This document shows positions 1 through 64,000 of a stretch of DNA of 64,000 bases, piece by piece. The stretch is taken from assembly GCF_018390735.1 (NCBI RefSeq), contig NZ_JAHBCL010000001.1:186001-250000 (forward strand), in the 5' to 3' direction. Made by a program: the position numbers and the translations under genes. Source of the stretch: Fusibacter paucivorans (GTDB lineage Bacteria; Bacillota; Clostridia; Peptostreptococcales; Acidaminobacteraceae). Within the stretch, counting starts at the first letter, position 1. Each line of letters opens with the position of its first letter. The notes beneath the pieces are model-generated. The model saw nothing but the letters and a program-made list of their open reading frames with translations, did no database searches and was not told the origin of the DNA.

Positions 1-209
1 GTCTTTAGTGCCGAAACAGCCGATGGATTAGGCATGTGCTGATCATTGAGCAATGTGCCGTCTAAATCGACGCAGACCATCTGATATTGATTTTCTGTTT
101 TATTTTCTGCATTATTTACGATCGTTTTTGCTGCGGTATGCTCTATCACTTCTTCCACCGTATTTCCTGCTGTGCTGTTTAAAGGTTCTTCGGCATTGAT
201 TGCTTCCAT
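1..209 (-). CDS. HAD-family (Cof-type) phosphatase, 3' truncated by window edge
   Basis: Only the first 69 codons are inside the window. The motif VDLDGTLLND (residues 47-56) is HAD motif I; Asp48 would be the nucleophile and Asp50 the general acid, typical of Cof-type sugar-phosphate phosphatases. The ATG at 209 is chosen because AAGGAG (215-220) lies just before it; an in-frame ATG at 239 has no such site. Unusually, about 45 Glu/Asn/Thr-rich residues precede motif I, whereas Cof proteins normally begin a few residues before it. The gene starts 38 bp past the licT stop on the same strand, so it is probably the last-read visible gene of the beta-glucoside operon. The substrate cannot be told. 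Confidence 0.75.
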   Translation of the reverse strand, partial: MEAINAEEPLNSTAGNTVEEVIEHTAAKTIVNNAENKTENQYQMVCVDLDGTLLNDQHMPNPSAVSALK

Positions 210-247
210 GGCTGCTCCTTTCGACTGAACTACTTCCATGCCATTGA

Positions 248-1120
248 TCACTTTTTGAGACTTTGAATCACTTTTTCAATGTGGACAATTAAGTAAGTAA
301 GCTCTGCATGATTGATTTCAAATTGGTGTACCTCATGGGCATATTTCTGAATTTTCTGCGCACAGGCATACGATTCCCTGTACTGTGATGAAATCATGAC
401 AAAAAGCTTTTCATCGGCATCATCTTTTGCTGAATCTTTCGCTTCACCCAGATCATTGTTCTTTTGACTGCTGATGATCCGCTGTGCAAAGAATTTTAAA
501 TGTGTGACCAGCCGCTGGTAATAAAGCGAATCTTCATCAAACTCAATATGGTAATGGTATTTCATAATACTTAGTGTATCCTGAATAATTTTGATCATCG
601 TCACGACATTCGGCATCGCTTCACCGAGCTCGGCATTGACGATGTGCATCGCAATTGAGGCTGCTTCTTCGTCGGGGAGTTCGATATGAAGGTTTTTTTC
701 AATAGCCTCAATGGCCTTAACGCCGACTTTGTATTCTTCGGTGTAGAATCGCCGTATTTCCCATGACAGCGGATTACTGATGGTTAATCCCTTTTCAATG
801 CGTTCTACTAAAAAGTGAATATGGTCCGTTAATGTCAAGTAGATATTTTCATTTAATTCGCATCCGAGATCTCGTTTGGCCATGGCAATGATAGCTTCTG
901 ATATTTCAACATATTTAATCGGCAAATCCCGTATCAGTTTTTTTAGTTTTCGTGAGACTTCCTGATCTTCCAAACGAAAAATGCGCTCTACTTTGTGATT
1001 GTCCAGAATATCGCCGATCTTCTTTTTAAAAGCAAGTCCAGATCCAGTTACCACCACTTCGTTTGTATCTCGATCTATGGCGATAACGGCATTATTATTT
1101 AAGATTTTCTTAATTTTCAT
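248..1120 (-). CDS. licT: LicT/BglG-family transcriptional antiterminator
   Basis: 290 residues, the family length. An RNA-binding CAT domain (1-55) is followed by two PTS regulation domains: PRD1 (about 70-170) and PRD2 (about 175-285). The regulatory histidines are visible: His100 (LTDHIHF), His159 (AMHIVNA), His207 (LVTHLKF) and His280 (LIVHIEK). The first three fall at the positions known from Bacillus LicT; the fourth is shifted about 11 residues by an acidic, Lys-rich insertion at 220-237. The ATG at 1120 is used because a GGTGG site precedes it and the CAT domain begins there; a 32-residue upstream extension has no support. The protein should bind the RAT at 4780-4808 when beta-glucosides are present and let transcription pass the overlapping terminator. 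Confidence 0.93.
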   Translation of the reverse strand: MKIKKILNNNAVIAIDRDTNEVVVTGSGLAFKKKIGDILDNHKVERIFRLEDQEVSRKLKKLIRDLPIKYVEISEAIIAMAKRDLGCELNENIYLTLTDHIHFLVERIEKGLTISNPLSWEIRRFYTEEYKVGVKAIEAIEKNLHIELPDEEAASIAMHIVNAELGEAMPNVVTMIKIIQDTLSIMKYHYHIEFDEDSLYYQRLVTHLKFFAQRIISSQKNNDLGEAKDSAKDDADEKLFVMISSQYRESYACAQKIQKYAHEVHQFEINHAELTYLIVHIEKVIQSLKK

Positions 1121-1272
1121 GCAACCACCTTTTCCGCTATTTTGGGACATCCTTTTCACGATTATCACATGCCGAACGGCACGGAAGACACTCTCAATAA
1201 TCATACCCCTCCGCACCGTTTTTTACCATCCTTTGGTGGCATCTGAAAATATACCATGCCCACATTACTTCA

Positions 1273-3174
<1,902 letters not shown>

Positions 3175-3206
3175 CTAAACTCCCTAAGGATAACTATTTT
3201 GCTTTA

Positions 3207-4646
<1,440 letters not shown>

Positions 4647-4693
4647 CTAATTGCTCTTTTGAAATTGCTTTACTTTCTCACAATACGTTTTAA

Positions 4694-4709
4694 TTGTTTG
4701 GCCAAACAA
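4694..4709. promoter_or_regulatory. 16-bp perfect palindrome in the bgl leader
   Basis: TTGTTTGGCCAAACAA is a perfect palindrome between the leader terminator and the bglA ribosome binding site. It does not match the usual CcpA cre pattern well. It could be an operator or an RNA hairpin in the leader; the sequence alone does not decide. Confidence 0.45.
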
Positions 4710-4727
4710 CTTTGATTAAAAAAAGCA

Positions 4728-4785
4728 ATAAAAAAAGACCAAAATGTCATTCAACGGTCTAAACGTGAATAACAATTCTGGTCTT
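4728..4785 (-). terminator. LicT-controlled leader terminator
   Basis: Read leftward, AAGACCA (4779-4785) pairs with TGGTCTT (4735-4741) and is followed by a run of T. The 5' arm shares bases with the 3' end of the RAT, so RAT folding and terminator folding exclude each other, as expected for BglG/LicT antitermination. Confidence 0.85.
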
Positions 4786-4808
4786 GCCTGATTCAACAGT
4801 AACAATCC
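4780..4808 (-). promoter_or_regulatory. Ribonucleic antiterminator (RAT) site for LicT
   Basis: On the minus strand this 29-nt element begins GGATTGTTACTG and ends CAGGCAAGACC, which matches the RAT consensus of the BglG/SacY/LicT family almost base for base, including the GGATTGTTACT and GGCA conserved blocks. It overlaps the terminator immediately downstream. Confidence 0.92.
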
Positions 4809-4833
4809 AACATTATGTTTGATTTGTGATACA

Positions 4834-4862
4834 ATACTACCACGTCGATTTTTGCTTGTCAA
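4834..4862 (-). promoter_or_regulatory. Sigma-A-type promoter of the bgl operon
   Basis: On the minus strand TTGACA (4857-4862) and TAGTAT (4834-4839) are separated by exactly 17 bp. The RAT starts about 25 bp downstream of the -10, so the transcript would carry the whole switch. Confidence 0.8.
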
Positions 4863-4927
4863 TAGGATGTACTAAAAAAAATGCATGCTATTATGTTCAT
4901 CTTTCGCACACTTTAAAACCTCTCCGA

Positions 4928-5776
4928 TTAACACCCTCGAAAAAAGTTTTGATAAATCTGAATATTTTCCAGTTCATGATACGCTTTTAAAACAACGGGA
5001 TCACAGTCAAAATCGTATATCTTAGCACCCTCAATGGCTAAGAGAAATGGCGAATGCGTCGCCATGATGATTTGACATCCAAAGTAGCGAACCGCCTCTT
5101 CAATCAGCTTTTTAAGTTCAAGCTGAAGCTTTGGTGAAAGGCTGTTCTCCGGCTCGTCCAAAAGAAAAAGCGCATCATCTTTCAGCCTTTCCGTGAAATA
5201 GCGAAAAGCATTTTCTCCATTGGAATGTGTTCTAATATTCGCGGCAAGATTATCGCGAACATATCTCGACTGCGTCTTGCGGCGCGATTCATTAACCTGT
5301 TTTAGGCGATCGTAATCTTCCAGCGACTGCATTTGAAATTTTGCGTATTTCGCATCAAGATATTCATCAAACATCGATTCACGTCTGTGATCAATTCCTA
5401 AATTGGCATTTCGTATGTTCAATGCATAGTCAAAGACATCGTCACTGGTGACAATAGCGCTTCCTTCGGGTATTTTCGCCTCAACTTCAAGGCGATAAAA
5501 ACACATTGTCAAATAATTTTCGAAAAAGTTCGTCCGATTGTAAACGGCACTGCGATTTAGTTTTAATTTTTCAGCGATAATATTCAATGCCGTCGTCTTG
5601 CCGGAACCATTGCCGCCATAAAGGATTGTAATGGGTTCAAAATCAAGCTCCAACGGCTCATCGGAAGCCAATACCTGAAAGGGGTAGAATGTCGTGTAGC
5701 AGTTCCGAGCCACTGACATAAAAAAGTTGAATTCCTGATCTTTGCTCGGAAAAACGAATTTTTCTAAATAACGCAC
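4928..5776 (-). CDS. AAA-type ATPase of the predicted-ATPase (AAA_21-like) class
   Basis: 282 residues. Walker A is GGNGSGKT (54-61), an ABC-like signature NGENAF lies near 188, Walker B is FLLDEPENSLSP with Asp207-Glu208, and the switch histidine is His241 in ATHSPFLL. This is the SMC/RecF/ABC ATPase core with only a short insertion between the lobes and no nuclease, helicase or membrane domain. Such stand-alone ATPases (COG3910-like) are common in Bacillota but their role is not known. It follows the XRE-cupin gene by 14 bp on the same strand, so the two are likely co-transcribed. Function is left open. Confidence 0.8.
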   Translation of the reverse strand: MRYLEKFVFPSKDQEFNFFMSVARNCYTTFYPFQVLASDEPLELDFEPITILYGGNGSGKTTALNIIAEKLKLNRSAVYNRTNFFENYLTMCFYRLEVEAKIPEGSAIVTSDDVFDYALNIRNANLGIDHRRESMFDEYLDAKYAKFQMQSLEDYDRLKQVNESRRKTQSRYVRDNLAANIRTHSNGENAFRYFTERLKDDALFLLDEPENSLSPKLQLELKKLIEEAVRYFGCQIIMATHSPFLLAIEGAKIYDFDCDPVVLKAYHELENIQIYQNFFRGC

Positions 5777-5790
5777 GATAGCCTCCTGTA

Positions 5791-6342
5791 CTAGGCCGGA
5801 TAATAATTAATAATTGTCGCTTTTAAAACAGCCTCACCTGCGGCAAGATAGCTATGCGGCACTGATGCATCGAACTTAATGCTCTCTTCCGGCTCAAGCC
5901 GATAGATTTCACCGTTCAGCGTCAGTTCCAAACTGCCGCTTAATATCATGATATACTCTTCACTCTTTGAAGCATGTCCGATAGATTGATGCGTTTCACC
6001 GGGATCCAGTTCAATTTGGAACCATTCAAAATTGCGATTTGGCGTATTGGGATAGTAGCAGTACAAGCGGTAATGATCCCTTTCATCCAACTGCATGCCA
6101 GCGCTTTCTTTCGTCATAACTTGCGCTTCCGGCTGATAGAATTCCAGCAAAACTGTGTAGGGAACTTTAAGACCGTTGGCAATTTTCCACATGGTATTAA
6201 CGGTCGGATTCGTCGTGCCCTTTTCGATGTGAAACAACATGACTTTACTGACGCCGCAAAGCGTTGCCAGCTGTCCTAAGCTGAGGTTGCGCTCCATGCG
6301 CAAACGCTTTAAGTTATCTGCTACAATTTGATTAATTTCCAT
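5791..6342 (-). CDS. XRE-family regulator with C-terminal cupin
   Basis: 183 residues. The N-terminal 65 residues form an XRE helix-turn-helix (LGQLATLCGVSKVMLFHIEKG). Residues about 105-182 are a cupin of the MmsR/PuuR-type (ELDPGETHQS, EEYIMILSGSLELTLNGE, PHSYLA), a likely small-ligand sensor. AAGGAG precedes the ATG. It is divergent from the HD-domain gene at 6544, with repeated TTAACG sequences between them that are candidate binding sites. It probably regulates itself, the ATPase and the HD gene. Confidence 0.9.
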   Translation of the reverse strand: MEINQIVADNLKRLRMERNLSLGQLATLCGVSKVMLFHIEKGTTNPTVNTMWKIANGLKVPYTVLLEFYQPEAQVMTKESAGMQLDERDHYRLYCYYPNTPNRNFEWFQIELDPGETHQSIGHASKSEEYIMILSGSLELTLNGEIYRLEPEESIKFDASVPHSYLAAGEAVLKATIINYYPA

Positions 6343-6390
6343 GTGATCTCCTTTTGATTGACATCTATATTTAACATATGTATAATATAT

Positions 6391-6512
6391 TTAACGATTT
6401 AGCCAACACTTATCGTGCGTTATTGTATCATTAAATAAAGCTTTACGCTTGCTTGTGCCATGCAGATCATTTAACGAACGTTAACGATATTATAACGCGC
6501 TTTTTATTAACG
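6391..6512. promoter_or_regulatory. Divergent regulatory region with repeated TTAACG boxes
   Basis: TTAACG occurs at 6391, 6471, 6481 and 6507, and the copies at 6471-6484 form an inverted pair (TTAACG-AA-CGTTAA). These boxes lie between the XRE-cupin gene and the HD gene, so they are plausible operators for the XRE protein. This is inferred; no binding data are available. Confidence 0.5.
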
Positions 6513-6543
6513 TACAAGATGATATAACCACAAGGAGGTTTTC

Positions 6544-7095
6544 ATGTTCACTAGAGATGAAGCACTGGCATTACTCAACAAGTATAATCAAGAACCTTTT
6601 CACATTCAACACGCCCTTACCGTCGAAGGCACGATGCGCTATTTTGCAGAAAAGCTAGGCTACGGTGACGACATCGAATTCTGGGGACTGGTAGGGCTCC
6701 TGCACGATATCGACTTTGGCAAATGGCCCGAAGAACACTGTCAGAAAGCGCCGGAGCTGCTTGCTGAAATCAATGCACCAGAATCACTCGTCCACGCAGT
6801 TGTCAGCCACGGTTACGGTATTTGTGCTGATGTTGAACCCAAGCATCAAATGGAAAAAGTCCTCTTTGCCACCGATGAATTAACAGGACTTATTGGTGCC
6901 GCTGCACTAATGCGCCCTTCAAAAAGCTGTTCCGACATGGAGCTGAAATCACTGAAAAAGAAATTTAAGGACAAGCGATTTGCCGCCGGCTGTGATCGCG
7001 AGATCATTAAGCGGGGCGCCGAAATGCTCGGTTGGGAACTTGATGACCTTATGAATCAAACACTCGATGCCATGAAAAGCCTCGAAAACGCTTAG
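6544..7095 (+). CDS. HD-domain hydrolase-like protein
   Basis: 183 residues with the metal-binding HD superfamily pattern: His23 (IQHALTVEG), His54-Asp55 (GLLHDIDFGKWPEEH) and His84/His89 (LVHAVVSHGYG). These proteins are usually phosphohydrolases acting on nucleotides or related phosphoesters; the substrate here is unknown. AAGGAGG stands 6 bp before the ATG and a strong terminator follows, so it is a single-gene unit. It is divergent from the XRE-cupin regulator, which may control it. Confidence 0.85.
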   Translation: MFTRDEALALLNKYNQEPFHIQHALTVEGTMRYFAEKLGYGDDIEFWGLVGLLHDIDFGKWPEEHCQKAPELLAEINAPESLVHAVVSHGYGICADVEPKHQMEKVLFATDELTGLIGAAALMRPSKSCSDMELKSLKKKFKDKRFAAGCDREIIKRGAEMLGWELDDLMNQTLDAMKSLENA

Positions 7096-7108
7096 AATTT
7101 AATAGGAA

Positions 7109-7153
7109 ACCCGCAGTACGACTCTTTTCAAATCGTCTGCGGGTATTTTATTT
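7109..7153 (+). terminator. Rho-independent terminator of the HD gene
   Basis: ACCCGCAGTACGA (7109-7121) pairs with TCGTCTGCGGGT (7133-7144), followed by ATTTTATTT. The stem is GC-rich with no large bulge. Confidence 0.9.
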
Positions 7154-7241
7154 GTTCTGTTATGGTCTACTATCCTAATATGCCAGAAAGGACACGCCTC
7201 TTATAGATGACACGCCGCAACTTAACTGCTTCGACTAGACG

Positions 7242-7859
7242 CTATTGTGTTTGCAATGCCTTCAAAACATTTTCAAAAAAAGTCAGAAAACCTTCTTCAA
7301 TGGCAACTTGATCTCTGACGCTCTCCTCGAGATCGTAAAAGTACTTGCCGGTCGCCATATCCAACGAAAGGCTATCTATGGGAAAACCATCTTTTCGTAT
7401 AGGGTGCGGCTGATCCGTAATCATAAATGGAGCACTGGCTAAGCTTTCATCCATGGATTCATAAACGTGATCTGAATCGACAATCAGGCATATAGCATTT
7501 CGGTAACATGTCACCAATTGTCCGTACTGCTTCGCAAGACCGCCATAGTAGGCAATCATCTCTGTATCATTTAAAATTTTGCCGCCAACGCGTCTGGTGT
7601 GAACTCCCGGCTGCAATGCCGCTGGCACCCCTTCCAGATACATCGCTGAATCACAGGAAAAAACCGGCATGCCATAAGCTTTATAATACGCTTCTGCCTT
7701 TTGTCGTGCATTCTCAAGCGGCGTCTTACCATCTTCGGGAACATCGGGAATTGAATCACCCATTTCCTTTAATCCAATAATCTCAACTGGCAGCATCTCC
7801 AGTCTGCGCTGCATGGCTTCCAGTTTTGCTGCATTACCCGTTCCGTATAAAAACTTCAT
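7242..7859 (-). CDS. Divergent Ham1/RdgB-like (non-canonical purine NTP pyrophosphatase) protein
   Basis: 205 residues. The N-terminus FLYGTGNAAKLEAM carries the T/SxNxxK substrate motif, and EDGKTPLENARQKAEAYY matches the next ITPase block. Other blocks are altered: the usual DDSG loop reads CDSAMYLEG, PGVYSAR reads PGVHTRRVGG, and the GYDPIF and SHR blocks are not recognisable. It is therefore a distant relative, perhaps a maintenance-NTPase with changed specificity. The ATG at 7859 is chosen over the GTG at 7865 because AAGGAG (7867-7872) is 7 bp upstream of it. It stands alone on its strand, with a 20-bp palindromic motif at 7883-7902 just upstream. Confidence 0.7.
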   Translation of the reverse strand: MKFLYGTGNAAKLEAMQRRLEMLPVEIIGLKEMGDSIPDVPEDGKTPLENARQKAEAYYKAYGMPVFSCDSAMYLEGVPAALQPGVHTRRVGGKILNDTEMIAYYGGLAKQYGQLVTCYRNAICLIVDSDHVYESMDESLASAPFMITDQPHPIRKDGFPIDSLSLDMATGKYFYDLEESVRDQVAIEEGFLTFFENVLKALQTQ

Positions 7860-7882
7860 CTGCACGCTCCTTCAGTCATCAG

Positions 7883-7902
7883 AGGAAATTGCATCATTCC
7901 CT
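7883..7902. promoter_or_regulatory. Recurrent 20-bp palindromic motif, copy 1
   Basis: AGGAAATTGCATCATTCCCT is an inverted repeat of the form AGGnAAT-N6-ATTnCCT. Close copies occur at 44674-44693 and 61493-61512, all intergenic. Here it lies about 24 bp upstream of the Ham1-like start codon. Its binding protein is unknown. Confidence 0.45.
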
Positions 7903-8063
7903 AAATTGATCCCTCACGTCAATCGGTATTATTTTCATAAGACGAAAATTCAACCGATTTCATGAAGCATTAAATTTGAAAGAAGCAATGACCTCAATTA
8001 CAGAATATCCTGAACCTATTATAGGCAATAACAAACAGTGCGTCCAGCATTCTAAGAAGATAC

Positions 8064-9848
8064 TTATAGATTAAATTGAGATACGAGCTTTACCAGTGAT
8101 TCGGCATATCGCTCAGTGGCATCGGCCGTTCTCGAAAGTTCGTGTGCCTTGCCGGTAATATTGTCGATACTGCCTGCGATGTCACCAGCACCTTCTGCAC
8201 TTTCAGAAGTCGCCACTGCTATTTCGTTCATGGCCCTCGTCATCTCTTGAATCACATCGCTTAAATGTACCGCATTATTTCCAAATAACGTAATCATTTC
8301 ATTCAGTTTCTCAGCATCATCCCGATAAACGGATGACGTCGTCAGCATGAGCTCATAGTCTTTTGCTACATTTTTAACCATATAATTAACAAGGTCACCG
8401 GTATTCGCATACATGAAATTGACTGACTCAACAACAGACTGTGTAATGACTTGGATCTGGCTGACGGTATGCTGCGAATGTTCTGCCAGCTTTCTGATTT
8501 CCTCTGCAATAACGGAAAAGCCAAGACCTGCACTGCCCGCCCTCGCCGCTTCTATTGAAGCGTTGAGTGCAAGCAAATTCGTTTGTTCTGTTATTTCAAT
8601 AATTGCTTTTGACAGCTGGTCGATCTGCGCAACCGACTGCGTCGCCTTCTCGGCTTCTGACATCTTATGATGTGCATCTATGATAAAGACCTTACCGTCA
8701 TCTAACGCTTTTTCAATGTTGACCGTTAAATTTACTGCACGCTCACTGATTTCATCAATTGCATGTGTTGCATCTTTCGCTTTATCAGCAATATCTCTAG
8801 CTGATTCAGCAATTTCATATGTTTTAGCGGTGATATCCTGTGAGATCGCCGTGGTTTCTTCCATACCTGCCGCAATTTCTTCCGTCGTCGCTGAAACCTC
8901 TTCAATTTCCTGATTTAAGGTTGCAGTTGCTTCTTTTACTGTCATAGACGATTTTGAAACATGGTCCGCTTCTGTCGCGACACCATGGATAAACTGCTTA
9001 ATTTGCTCAGTCATCTCATTCAGTGTTTTTGCTAAAAGACCTATTTCATCTTTTGATTGAATTGCCACTGCTTTAATGGTAATTTTGCCTTCAGTATCCT
9101 TCTCAAAACCTTTGACGAGTTTGACAATCGGCTCCGTGATCACGCGGCTGAAAATCATCCCCATGAGAATACTGCCGACCATTGAAAAAATAAGCATACC
9201 AATAAGCCCATAAACATTATTTTGAAACTGATGTTTTAATACGGCTTCTCTTGAAGCTACCAGCGCATCAATATCATCGACGTAATTGCCGGTACTGACA
9301 ATCCACTGCCACGGTTCATAATACTTGGAATATGCTCGCTTTGGACTTTGCAGATTGCTGTTGACATCTTCCGGTTTTACCCACATATAATCTGTAAAAC
9401 CGTCGTTTGTGCCATTGATGCTGGCATCAATAATATTTTGAATGAGATAAACACCATTGGGATCTTGTGTATTGATTCGATTGTTGCCTTCATTTTCCGG
9501 TAAAATTGGATGTCCTATTAAAATGCCGTCGGCATTGTCAATCCAAAAATAACCATCGCCGTTATAACGAAGCAATTTTATCGCTGCAATCGCCTCGGCC
9601 TGTGCTTCCTTTTCTGTCATACTGCCAGCTCGAAAAAGGCCATCATAGTATTCGAGGATGCCTACGGCAGTATCGACTTCATTCTTAATCATATGATCAT
9701 AATCGTCGCTAAGCATTTCATGCATTGTCGACAACTGTGTCTGATTCATTGATGCAATATGATGTAAGCTATAAGCACCAATCAGTAAAATAAAAATTGA
9801 CGAAACACTTAATAAAAGCAATTGAATTTTTAACCTTATTTTTTTCAT
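8064..9848 (-). CDS. Methyl-accepting chemotaxis protein with a Cache sensor
   Basis: 594 residues. TM1 (about 8-28), an extracellular sCache_2-type ligand domain (about 35-200, with [15 protein letters not shown] and the [15 protein letters not shown] end), TM2 (about 212-235), HAMP (236-285) and a cytoplasmic signalling coiled coil. The tip [20 protein letters not shown] is followed by [11 protein letters not shown], as in receptors that bind CheA/CheW. AGGAG lies 8 bp before the ATG. No chemotaxis genes are adjacent. The domain class often senses organic or amino acids, but the ligand cannot be read from sequence. It may have a leader of about 260 nt starting from the -10 at 10122-10127. 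Confidence 0.93.
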
Positions 9849-10299
9849 ATGTCACTCCTAATTGAAAATAATATCTTTTGAATATGTATACGTATCTTCT
9901 TCAATTGGCAAATCATACAAAAACACGGTTATAACAATCAATGCTTTCAAGTCTATTTAAAAATGCTGTTAGCGGTGATATAAACTGGATATTTTCTTAG
10001 ATAGATTACTAGATGTTTTGATAGAAATATTTACGGCAATCACTATTGGCAAGAAATGAATCTCCGATGACACCAAAACCGTCTTCACAGAACGAGCTTC
10101 CTTATATATCGGATTGTATACATTATACCATGAAGATTGTTTCTCGAAAATCATTTGTTAAACAAAAGACGAAACGCACACATTTGTGATCATCTCGTCT
10201 TTTATTTAGTACATTACTCAAGCGTTTCAATAGTCTGTTCCGCCAATGTCGGCAACTGTCAACTACCTTACCATAATCATTCCCCCGCTTTGCTTTTAC
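9849..10299. other. Gene-poor spacer upstream of the chemoreceptor
   Basis: This 451-bp stretch holds a minus-strand extended -10 (TGG then TATAAT at 10122-10127) that could start the chemoreceptor transcript, and a terminator at 10164-10203. A 61-codon open frame at 9969-10154 begins upstream of that -10, has no ribosome binding site and no recognisable similarity, so it is not annotated. Nothing else was seen. Confidence 0.4.
10164..10203 (-). terminator. Terminator of the catabolic operon
   Basis: AAAAGACGA (10164-10172) and TCGTCTTTT (10195-10203) form a perfect 9-bp stem. It lies about 100 bp past the stop of the ketopantoate-reductase-like gene, the last gene of the leftward operon, and can act in both directions. 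Confidence 0.75.
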
Positions 10300-11325
10300 C
10301 TAAAGAAACGGTGACTGTGGAAAGCGTGACAAATTAGCCATTTCATAGGCCAAAGTCTTTCCTTCAATTGCTTTTACAACAGATACGACGGTATCGTTGT
10401 AAGGCGTTTGAATGCCCACTTTTTTACCGGCATCACAAATGTAGCCATTAATCATGCTGATTTCTGTCTTTCGTCCTTTTTCAAGATCTTGCAGCATGCT
10501 CGCCTTGGCAGGTCTCAAGTCTTTTAATATGTCGTAGAAAATTCCCTGCGATTTATCAAAAGCTGCCTTTGAACTGAGATCGCCCATGGCCGTCATATCC
10601 TGATTTCTAAACGGCGGCATTTTATAGCCTAGTGCACGGCACACTGCAACGGCTTCATTTGCGATATGGCTCATGCAGGCGCTCGCCTTAGCATTATCGA
10701 TAATATCACCAAAAGTACAGCCCAGCGATGCAGACATGCCGCTCCAGCAGCTGTTGAACATGACTTTCAACCATCGTGCACCCATCAGATTATCCGTTAC
10801 CTCAACGCCGCCCATTACTTCCAGCGCCGCAGCGACTGACTTAATGCGCGCATCAATATGTCCGTCGATTTCACCAATTTCAAACAACACTTTGCTTTTC
10901 GTAATATCCTGCGTCAGTTCTGAAACACCGGGCTCTTTAAACGTAGCTCCCCAGAGAATCGTTCCGCCAACCGTGCGCTTTTCGCCAATAACTGCCGCAA
11001 CACTTGGCTCCGGCACGCCATTTTGAAGGGTGCAGACGGTACTCTTCTCATGTAGGTAGGGCAGCATTTTGGCGAGGACTTCATCATTCGCCGTCTGCTT
11101 CGTCATCAGAAAGACGAGATCATAGGTTCCTGTCATTTCTTCTGGTGTAATGGCTTTGACCGGTACTGTCAGATCGGCACACAGTGTTACCTTTGCACCG
11201 GATTCATTAAGCTTATCAACATGTGCCTTATAGTTGTCAATCATGATGACGTCAAGTCCGCCTTTGCTGAGATAGGCACCTAAAACGGTTCCCATTGCGC
11301 CGCAGCCGTATATGGCAATCTTCAT
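10300..11325 (-). CDS. Ketopantoate reductase (ApbA/PanE) family oxidoreductase
   Basis: 341 residues. GCGAMG (7-12) is the NADP-binding glycine motif at the start of a Rossmann fold, and GARWLKVMFNSCWS is the KxxxN catalytic block that starts the helical C-terminal domain. An AAGGAGT site precedes the ATG. It is the distal gene of a leftward run with GntP permease, thiolase, BKACE and SDR genes. In that setting it more likely reduces a keto acid from the catabolic route than makes pantoate. The pathway role is inferred from neighbours only; no panB or panC is nearby. Confidence 0.85.
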   Translation of the reverse strand: MKIAIYGCGAMGTVLGAYLSKGGLDVIMIDNYKAHVDKLNESGAKVTLCADLTVPVKAITPEEMTGTYDLVFLMTKQTANDEVLAKMLPYLHEKSTVCTLQNGVPEPSVAAVIGEKRTVGGTILWGATFKEPGVSELTQDITKSKVLFEIGEIDGHIDARIKSVAAALEVMGGVEVTDNLMGARWLKVMFNSCWSGMSASLGCTFGDIIDNAKASACMSHIANEAVAVCRALGYKMPPFRNQDMTAMGDLSSKAAFDKSQGIFYDILKDLRPAKASMLQDLEKGRKTEISMINGYICDAGKKVGIQTPYNDTVVSVVKAIEGKTLAYEMANLSRFPQSPFL

Positions 11326-11457
11326 TTAAATTACTCCTTTCAGATAGTACACATTTAAGAAAAGTGTATCATTACCTTTCGTTAATCCTTAACGACAAAT
11401 GGTACCTTTTCATTTTCCCGAAAAATTGACATGCGTTTAAAACGCGTTTCCAATCCG

Positions 11458-12768
11458 TTAAATACCAAGAACAATAATCCCTGCCGTAAAGATGACGAAA
11501 GTGATCAATGGAATAACGACTGTTGTAATCCCGAAAAAGCGATAGGAGCTCTTATGGTTAAGCCCTAAGATCGCAAGCATCAGGAAAACGCCTGAGGAAT
11601 GCGGCAATGAATCCAGACTGCCTGCTGCAATGGCAATGAGTCTGTGTAAAATTTGCAGATTAGCGCCTGATTGCATAAATTGTTCCCCAAATGTTTGAAG
11701 TGCAATTTGAAGACCACCGGAGGATGATCCGGTTATCCCTGAGATAATTGCCGTCGCCAATGTTCCACTGACATATGGATTCATATTGAAGCTGTTAATC
11801 CAAGCAACGATATCAACAAATGATGACGAATTCTGTACCAATGTTCCAAACCCAACGACAGCACATGGTGATGCAATGGCTGGTACTGCACTGGATAGTC
11901 CTACATTGATGGTCTTCATCTTGTCTTTAAGCCTGGACCAATGCAGCACTGTCGCGAGGACTGTTGCGACACACATGGCTGCAACCACCAGCATTGTCGC
12001 ATTGTCGATGACGCCTTTTAAAGCGATAATCAGTACGATCAATACCACTAACGGTAAAAATGATGCAAAGGCTGACGGCAGCTGATCCCGATCAATTTCA
12101 TATTGCTTCACATCTTGTCCTTCGATGTAACTAAAGTGTTCACCCGCTTCTCTAAGACGCTTTTCCTCCCATCGCAGATACGCATATAGCAGCACAAACT
12201 GAAAAATTGCTGCGATAATACTAAATACTGGTGCCGCAGTCAAAGGCGTCCCTAAAAATCTGGATGGAATAACATTGGTCAGCTGAGGTGAACCCGGTAG
12301 TGTCGTCATTGTAAAAGTTGCTGCACCTGCCCCCAAACAGCCAGCTGCAAGACGTCTCGGTACATCGCCTTCTTTGAAAAGCACCATGATAATGGGCAAT
12401 ACGGCAAAGATAACGACAAACAAGCTGACGCCGCCATATGTGAGGACGGCAGTCGAAAGAAATACGACCAGTACGGCACGCTGTTTTCCGAACCAATCCA
12501 CAAATTTATAGCCAATTGCCACAGCTGCACCCGAATCCTCCATCACTTTCGCATAAAGCGATGATGACGCAAAGATCAGAAAGTAACCTTTAAAAAAGCC
12601 AACATACCCCGATAAATAATATTCTGAATAAGATGTCCAAATATCCATTCTGTTGGTCAAAATAACGACCAAACCCGCCAGTAAGGTCAGCGGCAATGCA
12701 CTGACGCCTTTATAAGCCAATATTGAAAGTATTAGAATTGCAAAAATCAAACCAATAATACCGATCAT
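11458..12768 (-). CDS. GntP-family permease
   Basis: 436 residues and strongly hydrophobic along its full length, with about 12 predicted membrane segments. TYGGVSLFVVIFAVLPI, FTMTTLPGSPQLTNVIPSR and SGSSSGGLQIAL are typical of GntP-type proton symporters. Family members import gluconate, 3-hydroxybutyrate or other hydroxy/keto acids. Placed between a thiolase and a ketopantoate-reductase-like gene, it is a good candidate for the uptake step of this island, most likely for a beta-hydroxy or beta-keto acid. The substrate is inferred, not shown. It begins 39 bp after the thiolase stop. Confidence 0.88.
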   Translation of the reverse strand: MIGIIGLIFAILILSILAYKGVSALPLTLLAGLVVILTNRMDIWTSYSEYYLSGYVGFFKGYFLIFASSSLYAKVMEDSGAAVAIGYKFVDWFGKQRAVLVVFLSTAVLTYGGVSLFVVIFAVLPIIMVLFKEGDVPRRLAAGCLGAGAATFTMTTLPGSPQLTNVIPSRFLGTPLTAAPVFSIIAAIFQFVLLYAYLRWEEKRLREAGEHFSYIEGQDVKQYEIDRDQLPSAFASFLPLVVLIVLIIALKGVIDNATMLVVAAMCVATVLATVLHWSRLKDKMKTINVGLSSAVPAIASPCAVVGFGTLVQNSSSFVDIVAWINSFNMNPYVSGTLATAIISGITGSSSGGLQIALQTFGEQFMQSGANLQILHRLIAIAAGSLDSLPHSSGVFLMLAILGLNHKSSYRFFGITTVVIPLITFVIFTAGIIVLGI

Positions 12769-12807
12769 TTTTGTTCCCCCTATTCAATTGAGGCAATTGC
12801 CCCTACA

Positions 12808-13983
12808 TCAATGTTTAGCCTCCATTTCAAAAATCCCCGCGGCACCCATACCACCGCCAATGCACATGGTTACGAGTCCATATCTGCCTTGATTCGCTTC
12901 TAGAATTGACAGCAGTTTGCATGTGAGCACCGTTCCGGTCGCACCGAGCGGATGCCCTAATGCCATCGCGCCGCCGTTGACATTGACACGCTCAATTGGC
13001 AGTCCCAAAGTCTCAATACATGCAATCGCTTGCGATGCAAAGGCTTCATTAAGTTCGATGGCATCCATGTCTTCAATGGTTAGGCCGCTCTTAGCCATCA
13101 CTTTTGGGACGGCTTTAATAGGACCAATGCCCATGATCCCCGCGGGAACACCTTCAACGGTAAATGCCGTAAACTTTGCAATGGGCTCATAACCTAAACG
13201 TTCCGCTTTTTCCCTTGCCATGATCACCACAAAACTCGCGCCATCTGTCATCTGTGAAGAAGTTGCTGCTGTAACAATACCGTCTTTTTTAAAGCATGGC
13301 TTTAACTGCGCCAAGCTATCAGCCGTCGTATCCGGCCTAATTCCCTCGTCTTCACGAACCGTCACCTCACCATTGTCTGTTTCAACGAGAATGGGAATAA
13401 TCTCTCGCTTAAACTTGCCGCTTTGCTGCGCACGCGCTGCTTTCTGGTGGCTTTCCGCCGCCATTCGATCCATCGCTTCCCGTGACACATGGTATTGTGC
13501 CGCAACATTTTCAGCGGTTAACCCCATTGCCATGTACGCATCCGGCACCATGGCCGTAAGCGCAGCCTCTTGATAAATTTCAGGATGTGTCATTTCAATG
13601 CCCGTCATCAGTTCAATGCCGCCAGCAATGATAACATCACATTCACCTGCCTTGATGGCATTTGCTGCGGTTGCAATGCTCTGAAGACCTGAAGAACAAA
13701 AACGGTTGACTGTCTGGCCCGGTACGCGATCCGGTAAACCGGCACGTTGGGCAAGCAGCCGTGCTACATTGTATCCTAAATATTTTTCAGGCATAGCACA
13801 TCCTACAATAACATCATCAACACAGCTGGGATCAAATTGATCGAGTTTGTCTAGCACGCCTTTCAAGGTTTGCGCACCAAATGCCAGCGGATGCATCTTT
13901 GAGAAAGAACCTTTAAAGGCTCTTGCCATTGGCGATCTGCCGTAAGCGACGATCACAGCATCTCTTTGGTTATTTATTTTCAT
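12808..13983 (-). CDS. Acetyl-CoA acyltransferase (thiolase)
   Basis: 391 residues, typical for degradative and biosynthetic thiolases. Cys96 in NRFCSSGLQS is the nucleophile, His344 in ALGHPLGATG and Cys374 in MCIGGGMGAAG complete the active site. The ATG at 13983 is preceded by AAAGG; an upstream TTG frame is rejected. It follows the BKACE gene by 18 bp. In this operon it would cleave or form a beta-ketoacyl-CoA produced by the BKACE reaction or the partner reductase. Confidence 0.93.
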   Translation of the reverse strand: MKINNQRDAVIVAYGRSPMARAFKGSFSKMHPLAFGAQTLKGVLDKLDQFDPSCVDDVIVGCAMPEKYLGYNVARLLAQRAGLPDRVPGQTVNRFCSSGLQSIATAANAIKAGECDVIIAGGIELMTGIEMTHPEIYQEAALTAMVPDAYMAMGLTAENVAAQYHVSREAMDRMAAESHQKAARAQQSGKFKREIIPILVETDNGEVTVREDEGIRPDTTADSLAQLKPCFKKDGIVTAATSSQMTDGASFVVIMAREKAERLGYEPIAKFTAFTVEGVPAGIMGIGPIKAVPKVMAKSGLTIEDMDAIELNEAFASQAIACIETLGLPIERVNVNGGAMALGHPLGATGTVLTCKLLSILEANQGRYGLVTMCIGGGMGAAGIFEMEAKH

Positions 13984-14001
13984 TATCCCTTTCCTTTCCA
14001 A

Positions 14002-14850
14002 TTACAATCGTTTTAGCGGCGGCAAACTTAGGATTTCCCTCGCTTCTGCTGCAGTTGCCACCTTCTTGCCATATTCGTTGATGACCCTAGCAGCACGTTC
14101 TACCAGCATGACATTCGTTGCCGGAACATCCTTTGCATACATCACGTTATCTTCCAAACCGACGCGAATACCATCTGCGCCTAGGGCAAGCGCTGCAAAC
14201 ATCATTGGCATATGATTTCTGCCAATACCAAAGGCTGACCACTTCGCACCTTCCGGTAGATTGTCGACAAGCGTTTTCATGTTGGCAACCGATGATTCCA
14301 TACCACCCAAGACGCCGAGGACAAACTGATAATAAGGGTTCGGCGGCAAAACACCTTTTTTCATATAGTGTTTAACATTGCCCATCATTCCCAGATCAAA
14401 AATTTCAAGTTCCGGTTTAACGTCGTTGGCCATATAACATTTGCCAAGTGATTCAAGGAATTTTGGCGTATTATCAAAGACGACATCACAGCCCCAGTTA
14501 AAGGTTCCCGCATCATAAGAGCCCATTTCTATTTCTGGTATCTCTGTAAAATGACGCATCCGTTCTTCATCACTCACTGGCGGATACGTTCCGGAAGACG
14601 TACAGCAAATGATGACATCACAGTCTTTATAACCTCTAATCAGTTCAACGGCTTTTCTAAAACGCTTTGAATCCATCGTCCCTCGGCCGTCTTCATCTCG
14701 CATATGCAAATGTACCATTGCCGCCCCCGCCTTCCAGCAGTTATAGGCATCGACGGCAATCTCTTCCGGTGTCAACGGAATATTGGGATTAATGTCTTTG
14801 GGGGTCACAGCACCTGTTAGTGCCGCCGTAATAAATACTTTATCTTTCAC
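14002..14850 (-). CDS. Beta-keto acid cleavage enzyme (BKACE, DUF849 family)
   Basis: 282 residues. BKACE enzymes are Zn-dependent and condense a beta-keto acid with acetyl-CoA to give acetoacetate and a new acyl-CoA; the founding member cleaves 3-keto-5-aminohexanoate in lysine fermentation. His47 and His49 in VHLHMRDEDG and Glu233 in RVGLEDN are the expected metal ligands. The start is GTG at 14850 with AAAGGAG 7 bp upstream. The other lysine-fermentation genes (kamA, kamD/E, kdd, kal) are not present, so the substrate is probably a different beta-keto acid. Regulation is likely by the sigma-54 promoter at 15842-15859. Confidence 0.92.
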   Translation of the reverse strand: MKDKVFITAALTGAVTPKDINPNIPLTPEEIAVDAYNCWKAGAAMVHLHMRDEDGRGTMDSKRFRKAVELIRGYKDCDVIICCTSSGTYPPVSDEERMRHFTEIPEIEMGSYDAGTFNWGCDVVFDNTPKFLESLGKCYMANDVKPELEIFDLGMMGNVKHYMKKGVLPPNPYYQFVLGVLGGMESSVANMKTLVDNLPEGAKWSAFGIGRNHMPMMFAALALGADGIRVGLEDNVMYAKDVPATNVMLVERAARVINEYGKKVATAAEAREILSLPPLKRL

Positions 14851-15011
14851 TTCTTAACTCCTTTCTAAACACCACCCGCTGCTTAAAAATAGGATCATAA
14901 GCATTTATACATGCAGGTCATAAATCTCTCTCGAAATATGCCAATAGGCAGTTTTCAGCCATTGAGCATACCTTTTGGCAGCTTTTAATGCGCTCATATT
15001 TCAAAATGCCA

Positions 15012-15749
15012 CTACTGCAAACCACCGGATATACGAATACACTGGCCACTGATATAGCCTGCTTCGTCGCTTGCCAGAAAAGCCGCTAAGCTGGCAACTT
15101 CCTCAGGTTCACCAAAACGCTTCATTGGAATGGCTTTTAAGAATCCTCCCAGTACGCTTTCAGGGATCGTCTCAATAATAGATGTGTTGATAATACCGGG
15201 TGCGATACAGTTGACTGTAATGTTCTTGTTCCCAAGTTCCAGAGAAAGTGTTTTGGTCAATCCGATAATGCCCGCCTTTGCGGCTGCGTAATTCGCCTGT
15301 CCGACATTGCCCCTCGATGCAATGGAAGACAAGAAAATAATACGTCCCCACGCGTTCTGACGCATTGGCTCGATGACCTGTTTCGTACAGTAGAAAGCGC
15401 CATTTAGATTGACTTTTAAAGCCAGATCAAAATCTGTCTCTGCCATTTTTGTCGCCAATGCATCACGGGTAATGCCAGCATTGTTCACGAGAATCGCCAC
15501 ATCACCCCACGTCGATCGGATCGTGCCAAATGCTTCCGCCACCGATTTCGGATCGGATACGTCGCACGGAAGCGCCATCGTACGTTCACCTTCCGGATCA
15601 ATGGTCGCCCGCATCTGATTGACACCTGCTTCATTGAGATCCAGCAGTACAACGCGCGCCCTTTCTTTAAAGAATTTTTTTGCAATCGCCGCGCCAATCC
15701 CTTGTGCCGCACCGGTCACAACGACAATTTTGCCGTTAAAATCATTCAT
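15012..15749 (-). CDS. Short-chain dehydrogenase/reductase, FabG-like
   Basis: 245 residues. The cofactor motif TGAAQGIG (12-19), NNAG (89-92), and the catalytic Ser142, Tyr154 and Lys158 (SS...YAAAK) are all present, so it should be an active NAD(P)-dependent beta-hydroxyacyl/ketoacyl reductase. The ATG at 15749 follows a GGAGG 11 bp upstream and an AGGA 3 bp upstream; a GTG 33 bp earlier would place this site inside the gene. It is the first gene behind the sigma-54 promoter. It could interconvert the hydroxy acid imported by the GntP permease and the keto acid used by BKACE. Confidence 0.9.
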   Translation of the reverse strand: MNDFNGKIVVVTGAAQGIGAAIAKKFFKERARVVLLDLNEAGVNQMRATIDPEGERTMALPCDVSDPKSVAEAFGTIRSTWGDVAILVNNAGITRDALATKMAETDFDLALKVNLNGAFYCTKQVIEPMRQNAWGRIIFLSSIASRGNVGQANYAAAKAGIIGLTKTLSLELGNKNITVNCIAPGIINTSIIETIPESVLGGFLKAIPMKRFGEPEEVASLAAFLASDEAGYISGQCIRISGGLQ

Positions 15750-15841
15750 GTGTCCTATAGCCTCCTTAAGTATTTTAGACACGTCATCACAGCATCCCTT
15801 AGTACAATGTGTAATCTCATCAAGTCTAATAAACTATACAA

Positions 15842-15859
15842 TCGCAAAAGCAGTGCCAA
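15842..15859 (-). promoter_or_regulatory. Sigma-54 (-24/-12) promoter of the SDR-BKACE-thiolase operon
   Basis: The minus strand reads TTGGCACTGCTTTTGCGA. The GG (15856-15857) and GC (15844-15845) are separated by exactly 10 bp, matching the sigma-54 rule TGGCAC-N5-TTGC. It points to the SDR start about 95 bp downstream. Confidence 0.88.
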
Positions 15860-15990
15860 AAGACATCATTGCGTTGCCGCAGTAATCCAATAATAGCATT
15901 CGACCTTTCAACCCCGCATTTTGAGGGCGTTCAGCAATAACATAAGTTCCTGTTCACAAACACATTAGATCAACTGTCGCAAGATGCACT

Positions 15991-16017
15991 TTTGCATTTT
16001 CGCAAATATGCATTTGC
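15991..16017. promoter_or_regulatory. Putative upstream activating sequence for the sigma-54 activator
   Basis: Two overlapping dyads are visible: TTTGC-N6-GCAAA (15991-16006) and GCAAAT-N4-ATTTGC (16002-16017). They lie about 135-160 bp upstream of the -24 element, a usual distance for enhancer sites. Confidence 0.55.
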
Positions 16018-16102
16018 AATGTTGCACCTAAAGTGGGGATGCGATATACTTTTCTCATCAAGGGTGCGCATCTGTCATCAGCGTTGGGAGGCATCATCAT
16101 AT

Positions 16103-16157
16103 AGTCGTCATGCAGTCATCATGTACTTATCATCCAGTCGTCATGTAATCGTCATCA
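16103..16157. repeat. Five imperfect 11-bp tandem repeats
   Basis: Units AGTCGTCATGC, AGTCATCATGT, ACTTATCATCC, AGTCGTCATGT and AATCGTCATCA run head to tail between the divergent SDR operon and its activator. Eleven bases is about one helical turn, so every copy faces the same side of the DNA. This suits a cooperative protein site or curved DNA. Confidence 0.7.
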
Positions 16158-16197
16158 AAATAGTTCATCAGTGCGCAACACACTACGGGAGGCCATC

Positions 16198-17604
16198 ATG
16201 AAAAATGAAGGAAAATTTCTGCTGCACCTGATCAATCATTTGGAAATGGGGATTTTTGTCCTCGATGCCGAGGGAAATTATGTATTCGTTAATCAAACCT
16301 ATTGTGACTTTCTCAGTAAAACACCCACTTTTTTCAAGAATCATTCAATTCCAAAATTAAAAAATACCGGTTTTCTTTCGAAGAGCGTCTGGGAACAAGT
16401 TGTGGAAAAGAAAACCTCCGTCAAATCTCTTATGACCATCGTCGACAAAACAAACGGCAAGACAATGAAGCATTTCACAACCGCCATCCCCACGTTCAAC
16501 ATCGACGGCTCCATTTACTTAATTTACTATCTTGTTGAACCCCTTGAAAAGATGACAGCACGTATCCAAATGGGAATGCTGAACCGACAAGAATTCATCT
16601 CCGAAGATCTTTACACCAACGCAGACGTCGACTTCATCGCAGAAAGTCCGCAGATGAAGCGTATTATTACAACACTTGAAAATATCGGCACCACCGATGC
16701 GAGCATTCTCATCACGGGGCCAACCGGTTCCGGCAAAGAAGTCGTAGCACATTATGCCCATTCTATCAGCCAGCGCCGTCACTGTAATTTTGTTAGTGTC
16801 GACTGCGCTGCTATTCCCGAAAACTTACTGGAATCTGAGCTTTTTGGCTATGAAAAAGGCGCTTTTACAGGTGCCTCTGCCAATGGAAAAATCGGGTTAA
16901 TTGAATCCGCTGATGGCGGCTCACTCTTTCTGGATGAACTCAACTCCCTACCGCTCAATTTACAAGCAAAACTATTGCGCGTTTTGGAGACAAAAAAAAT
17001 AAAGCGCCTAGGCGCTAATAAATATTGCAGTATTGATTTCAGACTTATTTGTGCGACAAATGAAGATTTAGATCATATGGTTGAAGCAGGTGCCTTTCGT
17101 TCTGATCTCTATTATCGGATCAATGTCGTCCCCATCTATATCCCACCGCTTAAAGATCGTCATGCAGACATCTTGCCGCTCACCATTCACTTTCTAAATC
17201 ACTTTTGCCGTAAGTACGCCAGAATCAAAGTTCTCAGTGAAGCTATGATCCAGCAAATTCTAGCTTACGAATGGCGCGGCAATGTGCGGGAACTTAAAAA
17301 TTATATTGAGCGGCTTGTGGTAACATCACCTGAAACGGACATTGAAATCGACAAAGCGCTGAAAAAAAACAGTGTCTCAGATAACCACCTAAACGAGTCA
17401 TCTCATTCACCCTTTTTCAACGTACCTGCCCCAGACTACAAAGATCTCGATTTTTCTTATCACGCCTATATTAATCAGTGCGAAAAAGCACTGTTGCTGG
17501 ATTTAGTTCAAAATGGCCATATGCCAAAAGAAATCGCTAAAATCCTTCAACTTGATCTTTCAAATGTCTATCGAAAAATGAAAAAACACGCAATTCCGCA
17601 CTAA
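16198..17604 (+). CDS. PAS-domain sigma-54-dependent activator
   Basis: 468 residues. A PAS sensor (about 10-115) precedes an AAA+ domain with Walker A GPTGSGKE (174-181), the sigma-54-contacting loop GAFTGA (221-226) and Walker B LFLDE (Asp246-Glu247). The C-terminal helix-turn-helix EIAKILQLDLSNVYRKM is of the Fis type. The ATG at 16198 is preceded by GGGAGG. It is divergent from the SDR operon, whose promoter is sigma-54 type, so it is the obvious activator, possibly in response to a small molecule bound by the PAS domain. The carboxylesterase gene follows after 38 bp and may be co-transcribed. Confidence 0.93.
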   Translation: MKNEGKFLLHLINHLEMGIFVLDAEGNYVFVNQTYCDFLSKTPTFFKNHSIPKLKNTGFLSKSVWEQVVEKKTSVKSLMTIVDKTNGKTMKHFTTAIPTFNIDGSIYLIYYLVEPLEKMTARIQMGMLNRQEFISEDLYTNADVDFIAESPQMKRIITTLENIGTTDASILITGPTGSGKEVVAHYAHSISQRRHCNFVSVDCAAIPENLLESELFGYEKGAFTGASANGKIGLIESADGGSLFLDELNSLPLNLQAKLLRVLETKKIKRLGANKYCSIDFRLICATNEDLDHMVEAGAFRSDLYYRINVVPIYIPPLKDRHADILPLTIHFLNHFCRKYARIKVLSEAMIQQILAYEWRGNVRELKNYIERLVVTSPETDIEIDKALKKNSVSDNHLNESSHSPFFNVPAPDYKDLDFSYHAYINQCEKALLLDLVQNGHMPKEIAKILQLDLSNVYRKMKKHAIPH

Positions 17605-17642
17605 AACCAAATCTTAAATGAAGAAATTTTAAGGAGGACGAT

Positions 17643-19139
17643 ATGCTCTCAAACATTGTAACAACACCTTTTGGTGCCATTGAAGGAACAATGGTTAACG
17701 GAACCATGCGCTTTTTAGGCATTCCCTATGCAAAGGCACCCGTAGGAGCTTTGCGTTTTCGAGAACCTCAACCAGTTGATGCATGGGAAAATACGTATAT
17801 GGCCAATCAATATCGAAAGGATCCTATGCAAATCCATAAAACGTTGAGCATCGATTGCTACAGTGAAGACTGTCTATACTTAAATATATGGGTTCCACCT
17901 CATGCAGATGAACCGCTTCCGGTTATGTTTTGGATTCCCGGCGGCGCCTATGCTACCGGCGGCAGCGGCGCTGTGGCACCTGAAGGCCCCAGCCTTTACG
18001 AATGCGATACTTTTGCCATGAATACGGGATGTATTGTCGTCACCGTTAGCTATCGTCTAAACGTTTTTGGTTTTTTAAATTTTTCATCTTATAGCGAACG
18101 ATTCCAAGACCACTTAGGCATGAAGGATATTCTTTTCGCATTACAGTGGCTACATGATGTCATTGGTTCATTTGGCGGCGATACTGAAAATATTACGATC
18201 TTTGGACAGTCTGCTGGCGCGGGTGCCGTTTCAGCCATTTTATGTATTGATGAAGCAAAAACACTGTTTCATAAGGCAATCCTTCAAAGCAATTGCTTTG
18301 AATCTTTTTATACACCTCAGGAAGAAGCGGAAATTACCGAAAAGTATCTGGCATTTCTCGATCTCGAACCCAATCAAGTTGATGAAATACTGGAACTCCC
18401 CGTTACTCAGCTGATGCAAGCTTCTAAGAAACTAGACGATTACGTCCTTGAACATTACTTTGCGAGATGTACTTTTTGTCCTGTCGTTGATGGCAAATTT
18501 ATCAAAGACTTTCCAACAATTGCAGCTTTTCAAGATTTAAAGAAGCCTATTTTAGTGGGATCTAATAAAGACGAGGGCAATTTCCTAGTAGCTGCTTACA
18601 AATGGACGACAAAAGAAATTGCCGATCTCCAACAGCGCATCTTTCATCGGATCGCACCAGAAAAAGGCAGGCAACTTTTAGCCGCCTATCCTCAACTGCC
18701 CCAAAAAAAAGCTTTTGCTTCTTTGCTCACAGATGTGATGTACACCATGCCGAAAATTTGGTTTGCAGAGCATCTGAGCGATTATCAAGATGTATATGTC
18801 TATCGTTATGACTATGCGACACCCATAATGAAAATTATCGGATTAGGCGCTTGTCATGCTGCTGAGTTGCTGCCGCTTTTTAATTGCCGGGATAAACCGT
18901 ATCGCACACTTTGCAGGGGAGCGGAACACACGATAAGAAATATTGGTATAAGAATGCAGCATTACTGGGGAAACTTTGCACGGACAGGCAATCCCAATCA
19001 GGACGGCATGGTTAACTGGAAGCCCTATAATGATCAGCAACGGCATACATTAATCCTTGGCAAAAAAGATCGGCTGGAGAATGACCCTGATCGTACCTTA
19101 CGAGAAACTTATCACGATTTATCTAGGTTGCTAATTTAA
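17643..19139 (+). CDS. Type B carboxylesterase
   Basis: 498 residues, alpha/beta hydrolase of the carboxylesterase/para-nitrobenzyl esterase class. The nucleophile is Ser190 in FGQSAGAGA, the acid is Glu311 in SNKDEGNF and the base His405 in GACHAAEL. The oxyanion-hole segment PGGAYATGG is present. No signal peptide is seen, so it is cytoplasmic. AAGGAGG lies 6 bp before the ATG. Sitting behind the sigma-54 activator and opposite the BKACE operon, it may release an acid from an ester before the keto-acid route, but this link is inferred. Confidence 0.92.
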   Translation: MLSNIVTTPFGAIEGTMVNGTMRFLGIPYAKAPVGALRFREPQPVDAWENTYMANQYRKDPMQIHKTLSIDCYSEDCLYLNIWVPPHADEPLPVMFWIPGGAYATGGSGAVAPEGPSLYECDTFAMNTGCIVVTVSYRLNVFGFLNFSSYSERFQDHLGMKDILFALQWLHDVIGSFGGDTENITIFGQSAGAGAVSAILCIDEAKTLFHKAILQSNCFESFYTPQEEAEITEKYLAFLDLEPNQVDEILELPVTQLMQASKKLDDYVLEHYFARCTFCPVVDGKFIKDFPTIAAFQDLKKPILVGSNKDEGNFLVAAYKWTTKEIADLQQRIFHRIAPEKGRQLLAAYPQLPQKKAFASLLTDVMYTMPKIWFAEHLSDYQDVYVYRYDYATPIMKIIGLGACHAAELLPLFNCRDKPYRTLCRGAEHTIRNIGIRMQHYWGNFARTGNPNQDGMVNWKPYNDQQRHTLILGKKDRLENDPDRTLRETYHDLSRLLI

Positions 19140-19193
19140 TCAATCTATTCCAAATCATCTTTATCGAATAATTTGAATGAAGAAATTGCATAT

Positions 19194-19243
19194 AAAAAAG
19201 ACGCTTTCAAATGATTACATCATTTTGAAACCGTCTTTTTTAT
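19194..19243. terminator. Bidirectional terminator between carboxylesterase and restriction gene
   Basis: AAAAAAGACG with TTCAAA pairs with TTTGAAA and CGTCTTTTTT, leaving a short loop. T-runs are present on both strands, so it can serve both convergent genes. Confidence 0.9.
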
Positions 19244-19263
19244 ATGTATGGATGCCGTCGCTT

Positions 19264-20022
19264 TTATTCTTTTGCCAAACACCGATAAGCCGTAGGTTTT
19301 AGTTCAATTTGCTCAAAGAAATCACTTCCCTTGATGCGCATGATTTTGCCTGTACCCGTTGAAGCATCAAACTCATAAACTCTGATAATCTCTGCTTCTT
19401 CACCATAGAGTTCCAGAAAGAGCCGTTCATTTTCAGAGAGGAAAAACGGCGTATTCACCCCGCCCGTCGTCGTTTTGACTTCCAGAAATCTTGGCGTGCC
19501 GTCGATGTTGTAAGATAAAATATCATAACCGGCACCATCACCATCCGTCACAGAGATATGTCTGACTTTATCCGCCAATGCCTTTGGCAATCGCTCACGT
19601 TCTTGTTGCAGGACAAAGCACTCACCTAAATAACCAATCTCCGCATTACGGCTGTTTTTTTCTTCAAAATCTATCTTTCTAGCGACAAATTGTTTTTTAC
19701 GGATTTTTCGCTTGGTAATCGCTGCTTTTGATGCTGTCCGATCAGTCGTTCCCAGTGATCGGACTTTTAAGATTCCGTTATTACCTGATCGCCTGTAATC
19801 GCAATAGCGGAGCAGTTCGTTATTTGCCCGGTGCGAAATCATATTCCGCACTTTTTGTTCAAACTTCGTATCCTTTCGATTCTGATTGATCAGCAAGTCG
19901 TCACCCGTTGGATTCATTTCATCCATTAACGCCTGTTTAAGTTCTGTCGTCGTCAGCTCTCCGGATTCTTCCAGTATCTTAATCGCAGAGGAAAGTATTG
20001 CTGCTTCACTGTATTGGCTCAT
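19264..20022 (-). CDS. DUF3883-domain protein, putative restriction endonuclease
   Basis: 252 residues. The C-terminal part contains GYLGE (131-134 region), GYDILS with Asp167 and RFLEVKTT with Glu181-Val-Lys183, the D...ExK arrangement of a PD-(D/E)xK nuclease, followed by PFFLSENE, a DUF3883 hallmark. The N-terminal 90 residues look like a winged-helix DNA-binding region. The start is the ATG at 20022 with AGGAG upstream. It lies 12 bp after a D12-class adenine methylase on the same strand, so the two form a plausible type II restriction-modification pair. Activity and recognition site are not deducible here. Confidence 0.7.
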   Translation of the reverse strand: MSQYSEAAILSSAIKILEESGELTTTELKQALMDEMNPTGDDLLINQNRKDTKFEQKVRNMISHRANNELLRYCDYRRSGNNGILKVRSLGTTDRTASKAAITKRKIRKKQFVARKIDFEEKNSRNAEIGYLGECFVLQQERERLPKALADKVRHISVTDGDGAGYDILSYNIDGTPRFLEVKTTTGGVNTPFFLSENERLFLELYGEEAEIIRVYEFDASTGTGKIMRIKGSDFFEQIELKPTAYRCLAKE

Positions 20023-20034
20023 CACATCACGCTC

Positions 20035-21162
20035 CTAGTAGTTCATAATCAGCAAATGGTTCACAGCCCGCTCATTGCGATCCATAAAACTAACAGCATA
20101 GGACTTGTCAAATCCGATGATGCGGATGCCCTTTTGATGATAGAGGCTGTAAATATAATCTGTATTTTTGATAATGACCATAAATCTCCCCTCATATGTG
20201 TTCAGCAGATAATCCGCCAGCCGCTTCTGATCATTAAGATTAAAATCGTTATTGGCATAAGTAGAAAACTCCGTATCATAAGGTGGATCCACAAACATAA
20301 AATCGTTTTCATGAATGGGGATGGTCTCTAAAAACATTTCAAAATCCTTATTGTAAAGCGCCGACGCTTGCAGCACTTCTTTTAGCGGTGCCGAACGCAA
20401 ATATTCTATCTTTTGCTTAAAATTCTTGCGGTTATAAGACGCTCCACCATAGGGAACATTGAAATCACCGTCTTTATTATAACGAAACATGGATGAATAG
20501 CAGAACTCCCTTAAAAAGAAGAAAAGCGCCATATGCATTTCTCTGTCCACTTCAAGACCCGTCCTTCGATTATACAAAGTTCGAAAATAAGTGTAAACGG
20601 CTGTTTTGATACCCGCTTCAAAGTTTTTATGATAATCCGCTTCAGGTAAATCGCCTTTGGCGCGTTCATTCTTCTTGGTATTTCGAAATTTCAAGTATAT
20701 AGAATCCGTCATCGTTTTGACAAATTGAGGCATATCCAGCTGCAAAGGCCTTGGAACACCAGCGATCATCTCAACATGCTGTGCTTCAACAAAACCACTC
20801 ACCAGTATTTTGCCTTCTATTGTACTATATTCACCTGCTTTATAGACTGCATACAGCGCTCTCAGCCTCTGATAATTGCGATCAGAGAAATCGCCAAAGT
20901 GGCTCCAGCACGACCAAATGGCCTCCAAATTATCAATGAAGCCGTGATTGCCTGATTGAATATACTGGTAAAGCCCCATGAGTTCTTCGGATGCATCATT
21001 GAGATAGGCTTTTTGATAGGCCGCTCTATCAAGTGATAAAAAGCACGCGCCACCGCCGACAAAGGGCTCAATATAGTTTTGGAATGCCTCAGGCAGATTT
21101 TCGTGAATAATTTTCAGTTCTGTCGTCTTACCGCCGGGCCATTTGATAAATGGCTTAATCAT
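20035..21162 (-). CDS. D12-class N6-adenine DNA methyltransferase
   Basis: 375 residues. Motif order is that of Dam-like enzymes: FIKWPGGKTTEL (AdoMet site, 5-16), IEPFVGGGACF (31-41), SSMFRYNKDGDFNVPYGG (substrate region) and the catalytic DPPY (292-295). It transfers a methyl group from S-adenosylmethionine to adenine N6 in a specific site. The ATG at 21162 has AGGAGG 9 bp upstream; a longer upstream frame has no such signal. The methylase precedes the putative nuclease, an order that protects the host during entry. The recognition sequence is unknown. Confidence 0.93.
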   Translation of the reverse strand: MIKPFIKWPGGKTTELKIIHENLPEAFQNYIEPFVGGGACFLSLDRAAYQKAYLNDASEELMGLYQYIQSGNHGFIDNLEAIWSCWSHFGDFSDRNYQRLRALYAVYKAGEYSTIEGKILVSGFVEAQHVEMIAGVPRPLQLDMPQFVKTMTDSIYLKFRNTKKNERAKGDLPEADYHKNFEAGIKTAVYTYFRTLYNRRTGLEVDREMHMALFFFLREFCYSSMFRYNKDGDFNVPYGGASYNRKNFKQKIEYLRSAPLKEVLQASALYNKDFEMFLETIPIHENDFMFVDPPYDTEFSTYANNDFNLNDQKRLADYLLNTYEGRFMVIIKNTDYIYSLYHQKGIRIIGFDKSYAVSFMDRNERAVNHLLIMNY

Positions 21163-21311
21163 TACCACTCGCCTCCTGTCACTTAGAAAAATATTATACC
21201 ATACAATCCGCAAATATGTCGCTTCTAAAACACCTCCCAATGCGATATAATCATTGTATTATAACAATTAACAAATTACATGCGATGGTCTAGCTATCCT
21301 GCGAGGTTTAC

Positions 21312-22508
21312 ATGAATATTGATTTACGGACAACCGTTATTACCTATGTTTTCATTAATTATATTTGCGCCGCCATCACTTGTTCCATTTGGCTGCACAA
21401 TAAAGATAAATTTCAAGGTCTTCAGCTGATTTTTCTTGATTTTATTTTACAATCAATTGGGCTGACGCTTGCTTCTTTCCAAAGTTATATTCCCGATATG
21501 CTATCGATATTCATTGCCAATAATTTAATGTACCTCGGCGCTATGCTCTTTCCTTTCGCCATCGGACAATTTTCAGGCATTACGATTAAAAAATGGCATT
21601 ACCGCTTAGCCTTTCCTGTTTTCGCCATCCTGTACGGTTATTTTACCTTTGTAGCACCCAATGTAAGAATCCGCCTCATCGTCTTTACCCTTATGATCAT
21701 ACCGATTTTTCTGCATACGGCATATCTCGTGTTCAAACGCGCTGATCCACAGCATCGAACTTATACACTTCGAATCGGCATCGCGCAACTGCTCTTGGCT
21801 GTGATACATGGTTTTAGAACCCTTTGGGCATATTTAAGCCCTTCTTTTCCCGAGTACTATCACTATGACCAAATAGAGGCCATCCTCGTCATTTTAAGCC
21901 AATTGCTCACCATCTACGTCCTTTTCGCCGTAACACAAATGATTCAAATGAAACTCCTAAATCAGTTGGACAACTATATTTCTAGAACGGAACAGTTACT
22001 GGACAAAACAAATAAACTCGCTACCATTGATGATTTAACCCAAGTTTTTAATCGCCGAAAAACAGAAAACGACCTTGCAATGGCCATTATCAACTTTAAC
22101 CTCTATCATCATCCGCTTTCGGTGCTCATGATTGACATCGATCACTTTAAGCGTTTCAACGATACCTATGGGCATGATATTGGCGATCGCGTCCTGATCG
22201 ACGTTGCACATGTTTTGAAGACAAATATTCGCAATACGGATATCATTGGCCGATGGGGCGGCGAAGAATTTTTAATTATTTTACAGCAGTCCGATATAAA
22301 AGCTGCAGAAGCCGTCGGCATAAAACTTGTGGAAGCAGTTCGTGATATTTCACTTCACTATTGTTCGTCACCAGAAAATGTTTCCGTCAGTATCGGCTGT
22401 GCTGAGGCTGAAAAATTTGATACACTGGACAAATTTATCAAAAGAGCGGATGTCGCCATGTACAATGCTAAAAACAGCGGGCGCGATCGAGTTGTTATTT
22501 CGGAATAG
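21312..22508 (+). CDS. Membrane-bound diguanylate cyclase (GGDEF)
   Basis: 398 residues. The first 215 residues contain about seven hydrophobic segments, a possible membrane sensor. The cytoplasmic GGDEF domain (about 235-398) has DDLTQVFNRRK, the active site GGEEF (316-320), and an RxxD inhibitory site (Arg307-Asp310) five residues before it, so it should make cyclic di-GMP and be product-inhibited. It is a single-gene unit divergent from the methylase, followed by terminators. No cyclic di-GMP receptor is nearby. Confidence 0.93.
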   Translation: MNIDLRTTVITYVFINYICAAITCSIWLHNKDKFQGLQLIFLDFILQSIGLTLASFQSYIPDMLSIFIANNLMYLGAMLFPFAIGQFSGITIKKWHYRLAFPVFAILYGYFTFVAPNVRIRLIVFTLMIIPIFLHTAYLVFKRADPQHRTYTLRIGIAQLLLAVIHGFRTLWAYLSPSFPEYYHYDQIEAILVILSQLLTIYVLFAVTQMIQMKLLNQLDNYISRTEQLLDKTNKLATIDDLTQVFNRRKTENDLAMAIINFNLYHHPLSVLMIDIDHFKRFNDTYGHDIGDRVLIDVAHVLKTNIRNTDIIGRWGGEEFLIILQQSDIKAAEAVGIKLVEAVRDISLHYCSSPENVSVSIGCAEAEKFDTLDKFIKRADVAMYNAKNSGRDRVVISE

Positions 22509-22743
22509 GGCATCTGATTTTATCATTTGCAGCGGCGATCATCACAATTTATTCACTTTTTATTCTCGACTCTTTAACAAGCGATTAATATCCCGTTAAC
22601 ATTCATCTTGTACAATAAGGTCATAGCAAACGAACCAATGCTAAACTTACACTAAAAATTATTCTCCTAAAATACGACCCCCCAATCGTATTGTTCATAA
22701 CCCAATTGACACGTTGACCCACGTGTTAAACGACCCCAGATAT

Positions 22744-22772
22744 AGACGATATTAACCATATCGTCTTTATTG
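22744..22772 (+). terminator. Terminator, rightward
   Basis: AGACGATAT (22744-22752) and ATATCGTCT (22758-22766) form a 9-bp stem with a 5-base loop, followed by TTATTGTTTTTTG. It would end transcripts from the diguanylate cyclase gene. Confidence 0.85.
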
Positions 22773-22785
22773 TTTTTTGTTGATA

Positions 22786-22824
22786 AAAAGGCTATGACCG
22801 CTTTTATAACAGTCATAGCCTTTT
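22786..22824. terminator. Bidirectional terminator
   Basis: AAAAGGCTATGAC (22786-22798) and GTCATAGCCTTTT (22812-22824) form a perfect 13-bp stem. It would end the leftward sulfur amino acid operon. Confidence 0.88.
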
Positions 22825-22927
22825 AGTTTGCATTTATTTTGCAATACCCATTGCAATCGTTATAGTATAGATCAGCACATTAAAAATCAGCTTACTTCAA
22901 TTGATGCATCAAGCGATGCCTCATCGC

Positions 22928-24097
22928 CTAGACACACGCAAATCCCTTATCGAGATCAGCCAGAATATCTTCGAGGTCTTCAATGCCCACAGAAATGCGT
23001 ACCAGCCCATCGGTAATCCCTGCACTAAGACGTTCTTCCGGCGGAACGGCGGCATGTGTCATAGATGCCGGATGTTGAATCAGCGAATCGACGCCGCCTA
23101 AACTAACCGCCAGCGAAATGAGTTCGAGATTGTTCAGCAGCTTTTCTCCTGCTGCATAACCGCCCTCGAGTTCAAAAGCAATCATTCCGCCGAAATTTGA
23201 CATTTGGCGCTTGGCAAGGTCATGCTGTGGAAAGGTTTCAAGGCCCGGAAAATATACTTTTGCCACTTTCGAATGTGATTCCAAATATTTTGCCACAGCC
23301 ATGGCATTTTCGCAGTGTCTTTCCATGCGAATCCCCAGCGTTTTCAAGCCGCGTGCCACAAGCCATGCATCGAACGGCGATCCCGTGCCGCCTAAATTGA
23401 GCAGATGCGGATTATTGATCTGGTCAATATAACACTGCTTGCCGGTAATAATGCCACCTACGACATCACCGTGTCCGTTAATATACTTTGTAACGCTGTA
23501 GACGACAACATCAGCGCCTAGCTTTACCGGTTTTTGGAGATATGGCGTCATAAATGTATTGTCGACGACGAGCAGCGCACCATGCGCGTGTGCCATTGCC
23601 GCAACTGCTTCAATATCAATCAGTTCCATAGTCGGATTGGCAGGCGTCTCAATGTAGACGACTTTTGTATTCGCTTTGAACGCGCTTTGAAACGCTTCGG
23701 TATCATTGATTTTGACATAATCCATCTCAATACCGTATTTGGTGATCACCTTGTTGATCACGGCGACCGTCCCGCCATAAAGGCAATCGGCCGCAATAAA
23801 GTGATCACCCGCCTGCATCAGTCCCAAAAGCGCCGTTGAAACTGCCGACATTCCGGTGCTCGTGTAGAGACCGGCATCTGTCTCATCTAGAGCCGCAAGA
23901 CGACTGGCAACTTCACGTGTGTTCGGATTACCAAGACGCGTATATTTATAACCGTTGTCTCTGCCGGCAAAGCGATCGCCTCCCTGCGCACAGTCTTCAA
24001 AGACAAATGTAGATGTTTGATAAAGCGGGCTTACATGCGCACCGAACTGCTTATCGTGAATAGCGCCATAGTGAATGGCCTTTGTATTGAATTTCAT
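22928..24097 (-). CDS. Cys/Met-metabolism PLP enzyme (cystathionine gamma-lyase / methionine gamma-lyase family)
   Basis: 389 residues. SVTKYINGHGD places the PLP lysine at Lys204; YTRLGNPNT, IETPANPT and VVDNTF are the other family blocks. In methionine gamma-lyases a cysteine follows Tyr-Gly in the substrate loop; here the loop is LYGGT with Gly109, which points towards cystathionine gamma-lyase or a general cysteine desulfhydrase. It starts 3 bp after the MalY-type gene and is the last gene of an operon with an amino-acid/dicarboxylate symporter. The set suggests uptake and breakdown of a sulfur amino acid to keto acid, ammonia and sulfide or thiol. Confidence 0.9.
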   Translation of the reverse strand: MKFNTKAIHYGAIHDKQFGAHVSPLYQTSTFVFEDCAQGGDRFAGRDNGYKYTRLGNPNTREVASRLAALDETDAGLYTSTGMSAVSTALLGLMQAGDHFIAADCLYGGTVAVINKVITKYGIEMDYVKINDTEAFQSAFKANTKVVYIETPANPTMELIDIEAVAAMAHAHGALLVVDNTFMTPYLQKPVKLGADVVVYSVTKYINGHGDVVGGIITGKQCYIDQINNPHLLNLGGTGSPFDAWLVARGLKTLGIRMERHCENAMAVAKYLESHSKVAKVYFPGLETFPQHDLAKRQMSNFGGMIAFELEGGYAAGEKLLNNLELISLAVSLGGVDSLIQHPASMTHAAVPPEERLSAGITDGLVRISVGIEDLEDILADLDKGFACV

Positions 24098-24100
24098 CTC

Positions 24101-25279
24101 TTATCCCCTCATTTCTTTAATTGCCTGATGAAGATGATCCAGCGCCTCTTTTAGCATGGATTGTGGACATGCAATATTGAGCCGCATAAAACCGCTTCCC
24201 GATGCACCAAACCAATGACCACTGTCGAGTGCTAGTTTCGCCTGATTCACAAACAGATCATCCAGTGCAGCATTACTGAGCTCAAGCGCCCTGCAATCCA
24301 GCCAGAGCAGATAGGTCGCCTCCATTTCCACCGGTATGATGTCAGGTATATTAGACGCTAAATACTGTTTGACAAAATTATAATTGCCATGAAGATAAGC
24401 GACCAATTCGTCGACATAATTAGCACCCTGTTCGTATACCACCTGTGTCAATTCCCGGCTAAAGACATTGGCGCGATTTAAATCCAACAAACCCAATTCT
24501 TCACGATAAATCCGCATCATCGGCTCATTTTTAATGATACAGTATGCACTGTGCAAGCCGGCGATATTAAAAGTCTTGCTCGGCGCTGTACAGACAATAA
24601 CATCTTTATCATATTCCGGTCCCAGATTAGCCAGTGAAAAGTGACGATGCGGCTTGTACACCAAATCAAAATGAATTTCATCCGAGATGAGCAAAACACT
24701 GTTCGCCTTACAGATCTGTGCTACTTTTAAAAGCGTTTCTTTTCCCCAAACGCGACCAACCGGATTGTGCGGACTACACAGAAGCATCATGGTGCATGCA
24801 GGATCTTTTGCCCGTGCTTCGAGATCTTCAAAATCCATTTCATATTTCAATTCGCTCTGGATGAGAACATTGTCAGAGACAATGCGCTTGTTCTTTTCAA
24901 CGAGATTTTTAAACGGATAGTAAACAGGGCTCTGAATAATAATCTTTTCGCCCGGCTTTGTAAACAGCCGAACCATCATATTCAGTAAAAAGACGACGCC
25001 AGGGCCGTATTCAATTGCTTCTTTTGCCACGTCTATACCATGTCTATTCCTTAACCATCCCGTAACGGCATCATAGTATGGCGGCATTCGCTTTGTGTAG
25101 CCAAAAATGCCGTGGTCAGCCCTTTGCTTAATGGTATCAATCATAAAAGACGGTGATTGAAATTCCATATCGGCGACCCAGAGCGGACATAAATCAGGTC
25201 GTCCAAACTTAAGTGTCATTTCTTCATATTTTACAGCACTGGTGTTGCTTCGATTAATTACTTTATCAAAATCATACAT
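24101..25279 (-). CDS. MalY/PatB-type aminotransferase-fold C-S lyase
   Basis: 392 residues, fold type I PLP enzyme. Lys235 in TAPSKTFNIAGLHSAY binds PLP, Asp200 in ISDEIHFD contacts its nitrogen, and CSPHNPVGRVW is the conserved Asn block. MalY/PatB proteins cleave cystathionine, cysteine and related compounds by beta-elimination. Only a weak AAAGG precedes the ATG. It lies 19 bp after the symporter gene and 3 bp before a second C-S lyase. Two lyases of different type in one operon argue for use of a sulfur amino acid as energy or sulfur source. Confidence 0.9.
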   Translation of the reverse strand: MYDFDKVINRSNTSAVKYEEMTLKFGRPDLCPLWVADMEFQSPSFMIDTIKQRADHGIFGYTKRMPPYYDAVTGWLRNRHGIDVAKEAIEYGPGVVFLLNMMVRLFTKPGEKIIIQSPVYYPFKNLVEKNKRIVSDNVLIQSELKYEMDFEDLEARAKDPACTMMLLCSPHNPVGRVWGKETLLKVAQICKANSVLLISDEIHFDLVYKPHRHFSLANLGPEYDKDVIVCTAPSKTFNIAGLHSAYCIIKNEPMMRIYREELGLLDLNRANVFSRELTQVVYEQGANYVDELVAYLHGNYNFVKQYLASNIPDIIPVEMEATYLLWLDCRALELSNAALDDLFVNQAKLALDSGHWFGASGSGFMRLNIACPQSMLKEALDHLHQAIKEMRG

Positions 25280-25298
25280 GTTATTACATAACCTTTCT

Positions 25299-26579
25299 TT
25301 ACCCTACTGTCACTTCTTCTGTGGATACATAGGTCTTATGCATCCAGTCTTTTCCCTCTACACGTCTCGTGACCATCATCGCCGCAACCGCATCACCCGT
25401 TGCGTTAATCATTGTGGCAATGGCATCTGTCAGCATGCCAATGGTTACAATAATAGGGATCACTTCCGGGTTAAAACCATAAAAACCGACGATAATCAAT
25501 GACCCCATCATGCCACCGCCAGGAATACCACTCATGACAACGCCACTCATAACTGAGATCGCAATCGCCGTCGTCCAAACGCCAAATCCGGAGAAAGGCA
25601 TATCAAACAAACCAAAGAGAAAAGCGATTTTCATCAGCGTTGTCAGTGCCGTACCATCCATGTGAATGGTTGCACCCAGCGGTAAAACGATATTTGAAAT
25701 ATCTTCCGGAACCCCCATGCGCTTTGTTCCGTCGAGATTCGTCGGGAGTGTCGCAACCGAACTCTGTGTCGCAAGTGATGTAACAACTGCCGGCAAAATG
25801 TGCTTGTAATACGTTTTTACACCTTGCGTGCCACCGGCATAATAAGCATATGCCGTGAATCCCGTAAGGAAATAAACAACACAAATTGGGAAAAACATAA
25901 TCACTGCTTTTGCATAAGCATTTACCAATTCAGCGCCGTAAGTACCAACCAGTGAAGCAAAGTAAGCCCCCAGACCAATTGGCGCATAAAGCATGATTAA
26001 GTTAATCATCTTCATAAATGCCTCAGCACAGATATCCAGAAATTCCGCTACCGGATTATGTTCTAATTCTCTCTGCTTTGAAACCAAACTCACACAATAG
26101 CCAAAGGCAATGGCAAAAATAATCAACGGCAGCATGGCATTTCTCGATAAGATCAGATTAAAATCGCTGACAGTCAGTGCCTTTACCACTTGATCCATCA
26201 TATTCATCTGTTCGCCGGCATCGTAAGTGCCCATTTCAATAGAAACGCCGTCAGCAGGCGGTATAACGGTTACAACGGCAATAATAAACACAGATGCAAT
26301 CATACCTGTTACTAGAAAAATAAGGAGTGTACTCTTTAAAATCTTGCCCAGCCTCGTTAAGTTTGACATCTTTGCAATGGAGCTTGACAGACTGAAAAAA
26401 ACCAGCGGAACAACCGCTGTAAACATCAGATTTAAAAAAATCTGGCCAAATGGTTTAAACATTTGGGCTTTCTCACCCATAATTCCCCCAACTATACAGC
26501 CAACGATAATGCCGATCAATAATAAGATCATTGATTGATACGATTTAAAGACCGTGCGCTTTGTAAACGTTGTTGACAT
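25299..26579 (-). CDS. Dicarboxylate/amino acid:cation symporter (DAACS family)
   Basis: 426 residues with about eight membrane helices and two re-entrant loops. The loop with TQSSVATLPTNL and the later GATIHMDGTAL block are typical of the GltP/TcyP group, which carries glutamate, C4-dicarboxylates or cystine with Na+ or H+. The ATG at 26579 is preceded by AAGGAGG; the 15-residue upstream frame is not needed. As first gene of an operon with two C-S lyases, cystine or a related sulfur amino acid is the most likely substrate (inference). A sigma-54 promoter lies at 26635-26652. Confidence 0.9.
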   Translation of the reverse strand: MSTTFTKRTVFKSYQSMILLLIGIIVGCIVGGIMGEKAQMFKPFGQIFLNLMFTAVVPLVFFSLSSSIAKMSNLTRLGKILKSTLLIFLVTGMIASVFIIAVVTVIPPADGVSIEMGTYDAGEQMNMMDQVVKALTVSDFNLILSRNAMLPLIIFAIAFGYCVSLVSKQRELEHNPVAEFLDICAEAFMKMINLIMLYAPIGLGAYFASLVGTYGAELVNAYAKAVIMFFPICVVYFLTGFTAYAYYAGGTQGVKTYYKHILPAVVTSLATQSSVATLPTNLDGTKRMGVPEDISNIVLPLGATIHMDGTALTTLMKIAFLFGLFDMPFSGFGVWTTAIAISVMSGVVMSGIPGGGMMGSLIIVGFYGFNPEVIPIIVTIGMLTDAIATMINATGDAVAAMMVTRRVEGKDWMHKTYVSTEEVTVG

Positions 26580-26611
26580 GTGATCCTCCTTGTCGTTATT
26601 TTTCTCTTTAC

Positions 26612-26623
26612 TGCGTCGACGCA
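26612..26623. promoter_or_regulatory. 12-bp palindrome at the symporter operon start
   Basis: TGCGTCGACGCA is a perfect palindrome placed just downstream of the predicted sigma-54 transcription start. It could be an operator or a 5' mRNA hairpin. Confidence 0.4.
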
Positions 26624-26634
26624 ATTATATTATG

Positions 26635-26652
26635 TTGCAAGACCGATGCCAA
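26635..26652 (-). promoter_or_regulatory. Sigma-54 (-24/-12) promoter of the symporter/C-S lyase operon
   Basis: The minus strand reads TTGGCATCGGTCTTGCAA. The GG (26649-26650) and GC (26637-26638) are exactly 10 bp apart, matching the sigma-54 rule. The symporter ATG is about 55 bp downstream and the activator gene lies directly upstream. Confidence 0.88.
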
Positions 26653-26790
26653 TACGCCAAAATAGATTTTCATGCAGTTGGTCACGAATTGTCCATCAAG
26701 GCTTTCTAGACCCTCCCAGCGTATTGTTGTCATCATCCGTTCTTTTTTCTCTACCTTTATCTGTTGTTCTATTACTATCTGAAAATAATA

Positions 26791-26831
26791 AAATGGGTTA
26801 ACGGGCGATTGTAATGCCCATTAACCCATTT
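26791..26831 (-). terminator. Terminator of the sigma-54 activator gene
   Basis: AAATGGGTTAA (26791-26801) pairs with TTAACCCATTT (26821-26831), with GGGC/GCCC inside. It separates the activator gene from the promoter of its probable target operon. Confidence 0.85.
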
Positions 26832-26848
26832 AAAAAGTCATACCGTTA

Positions 26849-28891
26849 TTACTGACATTTTATCCATTCGATCCCTCGAGGCGAAATCGTACTGCCGCCG
26901 CGTCCCGCTCCAATGAAAATCAGCCCCTTTTCTTTTAAACTGTTCATAATTGCACGAACATCGTATTCACTTAGGTATATTTGTGCTTCAAATGCTCGCT
27001 CCGAAATACTGCGTCTGCCTAAGCGCCTTCTACGTATAAAGCTTTCATATAGCAGTTTTAAAACGAAAGTTTCTCGCTCATCCAATGCCTCCAAGCGAAT
27101 TTCTGATGGTATAGGATCAAAGGCTGGCTGCATTTCGAGCATATACCGCGGCAAATCTTCAACGGTTATCATCACTTTTCCAATATTGTCAAAATACTCA
27201 ATGCAGTTTCTCAGTTCCCGAACATTGCCCTTCCAATGATAACCTTTAAGAAACATCATTAATTTTTCAGCGATTTGAAAAGCATATCCCTCCTGCTTTT
27301 TAATCGATTCAATCAGCACGGGGATATCATCTGACCTTTCTCGCAGTGCGGGGATATGAATGGGCAAAACATTAATGCGGTAAAAGAGATCTTGTCTAAA
27401 GCGACCTGCATCTACCTCTTTCATTAAATTTTTATTCGTCGCAGCAATCATTCTAAAATTAACTTTAATAATTTTATTGCCGCCAACGCGCATGACTTCC
27501 TTTTCTTGAATGACGCGAAGCAGTTTTGCCTGCAATTCTAATGGCATCTCGCCAATTTCATCTAAAAACAGCGTCCCATTGTGTGCCAGTTCCAAAATCC
27601 CCATTTTGCCACCCTTTAGCGCGCCGGTAAAAGCACCAGCTTCGTAGCCAAATAATTCACTTTCAAGAAGATTGGCTGAAATCGCGGCACAGTTAATGGC
27701 AACAAATTGCTTATTTCGAAAAGGTGAGGCGTTATGAATGGCCTGCGCTGTAAGTTCTTTACCGGTGCCGCTTTCGCCCGTTATTAAGACCGCTGATTTA
27801 GAGTTGCCCATTCGACGCACCAATTGGCATACGTCCTCCATCACCTTGCTCTCACCGACAATAGAATCCACGGAATATTTCGCAATATGCCCTTTTTTCG
27901 CCAATTGGAGCCTTAGCATATTTTGTTTATCCTCTTCTGATTCAAAGTTTTCAAGCAACATGTAAATCCCATTTTTCACTCTGTTCGTTTCCGTATTTTC
28001 GAGATCCCGCACCGGTACAATTGATACTGTCAGCAAATGATCATTAATTGCCGTCAGTTGATTTAAAATGGGTTTCTTTGTACTTAAGCAGCGTGCCATA
28101 TCCAGTTCAGAAAAGAGCGCCATCGCTTTTAACCCAATAAGCGGATTTGATTCACCGACCATTTGCTGTGCCGCCTGATTGCAATTTTCAATCATTCCAT
28201 CGCTATTAATGCTGATAACACCTTTTTCCATAATAGATAACAACGTCTTAAACTGTCGACTGAGGTGATCTGACTTGCTGATGAGAAATTCTACGCCGTA
28301 ATTGTAAGAAACCAAATTGTCAAAATAGGCTGTAACCCCGGGCTGCATCAATGCATCCTCGATTGACATGGCAACGGCAATTTCGAGAATGGTGTTTTTA
28401 TCAATTAAGCGATGTCCCAAATTGATAATGCGTTTTGCATTTGGCGGCACCAGCCCTTCCTCGCCGGTGGTGATCGCCACATTGAGATCGGGAACCGTAT
28501 CCATATTGGGATAAACCGGCACCAGTTCCACGCCTTCGAGTCCTAATTGAAGCAGTGTTGCAATGGTTTCGATACACATTTCAAAACTCAAGTTGACCAT
28601 CATGGCGCTTTTCGGCAGCTCATCCGCTTTCAACAATGCATACCCTGCCTTCGAAATGGTGAGCTTAGAGATGATGACATCGACTTCTTTTGGAATATAA
28701 TTTTTTAAAATTTCATATTGTGAAATCGTACTGATTAGTAAAGCATCCACATGACTAATGGTATCGGTATTATTGGATTCAAAAGAATAAGCGACAATCT
28801 CAAAACTATCGCCCAACGCATTTTGTATCTGACGAATATATTCAATGCCTACATTTTTACTGGATGTTACAATGCCCAATCGTTTTCTCAT
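26849..28891 (-). CDS. Sigma-54-dependent activator with N-terminal sensor, PAS and non-Fis C-terminus
   Basis: 680 residues. Residues 1-190 form a sensor-like domain that I cannot name with certainty (it recalls PrpR_N). A PAS domain (about 212-315) follows, then AAA+ with Walker A GESGTGKE (372-379), GAFTGA (419-424) and LFLDEIGEMP. The C-terminal 80 residues lack the Fis-type helix-turn-helix; instead they read as a winged-helix-like segment (LSEYDVRAIMNSLKEKGLIF). The gene is directly upstream of the symporter/C-S lyase operon, whose promoter is sigma-54 type, so it is the likely activator, with the N-terminal domain sensing a substrate or product. Confidence 0.9.
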   Translation of the reverse strand: MRKRLGIVTSSKNVGIEYIRQIQNALGDSFEIVAYSFESNNTDTISHVDALLISTISQYEILKNYIPKEVDVIISKLTISKAGYALLKADELPKSAMMVNLSFEMCIETIATLLQLGLEGVELVPVYPNMDTVPDLNVAITTGEEGLVPPNAKRIINLGHRLIDKNTILEIAVAMSIEDALMQPGVTAYFDNLVSYNYGVEFLISKSDHLSRQFKTLLSIMEKGVISINSDGMIENCNQAAQQMVGESNPLIGLKAMALFSELDMARCLSTKKPILNQLTAINDHLLTVSIVPVRDLENTETNRVKNGIYMLLENFESEEDKQNMLRLQLAKKGHIAKYSVDSIVGESKVMEDVCQLVRRMGNSKSAVLITGESGTGKELTAQAIHNASPFRNKQFVAINCAAISANLLESELFGYEAGAFTGALKGGKMGILELAHNGTLFLDEIGEMPLELQAKLLRVIQEKEVMRVGGNKIIKVNFRMIAATNKNLMKEVDAGRFRQDLFYRINVLPIHIPALRERSDDIPVLIESIKKQEGYAFQIAEKLMMFLKGYHWKGNVRELRNCIEYFDNIGKVMITVEDLPRYMLEMQPAFDPIPSEIRLEALDERETFVLKLLYESFIRRRRLGRRSISERAFEAQIYLSEYDVRAIMNSLKEKGLIFIGAGRGGSTISPRGIEWIKCQ

Positions 28892-28972
28892 AGGATCACC
28901 TCAATTTTAATCCTAAACTATAATATCCTATAAATCAACTGTCTCTCCAACACCTCTTCTTGCTACACAGCA

Positions 28973-29001
28973 TTGCAACCAATCAGCCGATGTGGTACAA
29001 T
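28973..29001 (+). promoter_or_regulatory. Promoter of the marR-MFS operon
   Basis: TTGCAA (28973-28978) and TACAAT (28996-29001) are separated by 17 bp. The -10 is inside the left arm of the inverted repeat at 28994-29026. Confidence 0.85.
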
Positions 29002-29026
29002 AGCTAACACCGTTAGCTATTGTACC
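28994..29026. promoter_or_regulatory. MarR operator: 33-bp inverted repeat
   Basis: GGTACAATAGCTAAC (28994-29008) and GTTAGCTATTGTACC (29012-29026) are perfect 15-bp arms around a 3-bp spacer. The site covers the -10 and the transcription start of the marR gene, as expected for autorepression. Confidence 0.88.
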
Positions 29027-29054
29027 TACATGTTTTAGAAAGGGAGCTTCATCA

Positions 29055-29519
29055 TTGTCCAATCATTCAACACATACAGCATCAGAACAGCATATTGACT
29101 ATTCTGCACTCGCAATTGAGCTACGCGACGTCAAACGTGAAATGATTCATATTCAAAAACTGCGCGGCATCGTGCATTTCACAAATGGCGAAAACTACGT
29201 GCTCGGCCTTTTGGCACAGAAGCAGCACCCACTACATCCCAAGGAAATCAGTGACGCCATGTGCATCAGCACAGCACGTGTCGCGAAAATACTTAATCAG
29301 CTGGAAGAGAAAAAATATATTGAGCGATCGTGTGATCCCAATAATAAACGTCAGAAATGGATTGCTTTACTACCTGCCGGACTGGCGCAAAACACGTTAA
29401 ACATCGAGGCCTATATACAGCGACTCACCAATTTTTTACGTGCACTAGGTCCCGAAGATGCCTATGACTACGTTCGCATTCAAAAAAAAATCGTTACCAT
29501 CTACGGCAACGTTAAATAA
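29055..29519 (+). CDS. MarR-family transcriptional regulator
   Basis: 154 residues with a winged helix-turn-helix: HPKEISDAMCISTARVAKILNQLEEKKYIER is the recognition part, followed by the wing DPNNKRQKWIALLPAG. The start is TTG at 29055, set by GGGAG 8 bp upstream; no in-frame ATG precedes the domain. It is read from a promoter overlapped by a perfect inverted repeat, so it very likely represses its own transcription and that of the MFS exporter that follows after 49 bp. Confidence 0.92.
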   Translation: MSNHSTHTASEQHIDYSALAIELRDVKREMIHIQKLRGIVHFTNGENYVLGLLAQKQHPLHPKEISDAMCISTARVAKILNQLEEKKYIERSCDPNNKRQKWIALLPAGLAQNTLNIEAYIQRLTNFLRALGPEDAYDYVRIQKKIVTIYGNVK

Positions 29520-29568
29520 ACCTCTATTTGAAACTTTATACATTCTATATTTTAGAAAGAAGAACAAC

Positions 29569-30996
29569 ATGACGATTACCTACACCGCTAAAAAACGCAA
29601 CTTCATCTTTGCTATTCTCATGATTAGCGCCATTGTCGGCGCCATGCTGCAAACCTCATTATCAACGGTACTCCCAGTCATTATGTCAGATCTGGAAATT
29701 ACAGCTGCCAAAGCGCAGTGGCTAACCAGTGCCTACTCACTCGCAATGGGCGTTATGATCCCTGCAACGGCTTTTCTGCTAAAACGTTTTAAGACAAAGA
29801 ACCTCTTTTTAGTCGGATTGAGTCTCTACTTTTTAGGGTTACTGCTCTGCGCCACGGCATTTTCATTTCCGTATCTGCTCTGCGGCCGATTAATGCAAGC
29901 CCTAGGCAACGGCATCATTCTCTCAATGACACAAGTGATCATCCTCTCCATCTTTCCCTTAAAACAGCGCGGCACCATTATGGGGATTTACGGTCTCGCC
30001 GTAGGCGCTGCACCTGTCATCGCCCCAACACTCTCCGGTATGCTAATTGATTATTATCATTGGCATGTCATCTTCTGGTTTGCTTTCGCCATTATATTCA
30101 TTGATATCATCCTCGCGTTTTTCTTCATGGAGAATGTTTTGGAAAATGAACGGCTTCCATTTGACATGCCCTCTATGTGTCTCAGCGCCATTGGTTTTTC
30201 CGGCATACTCTTGGGCCTCGGCAACCTCGGCAGCCACAGCATTTTTAGTGTTTCCATCGCCATGCCGCTTGTCCTTGGCATTGCCTCACTGTTGCTTTTC
30301 ATCAAGCGTCAGTTCCAGCTCGACAAGCCGTTTCTCGACCTCACAACTTTTCAAAACAGAGAATTCAGGTTTGCCGTCATCCTCAGCATATTCCTATATG
30401 CCATTATGATCGCGGGTTCAACACTTTTTCCAATCTACATTCAAATTATCAGAGGTATGTCCGCCACCGTATCAGGCCTTATCATGATGCCCGGCGCACT
30501 TGCTATGGCAGTAATCAGTCCCTTTGCCGGGAAGATTTACGATAAATTCGGCATTCGAAAACTCGCACTTATTGGCAGCGCTTTCTTGATGTTCAGCTGT
30601 TTAGGGGTTTCTTTTGTCAGTGAAACGACTCCTCTTGCGTATTTGGTCGTCTTTTATACGGCGCGGCCCGTTGCCATTGGCTGTTTGCTCATGCCCGTTG
30701 TCACATGGGGAATGAGTACACTCGATTCCGAACACATGCCGCATGGTTCGGCACTGATTACATCACTTCGAACCATCGCAGGCGCTATTGGCCTTGCCGT
30801 CTTTGTCGCCTTGATGACATTTGCCACCAATATTTCCACAGGTGGTGATGTCACAATTCCCGCCAATGTCTTTGGCATTGATGTCGCATTCGCCAGCATC
30901 ACAGTACTCGCTATTCTGCAACTGCTCTTTGTCATTTCTTTTGTTGGAATCGAAAAGAAACTGCCTGTCGCAGAAGAAGCTGAGTCATTTGTTTAA
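29569..30996 (+). CDS. MFS drug efflux transporter, DHA2 (14-TM) type
   Basis: 475 residues with about 14 hydrophobic segments. DLEITAAKAQWLTSAYSLAMGVMIP and GRLMQALGNGIILSM are characteristic of EmrB/QacA-like proton antiporters. The ATG at 29569 is chosen at the start of the first membrane segment; an overlapping upstream start lies inside the marR gene and is not needed. It should export toxic compounds recognised by the adjacent MarR protein; the substrate is unknown. Its stop overlaps the stop of the convergent LysE gene by 4 bp. Confidence 0.92.
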   Translation: MTITYTAKKRNFIFAILMISAIVGAMLQTSLSTVLPVIMSDLEITAAKAQWLTSAYSLAMGVMIPATAFLLKRFKTKNLFLVGLSLYFLGLLLCATAFSFPYLLCGRLMQALGNGIILSMTQVIILSIFPLKQRGTIMGIYGLAVGAAPVIAPTLSGMLIDYYHWHVIFWFAFAIIFIDIILAFFFMENVLENERLPFDMPSMCLSAIGFSGILLGLGNLGSHSIFSVSIAMPLVLGIASLLLFIKRQFQLDKPFLDLTTFQNREFRFAVILSIFLYAIMIAGSTLFPIYIQIIRGMSATVSGLIMMPGALAMAVISPFAGKIYDKFGIRKLALIGSAFLMFSCLGVSFVSETTPLAYLVVFYTARPVAIGCLLMPVVTWGMSTLDSEHMPHGSALITSLRTIAGAIGLAVFVALMTFATNISTGGDVTIPANVFGIDVAFASITVLAILQLLFVISFVGIEKKLPVAEEAESFV

Positions 30997-31607
30997 AAGG
31001 CATTCACACCTGCTATCACATCGAAAACGTGCGCTTTAAAAATGGCAAAGGCAACATATGCCAGCAAAATTGCCATACCGGTATTAAAATACTTTAATAT
31101 CCGGTCATTATGAATATACGTGCTAAACCGCATGCCAATCAAGGCATACGTGCATGGCGCAAGACAAGCCATTAGTGCCAGTACAGCAGACGCAGGCAAA
31201 ATTGTCGCCCCTGTAATTTCGTTGGCAGGAAAGTGAATGGTTGCAATAGGCAGTGTTGCCAGCATTGCCTTTGGGTTAAAAAGCTGCATTAGCAGGCCAT
31301 CTTTAAAAGATAACTGTTTGGCAGGCGTCTCTTCATTAATTTGGATAGATGCCTTGAATATTTTCATCGCCAAATAAAGAATGTATCCCGATCCGACAAT
31401 ACTGATATAGATGAGATGCGTTTTTTTAATGACGTTTTCACCTGTATAACCAAAGATTAAAAAGAGAATGAACATCGCCAAACCGACACCTGCAAAAAAG
31501 CCAATAGACGCTTTAACCTTTTTATGAATACCTTGGTTAAGCCCCAGTATATTAATGGGACCAGGTGTATACATCACGCCAACCGCATATAAAAACATAT
31601 TGAACAT
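30993..31607 (-). CDS. LysE-family exporter
   Basis: 204 residues with about six membrane segments. The N-terminus VMYTPGPINILGLNQGI is the LysE/RhtB signature (PGP), and LLMQLFNPKAMLATLPIATI is the second conserved block. Family members export amino acids or related metabolites. The start at 31607 has an AGGCGGTG site; a 28-residue upstream frame is rejected because it does not match the family. Convergent with and overlapping the MFS gene by 4 bp. Confidence 0.88.
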   Translation of the reverse strand: MFNMFLYAVGVMYTPGPINILGLNQGIHKKVKASIGFFAGVGLAMFILFLIFGYTGENVIKKTHLIYISIVGSGYILYLAMKIFKASIQINEETPAKQLSFKDGLLMQLFNPKAMLATLPIATIHFPANEITGATILPASAVLALMACLAPCTYALIGMRFSTYIHNDRILKYFNTGMAILLAYVAFAIFKAHVFDVIAGVNAF

Positions 31608-31756
31608 TGTATCACCGCCTTTCTTTGACCCATTATACCGTTCACCTCTCTTTTTGTATTGTAAATTATTGCGCTTCGTCACCATCAACATACCCTAAAA
31701 TGCATGCGCGCTCACAAGTCTTTCCGATACGAACATGTAAGCCAGTGCTTATCAAT

Positions 31757-31804
31757 TAAAAACGACCTCTCCTAAGGAACGGAGAAGCCGTTTTATTTTT
31801 TTAC
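31757..31804. terminator. Terminator downstream of the giant SLH gene
   Basis: AAAAACGaCCTCTCC pairs with GGAGA and CGTTTT, with T-runs on both sides. It lies about 100 bp past the stop of the leftward SLH gene. Nothing else was recognised in the 295-bp spacer. Confidence 0.75.
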
Positions 31805-31902
31805 GCGGTTTACGCCGCGCTAGGCTGATATGGTTATCATATTACCAGAGATATTTGCTAGACATTATTGTGCCGGCATTTAAGCCGAATGGTTACGCCT
31901 AA

Positions 31903-34900
31903 TTATTGAGTCGGATTATCCAGCAAATGATAAAGTATCTGAGCGATCTGTGCTCTCGTTGCGCTTCCGCTTGGATCTAGGACACCCTCATGACCGGAAA
32001 CAATCCCCGCTGATACAAATGTGCTCATCGGTTCTCGCGCATAGTCAGAAATCGCATCCACATCACTAAATGCGGCAAGTGAAGCAACTGTCGCTGTTTC
32101 CGGCAACTCATTCAGGATGTTCAGAGCGTGATAGAGCAGTGTCATCATGTCCTGTCTTGAAATCGCCTGATCCGGTGCAAACAGGTTGTTGCCAACACCG
32201 CTTGCGATGCCGAGGCGTTTAGCTGCTGACAGATATCCTGTATAGTACGTATCACCTGCATCGAAGAAATTACTGGTGATCACTTCATCTGCATCAATGC
32301 CATAGGCATTCATCAGCATGACGATAAATTGACCTCTGGTGAGTACCCTGTCCGGACTAAATAATTGATCGCCTGTCCCACTTGTAATTTCTCTTGCTGC
32401 ACAGAATGCAACGGCATCGTAATACCAGTCATCTTTTACGACATCCTTAAAGTCAACGCTGTTATAGCCAACAGCATAGTAGCTAAAGTGAGTCGTTTCA
32501 AATACAACCATGCCGGCTTCTGCATCATAATGACCATTGGTAACACAATTTAACTGATTGTCACCGTCAACGTACCAAACGACAATGCCATTTGGATTTT
32601 CAAGTTCGTCGGCTGTTGGCGTATATGGAATGCTGACACCAACTTTTGCATTTTCATTACGCCAATCGGATCTCTGTCCGTTGATCGCCACTGAGAGCGA
32701 GATAACAGGTCGATCGCCAATGGTTGCCTGTGCTTCAGTTGATAAAGCATTGCGATCAACGTTGCCAATTTCGATCTCCGCATTGCCAGTGATCTCATTA
32801 TCGGTTCCTGCAAACATGTTTGACGGCAGTGTAATATTGCCGGCTTCACTGTTCAGCGTCACGGATCCACCGCTGGTTTCTGCTGATAGATCGGCTACTT
32901 TTAAGCCAACGGCGTAACCAGTCACCCCTTCAATCGTTGGCATTGTAATAACCAGTGACTTGCCTTCTGCAATCATCGCCCCCTGATCTGCCGCAATCTC
33001 TGCAGCCGCATTGGTACTATTCACTTTGATCGCAACATTTCCGGTTCCATCGCCAGTCATCGGGGCTTCATATGAAGCCGGCGGTTCAGTATTGGTATTT
33101 GCATTACCTGTCGGTGAGGTTGGTCTCCTTCTCGCATCAACCGACACTTCAATTGACACATTCAGCGAAACCTGATTAGGATTGACAACATCTTCTGGAA
33201 GGATTACCGTCCCCAATATCGTAAAGGTCTGTGGTGAGGTATTCGTTTCATCATAAGTACTATCTGCTACTTGCCATGTCACTGCTGACATAACACTTTC
33301 CGCATCCGTACTCAGGATTACCTGTGTCGGCAATCCCAGCGCTTCTGCCGTCTTGCCGGTTCCGTTGGCAACGGCTGTTATACGGTCTGGTGGTATAACC
33401 GCCAGCAGTATCTTGTTGGTTTGTGCCGGTTCTGTCACTGTGAAATCAATTGTAAATGATTGACTTGCAATCGCTTCACCTGCGACTGTCACTTCTGCGG
33501 TATAAAAGCCTGCGCCCAATCCACTGACAGGCCAAATCTTAAATTGCTTTTGTCCACTAACATCAATACTGTCCAGTCTTGCTGTTGACAGTTCAAATTG
33601 ATCGGCATCTGATCCATCTAAGCCGATCGTCAAATCGCCTGAAGGCAAATTTCCCGTGTTAACCACTGTCACCGTTAAGGCGTCAGCCGTTGTATAATTT
33701 ACAGTCTGTGTATCAAATGCATACGTTCCCATTTGGCTCAGGCCAATGCCGCGTGCCATTGCTTCATTGACGACAAACTTCACTGTGAACAACTGTGTCT
33801 CAACCGCGTCACCTGTCACAGCGACCGTTGCCATATAGGTGCCGATCGGCAAATCATTTTTTGTTTTTACTTTAAACAATGCATTGCCATTTTTCGCAAT
33901 ATCATCGATGCGATCTGTTGACAAGCTAAATGCATCTCGATCAGAACCTTCCAGAGCGATATGCAGCTGACCGGTTGCCTGATTTCCGTCATTATCAATG
34001 GTGACACTGACAGATGAAGCCGTTGTATAATTGACTGTTTGTGATGGGAAAGTATAGACCCCCATCTGATTGAGTTTGATGCTGTAGACACTTGCTTCTT
34101 TGACAATAAACTGAATGTCGAACGTCTTGGAAGCAACTGTATCTCCTGAAACGGTAACTGTCGCATCATAACTGCCGACCTGCAAATCGGATTTTGGCGA
34201 TACCGTAAAACCACTTTGTCCGTTTTGCAAAATACTGCTCAAATCATCGGATGAAAGCATAAAGGCTTCTTTATCCGCACCGCTTAACGCGAGATGCAAA
34301 TCACCAGTCGGCTGATTGCCCTCATTAGTCACTGACACAGAAAGCGGAGAAATTGAAGTATAATGAACCGTTTGCGTTTCAAAATGATACGTTCCAACTT
34401 GATCTAAAGCAATCCCATAGGTTTTCAGTTCTGCTACGGTAAAAGCAACCGTAAAGGATTTTGACGCCACATTATCCCCCGAAACAGTTACCACAGCCGC
34501 ATAAAGCCCCACCGGTAAATCATCTTTTGGCATCACGGTGAAACTATTCTGACCGTTTACCGCCAGACTGCTCAGCGTTTTTTTTGAAAGCATAAAGTTG
34601 TCTTTGCCAATGCCGTTGAGCGCAATCACAAGGTCGCCTGTCGGCTGATTTCCCTGATTGGTCACTGTCACCGCCAGTGGTGACACCGCTGAGTAGCCCG
34701 CGGTTTCTGCACTAAATATATAGGCGTCCTCACAGCTTAAAGTAATACCAAAGGTATCTGCGGCTGTTGCTGGGAAAATGGCTGTTATCACACCGCTATT
34801 GGCATTATTAACTGCCGCTGTCGCGCCTGCCACTGTAAAGAAATTCTCCGGTATGCCGTTCAGGGTGTAACCCGCCTTTGGCATTAACACAATGGTAGCT

Positions 34901-37900
34901 GTGTAGGAAGTGCCGGCTGTAAAGAGATTGTCACTTGGCGACCATGTCACTGTCCCAATGTACTGCGCCGTCTCGTTTATCGTGGTGACTGGCACGGCAT
35001 TTTTTTCAGGCACGGTTATACCGTTTATTGCTGCTATATCAATAACCGGTGTCGTATCTGTCACTGAGATCGTCAGCGTCTGATCAACACCACTGTCGAA
35101 TTTAAAGGTAAGCACCGTATTACCAGTTGACAGTGCTGCAAGGTAATTTTTATCAAAGGTCATTGTTGACCCCATTATACTGTAATCCGTTCCGGATGCA
35201 AGTGCTGCATCACCATTGTAAATGCCGGTTAGCGTATTGTCATTCAGCGTCAGGATCACACTGATATCGGCATAATCTGTGCTGCCGGCGTATTGATCAA
35301 AGTTTGCTGTCGCTGGATTAATCGTACTGTTTGCAAGTGCCGTTGCCGGGAACACTGCGGTAATCACACCGCTGTCCGCTGCGTTGGTCGCCGTCGTTGC
35401 CCCTGCTACTGTGAAGAAGTTCGCTGTAACGCCATTTAATGTGTAACCTGTTTTCGGCGTCAACGTAATGGTTGCTGTATAGGCTGTTTCCGGTGCAAAG
35501 AAGTCACCGCTTGGCGACCATGTCACCGTTCCCGTATACTGCGCCGTCTCGGTAACCGTCGCTACCGGAATGCCATTTTTAACCGGCACCGTCACGCCGT
35601 CAATCGCTGCTATATTAATCGTCGGCGTCGAGTCTGCCACGGCGATCGTCAGCGTCTGATCGGCACCACTGTCGAATTTAAAGGTAAGCGTCACATCCCC
35701 CGTTGGCAGTGTTGCCAGATATGCTTTCTCAATGGTGACTGTCGATCCCGTCACGCTGTAATCCGTGCCGTAAATCAATTCAGAAGCGCCATTGTAAATG
35801 CCGGATAACGTATTTTCATTCAGTGTCATGGCGACGCTGATATTGACATAGTCTGAACTGCCTGAATATCGATCAAAGCTTGCAGTCGATTTATTCAGGG
35901 TGCTGTTCGCCAAGGCGGTTGCCGGGAACATAGCCGTAATCACACCGGAATTAGCGCTGTTAAATGCCATTGCTGCCCCAGGCACTGTAAAGTAGTTCGC
36001 ACTTACGCCTGAAAGTGTGTAACCCGCTTTTGGCGATAATGTAATCGTCGCCATGTAGGCAGTCTCCGGCGCAAAGAAATCATCGCTTGGCGACCACGTC
36101 ACCGTTCCCGTATACTGCGCCGTCTCGGCAATCGTCGCTACCGGAATGCCATTTTTAACCGGCATCGTCACGCCGTCAATCGCTGCTATATTAATCGTCG
36201 GCGTCGAGTCTGCCACGGCGATCGTCAGCGTCTGATCGGCACCTTCGCTAAATTTAAACATCAAGGTGGTATTCCCGTTTGCCCGCGCCGCGAAATAGTT
36301 TTTATCAAGTGTTACCGTCGATCCCGACACACTGTAATCTATACCTAAAACCAGCTCTGCGGATTCATTGTAAATGCCTGAAAGGGTGTTTTCGTTCAAC
36401 GTCATATTAACGCTGATATCCGTATAATCTACGCTGCCCGTATATTTATCAAAATTTGCGGCGATTGGATTAATGGTACTGTTTGCCAGTGCCGTCGCTG
36501 GGAACATTGCAGTAATTACACCGCTGTCCGCTGCGTTGGTCACAGTCGTTGCCCCTGTTACTGTAAAGAAATCCGCAGCGATGCCTTTTAATGTGTAACC
36601 TGTTTTCGGCGTCAATGTAATCGTCGCGGTATAGACCGTGTCTGCCTTAAATGGATTATCATTTGGCGACCATGTCACCGTCCCCGTATACTGTGCCGTC
36701 TCGGTAACCGTCGCTACCGGAATGCCATTTTTAACCGGCACCGTCACGCCGTCAATCGCTGCAATATCAATGAGCGGCGTCGAGTCGACCACGGCGATCG
36801 TCAGCGTCTGATCGGCACCTTCGCTAAACTTAAACGTCAAGGTGGTATTCCCGTTTGCCCGCGATGCGAAATAGTTTTTATCAAGTGTTACCGTCGATCC
36901 CGACACACTGTAATCTGTACCGGAAACCAGCTCTGCGGATTCATTGTAAATGCCTGAAAGGGTGTTTTCGTTCAACGTCATATTAACGTTGATCTCCGTA
37001 TAATCTGCGCTGCCCGTATATTTGTCAAAATTTGCGGCGATTGGATTAATGGTACTGTTTGCCAGTGCCGTCGCTGGGAACATTGCAGTAATCACACCGC
37101 TGTCCGCACTGTTGAATACAGCCGAAGCTCCTGCTACCGTGAAGAAGTTCGCTGTAACGCCATTTAAAGTGTAGTCTGCTTTCGGCGTCAATGTAATCGT
37201 CGCGGTATAGACCGTATCTGCTTTAAAAGGATTATCATTCGGCGACCACGAAATGTTGCCTGTATACTGCGCCGTCTCGGTAATTGCCGCTGCCGGAATG
37301 CCATTTTTGACTGGCACCGTCACGCCGCCAATGGCTGCAATGTCAATAATCGGTGTCGTATCAACCACGGCTACCGTCAGCATCTGATCGGCACCGCTGT
37401 TAAATTTAAACGTAAGCGGTGTACTGCCTGTTGTCAGTGTTGAAAGGTATGCTTTATCAATGGTGACTGTCGATCCCGTCACGCTGTAATCCGTGCCGTA
37501 AATCAATTCAGAAGCGCCATTGTAAATACCGGATAATGTATTTTCATTAAGTGTCATGGCAATGCTGATATTGGCATTGTTGACACTGCCTGCATACTTG
37601 TCAAAGGTTGCCGTTTTCGGATTAAGGGCACTGTCAGCAATTGCTGTCGCCGGAAAGACGGCCGTAATAACACCTGAATTTACATTATTGAGCACAAACG
37701 TCGCACCTGCAACGCTAAAAGCATTAGCACCAACACCTGTCAGGGTATAAAGACCCTTTGGCATCAAAGTAATGGTAGCTGTATAAGCGGTCTCTGCCGC
37801 AAACGGGCTGTCACTTGGCGACCACGCCACTGTCCCGGTAAACTGATCCGTCTCCGTAATCGTTGTCACCGGCACTGCATTTTTCGCAGGCGGCGTCACG

Positions 37901-40900
37901 CCCCCTATCGTCGTTATCGTAATCGGGATTGGTGTGGTATCACTCACAGACACCGTGAGCACTTGATCGTCTCCTTCGCTAAACTTAAGCGTCAAATTCG
38001 TATCACCTTCACTTAGTGTTTCAAGGTATGAAGTGAGAATTGTTGCAGTTGTACCCGACACGGTATAATCCGTATCTGCTATAAGTTCCGTACTGCCGTT
38101 ATAAATGCCAGTAAGTACATTTTCATTAAGTACTAACGCTACTGAGATATCTGAATAATTACTACTGCCACTGTATAAATCAAAGGAATCTGAATTTGGA
38201 CTAATGGTGCTGCTAAGAGGCTTCGTTGCTGGAAATAATGCTGTAATAATACCACTATTCGCTTCATTGGTTACACTTGTCGCACCTGCCACGGAAAAGA
38301 AATCCTCTGTGACACCACTTAATGTAAAGCCCGTCTTCGGTGTTAATGTAATCGTTGCGGTATAAGTTGTAGCCGTTGCAAACGGATTGTCATCAGGGCT
38401 CCACGTCACCGTTCCCGTATACTGATCTGTTTCTGTGATTGTCGTCACAGGGACGGCATTTTTAACAGGTGGTGTAACGCCTTCGATTACAGCGATATCA
38501 ACAGCAGGTGTCGTATCGACGACAGATATGATTAACGTTTGATCTTTTCCGCCACTAAACTTAAACGTCAAGGTGGTATCCCCAACGGGCAGCGTTGAGA
38601 GGTATGATTGGTGAATCGCAAAAGCTAGCAGCATATCATAATCCTCATTCAAAATCAATTCATTTTCACCGTTGTAAACACCCGTAAACGTATAACCTGA
38701 AAGGGTCATGTTCAAAAGGATCGCTCTATAACCTGCACTGCCCGTGTAGCGATCAAAGGTAGCTGTGGATATACTGAGTTTAGCACTTATTTCATCTACC
38801 GTTACATTGATGGCAGTGCTTAAAGACACGGCGTCAGGATTAACAACACCTTCAGGCAATGCCACCGTACCACTTACAGCAAATGTCTGTTCTGTCATTA
38901 TTGCAGGGTCGTAGTCACATGAATCCACATCCCATGTCACAGCCACATCGACATCCCCAAGATCTGTCACCATGGTAACGGTTTCAGGCAATCCCAAAGC
39001 GGTTGCCGATTTTTCTGTTGCAGCTTTAACACCTGTGACATCACTTGGGGCCGTTATACTTTGAAGTGTTTTTAATGCTTCTACTGTAAAGCTGATATCA
39101 AATGACTTTGGCTCAATATTATCGCCCGATATGCCAATTGTTGCCGTATAGGTACCTGTGTCTAAGCCAACGTCCGGTGTGACGCGAATAGTCGATACAC
39201 CATCGACAGCCATGCTTAAAAATGACGATCTGTCCAGTGTAAAACAATCACTGTTTGTGCCGCTAAGCGCCAGCGTCATCGGCCCCGTTACTTGATTCCC
39301 ATCGTTGGTCAGTGTGAAATCAAAATACGGTGCTTCTGCATAGCCCACTGGTTTGTTCGCAAAGGTGTAGGTCTCCGTTTGATTAAAGGCGACACTGTAC
39401 ACCGGTATAGGCGTTATTTCAATTGCTACGCTGTAGGTTTCATCTATATTCTCATTCGATATATCAAGAAAAGTTTCATAATCTGTCGGGAGAAGTCCGA
39501 TTTTAGGGCTTAATGCAACCGTGTAGCTCTCCCCTTTCTCGATGCTGGGGATTGTCGTAACTGAATAGTCAAAAAAGTCGTCTAAAGTTGTTAAGTTTAA
39601 ATCACCCGTCGCCTTCGCACCTGTATTTGTTACAACAAATGACGTCTCCGGTGCCGTTTCATAGCCATCCTCAATGGGATCAAATACATAAAACCTTGGA
39701 CTTACCGAAATGTTATATGCGATTACATCAAACAGCACCACTTCTTTTGAGTAGTCCCCATGTGTTGCAATCAGCGTGGCATCTCCGCCGTTGTCTGATA
39801 TCGTAACATGTCCTGAATCATCTAAACTTAATCCATCTGACCAGTCTGGGTCAAGCGCCCATGCTACGTCATTTACCATACTCACTGAAAAATCCGTGTA
39901 GACGGCACTTCTCGACTCATAATCTATCGTATCAACACCCCTGAGAAAGATGGGTGCTGCCGAAACAATAGCCACATCGGTATCTGCCATACCGACTAAT
40001 CTTGGATAAGTCCCCGTTGTAAACTGCCAAATTGACTCATCCCAGCCGCTAAAGGCGTTCCCTGTTGTCATGTCTGAGGTCAATAATGCCGTTCCATAGC
40101 CATCTGGTAAATATCCCGGGTCAATACTGGTATACATTTGAATATCATAGTAATTCCCGCTCATTGTCCCACCAAGATAATCACCGACAATGCCGCCATC
40201 GACATCAGAGCGACGAACACTGCCTGCGCTATAACAATTCAATATCGTACTATCACTACTCCCTGCGATCCCGCCGGCATTATCGCCATAGCTCACGATT
40301 AAACCGACATTATAACAATTGCTGATTTCACTCGTCGTGGTATTGTTGCCAGTTATGCCGCCGGCATTCCCATCGCCGCTGTAAACATATCCCGCATTGT
40401 AGCACTTTGTAATCGTTGAAGTCGTATTAATGCCAGCAATACCACCAACTTCAGTCATTGTCCCTTCCACATCACCTGTGTTATAGCTCTCTCTAATGAT
40501 TGATACTGGATTATTTTTTCCGGCAATACCGCCAACATACTGCGTGCCTTTAATATTGCCTGTATTATAGCAGTTTTCGATAATACTGCCTTGATAGTGA
40601 TAACCTGAGATCCCGCCGACATGACTGCCGCCGCCCTTTACATCTGCCGTATTATAACAGTTCGATAGGGTCATCGCCTTATACGATTGTCCAACGATCC
40701 CGCCAACTGCCACAACACCTGAAACCTTACCGGTATTGTAACTGTCACTGATAATGCCATTGATTGAGGATTTACTCAATAAACCACCCACGTAAAAGCC
40801 AAGACCTACAACACTGCCCGAATGATGAGAACCCGCAATATCAAAATCCCCACTGTAGCCTACAAGCCCACCTGCATAACTATTACCTTCTGAGGTGCCA

Positions 40901-41649
40901 ATAATACTGCCCGTTTGATAGCAATCTGTCATGCTGCCGCCATAACTTCTGCCGACAATACCACCAACATAGGAATAGCCAAATACATAACCGTTTTCGA
41001 CAGCGATGTTTTTAAATGTGACATCGGCGCCGTAACCTGTGAGACCGAAGAGGCCTTGGTTCTTTTCTTCTGAATGGGTATAAAGACCGCTGATCGTAAA
41101 ACCATTGCCGTCAAAGGTACCATCAAAGCTATGAACGACCTCACCAGCGTCATCATAATAACCAATCGGCGTCCATTCACTCAATGCAAAGGGAACCGTT
41201 TCCGTCGTCGTCGTACTGGTATCGTCTAAATAAAACGCCCCCGCGGTACTCGCCGAAAAGTTAAATGTATAATTATCACCTGACCAATCACCAAGCGCAC
41301 CCGTACCGATCCAGTAAGTATCGGTGCCGTCGGAGACCTTCATCAGTCCCGTATCCGCTTCAAAAGTAAGGACTATCCCTTCATTCAAGTTAATATCGGC
41401 GGACAGATAAAACGTCACGCCTTTCATTGTTTTGTGTCCATCGTTGACAGCTTCTGCCAAAGCGCTAAGTGCTTCCTTTGTGCCAATTCGATAAACGGCG
41501 CCGCTTGCGTACGTCTGTCCTTCCACATATGAAAAATCCGTCATGCCTGATGTGTCCACAGTGTCGGCATATGTCGGAAGTGCCATAATAGGCATCATCG
41601 CAAAAACCATGCACAATGAGAGCACGATGCTCAAAATCTTCTTCCCCAT
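31903..41649 (-). CDS. Giant S-layer-homology surface protein with GLUG and tandem X2-like modules
   Basis: 3248 residues. A signal peptide (cut near ALPTYA-DTVD, about residue 28) is followed by about ten GLUG-type repeats (224-496, pattern VGGIVG/YNTG), two roughly 105-residue beta modules, one Big_4-like domain, then seven tandem modules of about 192 residues (about 953-2298). Each module joins a CBM_X2-like domain (TLNENTLSGIYNG...GTDYSVSGSTVT) to a second domain ending in GVITAMFPAT. Four more roughly 110-residue beta modules, a second Big_4-like domain, a ZU5-like segment and three SLH domains (3064-3244) complete it. The protein should be secreted and held on cell-wall polymer by the SLH domains. 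The ATG at 41649 is chosen because AAAGGAG precedes it and the signal peptide begins there. A role in adhesion or polysaccharide binding is inferred. Confidence 0.92.
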   Translation of the reverse strand: MGKKILSIVLSLCMVFAMMPIMALPTYADTVDTSGMTDFSYVEGQTYASGAVYRIGTKEALSALAEAVNDGHKTMKGVTFYLSADINLNEGIVLTFEADTGLMKVSDGTDTYWIGTGALGDWSGDNYTFNFSASTAGAFYLDDTSTTTTETVPFALSEWTPIGYYDDAGEVVHSFDGTFDGNGFTISGLYTHSEEKNQGLFGLTGYGADVTFKNIAVENGYVFGYSYVGGIVGRSYGGSMTDCYQTGSIIGTSEGNSYAGGLVGYSGDFDIAGSHHSGSVVGLGFYVGGLLSKSSINGIISDSYNTGKVSGVVAVGGIVGQSYKAMTLSNCYNTADVKGGGSHVGGISGYHYQGSIIENCYNTGNIKGTQYVGGIAGKNNPVSIIRESYNTGDVEGTMTEVGGIAGINTTSTITKCYNAGYVYSGDGNAGGITGNNTTTSEISNCYNVGLIVSYGDNAGGIAGSSDSTILNCYSAGSVRRSDVDGGIVGDYLGGTMSGNYYDIQMYTSIDPGYLPDGYGTALLTSDMTTGNAFSGWDESIWQFTTGTYPRLVGMADTDVAIVSAAPIFLRGVDTIDYESRSAVYTDFSVSMVNDVAWALDPDWSDGLSLDDSGHVTISDNGGDATLIATHGDYSKEVVLFDVIAYNISVSPRFYVFDPIEDGYETAPETSFVVTNTGAKATGDLNLTTLDDFFDYSVTTIPSIEKGESYTVALSPKIGLLPTDYETFLDISNENIDETYSVAIEITPIPVYSVAFNQTETYTFANKPVGYAEAPYFDFTLTNDGNQVTGPMTLALSGTNSDCFTLDRSSFLSMAVDGVSTIRVTPDVGLDTGTYTATIGISGDNIEPKSFDISFTVEALKTLQSITAPSDVTGVKAATEKSATALGLPETVTMVTDLGDVDVAVTWDVDSCDYDPAIMTEQTFAVSGTVALPEGVVNPDAVSLSTAINVTVDEISAKLSISTATFDRYTGSAGYRAILLNMTLSGYTFTGVYNGENELILNEDYDMLLAFAIHQSYLSTLPVGDTTLTFKFSGGKDQTLIISVVDTTPAVDIAVIEGVTPPVKNAVPVTTITETDQYTGTVTWSPDDNPFATATTYTATITLTPKTGFTLSGVTEDFFSVAGATSVTNEANSGIITALFPATKPLSSTISPNSDSFDLYSGSSNYSDISVALVLNENVLTGIYNGSTELIADTDYTVSGTTATILTSYLETLSEGDTNLTLKFSEGDDQVLTVSVSDTTPIPITITTIGGVTPPAKNAVPVTTITETDQFTGTVAWSPSDSPFAAETAYTATITLMPKGLYTLTGVGANAFSVAGATFVLNNVNSGVITAVFPATAIADSALNPKTATFDKYAGSVNNANISIAMTLNENTLSGIYNGASELIYGTDYSVTGSTVTIDKAYLSTLTTGSTPLTFKFNSGADQMLTVAVVDTTPIIDIAAIGGVTVPVKNGIPAAAITETAQYTGNISWSPNDNPFKADTVYTATITLTPKADYTLNGVTANFFTVAGASAVFNSADSGVITAMFPATALANSTINPIAANFDKYTGSADYTEINVNMTLNENTLSGIYNESAELVSGTDYSVSGSTVTLDKNYFASRANGNTTLTFKFSEGADQTLTIAVVDSTPLIDIAAIDGVTVPVKNGIPVATVTETAQYTGTVTWSPNDNPFKADTVYTATITLTPKTGYTLKGIAADFFTVTGATTVTNAADSGVITAMFPATALANSTINPIAANFDKYTGSVDYTDISVNMTLNENTLSGIYNESAELVLGIDYSVSGSTVTLDKNYFAARANGNTTLMFKFSEGADQTLTIAVADSTPTINIAAIDGVTMPVKNGIPVATIAETAQYTGTVTWSPSDDFFAPETAYMATITLSPKAGYTLSGVSANYFTVPGAAMAFNSANSGVITAMFPATALANSTLNKSTASFDRYSGSSDYVNISVAMTLNENTLSGIYNGASELIYGTDYSVTGSTVTIEKAYLATLPTGDVTLTFKFDSGADQTLTIAVADSTPTINIAAIDGVTVPVKNGIPVATVTETAQYTGTVTWSPSGDFFAPETAYTATITLTPKTGYTLNGVTANFFTVAGATTATNAADSGVITAVFPATALANSTINPATANFDQYAGSTDYADISVILTLNDNTLTGIYNGDAALASGTDYSIMGSTMTFDKNYLAALSTGNTVLTFKFDSGVDQTLTISVTDTTPVIDIAAINGITVPEKNAVPVTTINETAQYIGTVTWSPSDNLFTAGTSYTATIVLMPKAGYTLNGIPENFFTVAGATAAVNNANSGVITAIFPATAADTFGITLSCEDAYIFSAETAGYSAVSPLAVTVTNQGNQPTGDLVIALNGIGKDNFMLSKKTLSSLAVNGQNSFTVMPKDDLPVGLYAAVVTVSGDNVASKSFTVAFTVAELKTYGIALDQVGTYHFETQTVHYTSISPLSVSVTNEGNQPTGDLHLALSGADKEAFMLSSDDLSSILQNGQSGFTVSPKSDLQVGSYDATVTVSGDTVASKTFDIQFIVKEASVYSIKLNQMGVYTFPSQTVNYTTASSVSVTIDNDGNQATGQLHIALEGSDRDAFSLSTDRIDDIAKNGNALFKVKTKNDLPIGTYMATVAVTGDAVETQLFTVKFVVNEAMARGIGLSQMGTYAFDTQTVNYTTADALTVTVVNTGNLPSGDLTIGLDGSDADQFELSTARLDSIDVSGQKQFKIWPVSGLGAGFYTAEVTVAGEAIASQSFTIDFTVTEPAQTNKILLAVIPPDRITAVANGTGKTAEALGLPTQVILSTDAESVMSAVTWQVADSTYDETNTSPQTFTILGTVILPEDVVNPNQVSLNVSIEVSVDARRRPTSPTGNANTNTEPPASYEAPMTGDGTGNVAIKVNSTNAAAEIAADQGAMIAEGKSLVITMPTIEGVTGYAVGLKVADLSAETSGGSVTLNSEAGNITLPSNMFAGTDNEITGNAEIEIGNVDRNALSTEAQATIGDRPVISLSVAINGQRSDWRNENAKVGVSIPYTPTADELENPNGIVVWYVDGDNQLNCVTNGHYDAEAGMVVFETTHFSYYAVGYNSVDFKDVVKDDWYYDAVAFCAAREITSGTGDQLFSPDRVLTRGQFIVMLMNAYGIDADEVITSNFFDAGDTYYTGYLSAAKRLGIASGVGNNLFAPDQAISRQDMMTLLYHALNILNELPETATVASLAAFSDVDAISDYAREPMSTFVSAGIVSGHEGVLDPSGSATRAQIAQILYHLLDNPTQ
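34750..38780 (-). repeat. Seven direct DNA repeats of about 575 bp inside the SLH gene
   Basis: Equivalent points of successive units fall near 35322, 35897, 36470, 37045, 37622, 38202 and 38778. Units 4 and 5 are almost identical over long stretches (compare 36460-36530 with 37035-37105), which suggests recent duplication or gene conversion and makes unit number likely to vary between strains. Confidence 0.9.
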
Positions 41650-41698
41650 AAGATGCAATCTCCTTTCAACTGTTAATACTGCATTGTCATACCGCATG

Positions 41699-41929
41699 CT
41701 ATTTTTTAAGTAAACTCAATACTTCACTCAAGGATATTTCAACTTTGTGATCCCAGTGAATAACGGTTCCATCCGTTTCAACTCGGCGAAAAAAAGTCTC
41801 GTCACTCAAAAGGCCAAAGCGAATGGTTTGCAGTTTCGGTGCCAAATTCAGTGTAATGCTGCTGCCATTATCCAACAGCACCTCTAATTGATGTTTCGCT
41901 TTTGGATGAACCTCCAAAATCTTTACCAT
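41699..41929 (-). CDS. Small DUF2442-family protein
   Basis: 76 residues. The pattern KHQLEVLLDNGSSITLNL, LSDETFFRRVETDG and IHWDHKVEISLSEVLSLL fits DUF2442, a small fold often found beside DUF4160 in toxin-antitoxin-like pairs. No DUF4160 partner is present here. AGGAG lies 8 bp before the ATG. The SLH gene begins 49 bp downstream on the same strand, so the two are probably co-transcribed; why such a protein precedes a surface giant is unclear. Confidence 0.78.
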   Translation of the reverse strand: MVKILEVHPKAKHQLEVLLDNGSSITLNLAPKLQTIRFGLLSDETFFRRVETDGTVIHWDHKVEISLSEVLSLLKK

Positions 41930-41969
41930 GTCATCACTCCTGACAAATTTCGAATCCTGTTTTTGCTTA

Positions 41970-42004
41970 TAAAAAAACCACTATACAAAATTGTATAATG
42001 GTTT
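41970..42004 (-). terminator. Terminator of the LuxR-type regulator gene
   Basis: Read leftward, AAACCATTATACAA pairs with TTGTATAGTGGTTT (one A-G mismatch) and is followed by TTTTTTTAT. It separates the regulator from the DUF2442-SLH unit. A second short palindrome, CTACCC-acc-GGGTAG, lies at 42019-42033. Confidence 0.85.
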
Positions 42005-42057
42005 AATCATTACGTAACCTACCCACCGGGTAGTCTTTTCATTCGCCCGCTTATATG

Positions 42058-44550
42058 CTACTCCGTTTTACCAAAGTATTGTTTCAATAGTGCCCGGCTG
42101 CCAATGGCTAGCTTGGCAAAGACCGATTTAAGTGCAAACTTCACCGTATTCTGAGAAATATAGAGTTTCTCAGCAATCTCCTTATTGGTATACCCTTTTG
42201 ATGCCAGTAAGGCTACTTCATACTCGCGGTCTGTCAACTTATCCTTATCTTCGGGAAAATACTTTTGCTTAACCGCTTCTTTAGCATCAGCATACGTTTT
42301 ATAAAGCATTAAAATATACGTCGCATCTTCTCTGTAGCAGTCCGAAAAAACCAGTTCTTTCACAAGCGGCTCGAGATAGTCGCCATTTTCAACAAAAGGC
42401 ATATAGAGCTGATCCGGCATCGCAATTGCCAATGCCTTTTTGAGGTCTTCCCGCGCATCGTCAATTCTTTTCAGCTTCCAGTTTGCAGCGGCTGAATAAA
42501 GGTACGTATACACACTGCTCAATAAAGTCGGAAAAATTGATGCAATTTGTAGGAAGTGCGGCACACTGCCCAATATTTTTGTATAGCGTTCATTGATCAG
42601 CATCACCCGGCCATAAATAATGTTAAACATGCCATAATTGGCATAGAGCAGTCGAATGTCACCTTGCTCAGGCCGTCCGAGGCTATCAGGAATTTTATAT
42701 TTCTGATCCAGTTGTGCATAAAAACTGATTTCACACAATTCTACTTTATGCAAATACTGGTATTCAACGCGCTTTGTCATTTCCTCACGCATTCTGTGCA
42801 AGAGTTCAAACATATGCTGATAATCCTGTTTCATCAGATCAATGCGCATTTGCAAATAGATTCCCGAGAGCTCAATACTCCACTGATCCGATGACTGTGC
42901 CATATGCATTGCCTTATTCAGTGATATCTCCGCGTTTACAAAATCGCCGCGATGGTAATAGCATTCCGCTTCCATGATAATCTCGGCACCATTGCCGTGC
43001 GCTCTTGTAAGCCGTCGATAATGCGGCAGTTTTTCAATCATCGTTTTGAGATGTGTCTGAAGTTTGCCGCTCTCCCGATAATAAAGATAGAGAATAGAAG
43101 GTGAACCGTGCGACCAGTCTGAATTCGTATCAAAAACCGATGTCGCCGTCCCCAGCAATGCCCATGCACGATCAAAATGTTCAGCCATTTGATCGAGGTC
43201 ATTAAATGCTGCAATGCCCTGCATCAATTCGAGTTCACCGTAAAATGCCTGACGCTGTGCTTCTGAGAAACCACCTGCATTTTCGGCCGCTTCTCTGCAA
43301 AGTTGACCGAAAATTTGAAATTCATTGTGCAGCGTCATATGCATTGCCAAAATCAGCAGCGCATAGGGATAACGCCCTTTAATAGCCGGCGGGCATTCTT
43401 TGACATATTTATACAATGCTTTTACACTTTGTGCTGTTGAATTTTTTACTTTTTCAGTTTTGATCGACTGTAAAATGGCTTCAAAATCACCACAGCGATA
43501 CCAGAACTGTCGGGCAGTAAAAAAATCTTGCTGTTTAGAATACCATGCCGCTGCCTGTCGATATAAGCGCATTTTAAAATCTGAGGGCTTTGTTTCAAAC
43601 ACCTCTCGAAGATACTCTCGAAACAAACTGTGAATCTGATAATTTTTTGTGCGCACGTCATAATTGATAAAAGTATTCTTTTGTACTGTGTTTTCAAGAA
43701 TCTGTACCGCACTTTGACCGTCCCAAATGAACACCGCCTGTTTTAAGGTGAAATTGTCGAAGATGGACAGCATCGTCATCAATGCTTTCGCATCGTCATC
43801 AAGCGGTGTGTAGACAATTTTTTCAATGAGTTTATAGATGCTTTCCGGCGGTTCTAAAACGCCGTCTTTCAGATAACTCAACAGCATCAAATAAAGTGCA
43901 CTAATCCATCCCTCTGTCGCATCAAACAGCCATTTCGCTTGTTTCTCATTGATGATAACGCCACAAGCATGATAGTAATCTATTATTTCATTCTCAGTCA
44001 TTTCGAGACTTTCTTTTGTTACGTGATGCAGGATGCCCTTAAGCGACAATTCTTCGAGATGATGCAACTTCGTATAACGCCCCGTTAAAACAATATGAAG
44101 CCCTTCAACTTCATTGGCTGCAAGGGTTGTAATGAGGCGGTTGAGTTCTGGGCTGTCAATTAAATGATAATCATCAATCACCAGTACACAGGGGTTAACG
44201 AGATTAAGTGTCCCCATCAACTTCAACGTCTCTCGCAATGAAACGGCATCATTCGGAAAGCCCACTTGGATGAACCGCTGATAAAGACTTTCATTATAGT
44301 TGCCAAATAGTGTCGAAAACTCATCCCAGAAATGATCGATGAGTTCGTCATACACCTTGAGCCAAAGCACATCGGCTTTTGTATGCTCAAGGAAGTGCTT
44401 AACGGCAGTTGTTTTGCCATACCCCATGGGCGCTTCCACAATGGTCAGCGGATATTCCCAAATACTTTTAAGTGTTTCCAATAACCTTGGTGTGAAATAT
44501 AATTGCTTTGTTTGATCGCTTTTTCCGTTCAAAAATCCGCCTGCTTTCAT
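42058..44550 (-). CDS. MalT-like LuxR-family ATP-dependent regulator (LAL type)
   Basis: 830 residues. An N-terminal STAND-type ATPase has Walker A APMGYGKT (40-47) and a Walker B-like CVLVIDDYH (about residue 125). A long helical repeat region (about 340-740) is followed by a LuxR helix-turn-helix (LTDREYEVALLASKGYTNKEIA, about 765-825). Such proteins bind an inducer and ATP, then oligomerise and activate transcription. It lies upstream of the DUF2442-SLH unit and downstream of the S41-like gene on the same strand, and may control either; no binding site was identified. Confidence 0.92.
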   Translation of the reverse strand: MKAGGFLNGKSDQTKQLYFTPRLLETLKSIWEYPLTIVEAPMGYGKTTAVKHFLEHTKADVLWLKVYDELIDHFWDEFSTLFGNYNESLYQRFIQVGFPNDAVSLRETLKLMGTLNLVNPCVLVIDDYHLIDSPELNRLITTLAANEVEGLHIVLTGRYTKLHHLEELSLKGILHHVTKESLEMTENEIIDYYHACGVIINEKQAKWLFDATEGWISALYLMLLSYLKDGVLEPPESIYKLIEKIVYTPLDDDAKALMTMLSIFDNFTLKQAVFIWDGQSAVQILENTVQKNTFINYDVRTKNYQIHSLFREYLREVFETKPSDFKMRLYRQAAAWYSKQQDFFTARQFWYRCGDFEAILQSIKTEKVKNSTAQSVKALYKYVKECPPAIKGRYPYALLILAMHMTLHNEFQIFGQLCREAAENAGGFSEAQRQAFYGELELMQGIAAFNDLDQMAEHFDRAWALLGTATSVFDTNSDWSHGSPSILYLYYRESGKLQTHLKTMIEKLPHYRRLTRAHGNGAEIIMEAECYYHRGDFVNAEISLNKAMHMAQSSDQWSIELSGIYLQMRIDLMKQDYQHMFELLHRMREEMTKRVEYQYLHKVELCEISFYAQLDQKYKIPDSLGRPEQGDIRLLYANYGMFNIIYGRVMLINERYTKILGSVPHFLQIASIFPTLLSSVYTYLYSAAANWKLKRIDDAREDLKKALAIAMPDQLYMPFVENGDYLEPLVKELVFSDCYREDATYILMLYKTYADAKEAVKQKYFPEDKDKLTDREYEVALLASKGYTNKEIAEKLYISQNTVKFALKSVFAKLAIGSRALLKQYFGKTE

Positions 44551-44673
44551 CTCTTTTTATACGATTGTCAGGTGATGATCTTCGAAACCGGACTGCTTGT
44601 GTCCATGTTTGTTCGATCGCCAGTTTGAATCTACTATAACATATTTTATGACGGTTTTTTAATGGATTACCTG

Positions 44674-44693
44674 AGGAAATTGCATTATTACCT
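44674..44693. promoter_or_regulatory. Recurrent 20-bp palindromic motif, copy 2
   Basis: AGGAAATTGCATTATTACCT has the same AGGnAAT-N6-ATTnCCT form as the copies at 7883-7902 and 61493-61512. It lies 9 bp past the S41-like stop and about 125 bp upstream of the LuxR-type start. Confidence 0.45.
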
Positions 44694-44701
44694 GTCATTT
44701 G

Positions 44702-46282
44702 TCAACTTTTTTCATCTGACGTATTCACTTGTTTCACAATCGCATTATAGGCCGCGGTTTCGCCTTCTTGCAGCTTTAAAAGCCGAATGTTCATCTCCTT
44801 GTCGGCTTTGAGCCACGACGACTGGTCATTGGGAATCGGCGATGTAAACATATGCCTTGGAATGTCTACCTCAATGAACGAATGATCTAGTTTTATGGTT
44901 ATTGAATCGCCGGTACTGGCGAAAAGCTCCCCAATATCACTCCCTACGATCTGACTCGTATTGCTAGCCTTCATCACAGCGGCAAGTGCGGCGGCCGAAC
45001 TGCTCGTGTTTTCTGAAATACAGACAAAGACCTTCCCATAATAAATGGGTTCTTGATGATAATTCTCTATCCACAGATTTTCCTGCTGCATCGCCGCATA
45101 GCTTTGTGTTTGATAGGTATCAACGGGAAAGTACATCATCAGCTGTCTGATAAAACCACTGTCGCCCCCACTGCACTCAGAAATATCGATCAACAGTACT
45201 TCATCCTTTTGGATCACATTGAAGCAGTCTTGAAGAATCATGCTGAGATGATCGGTTGTCATCGATTTAATTTTGAGAACATGGTAGCCATCACCTTCAA
45301 TCAGTGATACCGGAGCGTCACCATGATATTTCCTTATATAAGCATCCAGTCCTGCATTTGTACAACTTACTGTCTGTTCAACCAATTGCCCGTCCTGCTT
45401 TTGGAAAACGAGCTTAAAAGAATCGTACACGCCAAAGTAAAGGTTGAGAAACACATCACTTAAAGCGTAGCGTTCAATAAAGGCTGCTCTGCCCCGCGAA
45501 CTCGGAAAAATACCGCTTTCAAAATAGGTTTTGATGGGTGTATCGTTAATCGTCATTAATTTATCACCTATGGCGAGCGCCAGTTCATCATTTGGCTGAT
45601 CAATATAGGCAATACCATCTATGTAGGCAACCGTAAATGGCAGCGCTTTATTGTAAAATTGGTAATAACTCTTAAAATGCGAATCACCTCCACCATGAAC
45701 CAATTCACAGATCATTTGGTAGAATGTAAGCGCCTCTATTGTCGTTTCACTTTGTCCAGTTTCAGCACTCCTTTCACTGATTCTCGCTTCACTTGCTGCA
45801 TGATTCTCTGTCTCAAATACGGCCTTGTTAAGTTCGGCAATTGATGCGGCAATATGGTAATGCACCGATTCGACATCGCCGACATAATAGTCGGTGATCG
45901 CCTGATCCAACTGCTTTAGATCCTCGATTGCGTCCATCTTATTTATACGGTAATCAATCACATTTAGGATATCGTCTTGCCATCTTCCCGCTAACTGCCT
46001 GCCATTCGGCAATGTCATCTCTCGCACGGCTGTCGGTACGCCATTATCCCACACAGCATCAATGGAGACTCCATTTTCCGCTGTAAAAACACCTTGGCCA
46101 TTGGGGGTGAAAAAGGCCAAATCACCTTGATAACTGCCTGAGAGCGCTTCGTCCTGATAGTCAATGGTGTATGACATATCCGTCGTACTGCTTTTATGTA
46201 TTTTCGTCCATGTATATGCACTCAGTAGCAAGATCAGTATCAGTAAGCTCGCCAGTACTCTTCGCTTCAATTGTTTCTCCAT
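44702..46282 (-). CDS. Membrane-anchored S41-family peptidase-like protein with MORN-like start
   Basis: 526 residues. An N-terminal hydrophobic segment (about 8-25) anchors or exports the protein. Residues 47-105 contain two MORN-like strands (GSYQGDLAFFTPNGQGVF, LPNGRQLAGRWQDD). The C-terminal half has the C-terminal-processing-protease/S41 fold: LLIDISECSGGDSGFI and FVCISENTSSSAAALAAVM, where a serine of the SSS run takes the place of the usual nucleophile. No clear PDZ domain is seen. The active lysine is not obvious, so activity is uncertain. It starts with only a weak ribosome binding site. A role at the cell surface near the SLH gene is inferred from position. Confidence 0.72.
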   Translation of the reverse strand: MEKQLKRRVLASLLILILLLSAYTWTKIHKSSTTDMSYTIDYQDEALSGSYQGDLAFFTPNGQGVFTAENGVSIDAVWDNGVPTAVREMTLPNGRQLAGRWQDDILNVIDYRINKMDAIEDLKQLDQAITDYYVGDVESVHYHIAASIAELNKAVFETENHAASEARISERSAETGQSETTIEALTFYQMICELVHGGGDSHFKSYYQFYNKALPFTVAYIDGIAYIDQPNDELALAIGDKLMTINDTPIKTYFESGIFPSSRGRAAFIERYALSDVFLNLYFGVYDSFKLVFQKQDGQLVEQTVSCTNAGLDAYIRKYHGDAPVSLIEGDGYHVLKIKSMTTDHLSMILQDCFNVIQKDEVLLIDISECSGGDSGFIRQLMMYFPVDTYQTQSYAAMQQENLWIENYHQEPIYYGKVFVCISENTSSSAAALAAVMKASNTSQIVGSDIGELFASTGDSITIKLDHSFIEVDIPRHMFTSPIPNDQSSWLKADKEMNIRLLKLQEGETAAYNAIVKQVNTSDEKS

Positions 46283-46454
46283 TCTATCTTTATATGGTAT
46301 TCACAAATTTAGTGCTATTCTTTTATATCATACACTTTCTGTCATAAGCTTCCAAATATTATCTTAAATACCTGATTACTGATGCAGCTTATGATTTCGG
46401 CTCAAAATTCTTAAAATCAGGTTAAAACATCAAATTTTATGATGATGACCTCTG

Positions 46455-46493
46455 CAAAAAATTAAAGAGTGGGAATTGACAGAATTCCCACTC
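46455..46493 (-). terminator. Terminator of the enoate-reductase-like gene
   Basis: GAGTGGGAATT (46467-46477) and AATTCCCACTC (46483-46493) form a perfect 11-bp stem with a 5-base loop; leftward it is followed by TTTAATTTTTTG. No other element was recognised in the 269-bp spacer to 46283. Confidence 0.9.
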
Positions 46494-46551
46494 CAAAGAA
46501 TTGCATTCATTTTTATAAATAAAGCTCTACATGCCGTATCCTGTACTATAC

Positions 46552-48552
46552 CTATAGATTACGTGCTACTTCGTAAGCATCCCAAATGGCGTACATGATA
46601 TTTTTCACTTTATTCGCATCACCAATCACATTTACATCCATTGATTCAAATGCCAGCGCTTGTGCCAACGTATTTTCAGAATTATAGCCAATGGCGATAA
46701 TAACAGAATCTGCTTTGATGCTTTCTTCCTGATGGCTTGCGGTTTGAACAACAATACTGTCAGCTTCACCACGAATGACACTTGCGCTGCATTTGACATT
46801 GATCGCATTGAAAGCAATAAGATCATGCAACATATCGTGGTTGGCATGGCAAAGTGGCCCTCCTACACTGAGTATATCAGGCTGCATCTCAACAATGGTA
46901 ACTTCTTTTCCCTGTTCTTTCAACCAAAGTGCCGTTTCACAGCCCACGAGACCGCCACCAATGATAACCACTGAATCTCCGGCATCTTTCTTTTGCAGCA
47001 ATACATCTTCAGCACTGTATACTCTTTTGAAGCCATCCACAGTCAGTTGCTTAGGTGTTGATCCCGTCGCTACAATTACGGTTTCTGCCTCAAAATCGCG
47101 GATCGTCTCAATTGTAGCTTCCGTTTGACAGCGCACATCGACATTAAGTGCTTCAAGTTCCCTCACATACCATTTTACCAGTGCGTGATCATCTTCCTTA
47201 AATTCTGGTACACCCCCGGGCAACAAATTCCCGCCCAATTGTGCGTCTTTTTCAAGAAGTGTTACTTTGTGTCCACGAATCGCGGCAACCCTAGCTGCTT
47301 CGCACCCTGCAACACCACCGCCGACTATAAGAATGTGCTTTGCCGCCTCTGCTTTGCCAATACCGTAGTCATTTTCACGAGCACAGGCTGGATTTACGGC
47401 GCAAGAAACCGTTGCAAAGGTCTGAAGCCGGCCCATACAGCCTTCTTGACATGAGAGACACGGCCTTACGGAATCGAATGCGCCTGCTTTAATTTTATTT
47501 GGGATCGCCGCATCTGCCAACAATGGCCTCGCAAGACCAATCATGTCTGTTTTGCCTTCTATGATAGCGTCGGAAGCTAAATCAGGATTTTCCATTCTCC
47601 CCGCACTAATAATCGGAACATCTACGACACCTTTTAAAATCTCATTGTACGGCAGATACAAGCCTTTTTCCTGATACATAGGCGGATGACTCCAATACCA
47701 CGAATCATAGGAACCTACATCGGCATTGAGTGCGTCATAACCAGCTGCTACCAACATTTTCGCCGCTTCGATTCCCTCTGGGATATCTCGTCCCACTTCT
47801 TCAAATACTTCGTTCGGAAGACCACCTTTGCACCAATCCTTAATAAAGCTCTTGATACTGTAGCGGAGGGAAACAGGGAAATCTTCACCGCAAGCTGCTT
47901 TAATTCCCTGAACAATTTCACAGGCAAAGCGCAGACGATTTTCTAGTGAACCGCCGTATTCGTCTGTACGCTGATTAAAAAATGAAATGGCAAATTGATC
48001 CAAAAGGTAACCTTCGTGAACAGCGTGTATCTCCACACCGTCAAAACCACCTTTTTTTGCAATCACTGCAGACTCAACAAATTTCTGTACATAAGTTTTT
48101 ACTTCTTCCGTCGTCAGTGCGCGACAGGTAACACCTTTTAAAAAGCGATGAGGAATTTCAGAGGGTGCGACAGCTGTCTTCCCTACAATAGATGGAATAC
48201 TAACACGACCAAAGCCTGAAGAAAGCTGCAGAAAAATTTTAGCCCCATAAGCGTGAATCCGCTCGTTCATCTCATTGGCTGTTGTGATGAAGTTAAGCGG
48301 ATTCAGTGTTGGGCATGGCATTGATGGTAAGGCGCATTTTTCGATATCGTTTTCTACCATGGTAACACCTGTCATCAAGAGCCCGGTACCGCCCTTTGCG
48401 CGTTCTACGTAAAAATCCATACCGCGCTTGTTAAAACTGCCATCTGCATTACACATACCACCGGGGCCCATTGGTGCCAACACAAAACGATTTTTAATTT
48501 CAAGCGACCCAATTTTGATTGGATCAAACAGTATCTTGTGCCGATTGTTCAT
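46552..48552 (-). CDS. Enoate reductase / 2,4-dienoyl-CoA reductase-like Fe-S flavoprotein
   Basis: 666 residues. The N-terminal TIM barrel (1-340) of the old-yellow-enzyme type binds FMN; EIHAVHEGYLLDQF and RTDEYGGSLENRLRF are family blocks. A CX2CX3CX11C cluster (CLSCQEGC...SC, about 364-383) binds 4Fe-4S. The C-terminal part (about 390-640) has two dinucleotide-binding motifs (ILIVGGGVAGCEAA, VVIIGGGLVGCETA) for FAD and NAD(P)H. The enzyme should reduce an activated C=C double bond, for example in an enoate or dienoyl-CoA, under anaerobic conditions. It lies 85 bp after a MerR regulator gene on the same strand. Confidence 0.93.
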   Translation of the reverse strand: MNNRHKILFDPIKIGSLEIKNRFVLAPMGPGGMCNADGSFNKRGMDFYVERAKGGTGLLMTGVTMVENDIEKCALPSMPCPTLNPLNFITTANEMNERIHAYGAKIFLQLSSGFGRVSIPSIVGKTAVAPSEIPHRFLKGVTCRALTTEEVKTYVQKFVESAVIAKKGGFDGVEIHAVHEGYLLDQFAISFFNQRTDEYGGSLENRLRFACEIVQGIKAACGEDFPVSLRYSIKSFIKDWCKGGLPNEVFEEVGRDIPEGIEAAKMLVAAGYDALNADVGSYDSWYWSHPPMYQEKGLYLPYNEILKGVVDVPIISAGRMENPDLASDAIIEGKTDMIGLARPLLADAAIPNKIKAGAFDSVRPCLSCQEGCMGRLQTFATVSCAVNPACARENDYGIGKAEAAKHILIVGGGVAGCEAARVAAIRGHKVTLLEKDAQLGGNLLPGGVPEFKEDDHALVKWYVRELEALNVDVRCQTEATIETIRDFEAETVIVATGSTPKQLTVDGFKRVYSAEDVLLQKKDAGDSVVIIGGGLVGCETALWLKEQGKEVTIVEMQPDILSVGGPLCHANHDMLHDLIAFNAINVKCSASVIRGEADSIVVQTASHQEESIKADSVIIAIGYNSENTLAQALAFESMDVNVIGDANKVKNIMYAIWDAYEVARNL

Positions 48553-48637
48553 TTGTTCTCTCCTTTATCCTTATCATTTTGATGATACCTTTGATTCCAT
48601 GATAAATCATAAAGTAACTTTACAAGCAAGCACAATG

Positions 48638-49438
48638 TTAAATTTTTATCGATATCCAAAGTTCAATAAATATTTTCAGCTCATCCTCTTCGCCTACTTC
48701 TACAAGCAAGATCTTGCCCCAAGCCATATCGCCAACGGTCAATCGCTTTTCTTTTGCGTAGGCGATCGCCTCTTCAAAAATCGTCTGAGACTCCCGTAAT
48801 GTCGCCTTATCAACGGCGACAATTGTATGAAGACAAGATTTTGACGGCAGCAATCTCGTCATAAGCCCAACGGGAAGTTCCAATACTTTACGGCTGCTGT
48901 CGTCAATGAGATAGCCAAAATCACTCATACCTAGACTCCGGTGAAGCACTGCCAACTGTACTTTTGGCATGGCCTTAATCCAACTTTGCAACAGCTGTTG
49001 AGAAGTCCTATTCTTTGAGAGCCAACCTGAATCTTCATCGCAAATAACAAACATTTCCGGTGACATCGCAAGCTCACAGCTTCCAAATAAGTCATCTATT
49101 CTGCGAATACTGCTTAAATGTGACTCAATGGCATCTGCAAGCGATTGATAATAAGCCGCCATTTCCAACGCTTTATTTTTATAATGCGCCTCGCGCTCTT
49201 CAATCATAGCACGGCTGTTCTCCTTGCCAGCAAATTGCTTGACGACTGTCTTCATCGGGAAACCCATTGATCGGTATTTTTCATAAGAAATGAGCCGAAA
49301 GACGTCGACAATATCGTAAACTCGGTGCCCTTTGCTGTCTTTTTCCACTGAAATAAGATTCTCTTTTTCAAAATATCGAATGGCACTGGTCGTACAACCA
49401 ATAAGCGCTGCCAAATCTGTAATACTATACAGGTACAT
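48638..49438 (-). CDS. MerR-family transcriptional regulator
   Basis: 266 residues. The N-terminal winged helix (1-70; TDLAALIGCTTSAIRYFEKENLI, then HRVYDIVDVFRLISYEKYRSMG) is followed by a coiled coil (about 80-120) and a roughly 145-residue effector domain that I do not recognise in detail (perhaps GyrI-like). GAGGAGG lies just before the ATG. It is upstream of the enoate-reductase-like gene and likely controls it, perhaps in response to its substrate. A CTAAAG-TAG-CTTTAG dyad at 49456-49470 is a candidate operator. Confidence 0.9.
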   Translation of the reverse strand: MYLYSITDLAALIGCTTSAIRYFEKENLISVEKDSKGHRVYDIVDVFRLISYEKYRSMGFPMKTVVKQFAGKENSRAMIEEREAHYKNKALEMAAYYQSLADAIESHLSSIRRIDDLFGSCELAMSPEMFVICDEDSGWLSKNRTSQQLLQSWIKAMPKVQLAVLHRSLGMSDFGYLIDDSSRKVLELPVGLMTRLLPSKSCLHTIVAVDKATLRESQTIFEEAIAYAKEKRLTVGDMAWGKILLVEVGEEDELKIFIELWISIKI

Positions 49439-49914
49439 GACGCCTCCTCTTGAACCTAAAGTAGCTTTAGCAATTCACACTATTGCGGCGTGAAATATTT
49501 CCATGTCAACAGCACGGATGTTCTTCTCAATAGATAATGTCCTCGACTTGCATATCACGTTAGCTTATACTGCTTTAATTCAAAGTGTTATTCAGAGAGA
49601 ACTTTGCTGTCTGTTCAAAGCCTCTATATTCGTAATAAAAATGGCTCTCTACAATAAACAACTTAGAATGTCACCATAATAACCAAAAAATCAAATGGTT
49701 ACAAGCGTATCTATTCTTCATGGCAGACTAAAGTTTGCTTATATTTCTTAACATTTATAAAACTATTTTATATCCTTTCTCTTTTACACCATGAAAGCGT
49801 ATAATAACATTGCACTGTTTGAGTCTGTGATTTTGGCAGACGTAGGGGCGTCTAGGGATCATTTCACATACCACTTAAGCAGAAATTTCAAAGACAAAGA
49901 ATCATGGAGGAAAC
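49439..49914. other. 476-bp divergent spacer between merR and the ABC operon
   Basis: Contains the MerR-type dyad at 49456-49470 and a small hairpin AGACG-tagggg-CGTCT near 49838. No riboswitch class was recognised. A short open frame at 49791-49997 overlaps the lipoprotein start in another frame and is not supported. Confidence 0.4.
49456..49470. promoter_or_regulatory. MerR-type operator dyad
   Basis: CTAAAG and CTTTAG flank TAG, 18 bp upstream of the merR start codon. It resembles MerR-family operators, but no promoter with the usual 19-bp spacer is evident around it. Confidence 0.5.
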
Positions 49915-51153
49915 ATGAAAAGAAAATTATTGCTGGTCGTTTTAGCGATTTCAGCCTTTTTAATGATTGCGTGCGGTTCAAGCAACACACCTGCTGAGCA
50001 AAATGCCGACAATACGCCGGCAAATGCAACTGAGACGCCAGCAAATACAAACGAAACTGCTCAAAACGGCAGTAACATTACTGAACCTACCGATACATCA
50101 CAGAATACCATTGATAACACATCTACAGATACAGCTCCGGAAGCGGCTGTAGAAACAACGCAGGAAACAGTTGTCGAAACAGACGCTGGCTGGCATTCTG
50201 ATTACTACGATGCAGAAGCAATGAAAGACGTTACGCTGAACATGTATGGCGTTACGGACACAATTATCCCCGTTCTGGAACAATTTACAGCTGATACGGG
50301 TATCAAAGTTGAAAATCTCACCATGCAAAACGGCGAAATCCTTCAGCGATTAATCAACGAAAACACTGCCGGAACACCGATTGCTGACATTTGGTTTACC
50401 GGCGGCGCCGATACCTTTATCAGTGCGGCACAGCAAGGCCTCCTGCACGCCTATGATGCACCGGAAGGCGCTGTTCTTGACGACATCATGAAAGACCCCG
50501 ACGGCTACTGGTACGGGACTTCTTTAACACTCGTCAACTGGGTCGTCAATACGGCACTTATTGACGAATACGGCATAAGAATGCCCGAAACATGGGACGA
50601 CCTCATTCAAAGCGGATTAGAAGGCGAAATCTCCATGTCCGATCCCGCTTCATCGGGAACCGCTTATAATACGGTCAGTGCCATTTTACAAGTACGCGGC
50701 GAAAAAGAAGGCTGGATGTATCTCGACCAGTTAATCGGTCAGGTACCATACTTTACAGCACGCGGCAGCGACCCTGCCAATAACGTCCTCTCCGGTGAGG
50801 CCATCGTTGGGATCAATGCCAGCAACGGCGACCGAGAACTCGAAGAAAATAACGCCAATATCAAAATCGTCTATCCAAAAGACGGTACCGGCTGGTGGCC
50901 ACAGCCCGTTGCCATCGTCGAAGGCACCAAAAAACTTGATGCTGCAAAAGTCTTTATTGACTGGATGATTTCAAAAAAAGGCATGCAAACACTAGCAGAT
51001 GTACGCTATGCAGCCGTTGCCAGAGATGACATTTCCATTCCAGACGGCATCGTCGATATTAAAGATATTCAACTATTCCCTGTAGACTTTCAGGCAAATG
51101 CTGCCAACCGAGAATCTATTCTACTCGAATGGCAAAATCATCTGCCGCAATAA
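49915..51153 (+). CDS. ABC transporter substrate-binding lipoprotein
   Basis: 412 residues. A lipoprotein signal (LMIAC, Cys20) is followed by a linker of about 65 residues rich in Asn, Thr, Pro and Glu, then a family 1 extracellular binding fold (VTLNMYGVTDTIIPVLEQF to the C-terminus). The fold resembles the iron(III)/AfuA and 2-aminoethylphosphonate binding proteins, but Tyr ligands for iron are not clearly placed, so the ligand is open. GGAGG lies 6 bp before the ATG. First gene of a four-gene operon with its permease (22 bp later), ATPase and a PHP phosphoesterase. Confidence 0.9.
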   Translation: MKRKLLLVVLAISAFLMIACGSSNTPAEQNADNTPANATETPANTNETAQNGSNITEPTDTSQNTIDNTSTDTAPEAAVETTQETVVETDAGWHSDYYDAEAMKDVTLNMYGVTDTIIPVLEQFTADTGIKVENLTMQNGEILQRLINENTAGTPIADIWFTGGADTFISAAQQGLLHAYDAPEGAVLDDIMKDPDGYWYGTSLTLVNWVVNTALIDEYGIRMPETWDDLIQSGLEGEISMSDPASSGTAYNTVSAILQVRGEKEGWMYLDQLIGQVPYFTARGSDPANNVLSGEAIVGINASNGDRELEENNANIKIVYPKDGTGWWPQPVAIVEGTKKLDAAKVFIDWMISKKGMQTLADVRYAAVARDDISIPDGIVDIKDIQLFPVDFQANAANRESILLEWQNHLPQ

Positions 51154-51174
51154 TCTTTAGAATTTGAGGCGCCT

Positions 51175-52863
51175 ATGCATTTTAGAACCCCTTCACCGCA
51201 CAAGCTGATTTACGGGATCATCTTCCTCTTTCTGGTGTATTTTATATTACTGCCGGTCATCAGCATTGTGTTTTATGGGATTTCTTCCTCGGACAGCCTT
51301 TTCTTTACCACGAAAGGGTTCCAAAACAGCTTCATATATTTACGGCACAGCCTCAGCGTAGCCATAATCGTCACGATTATGGCTACTGTTTTAGGCCTGA
51401 CCCTGTCGTTTACACTGCACCGCATGGCCTTCCCTGGCAAGGGTTTCCTCAGAGCGCTCGTTATGCTGCCGTTTATCAATCCGCCTTTTGTTGGCAGCAT
51501 TGCCTACATCATGCTATTTGGCAAGCGCGGCCTCATTACACATAGGCTGCTGGGGCTTACGATTTCGCCTTTTGGCATGCGCGGCATTGCCACTGTTCAG
51601 GTTCTTGGTCTCACGGCGCTTGCCTATCTCCTGATTAGCAGTGCCATTCAGAAGACCAATGTTTCTCTGGAAGAAGCAGCGCGCACCATGGGTGCATCGG
51701 AAGGCAAAGTCCTGCTGACTGTGACACTGCCGCTGATGGCGCCTGAAATCGCCGGAACAGCCCTGCTCGTCTTTCTGGCCTCCATGTCTGACTTTAGTAC
51801 ACCGCTTATTATCGGCGGCAGCTATCAGACACTGGCATCAAACCTTTATATTCAGATCACGGGGCTCTACGACATGCAGTCTGCCGCATTGTCGGGCATC
51901 ATTTTACTGCTGCCGTGTTTTATGGCCTTTTGGCTTCACAAATACCATCTGTCAAAACGATCGTACTTTTCAGATGATACGGCTTCTGATGCCATTGTCA
52001 GTAAAGCACTGCCAAAGAGCATGAAAGCCATTATGATTGGGCTCAGTGCACTTTATCTCATATTATTACTGGGACAGTACCTCTTTATCGTCCTCGGCGC
52101 TTTAACCAAACAATGGGGCTATGATTACACCTTTACGTTAGCACATTTTCAAAGCTTAAAGGGCACGCAGGTTAAACCTTTTATCAACTCGTTCAAGCTC
52201 GCGTCCGTCACCGCGCTTTTTGCTTCGGGCACAGGTGTTTTTCTCGCTTATCTGTTAAAGCTGCATCGTCCGAAATTTGCAACCGCAGCCGATCTATTCG
52301 CAACACTGCCTGCCGCTGTCCCCGGCATTCTCTTTGGCATCGGTTATCTCGTCACATTCCGATATCCGATTCTCGGCGTCGGCAAGTTTTGGCTGACACC
52401 TCTGCCAAGCATTGTTCTGCTTGGGACAAAAGCCATCGTCTATCTCATATGTATTGCACGTTTTATGAATATCGGTTTAAGAGCTGGCTATGCACTCTTG
52501 GAGCACGTTCATCCAGACATTGAGAACGCTTCGTATAATCTTGGCGCAGGACAGGCGCGTACTTTTTTCAGTATTATGATGCCGCAAATGAAAAGCGCTT
52601 TCTTTGCATCCTTTTTACGCAGTTTTTCTGACGGCATGGTCACACTGGGCGCGATTATATTACTTATTATCCCATCCAACAAAGTGGCTGTTCAACAGAT
52701 TTTCACTGTTGTCAAGAGCAATGCCTCCGGCGATGCTGCGGCGATTGCACTGCTCTTATCCTTTATGACACTTATTTTTCTGGGATTTTACTATCTGCTT
52801 TTCAATTTTCGGGATGTCATTAAGCGATTAAAGGCGCCCTATAAAAAGGAAGTGAACCTATGA
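51175..52863 (+). CDS. ABC transporter permease, two permease units fused
   Basis: 562 residues with about 12 membrane segments, built of two homologous halves. Each half has an EAA-type cytoplasmic loop: EEAARTMGASEGKVLLTVTLP (first half) and ENASYNLGAGQARTFFSIMMP (second half), which dock to the ATPase. The FbpB/ThiP group has this fused form. It overlaps the ATPase gene by 4 bp (ATGA), indicating coupled translation. Confidence 0.92.
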   Translation: MHFRTPSPHKLIYGIIFLFLVYFILLPVISIVFYGISSSDSLFFTTKGFQNSFIYLRHSLSVAIIVTIMATVLGLTLSFTLHRMAFPGKGFLRALVMLPFINPPFVGSIAYIMLFGKRGLITHRLLGLTISPFGMRGIATVQVLGLTALAYLLISSAIQKTNVSLEEAARTMGASEGKVLLTVTLPLMAPEIAGTALLVFLASMSDFSTPLIIGGSYQTLASNLYIQITGLYDMQSAALSGIILLLPCFMAFWLHKYHLSKRSYFSDDTASDAIVSKALPKSMKAIMIGLSALYLILLLGQYLFIVLGALTKQWGYDYTFTLAHFQSLKGTQVKPFINSFKLASVTALFASGTGVFLAYLLKLHRPKFATAADLFATLPAAVPGILFGIGYLVTFRYPILGVGKFWLTPLPSIVLLGTKAIVYLICIARFMNIGLRAGYALLEHVHPDIENASYNLGAGQARTFFSIMMPQMKSAFFASFLRSFSDGMVTLGAIILLIIPSNKVAVQQIFTVVKSNASGDAAAIALLLSFMTLIFLGFYYLLFNFRDVIKRLKAPYKKEVNL

Positions 52864-53894
52864 GCATCGACATCAAAGCCGTCACAAAAGACTATAACGG
52901 ATTTAGCGCCTTAAAGGCCGTCGACATACACATTCAGAACGGTGAACTGCTTGCACTTTTGGGCCCTTCCGGCTGCGGTAAGACGACGCTGCTCAGAATC
53001 ATTTCCGGCTTGCTGGAACCCTCCAGCGGTGAAATCTGGTTTGACGGTGTTGACGTGACAAAATGGGAAACGCAAAAGCGCCAAACGGCCATGGTCTTTC
53101 AAAACTATGCCCTCTTCCCGCATATGAGCGTCGAAGAAAATGTCGGCTACGGCCTTAAAATCAAACGTATGCCCAAAGCCGATATTCAAAAACGCATTGA
53201 TGAAGTTTTAGAAATGGTCGAACTCAGCGGTATGAACGATCGAAGTATTCAGTCCCTCAGCGGCGGGCAGAAACAGCGTGCCGCTTTGGCAAGAGCGCTG
53301 ATTACAGAACCAAAAATTCTGCTGTTTGATGAACCGCTCAGCAATCTGGATGAAAAGCTGCGGGTTGCCATGCGACAGGAAATACGCCGCATTCAGCAGC
53401 GTATCGGCATTACTTCTATCTACGTCACGCATGACCAAAGAGAAGCCATGGCTATCGCCGATAAAATCGCCGTCATGAACCACGGTGAAATTTTGCAGTA
53501 TGATCGGCCTGAAACGGTTTACCACACGCCATCTAATGCCTTTACCGCTGATTTTATGGGACACGTGAATATTTTACAGCTATCACATTTATCACCGGCA
53601 ACTGCTTTCTATCGTAAACTGATGCAGGCGCACGCATTCAGCGGAAAATCACATCTGCTGCTGCCGCCAAATGAGATTCTATTAACAGATGCCAGCACCG
53701 CCGCCGATATTACCAACACCATCTTTGCCACCGTGTCCAGTCGGGAACTGCTCGGGAATGTCGTTCGCTACCGCCTATCACTTGGTGAAACCGTCCTATA
53801 CGCTGACTGTCTTTACCGAGTATCACTTTCACTTTATGAACTTGGGCAAACCGTTGCCATAGACTTTAGCCCAAATGGCATACATCTTTTTTAA
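52860..53894 (+). CDS. ABC transporter ATP-binding protein (FbpC/PotA type)
   Basis: 344 residues. Walker A GPSGCGKTT (about 36-44), signature LSGGQKQRAALARAL, Walker B ILLFDEPLSNLD and the H-loop THDQREAMA are intact. A C-terminal TOBE-like regulatory region (about 235-344) follows. It should power the transporter encoded upstream. It is followed by the PHP gene with the ATG at 53906, 11 bp after this stop. Confidence 0.93.
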   Translation: MSIDIKAVTKDYNGFSALKAVDIHIQNGELLALLGPSGCGKTTLLRIISGLLEPSSGEIWFDGVDVTKWETQKRQTAMVFQNYALFPHMSVEENVGYGLKIKRMPKADIQKRIDEVLEMVELSGMNDRSIQSLSGGQKQRAALARALITEPKILLFDEPLSNLDEKLRVAMRQEIRRIQQRIGITSIYVTHDQREAMAIADKIAVMNHGEILQYDRPETVYHTPSNAFTADFMGHVNILQLSHLSPATAFYRKLMQAHAFSGKSHLLLPPNEILLTDASTAADITNTIFATVSSRELLGNVVRYRLSLGETVLYADCLYRVSLSLYELGQTVAIDFSPNGIHLF

Positions 53895-53905
53895 TGGAGA
53901 TTTTT

Positions 53906-54517
53906 ATGATTATCGATTTACACTTTCACACCAAACAGCATTCTCCTTGCAGTCAGATCGACTATGAGGAAGGGATTAAATACGCAAAGGCCATCGGTCT
54001 CGACGGAATCTGCATCACCGATCACGATACTTTTGCCAACCGAGATTTTGCAAAGGCGATGCAGGCGAAGTATGGTATTCTCGTTTTCGTCGGCACTGAA
54101 ATTTTAACGCTGGAAGGCGATATTCTCTGTTTCGGCCTTGACGAAATACCTGCGGGCATGGTGTCAGCACAAGCCTTGATCGATCACGTCAATGCCGTTG
54201 GCGGCGCTTGCATTGCCGCACATCCATACCGCGAAAACATGCGCGGACTCGGCGATCACCTTTTCGAAGTTCACGGTCTTCACGCCGTCGAAACCCTTAA
54301 TGGCAATACCAAAGATGCCAATAACCTCAAGGCATCCGCAACAGCGGATCAGATTAATTGTCCGCACTGCGGTGGCAGCGATGCCCATCGCATAAATCGT
54401 ATTGGCATTTATGCCACGCAATTTCCCGATACAGTTGTAAGTGAGCAAGATCTCATCCGATGTATTAAAGAAGGTCAAATATCACCCGTCACCTATATCT
54501 CAGGAACATACCGTTAG
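53906..54517 (+). CDS. PHP-domain phosphoesterase
   Basis: 203 residues. The four PHP metal motifs are visible: DLHFHT, ITDHDTF, AHPYREN and GSDAHRI, so it should bind two or three metal ions and hydrolyse a phosphoester. The ATG at 53906 is preferred to one at 53894 that overlaps the previous stop, because GGAGA lies just before it and the protein then starts at DLHFHT. As last gene of the ABC operon it suggests that the imported ligand is a phosphoester or that a phosphorylated intermediate is processed. This is inferred from gene order. Confidence 0.9.
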   Translation: MIIDLHFHTKQHSPCSQIDYEEGIKYAKAIGLDGICITDHDTFANRDFAKAMQAKYGILVFVGTEILTLEGDILCFGLDEIPAGMVSAQALIDHVNAVGGACIAAHPYRENMRGLGDHLFEVHGLHAVETLNGNTKDANNLKASATADQINCPHCGGSDAHRINRIGIYATQFPDTVVSEQDLIRCIKEGQISPVTYISGTYR

Positions 54518-54557
54518 GAACCTGAACCTATCCAAATAAATATCTATTCCCCCAAAA

Positions 54558-54678
54558 AAATAAAGCCGGCTGTCCGATGACACGCTTCCTGACTGTGTTG
54601 ACCAGTATAGACCATTTCTTCTATCAACTGGCTAACATTTGGAATGCCTGTCATTCAGAACAGGTCGGCTCTTTATTT
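54558..54678. other. Foldable palindromic element between convergent genes
   Basis: AAATAAAGCCG (54558-54568) pairs with CGG and CTTTATTT (54666-54678, a 2-base bulge between) to close a structure with three internal hairpins: TGTC/GACA (54571-54582), CCAGT/ACTGG with TAGA/TCTA inside (54602-54631) and CCTGT/ACAGG (54647-54664). T-rich sequence on both outer sides would make it a bidirectional terminator. It could also be a small mobile palindrome or a structured RNA. Confidence 0.6.
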
Positions 54679-54739
54679 TATGTGTAAGCATCTAATCATT
54701 CTCATGCCTTTAAGTCTGTCGCCGCATAGAAATTTTGAT

Positions 54740-55681
54740 TTATTCCACACAGAGATATCGCGCGCAGGCGACATCTTCAACCGCCAGCCCCAAAGCATCA
54801 AACAGCGTTACCTCTTCATCACTGGTTCTGCCCTCAATGCGTCCCAGCAAAAGCGCGCCAATCGAACCTCTAATATGTGTTTCATCAATAAGCCCTTCCG
54901 CTTTGGGAATAAGGTATTCACCGCATTCACGTTTCATCGCCTCAACTTGGTCTGCATAAAACTTCGATCTGGCGACGAGCTCACTGGTCACTTCCCGTGT
55001 CGTCGGACTGAACGTTCCCACGGCGTTAATATGTGTTCCCGGTTTCACCCATTGCGATTCTAAAAAAGGTGCCTGACTCGGCGTCAGTGTACAAATGATA
55101 TCTGCATCTGCAACAGCTTCCTTTGCCGTCTTAGCAACATGAAATTCCAGCTGCGGATATTCTGAAGTCATTTCATCTATAAATGTCTTGGATCGCGCTT
55201 CTGAAAGATCATAGACATAAACCGTTTTGATCGACCTCACCTCACAAACTGCTCTAAGGTGTGACCGCGCCTGAGCACCGGCACCGATCAAAGCCAAAGT
55301 GTTGGCATCTTTCCTTGCAAGCAAGTCAGTTGCAACACCGGAAACAGCGCCCGTTCGAACTTCAGTAATTACTGTAGCATCAGCCATACCGACAAAAGCG
55401 CCGTGAACGGATTCAAATAGCATGACATAACCCATATGACTTGGGTAATTCGTTCCCATATTGGCATGAAATGCCGTCAGTATTTTCGCACCAAAATAAT
55501 CCGTATTCCCCAGATAAGCGGGCATAAAACCAAAAGCCTCGCCATTTGGAAGTATTTCAACCGTTCTCAGCGGCTGCTGTGCCTCGCCAGTTTCTAATTG
55601 GCACAGTGCGTCGCGCATAATCGCCATGCACTTAGGGATGGTTAATTTTTCACGTACTGCTTCTGCGGTTACAATTTTCAT
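54740..55681 (-). CDS. Ornithine cyclodeaminase / mu-crystallin family protein
   Basis: 313 residues. LALIGAGAQARSHLRAV is the NAD(P)-binding motif; KILTAFHANMGTNYPSHMGYVMLF and the EVRTGAVSGVATDLLA block are typical of the family, which includes ornithine cyclodeaminase, alanine dehydrogenase and ketimine reductases. The ATG at 55681 has GGAG upstream; a 21-residue longer frame is not needed. It follows a LUD-domain gene by 40 bp on the same strand. The exact substrate cannot be told. Confidence 0.88.
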   Translation of the reverse strand: MKIVTAEAVREKLTIPKCMAIMRDALCQLETGEAQQPLRTVEILPNGEAFGFMPAYLGNTDYFGAKILTAFHANMGTNYPSHMGYVMLFESVHGAFVGMADATVITEVRTGAVSGVATDLLARKDANTLALIGAGAQARSHLRAVCEVRSIKTVYVYDLSEARSKTFIDEMTSEYPQLEFHVAKTAKEAVADADIICTLTPSQAPFLESQWVKPGTHINAVGTFSPTTREVTSELVARSKFYADQVEAMKRECGEYLIPKAEGLIDETHIRGSIGALLLGRIEGRTSDEEVTLFDALGLAVEDVACARYLCVE

Positions 55682-55721
55682 CTCGCTTCTCCAATTCTTT
55701 TTCAAAGCCGTTATTGGACAA

Positions 55722-56318
55722 TTAGATGCCCAAATCCTCATCAATTAAAAGCACTTCTGCTGCCGAGCCCATCATTGGCCCCCAAAGCGTCACCATGCCG
55801 TGGCACACTTTGTCAGGGCTGTTGCATTCGTAACACTTATCTGCTTTAATGGCGCATGGCGTCTTCATATTCATCTGCTGTGCCCGAATTGGCGCTGCGA
55901 TATTTTTAGCACGCCAAACAGCTTCTTCATAGGTTGGCACAAGTTTATTGCGCCCGATGATAAAATAAACTTTTTTGTGCCCGAACAGCATTGATGCCAC
56001 GCGGTTGCCCTTGCCGTCAATATTGACGATTTCTCCTGTTTCAGCCAGCGCATTTGCAGACGCCAAGTAAACATCCGTTGTCATTGCATTTTGGCGCGCT
56101 TCATCAGCGTCCTGCTCCCAGTGCCAATAAACCGTATTGTGTGCCTTTAACGCCGTATATGCATTAAGCGTTTTCACCGTTGCCGACCCGCCAATACCAA
56201 CAGTTACACCATCAACCACACGGTTTAAATAGTCGACGGCCTCTGCACCGCTTGAAAATGTCTGCACGGCATAGCCCCTAACTTTAAGCTGTTTCTCCAC
56301 TTCTGTAAAAATACCCAT
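55722..56318 (-). CDS. LUD-domain (LutC/YkgG-like, DUF162) protein
   Basis: 198 residues with the LUD pattern TVGIGGSATVKTL and GKGNRVASMLFGHKKVYFIIGRNK. A cysteine-rich end, KCYECNSPDKVCHGM, may bind a metal. LUD proteins occur in lactate-oxidation complexes, but no LutA/LutB partner is nearby, so that role is not supported. The start at 56318 has AGGAAG upstream. It forms a leftward run with the OCD-family gene and, 115 bp upstream, a DUF2000 gene. Confidence 0.82.
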   Translation of the reverse strand: MGIFTEVEKQLKVRGYAVQTFSSGAEAVDYLNRVVDGVTVGIGGSATVKTLNAYTALKAHNTVYWHWEQDADEARQNAMTTDVYLASANALAETGEIVNIDGKGNRVASMLFGHKKVYFIIGRNKLVPTYEEAVWRAKNIAAPIRAQQMNMKTPCAIKADKCYECNSPDKVCHGMVTLWGPMMGSAAEVLLIDEDLGI

Positions 56319-56433
56319 ACTGCACTTCCTCACTTTCCTGCCCAATATGTCTAATAATCGAATATCATATACGCCTTTATTATATCAGTAAAACGAGACA
56401 ATCTTGACAAAAAATCGCATCTAACCGCTGTCT

Positions 56434-56841
56434 TTACGGATGCAGTTCGAGTCCTTTGACAATTCTGTCAATCTGATTTTTCTTACCGTACAAACCGACA
56501 CCCACAAGATTGAGCGCTTCTGTTTTGAACTCGGCCACCTTTGCACGGTTCGCCATGTCATTTTTTGTTTCAAAAAGTTCTTCCGTATAAATCACAGACT
56601 GAATTTCCTTTGTGAATGATTTTATCAAGATTTCTTTCATTTTTCCCGCAGTTGCTGTGTACAGAATAATTGGCTGCCTGCACATCGGCAAATAGGTGAT
56701 GCCGTCACCGTCTTGATAAGGCTCGCCAATGATAGGCTGTGTGCCGCCAATCCCCGTTGCTAAAAACGCCGTAACATTTAACTTTTGCCACATTGCCAAA
56801 TTTTCTTCAATAATCATAACCACTTTTGTATCGTATTTCAT
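56434..56841 (-). CDS. DUF2000-family protein
   Basis: 135 residues. The pattern KVVMIIEENLAMWQKLNVTAFLATGI and GVGLYGKKNQIDRIVKGLEL matches DUF2000, a small family with a peptidyl-tRNA-hydrolase-like fold and unknown function. GAGGAGG lies just before the ATG. It is divergent from an AraC regulator gene and upstream of the LUD and OCD-family genes. Confidence 0.8.
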   Translation of the reverse strand: MKYDTKVVMIIEENLAMWQKLNVTAFLATGIGGTQPIIGEPYQDGDGITYLPMCRQPIILYTATAGKMKEILIKSFTKEIQSVIYTEELFETKNDMANRAKVAEFKTEALNLVGVGLYGKKNQIDRIVKGLELHP

Positions 56842-57283
56842 TGCCGCCTCCTCAAGTCCTATTAATGCTGTTCAAGTCATTAAAAGCGCTGTGTTTTTAT
56901 GGCTAATTATAACCGCCTGACAGCGGCTGTCTAGTAAAATATTGCGCCACTGCGGCATTTACACGTTTTTGAATTGTTAACTTACTGGTTTATTAACTTA
57001 CTAGTTTATTGACTTATTGACTTATTGGTTTATTGGCTTATTGGCTTATTGTTTTTAGGCATTTGGTTTTTTAGACAAACATTAAGTTTACATTAAGCAC
57101 CTTACACATCACCATCGCATCCGCAATAATGTACTAGCATTTTAACTAACAAATAGTATACAATAGTGCCAAATACACTTTTGCTTTTATTATCTTTTAT
57201 TGTGATGCCTCTCCGCTCGTATGCTGCATATGGTTGTTATATCCACGGACGCATTGCAAGACACCTTTTGGGAGGTGATGAGT
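56842..57283. other. 442-bp divergent spacer
   Basis: Between the DUF2000 and AraC genes. It holds the 8-bp tandem repeat at 56977-57051 and, near 57157, a TACAAT that could be the -10 of the AraC gene without a convincing -35. Nothing else was recognised. Confidence 0.4.
56977..57051. repeat. Nine imperfect 8-bp tandem repeats
   Basis: Units such as TTAACTTA, TTGACTTA, TTGGTTTA and TTGGCTTA run without gaps for 75 bp, upstream of the AraC gene and the divergent DUF2000 gene. It could be a slippage-prone spacer that changes promoter distance. Confidence 0.85.
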
Positions 57284-58060
57284 ATGAATCAGTTTGTCTA
57301 CAAACAAGCTTCCGGCATTACGGCACTTTCGGCCAGCTTTCATGAATTTTCCTATAAAAAACATGCTCATGATGAATATGCACTGGGCGTTACACTAGAC
57401 GGCATTCAGAAGTTTTCTTCCAGAGGCAGCATTCATGCATCATGTCCGCACGGTGTAATGCTCTTTCATCCCGGTTTTGTCCATGACGGCTGGGCACATG
57501 AGCATCAAAGGCTGGACTACGTTATGATTTATGTCGATGAATCCAAAATGAAAGCAATCCTAGATACAAATGAACCCCATTATTTTAAGGATTCAGTTGT
57601 ATACGACAAAACACTTGAGCGGCTGGTTTATAATACTGCCTTTACCATTTTAAATGATTGTGATCCTGCATTCTGTGATGATGCATTTACCCTGCTTGGC
57701 GCCCACTTGGGCGGTTTGATGACGGATGCAAAAATCAACCGCGAGCATCAGCGTATCCAAAAGATCAAATGGATACTTCGAAATACCGAAGGTGAACCAC
57801 TGCGGCTTGATGACGTTGCCACAGCCGTTGGCATGTCCAAGTATCAAATGATTCGCATTTTTAAAGCAGCCGTCGGTCTATCACCTTATCAGTACTATTT
57901 AAGCTGTAAACTATCACGCGCTAAAAAACTGATCGAAGAAACAAAAGAAGTCTACACGGCAGTCACTGCAGAACACTTTGTCGATCTCTCACATCTGAAT
58001 AAGCACTTTAAAAACACTTATGGCGTCACCGCCAACACTTATGCAAAATCGCTGATCTGA
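57284..58060 (+). CDS. AraC-family transcriptional regulator
   Basis: 258 residues. An N-terminal cupin-like sensor (about 1-150; YKKHAHDEYALGVTLDGIQ, HPGFVHDGWAH) precedes two helix-turn-helix motifs (LRLDDVATAVGMSKYQMIRIFKAAVG and DLSHLNKHFKNTYG). The ATG at 57284 is 8 bp after GGGAGG; an ATG 6 bp earlier is too close to it. It is divergent from the DUF2000-LUD-OCD run and upstream of a lipoprotein gene, and could control either. Confidence 0.9.
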   Translation: MNQFVYKQASGITALSASFHEFSYKKHAHDEYALGVTLDGIQKFSSRGSIHASCPHGVMLFHPGFVHDGWAHEHQRLDYVMIYVDESKMKAILDTNEPHYFKDSVVYDKTLERLVYNTAFTILNDCDPAFCDDAFTLLGAHLGGLMTDAKINREHQRIQKIKWILRNTEGEPLRLDDVATAVGMSKYQMIRIFKAAVGLSPYQYYLSCKLSRAKKLIEETKEVYTAVTAEHFVDLSHLNKHFKNTYGVTANTYAKSLI

Positions 58061-58213
58061 TCGTTATCGGAAAAGCGATTTTCTTACATTTATGATCACA
58101 TGATACATGATAAAATTGGTACTGCGTATTTGCCAAAAATAAGCGGTTAGCCCCATGCTCATCTCGTTAATTGACTGTCAAAACGGGTAATGGATTAGCA
58201 TGGAGGTGAATAC

Positions 58214-59209
58214 ATGCGAAAATCAGTGTTAACAGGATTTGTATGCTTATTGATGTTCACATTATCAGCATGCGGCAATACCGATTCAAATACAGACCGG
58301 CCAGAAAACAGTCCATCAAACAGCACAGGGAGCGCCACTGAAAACAGTACGGCTGAATCAACCGCGGAAAGCGCTCAGAGCATTGAAGTCAATGGCATTA
58401 TCTTTGAAGACCTCAATGAAAATCAGATTTTTGATGCGGATGAAATCGGCTTATCGGGCATTGACATCATATATAGCGGCAGCATCGTTACATCCTCAGA
58501 TGACGGCACTTTTCTCATTGAAGCAGCGGCACCCATTGCGATCCAAATAGACATTGGCACACTGCCGGCAGGCTATCATTTAACCACACAAAATGACACG
58601 CAAACGGTTTCCGATGCAGATGGTTTTGAGCCTATCGGTTATGCCCCTGCATCCGGCAGTGAAGCACTGTCCATTGATACACTTTTGAATGCAAATCACG
58701 ACGCTATTCAAAGCTATGCCTTTGATCTTTACATGAACACGAACGGCATGGAAGCAGGCAGCCTCCATTATGCCGCCAATGCGACAAATTTTGTAGCAGA
58801 GGATGATAACATGATTACCTATTATCTAGGCGACAGCGGCAAAATAGGCGTCTATACCAAGGCTTCCAATCAGCTTATGGTCACACCTGCCACGGAGACC
58901 ATGGAAATGGTAACACCATTTACCGCAGTAGAACAGCTTGAACCCGATGCAATTGACGCCATGCACTATAAAGGAACCGAAACCTTTGACGGTAAAACCG
59001 TGCATATTTTCAAAAGTGAAATTCCCGGCTTTACCACTGAGCTTTACATCTGGGATACCTATGGGCTGGTGGTGCAAATGTCAACAGAGGCAAACGGCAA
59101 TTCAGCCGTAATGGCATTTAGAAATCTCATCATCAATGACGTTGACGATAGTGTCTTTGCGTTTCCTGCTGGTGCAGAGATCATTGACTTGACAAACCTA
59201 GGTGGCTAA
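58214..59209 (+). CDS. Lipoprotein with SdrD_B/Cna-B-like domain
   Basis: 331 residues. A lipoprotein signal ends at LSAC with Cys20. A Ser/Thr/Asn-rich linker (21-55) follows, then a domain of the SdrD_B type (about 56-140; IFEDLNENQIFDADEIGLSG) with a Ca-binding-like DLNENQIFD loop. The C-terminal half (about 155-331) resembles LolA/DUF4412-like lipoprotein folds but is not clearly assigned. AGGTGAA precedes the ATG and a terminator follows. It should sit on the outer face of the membrane. Confidence 0.82.
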   Translation: MRKSVLTGFVCLLMFTLSACGNTDSNTDRPENSPSNSTGSATENSTAESTAESAQSIEVNGIIFEDLNENQIFDADEIGLSGIDIIYSGSIVTSSDDGTFLIEAAAPIAIQIDIGTLPAGYHLTTQNDTQTVSDADGFEPIGYAPASGSEALSIDTLLNANHDAIQSYAFDLYMNTNGMEAGSLHYAANATNFVAEDDNMITYYLGDSGKIGVYTKASNQLMVTPATETMEMVTPFTAVEQLEPDAIDAMHYKGTETFDGKTVHIFKSEIPGFTTELYIWDTYGLVVQMSTEANGNSAVMAFRNLIINDVDDSVFAFPAGAEIIDLTNLGG

Positions 59210-59261
59210 TCACAGTGTTTTTTTACCGGCGTTAATGACTGCATAAAACTTCATGCAATAT

Positions 59262-59300
59262 AAAAAAGAGCAGAGATTCCATGAATCTCTGCCCTTTTCA
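59262..59300. terminator. Bidirectional terminator
   Basis: GCAGAGATTC and GAATCTCTGC form a 10-bp stem with AAAAG/CTTTT at its base. It separates the convergent lipoprotein and BCCT genes. Confidence 0.92.
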
Positions 59301-59461
59301 TATTACATTCTTTCCATTGCTATTCTTTTCATTGTTATTTATTTCATTGTTATTATTTCACGTTCATTAGCTTCGTATACCAATGCGTTTTATACTTCAC
59401 TTGTTTGCACGTAAGATCATTACGCAAATCACAGTTAACACTCATGCATAACCACTTTCCA

Positions 59462-61264
59462 CTACAGCTCCCTGTTCTCCAGTTCTGCATTGATCTCTTC
59501 TTGAACGGCAATGGCAACGGCTTCGTTGAGAAAATGTTCTTCTTCCACTTCACGGAGCCTTCGCCGGACGGCCTCTTCAACCTCATACTCCTGCTGAAGC
59601 CCCAGCTTCAGCGAATAGACCAATATTATGAGAATAATGGCAAATGGCAATCCCGTCATCACCGATGCCGTTTGAAGTGCCGTCAGTCCGCCGCCCATGA
59701 GCAGTGCCGCCGCAACAACCCCTTCCATGACAGCCCAGAAGACTCTTTGTGGAATAGGTGAATCCAGTTTACCGCCTGAGGTAAGGTGATCAACGACTAA
59801 CGAGCCCGAATCCGAAGAAGTTACAAAGAACACCGTTACGAGAATAATCCCGATAATGGAGAGAAAACGGGTTGCAGGCAGATGTTCGAGCATTGCAAAC
59901 AAAGCAATTGCCACATCCTGTGAGACGGCACCTGCAATATCGCCAATCTGATTCATCTGTAAATAAATCGCTGTTCCGCCAAAAACGCTCATCCAGAAAA
60001 AAGACAAAAGTGTTGGAATCAGCATAACCCCAAGGATAAATTCTCTCACAGTACGTCCCTTGGAAATCCTTGCGATAAACATGCCGACAAATGGTGACCA
60101 AGAGATCCACCAAGCCCAGTAAAAAATAGTCCATGCACCCTGCCAATTCGTATTTCGGAATGTCTCAGTCCAGAGACTCATTTCAATAATATTGGATAAA
60201 TAAGCACCAATATTTTGTGTAAACCCACTTAAGATAAAAACGGTAGGTCCAACAATTAAAATGATCAACATAAAAATTGCGGCTAGTCCCATATTGAGCT
60301 CACTTAACCGCTTAACGCCGCCATCGAGTCCCATAACGACAGAAGTCGTTGCCATACCTGTAATAACAGCAATGAGAACCACTTGTATGCCAAGGCTCAT
60401 TTTAATGCCAAACAGGAAATTAAGACCTGCATTTACCTGTGATACGCCTAATCCCAATGAAGTCGCCAAACCTGTAAGCGTTGCTAAAACAGATAATACA
60501 TCAATGACGTTACCCCAAAACCCATAAATCTTATTGCCGATCAAAGGGTAAAAAACTGATCTAATCGTAAGCGGCAAGCCATTATTGTAGGCAAAAAAGG
60601 CGAGGCCTAAGCCCACGATTGAATAAATTGCCCACGGGTGAATACCCCAGTGGAAAAAGGTCGTCACCATAGCCGCCTGTGCTGCTGCCGGTGATCCTGC
60701 GGCGATATTGCCAAACATTGGTGATGGTGATAAGAAATGGCTAACCGGTTCCCCGACGCTCCAAAAGAGCAGTCCAATCCCCATGCCGGCACTGAGCAGC
60801 ATAGCATACCAGCCAAATTTACTAAATTCAGGCTGAGCGTCGTTGCCGCCGATTTTAATATTGCCGTAACTGCCAAAGGCAAAATAGAGTGCCGCGATGA
60901 TAAAGATATTTGCCGCCATGACAAAAAACCAGCCGGCATTTTTAGTAATGTTTTGCATTAAATTCGTAAATAATGTCTGTGCTGACTCTGGATAAAGCAA
61001 TGTCAGCACAATAAAAACAACCATTATAATGGCAGAGGCAAAGGTCACTTGGGGATGTACATCAAACCCATAACCTGACCAGTTGTTTTCACCGGGTTCC
61101 TGTTTCCCCGCATCATCAAACAATGATGCCGTTGGTCTAATTTGAAGTCCCTTAAACTGCTTTCTATTTTTGATTGCTTTTTTTCTTGCTTCGGTCTCAG
61201 CTTTTTTTAGTTTTTTAGCCAATTCCCGCTTTGATTCAAGTCTTCTTTTTCTTTCATCTTCCAA
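59462..61264 (-). CDS. BCCT-family (betaine/carnitine/choline) transporter
   Basis: 600 residues with about 12 membrane segments. The family signature FYWAWWISWSPFVGMFIARIS is intact, and AGMGIGLLFWSVGEP is the glycine-rich segment. It should take up a quaternary amine such as glycine betaine, choline or carnitine, either as osmoprotectant or growth substrate. The start is TTG at 61264 behind AAGGAAG; no ATG lies in frame before the first membrane segment. The N-terminal 40 residues are strongly basic and the last 45 strongly acidic, the reverse of the osmosensor BetP. Confidence 0.92.
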   Translation of the reverse strand: MEDERKRRLESKRELAKKLKKAETEARKKAIKNRKQFKGLQIRPTASLFDDAGKQEPGENNWSGYGFDVHPQVTFASAIIMVVFIVLTLLYPESAQTLFTNLMQNITKNAGWFFVMAANIFIIAALYFAFGSYGNIKIGGNDAQPEFSKFGWYAMLLSAGMGIGLLFWSVGEPVSHFLSPSPMFGNIAAGSPAAAQAAMVTTFFHWGIHPWAIYSIVGLGLAFFAYNNGLPLTIRSVFYPLIGNKIYGFWGNVIDVLSVLATLTGLATSLGLGVSQVNAGLNFLFGIKMSLGIQVVLIAVITGMATTSVVMGLDGGVKRLSELNMGLAAIFMLIILIVGPTVFILSGFTQNIGAYLSNIIEMSLWTETFRNTNWQGAWTIFYWAWWISWSPFVGMFIARISKGRTVREFILGVMLIPTLLSFFWMSVFGGTAIYLQMNQIGDIAGAVSQDVAIALFAMLEHLPATRFLSIIGIILVTVFFVTSSDSGSLVVDHLTSGGKLDSPIPQRVFWAVMEGVVAAALLMGGGLTALQTASVMTGLPFAIILIILVYSLKLGLQQEYEVEEAVRRRLREVEEEHFLNEAVAIAVQEEINAELENREL

Positions 61265-61299
61265 TATGTCTTCACTTCCTTTTCTACTGCAACACTAAT

Positions 61300-61329
61300 A
61301 GTTTAAATGTTTAACAATCATTTTGTCAA
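61300..61329 (-). promoter_or_regulatory. Promoter of the BCCT gene
   Basis: On the minus strand TTGACA (61324-61329) and TAAACT (61300-61305) are 18 bp apart, about 35 bp before the TTG start codon. Confidence 0.65.
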
Positions 61330-61388
61330 ATCTGCAAGTAAAAAACGCATTTATGCCACAGCTCTTTTCATACTCATCATAAAAAAAT

Positions 61389-61468
61389 AAAACCCCTTTG
61401 CACCATAAAACACGTAAAATCACATGCTTTATCTAACATACGCGATCGTCGTAATGCAAAAGGGTTTT
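61389..61468 (-). terminator. Long-loop terminator upstream of the BCCT promoter
   Basis: Read leftward, AAAACCCTTTTGCA pairs with TGCAAAGGGGTTTT across a 52-base loop and is followed by ATTTTTTT. It lies about 200 bp past the dapA stop and may end the dapA transcript. Confidence 0.7.
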
Positions 61469-61492
61469 CTTTATATGCAATTTCCTCAACAA

Positions 61493-61512
61493 AGGTAATT
61501 GTATCATTGCCT
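61493..61512. promoter_or_regulatory. Recurrent 20-bp palindromic motif, copy 3
   Basis: AGGTAATTGTATCATTGCCT has the same AGGnAAT-N6-ATTnCCT form as the copies at 7883-7902 and 44674-44693. It lies in the spacer between dapA and the BCCT gene. Confidence 0.45.
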
Positions 61513-61668
61513 TCAGTTGAGCCTTTGCTACAATATGTGTGTTCCCATCTTATGAAAATAATACCTATTGTCGTAAAGGATTAAAATTTGAATGATGCAA
61601 TTTCTTTGGCGAAGTACTCGGGTTAAAATGCTTAACTTCGCTTCAATGCCAATCACTGCGCACTTCGT

Positions 61669-62556
61669 TTAACGTTTAAAATATTGGTTCAGAAGATTCG
61701 TGAGCATCTCTTGATGATGCGGTTCCAACGTCGTAAGTGGTGCTCTACACGGTCCTGAACTCAAATCCCCGCCTAAAATGTTAAGCGCTGACTTCACCGG
61801 TATTGGGTTAACATCGCAGAAGAGCGCATTAATCAGCGGCAGGCAGTCAAGTTGAAGCGCTAAGCTCCCTTGATGATTGCCTTCTAAGTACAAAGCGACC
61901 ATATCGTGCATCTCCTTTGGTATAACATTTGCAGCAACAGAGATGACGCCCACTCCTCCCAGTGACAGCAATGGTAATACTTGATCGTCATTGCCGGAGT
62001 AAATATCCAGTTTGCCGGCACATTTCTGTGCGAGCTCAGCAACCTGTGCAATATTGCCGCTCGCCTCTTTAATCGCGACGATATTATCAATTTCTGAAAG
62101 TTTTAATGCCGTATCAGGCAAAATGTTCATCCCCGTTCTGCTCGGTACATTATAAAGAATAATTGGAATGCTCACAGATTCAGCAATCACCTTATAGTGC
62201 TCATAAAGCCCTTTCTGGCTGGTTTTATTGTAGTATGGTGTTACATGTAAGAGCCCATCCGCACCGACGGCCTCAGCTCTTTGTGAAAGGCTGATCCCAT
62301 GTCTCGTATCATTGCTGCCGGTTCCTGCGATAACAGGGACGCGCTTATTCGTATATTTTACAGCTGCCGCAATACAGTCAATTTGCTCATCATCGGTCAG
62401 TGTCGATGCTTCACCGGTTGTACCGCAGATGATTATCGCATCTGTACCGTTTTCAATTTGGAATTGAATAAGTGATTCCAATCGGTCGTAATCAACAGTT
62501 AAATCTTCTTTAAACGGTGTAACGATGGCCACACCAGAGCCTTTAAAAAGTGCCAT
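61669..62556 (-). CDS. dapA: 4-hydroxy-tetrahydrodipicolinate synthase
   Basis: 295 residues, standard length. Lys163 (IVAIKEASGN) forms the Schiff base with pyruvate; Thr46, Tyr109 and Tyr135 form the proton relay, each two residues later than in E. coli DapA. The enzyme condenses pyruvate and aspartate semialdehyde in lysine and diaminopimelate synthesis. The ATG at 62556 follows GAGGAG. A longer frame beginning at 62676 is ruled out because it runs through a lysine-riboswitch terminator. The gene is controlled by the riboswitch upstream and stands alone, with no other dap gene in the window. Confidence 0.96.
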   Translation of the reverse strand: MALFKGSGVAIVTPFKEDLTVDYDRLESLIQFQIENGTDAIIICGTTGEASTLTDDEQIDCIAAAVKYTNKRVPVIAGTGSNDTRHGISLSQRAEAVGADGLLHVTPYYNKTSQKGLYEHYKVIAESVSIPIILYNVPSRTGMNILPDTALKLSEIDNIVAIKEASGNIAQVAELAQKCAGKLDIYSGNDDQVLPLLSLGGVGVISVAANVIPKEMHDMVALYLEGNHQGSLALQLDCLPLINALFCDVNPIPVKSALNILGGDLSSGPCRAPLTTLEPHHQEMLTNLLNQYFKR

Positions 62557-62605
62557 TTTATTCTCCTCTTCATTTGTGATCGGTTGTTGTTTCTTTGTTT
62601 CATGC

Positions 62606-62637
62606 ACAAAAAAACAGCCAGAGAGAGTACTAGCTGT
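62606..62637 (-). terminator. Expression-platform terminator of the lysine riboswitch
   Basis: Read leftward, ACAGCTAG (62630-62637) pairs with CTGGCTGT (62614-62621) and is followed by TTTTTTTG. It lies 50 bp before the dapA start, so lysine binding would stop transcription before dapA. Confidence 0.85.
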
Positions 62638-62667
62638 GGACGAATCATCATTATTTAAATAAATCAT

Positions 62668-62845
62668 CAGTAGCACTCCATATGCTTTTTCAGCCTATGA
62701 CAGTTGGCTTGCTGTTAACAGACCAACCAGATTGTAATGACGTGGGCATTACGCACTTCGGCACCTTTGCCTTTCTGCGCTTCTCAAATGTACCCACATA
62801 CATCAAAACGCTTACTTATCATTGGTGCACCTCTACCTTTATTGA
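62668..62845 (-). promoter_or_regulatory. Lysine riboswitch (L-box) aptamer
   Basis: On the minus strand the conserved segments occur in order: GGTAGAGGTGC (62827-62837), GCAAAGGTGCCGAAG, a CTGG-containing arm, CTGTCATAGG and, at the end, TGGAGTGCTACTG (62668-62680). These match the lysine-sensing L-box that controls lysC, dapA and lysine transport in Bacillota. A promoter precedes it and a terminator follows it. Confidence 0.93.
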
Positions 62846-62855
62846 GTTATCTACT

Positions 62856-62884
62856 ATACTAACGGTTCATTGTATGAATGTCAA
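62856..62884 (-). promoter_or_regulatory. Promoter of the dapA leader
   Basis: On the minus strand TTGACA (62879-62884) and TAGTAT (62856-62861) are exactly 17 bp apart; the same two hexamers and spacing occur at the bgl promoter. Confidence 0.85.
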
Positions 62885-62965
62885 TACCTATCACCAAATG
62901 TTTACACGAGGCGGTTGTATCTCTTAGCAATACATTATTGAAGCATTCTAAGGGTTTAATAAACG

Positions 62966-63011
62966 CAAAAAAACAAGTGTCTTCCCAATCACTTTAAGGT
63001 GAAACACTTGT
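62966..63011 (-). terminator. Terminator of the distal sigma-54 activator gene
   Basis: ACAAGTGT (63004-63011 on the minus strand) pairs with ACACTTGT (62973-62980), followed leftward by TTTTTTT. It lies about 85 bp past the activator stop. Confidence 0.85.
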
Positions 63012-63060
63012 CGTTTATGAATAAGAAAATGACACCATTCAAATTTTATTGTCGTTTCCT

Positions 63061-63094
63061 TAAGTCAATGACATCAATAAGTCAATGACATCAA
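63061..63094. repeat. 17-bp tandem duplication after a stop codon
   Basis: TAAGTCAATGACATCAA occurs twice without gap (63061-63077 and 63078-63094), directly past the stop codon of the sigma-54 activator. It looks like a small recent duplication. Confidence 0.9.
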
Positions 63095-64000
63095 TTATTT
63101 TTCTAATTCTATCCCATACTTATGAATTTTTTTATACAGCAGACTCCTGTGAATCCCCAACTTTTCTGAAGCTTCCATGCAGTTCCAGTTGCAATTCCTC
63201 AAATATTCTTTAATAATAGAGCTTTCATACTCTTCTACCATGTTCTTCAAAAGATGGTTATCGAGGCCATTTGATTTTTGCACGTTGTGTTTAGTGACCA
63301 TTTTCGAGGGCAGATCAGTCAATTGAATGACAAAATCATCACAGGTTGCGTAAGCACTCTTAATGACATTGTTCAATTCCCGTATATTGCCGGGCCAAGC
63401 ATAGTGTTGTAAACAGACTCTGGCTTCTTCTGTGATCGTTACAATGGACTTGTATTCGTTATTGAGCATCGAGAGAAAATAACTGGAAAATAAGTCGATA
63501 TCTTCGGGTCTGTTTCTCAGCGGAATCATCTCGATATTTATCACGTTGAGCCGATAATACAAATCCTCTCTGAACTTGCCCTGCTTCACCATTTCGATTA
63601 AATTGCGCCGCGTCGCAGCAATAACCCTGACGTCAATGGGAATCGGCGATTTACCGCCAATTTTATCGACCTCATTTTCCTGCAAAACCCGTAGCAGTTT
63701 TACCTGCATGTTTATGGGCATATCGCCGATTTCATCTAGAAAAATCGTTCCACCGTCCGCCTGAATAAACTTGCCGTCTTTTCCGCCCTTAATAGCACCT
63801 GAAAATGAGCCCTCTTCATAGCCAAATAATTCAGATTCTAAAAGTTCATAGGGAATGGCACCACAGTTGATACTTACCATTGGCTTGTCACGGCGAGCAC
63901 TGTTGTAGTGAATGGAACAGGCAAAGACTTCTTTCCCCGTTCCGGACTCTCCGGTAATCAATACGGGGAAAGCATTTTTCGATGCTTTGTAGGCCGTTTT
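63095..64000 (-). CDS. Sigma-54-dependent activator, 5' part beyond window
   Basis: 302 codons are visible; the start lies outside the window. AAA+ motifs: Walker A GESGTGKE, NCGAIPYELLESELFGYEEG, the GSFSGA loop where most activators have GAFTGA, Walker B TIFLDEIGDMP and the arginine-finger region FREDLYYRLN. The C-terminus MEASEKLGIHRSLLYKKIHKYGIEL is a Fis-type helix-turn-helix. The visible frame continues in phase to 64000. Sensor domain and target operon are unknown. The A-to-S change in the GAFTGA-like loop is seen in some members and does not by itself exclude activity. Confidence 0.92.
   Translation of the reverse strand, partial: KTAYKASKNAFPVLITGESGTGKEVFACSIHYNSARRDKPMVSINCGAIPYELLESELFGYEEGSFSGAIKGGKDGKFIQADGGTIFLDEIGDMPINMQVKLLRVLQENEVDKIGGKSPIPIDVRVIAATRRNLIEMVKQGKFREDLYYRLNVINIEMIPLRNRPEDIDLFSSYFLSMLNNEYKSIVTITEEARVCLQHYAWPGNIRELNNVIKSAYATCDDFVIQLTDLPSKMVTKHNVQKSNGLDNHLLKNMVEEYESSIIKEYLRNCNWNCMEASEKLGIHRSLLYKKIHKYGIELEK

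Follow-up and report, generated by a model that had tools for sequence, protein, structure and literature searches.

Does a very long surface protein of Fusibacter paucivorans vary in the number of its repeated units, or in what those units contain? The gene lies on the minus strand of the 64,000-nt stretch of DNA analyzed here (the window), and the original prediction described its product as a 3,248-residue SLH protein built around seven near-identical X2-like modules, the number of which might differ between strains. The gene is real. An uninterrupted ORF spans 31903-41697, giving 3,264 aa from the first ATG at 41697, and the likely start is M17 at 41649, where a stretch resembling a signal peptide begins; translation from there yields the anticipated 3,248 aa. 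Coordinates of all features are collected in Table 1.

Table 1. Features of the stalk gene and its upstream neighborhood (window coordinates).
Feature	Coordinates	Strand	Remark
MalT-like LuxR regulator, directly upstream	42058..44550	-	same order in G001, contig C47
Terminator-like hairpin between regulator gene and stalk gene	41975..42004	-	pattern match only
SLH-anchored multidomain surface protein, 3,248 aa	31903..41649	-	first in-frame ATG at 41697 gives 3,264 aa
Signal peptide	41566..41649	-	start M17, cleavage near residue 44; judged by eye
GLUG repeat region, N-terminal part	40183..40965	-	7 Glug (Pfam) stretches; boundaries approximate, placed by GGI.G motifs
Two CARDB-like beta modules before array	39067..39717	-	below CARDB cut-off
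First Big_4-like module	38815..39063	-	
Unit 1 (X2 + d2)	38224..38799	-	
Unit 2 (X2 + d2)	37645..38220	-	
Unit 3 (X2 + d2)	37069..37644	-	inner, mosaic
Unit 4 (X2 + d2)	36493..37068	-	inner, mosaic; structure predicted for this unit
Unit 5 (X2 + d2)	35917..36492	-	inner, mosaic
Unit 6 (X2 + d2)	35341..35916	-	inner, mosaic
Unit 7 (X2 + d2)	34765..35340	-	
Four CARDB-like beta modules after array	33421..34752	-	
Second Big_4-like module	33157..33405	-	
Pre-SLH domain without a name, ~200 aa	32455..33069	-	ends in THFSYYAVGY; ends approximate
Three SLH domains	31942..32451	-	motifs TRGQ, SRQD, TRAQ

Domain searches of the 3,248-aa protein recovered the predicted outline, with seven GLUG stretches, seven CBM_X2 domains and three SLH domains all above their Pfam cut-offs, and the six further beta modules were found as two before and four after the array. 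The four-module segment passed the Pfam cut-offs for CARDB (34.7 vs 22.7 bits) and PITM1-3 (36.1 vs 27.7 bits), and the two-module segment before the array fell just under the CARDB cut-off (20.5 vs 22.7 bits). Two further modules, which we take to be Big_4-like, resemble each other (38 of 81 aligned residues identical); the Pfam search of the protein returned no Big_4 match for them. From the N-terminus, the architecture comprises GLUG repeats, CARDB-like and Big_4-like modules, X2+d2 units, a pre-SLH domain and SLH domains. The pre-SLH domain drew only a sub-threshold Cadherin_4 match in the domain search, and its homologs at other loci carry THFS (L019 and L022), SHFS (L010) or HLS (L008). 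ZU5/UPA proteins cleave themselves at an HFS motif. An autopeptidase role in surface proteins of bacteria has been proposed for ZU5 domains, with a CxH motif named in the accessible part of that account (PMC3482391). Self-cleavage of the pre-SLH domain at HFS was considered as a candidate reading, and HLS in L008 argues against strict conservation of the motif.

All three SLH domains scored over the cut-off and each holds the arginine of a TRAE-type motif (Table 1). One gene of the F. paucivorans genome matched PS_pyruv_trans (E 1.2e-48), presumably the family that contains CsaB, though this family is broader than CsaB and was also matched in 8 of 14 control genomes. A role of the SLH motif arginine in binding pyruvylated wall polymer is described in the section available of PMC6081394. 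The N-terminus is, by eye, typical of a signal peptide. Across the genome, 48 SLH matches fell in 24 frames (frames counted by hand), so the stalk protein belongs to a large SLH set, in which two other frames exceed 3,000 aa (contigs C5 and C15; 3,875 and 3,095 aa). We consider it likely that the protein is an SLH-anchored stalk carrying its GLUG region outward, with inner units diversified by gene conversion. Following export via the signal peptide, the C-terminal SLH trimer would hold the protein on pyruvylated wall polymer. The stalk would be formed by two CARDB-like modules, a Big_4-like module, seven X2+d2 units, four CARDB-like modules, a second Big_4-like module and the pre-SLH domain, and this putative rod of beta domains would present the GLUG region as its tip.

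The array consists of seven in-frame units of 192 aa, spaced at 576 nt and once at 579 nt. The prediction of near-identical modules did not hold, as DNA identity over full units ranges from 42 to 86% (all 21 pairs, in an ungapped comparison that depresses the values wherever unit 1 or 2 is involved) and no exact repeat is longer than 78 nt. Units 3-7 share 69 to 86% among themselves. Units 4 and 5, predicted to be almost identical, share ~94% over the first 384 nt and 62 to 72% beyond, giving 86% overall. Exact tracts connect units 3 and 6 (71 nt from unit position 117), 5 and 6 (78 nt from position 249) and 4 and 6 (68 nt from position 306). Tandem Repeats Finder reported 0 arrays; its longest period, 500, is shorter than the 576-nt unit, and it could therefore not have seen this one. 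Seven in-frame copies, near-constant spacing and seven X2 domains at 53 to 92 bits make the array more than chance. Within the F. paucivorans genome, matches to the X2+d2 unit pair were confined to the SLH stalk gene (five matches). What survives from the original prediction is thus a long surface protein of modular build that carries SLH anchors and X2-like modules; the near-identity of its units does not.

Each unit has a CBM_X2 domain (PF03442) as its first half, recovered in seven of seven cases at 53.0 to 91.8 bits against a cut-off of 28.9, and these seven places are the sole CBM_X2 matches in the genome. By sequence, profile matches to the X2 half include cellulase modules and the X2 module of the CipC scaffoldin (1ehx). 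The confident model of unit 4 (pLDDT 96.8) agrees, its X2 half aligning with 4yzp (Z 13.8, rmsd 2.3, 91 residues aligned) and with 1ehx (Z 9.6, rmsd 2.7, 88 aligned). The likeness to CipC X2 extends to both sequence family and predicted fold; unlike in CipC, X2 is here paired with d2 in a repeated unit, its NGNT loop differs among units, and the host genome has no Dockerin_1 match. A search of a plasmid collection with the unit found one Paenibacillus record, matched by the X2 half alone (query 3-98; 13 places).

The second half, d2, which the original prediction had left unnamed, proved to be a real and widespread domain, with no match above cut-off when the stalk protein was searched against Pfam and NCBIfam. 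At E <=0.001, a level at which some matches are weak, d2 is found in 30 of the 391 genomes of the class Clostridia that were searched, and in 23 of 223 genera (own genome and genus included), mostly with no X2 nearby. It was present in 37 of the 40 loci examined, each with up to ~1.5 kb of flank on either side, and in none of these 40 was X2 directly joined to d2; at L008 and L020, which are the same place, four X2 domains are followed by ~100 residues and then a d2. A 733-aa frame in another genome (G204:C20) holds seven d2 domains, six of them inside the examined locus (L033), from which X2 is absent, so d2 can be a stalk module alone. BFVD contains one phage protein with d2 (A0A8D9UHK6, 331 aa; E 1.1e-11, 48% identity, TM 0.95). 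The family alignment (A5) has 47 d2 rows, leaving out those of L012, L048 and L052-L059, which are incomplete, repeated or the most distant, as well as the overlapping duplicates L009 and L020. For the other alignments, nine X2-only rows of A2 that the aligner had misplaced were excluded from A3, and A4 includes four of the seven window X2 halves.

The d2 half of unit 4 was modeled at pLDDT 97.8, with four strands of at least 3 residues. Against the PDB, d2 gave one chance match by sequence (E 0.74), 0 matches by fold at E <=0.001 (best E 1.4) and, among 438 re-aligned chains, 0 at Z 5 (best Z 4.4, rmsd 3.0, 68 aligned); the absence of a significant PDB match does not prove d2 a new fold. A worn X2 was rejected as its origin, the d2-X2 profile comparison giving a probability of 0.5% and hence no relation by that test. 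A profile model of the two Big_4-like modules touched d2 of unit 1 at only i-E 0.046, and one of 47 d2 members matched the NCBIfam Ig-like model GxPGS_dom at E 0.0005. Nine of the 47 matched Flg_new_2 (divergent InlB B-repeat, PF18998) at E <=1 (best E 0.0034), but this resemblance is weak and insufficient for filing d2 under that family, since unit 4 d2 reached 13.0 bits against a cut-off of 23.6; Flg_new_2 was not among the Pfam matches of the whole stalk protein at E up to 1. d2 is a separate domain family. Now that it has a clear boundary and a confident model, blank regions of surface proteins could be annotated with it. In a further genome, a 2,676-aa frame (G319:C1:2491308-2495750, L058) has seven distant d2 matches at ~600-nt spacing, and the five copies inside the locus look nearly identical by eye. 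The L058 protein is a better candidate for unit-number variation than the window array.

The X2+d2 unit pair matched 8 of the 148 genomes searched, own included. The genus is represented in that set by two genomes, our own and G001, and G001 was the only other match within it. The stalk gene itself was found in these two genomes only. The G001 gene is on two contigs that both end inside the array, and the reading frame is intact in both, as it is in the window. Because a gap in the G001 assembly extends from midway through unit 2 to the beginning of unit 4, the G001 unit number is not countable. Protein identity to the window was 94.9% over 1,248 columns (N-terminal) and 90.7% over 1,722 columns (C-terminal). 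At the DNA level, the first 650 codons were 98.6% identical and the region following unit 7 was 94.4% identical. Every G001 unit that is visible (1, the start of 2, and 4-7, the last four counted back from the C-terminus) resembles its positional counterpart in the window more than any other window unit, so the unit count is probably conserved in the visible array. Units 1, 2 and 7 are plain orthologs (92%, 95% over the 264 nt seen, and 93% DNA identity). Among the inner positional pairs, unit 4 stood at 87%, unit 5 at 88% and unit 6 at 89%, and these pairs had 0.258 synonymous differences per site vs 0.135 for unit 7 and 0.147 for the C-terminal flank.

These inner units of G001 read as mosaics of tracts that sit in different window units. 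Along G001 unit 4, the best-matching window unit is unit 4 as far as nt ~168 and unit 3 over nt ~168-336 (90 to 98% per 48-nt block from nt 192); the match is ambiguous over nt ~336-384, best to window unit 6 over nt ~384-456, and thereafter best to unit 4 or equal for units 4 and 6. At the protein level, window units 3-6 and G001 units 4-6 (n = 7; units 1, 2 and 7 left out) combine in various ways the few versions of three cassettes, grouped by eye. Cassette codons 65-76, in X2 and covering the NGNT-type loop, read NYFA.RANGN.T, AYLSTLTTGSTP or AYLA.LPTGD.T. The other two lie in d2, codons 137-144 reading DNPFKA.T or.DFFAPET and codons 161-183 occurring in three versions, the third loose. Unit 6 has an identical combination in G001 and the window, and G001 units 4 and 5 carry two combinations, A2-B2-C1 and A1-B1-C2, that are missing among the window inner units. 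The mosaic pattern draws on just two draft genomes, our own in 96 contigs and G001, probably a metagenome bin, in ~130.

Tests for recombination were in agreement with this pattern. A Sawyer-type permutation, scored by summing the squares of shared runs, was applied to four unit sets, each with all sites and with third positions only; in none of these eight tests did any of 3,000 permutations come as high. With the longest run as the statistic, 0 to 1 of 3,000 did so for all sites, and the result was weaker for third positions (74, 1, 33 and 26 of 3,000). Uneven constraint along the unit can mimic clustering. The four-gamete test was failed by 4,007 of 8,515 informative site pairs. Incompatibility was seen in 14.5% of the 944 pairs lying within 30 nt and in 55.5% of the 4,766 pairs more than 150 nt apart, and 0 of 1,000 permutations were as low for near pairs. 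The minimum number of recombination events was 30, a figure probably inflated by repeated mutation. Intragenic recombination among the units is well supported, and we infer that it took the form of gene conversion rather than unequal crossing-over. Inner units 3-6 would recombine with each other, conserved stretches acting as crossover points, and the variable cassettes would be reassorted as short conversion tracts, with the number and order of units mostly kept. After the two related species diverged, the middle units appear to have swapped short tracts among themselves. The question moves from unit number to unit reshuffling, by which the stalk may alter its surface and keep its length.

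Whether such exchange benefits the cell is a separate matter. That the units recombine in neutral concerted evolution, their variation bringing no advantage, has a little under an even chance of being right. Tandem homologous DNA recombines anyway, and pN/pS stayed below 1 in all nine segments, reaching 0.68 in the one that covers the NGNT loop and 0.14 to 0.41 in the others, so selection for variation is not shown. Nor is a targeting of loops established, as amino-acid differences in predicted loops (0.265) exceeded those in strands (0.208) by a margin that 21 of 191 circular shifts reached. The persistence of divergent cassettes speaks against full homogenization, which would remove them, and the drop to 56% identity between G001 and window unit 4 at nt 192-240, between flanking blocks at 94% and 79%, argues weakly against neutrality. 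We offer only tentatively, as a speculation we rate well below the neutral one, that shuffling is built in, with conserved stretches as handles by which at least three cassettes are reassorted, and d2 as an uncatalogued class-wide family of sparse four-strand fold. If so, an environmental bacterium would gain combinatorial variation of a surface stalk at near-constant length, possibly against phages or for ligand range.

Rather than a passive stalk, the array could be a multivalent surface that binds cellulose, a different polysaccharide or the cell wall, its loop cassettes tuning the ligand, a reading that we regard as unlikely. Pfam describes X2 as carbohydrate-binding, and of all segments the one that covers the NGNT loop shows the highest amino-acid change (pN/pS 0.68). 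NGNT is a conserved X2 loop motif, and its deletion from both CipC X2 modules cut cell adhesion to cellulose by 50%, yet CipC X2 directly binds neither cellulose nor the cell surface, according to the portion of PMC9022034 at hand. As far as their available text goes, published accounts disagree on direct binding by X2 (PMC12484212, PMC9022034), and we therefore claim no carbohydrate ligand. Exact NGNT is found in just two of the seven window units (4 and 5), the position reading GDT, GDT, GST, GDV and GNT in units 1, 2, 3, 6 and 7. X2 is limited to one gene of a draft genome in which a Dockerin_1 search gave 0 matches, and a cellulosome (scaffoldin) role was dropped on the latter ground.

SasG, Rib and Sgo_0707, known as Periscope Proteins, carry sortase anchors. 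Like them, as they are portrayed in the parts consulted of PMC8201768 and PMC9704523, the window protein is a single chain with a tandem beta-domain stalk and a C-terminal anchor. It is improbable, more so than a binding surface, that unequal crossing-over changes the unit number between strains here and so moves the tip nearer to or further from the cell. Beyond the tandem folded domains and the C-terminal anchor, such a mechanism could draw on the ~94% identity of units 4 and 5 over their first 384 nt and on the G001 assembly break inside the array. However, highly identical tandem repeat domains are a feature of Periscope Proteins, for which the same parts of these papers set no numeric threshold (PMC8201768, PMC9704523), and number variation is most extreme at the highest repeat identity (PMC8201768, in the text available); the window units are divergent at 42 to 86% DNA identity, and the six visible G001 units each resemble most the window unit at their own position. 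Of the Periscope pairing of an N-terminal functional domain with an anchor, the window protein has the anchor domains, and its GLUG region would be the candidate for the functional part. It differs further in its two-domain units, in SLH anchoring and in its variation, which was seen in sequence cassettes and not in unit number. Least probable of all is that short reads of similar units, or mixed strains, were misjoined into an apparent mosaic. Both genomes are drafts, and the G001 contigs stop inside the array; G001 is also a probable metagenome bin, so that strain mixtures could yield chimeric units. Against this, exact repeats of at most 78 nt in the window and 62 nt in G001 contig C95 are short relative to usual reads and make simple collapse unlikely, the window array sits inside a 304,440-base contig, mosaicism is strong within the window alone (0 of 3,000), and the reading frame is unbroken on all three contigs.

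The favored reading, a wall-anchored stalk with inner units diversified by gene conversion, can be set beside other known surface proteins. Fibrillar adhesins likewise combine repeated stalk domains with a wall anchor, and SLH is named among their attachment mechanisms in the part available of PMC8286594; seven X2+d2 units and four CARDB-like modules in tandem give the window protein a comparable stalk. The paper lists 82 stalk and 27 adhesive families (PMC8286594, same part). Unlike a fibrillar adhesin, the window protein has no recognized adhesive domain in Pfam and NCBIfam searches. Mosaic surface protein genes are a point of likeness to the alpha-like proteins of group B streptococci, the mosaicism of which was reportedly described by Lachenauer et al. 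in 2000; here, in contrast, it occurs between divergent X2+d2 units of one array, in an SLH protein of a bacterium in the class Clostridia. Among the titles listed in searches of open-access papers, none concerned an X2+d2 repeat protein. What sets the protein apart is its stalk, in which the two-domain units are divergent and exchange tracts to give mosaics, together with a domain family without a name.

Upstream of the stalk gene, the conserved position of the MalT-like LuxR regulator invites the guess that it might control the stalk gene. An Rfam search before the stalk gene found nothing over cut-off. An azaaromatic (yjdF) riboswitch-like match at 41962-42054 (+) scored 30.4 bits, below the cut-off of 45 bits (501-base search, E 0.0013), and no long plus-strand frame lies just downstream of it. 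A riboswitch before the stalk gene was rejected, this match being sub-threshold and on the other strand. Elsewhere in the window, a lysine riboswitch (62663-62843, minus strand, 104 bits) is located at the start of frame 61669-62676, the product of which we take to be dihydrodipicolinate synthase.
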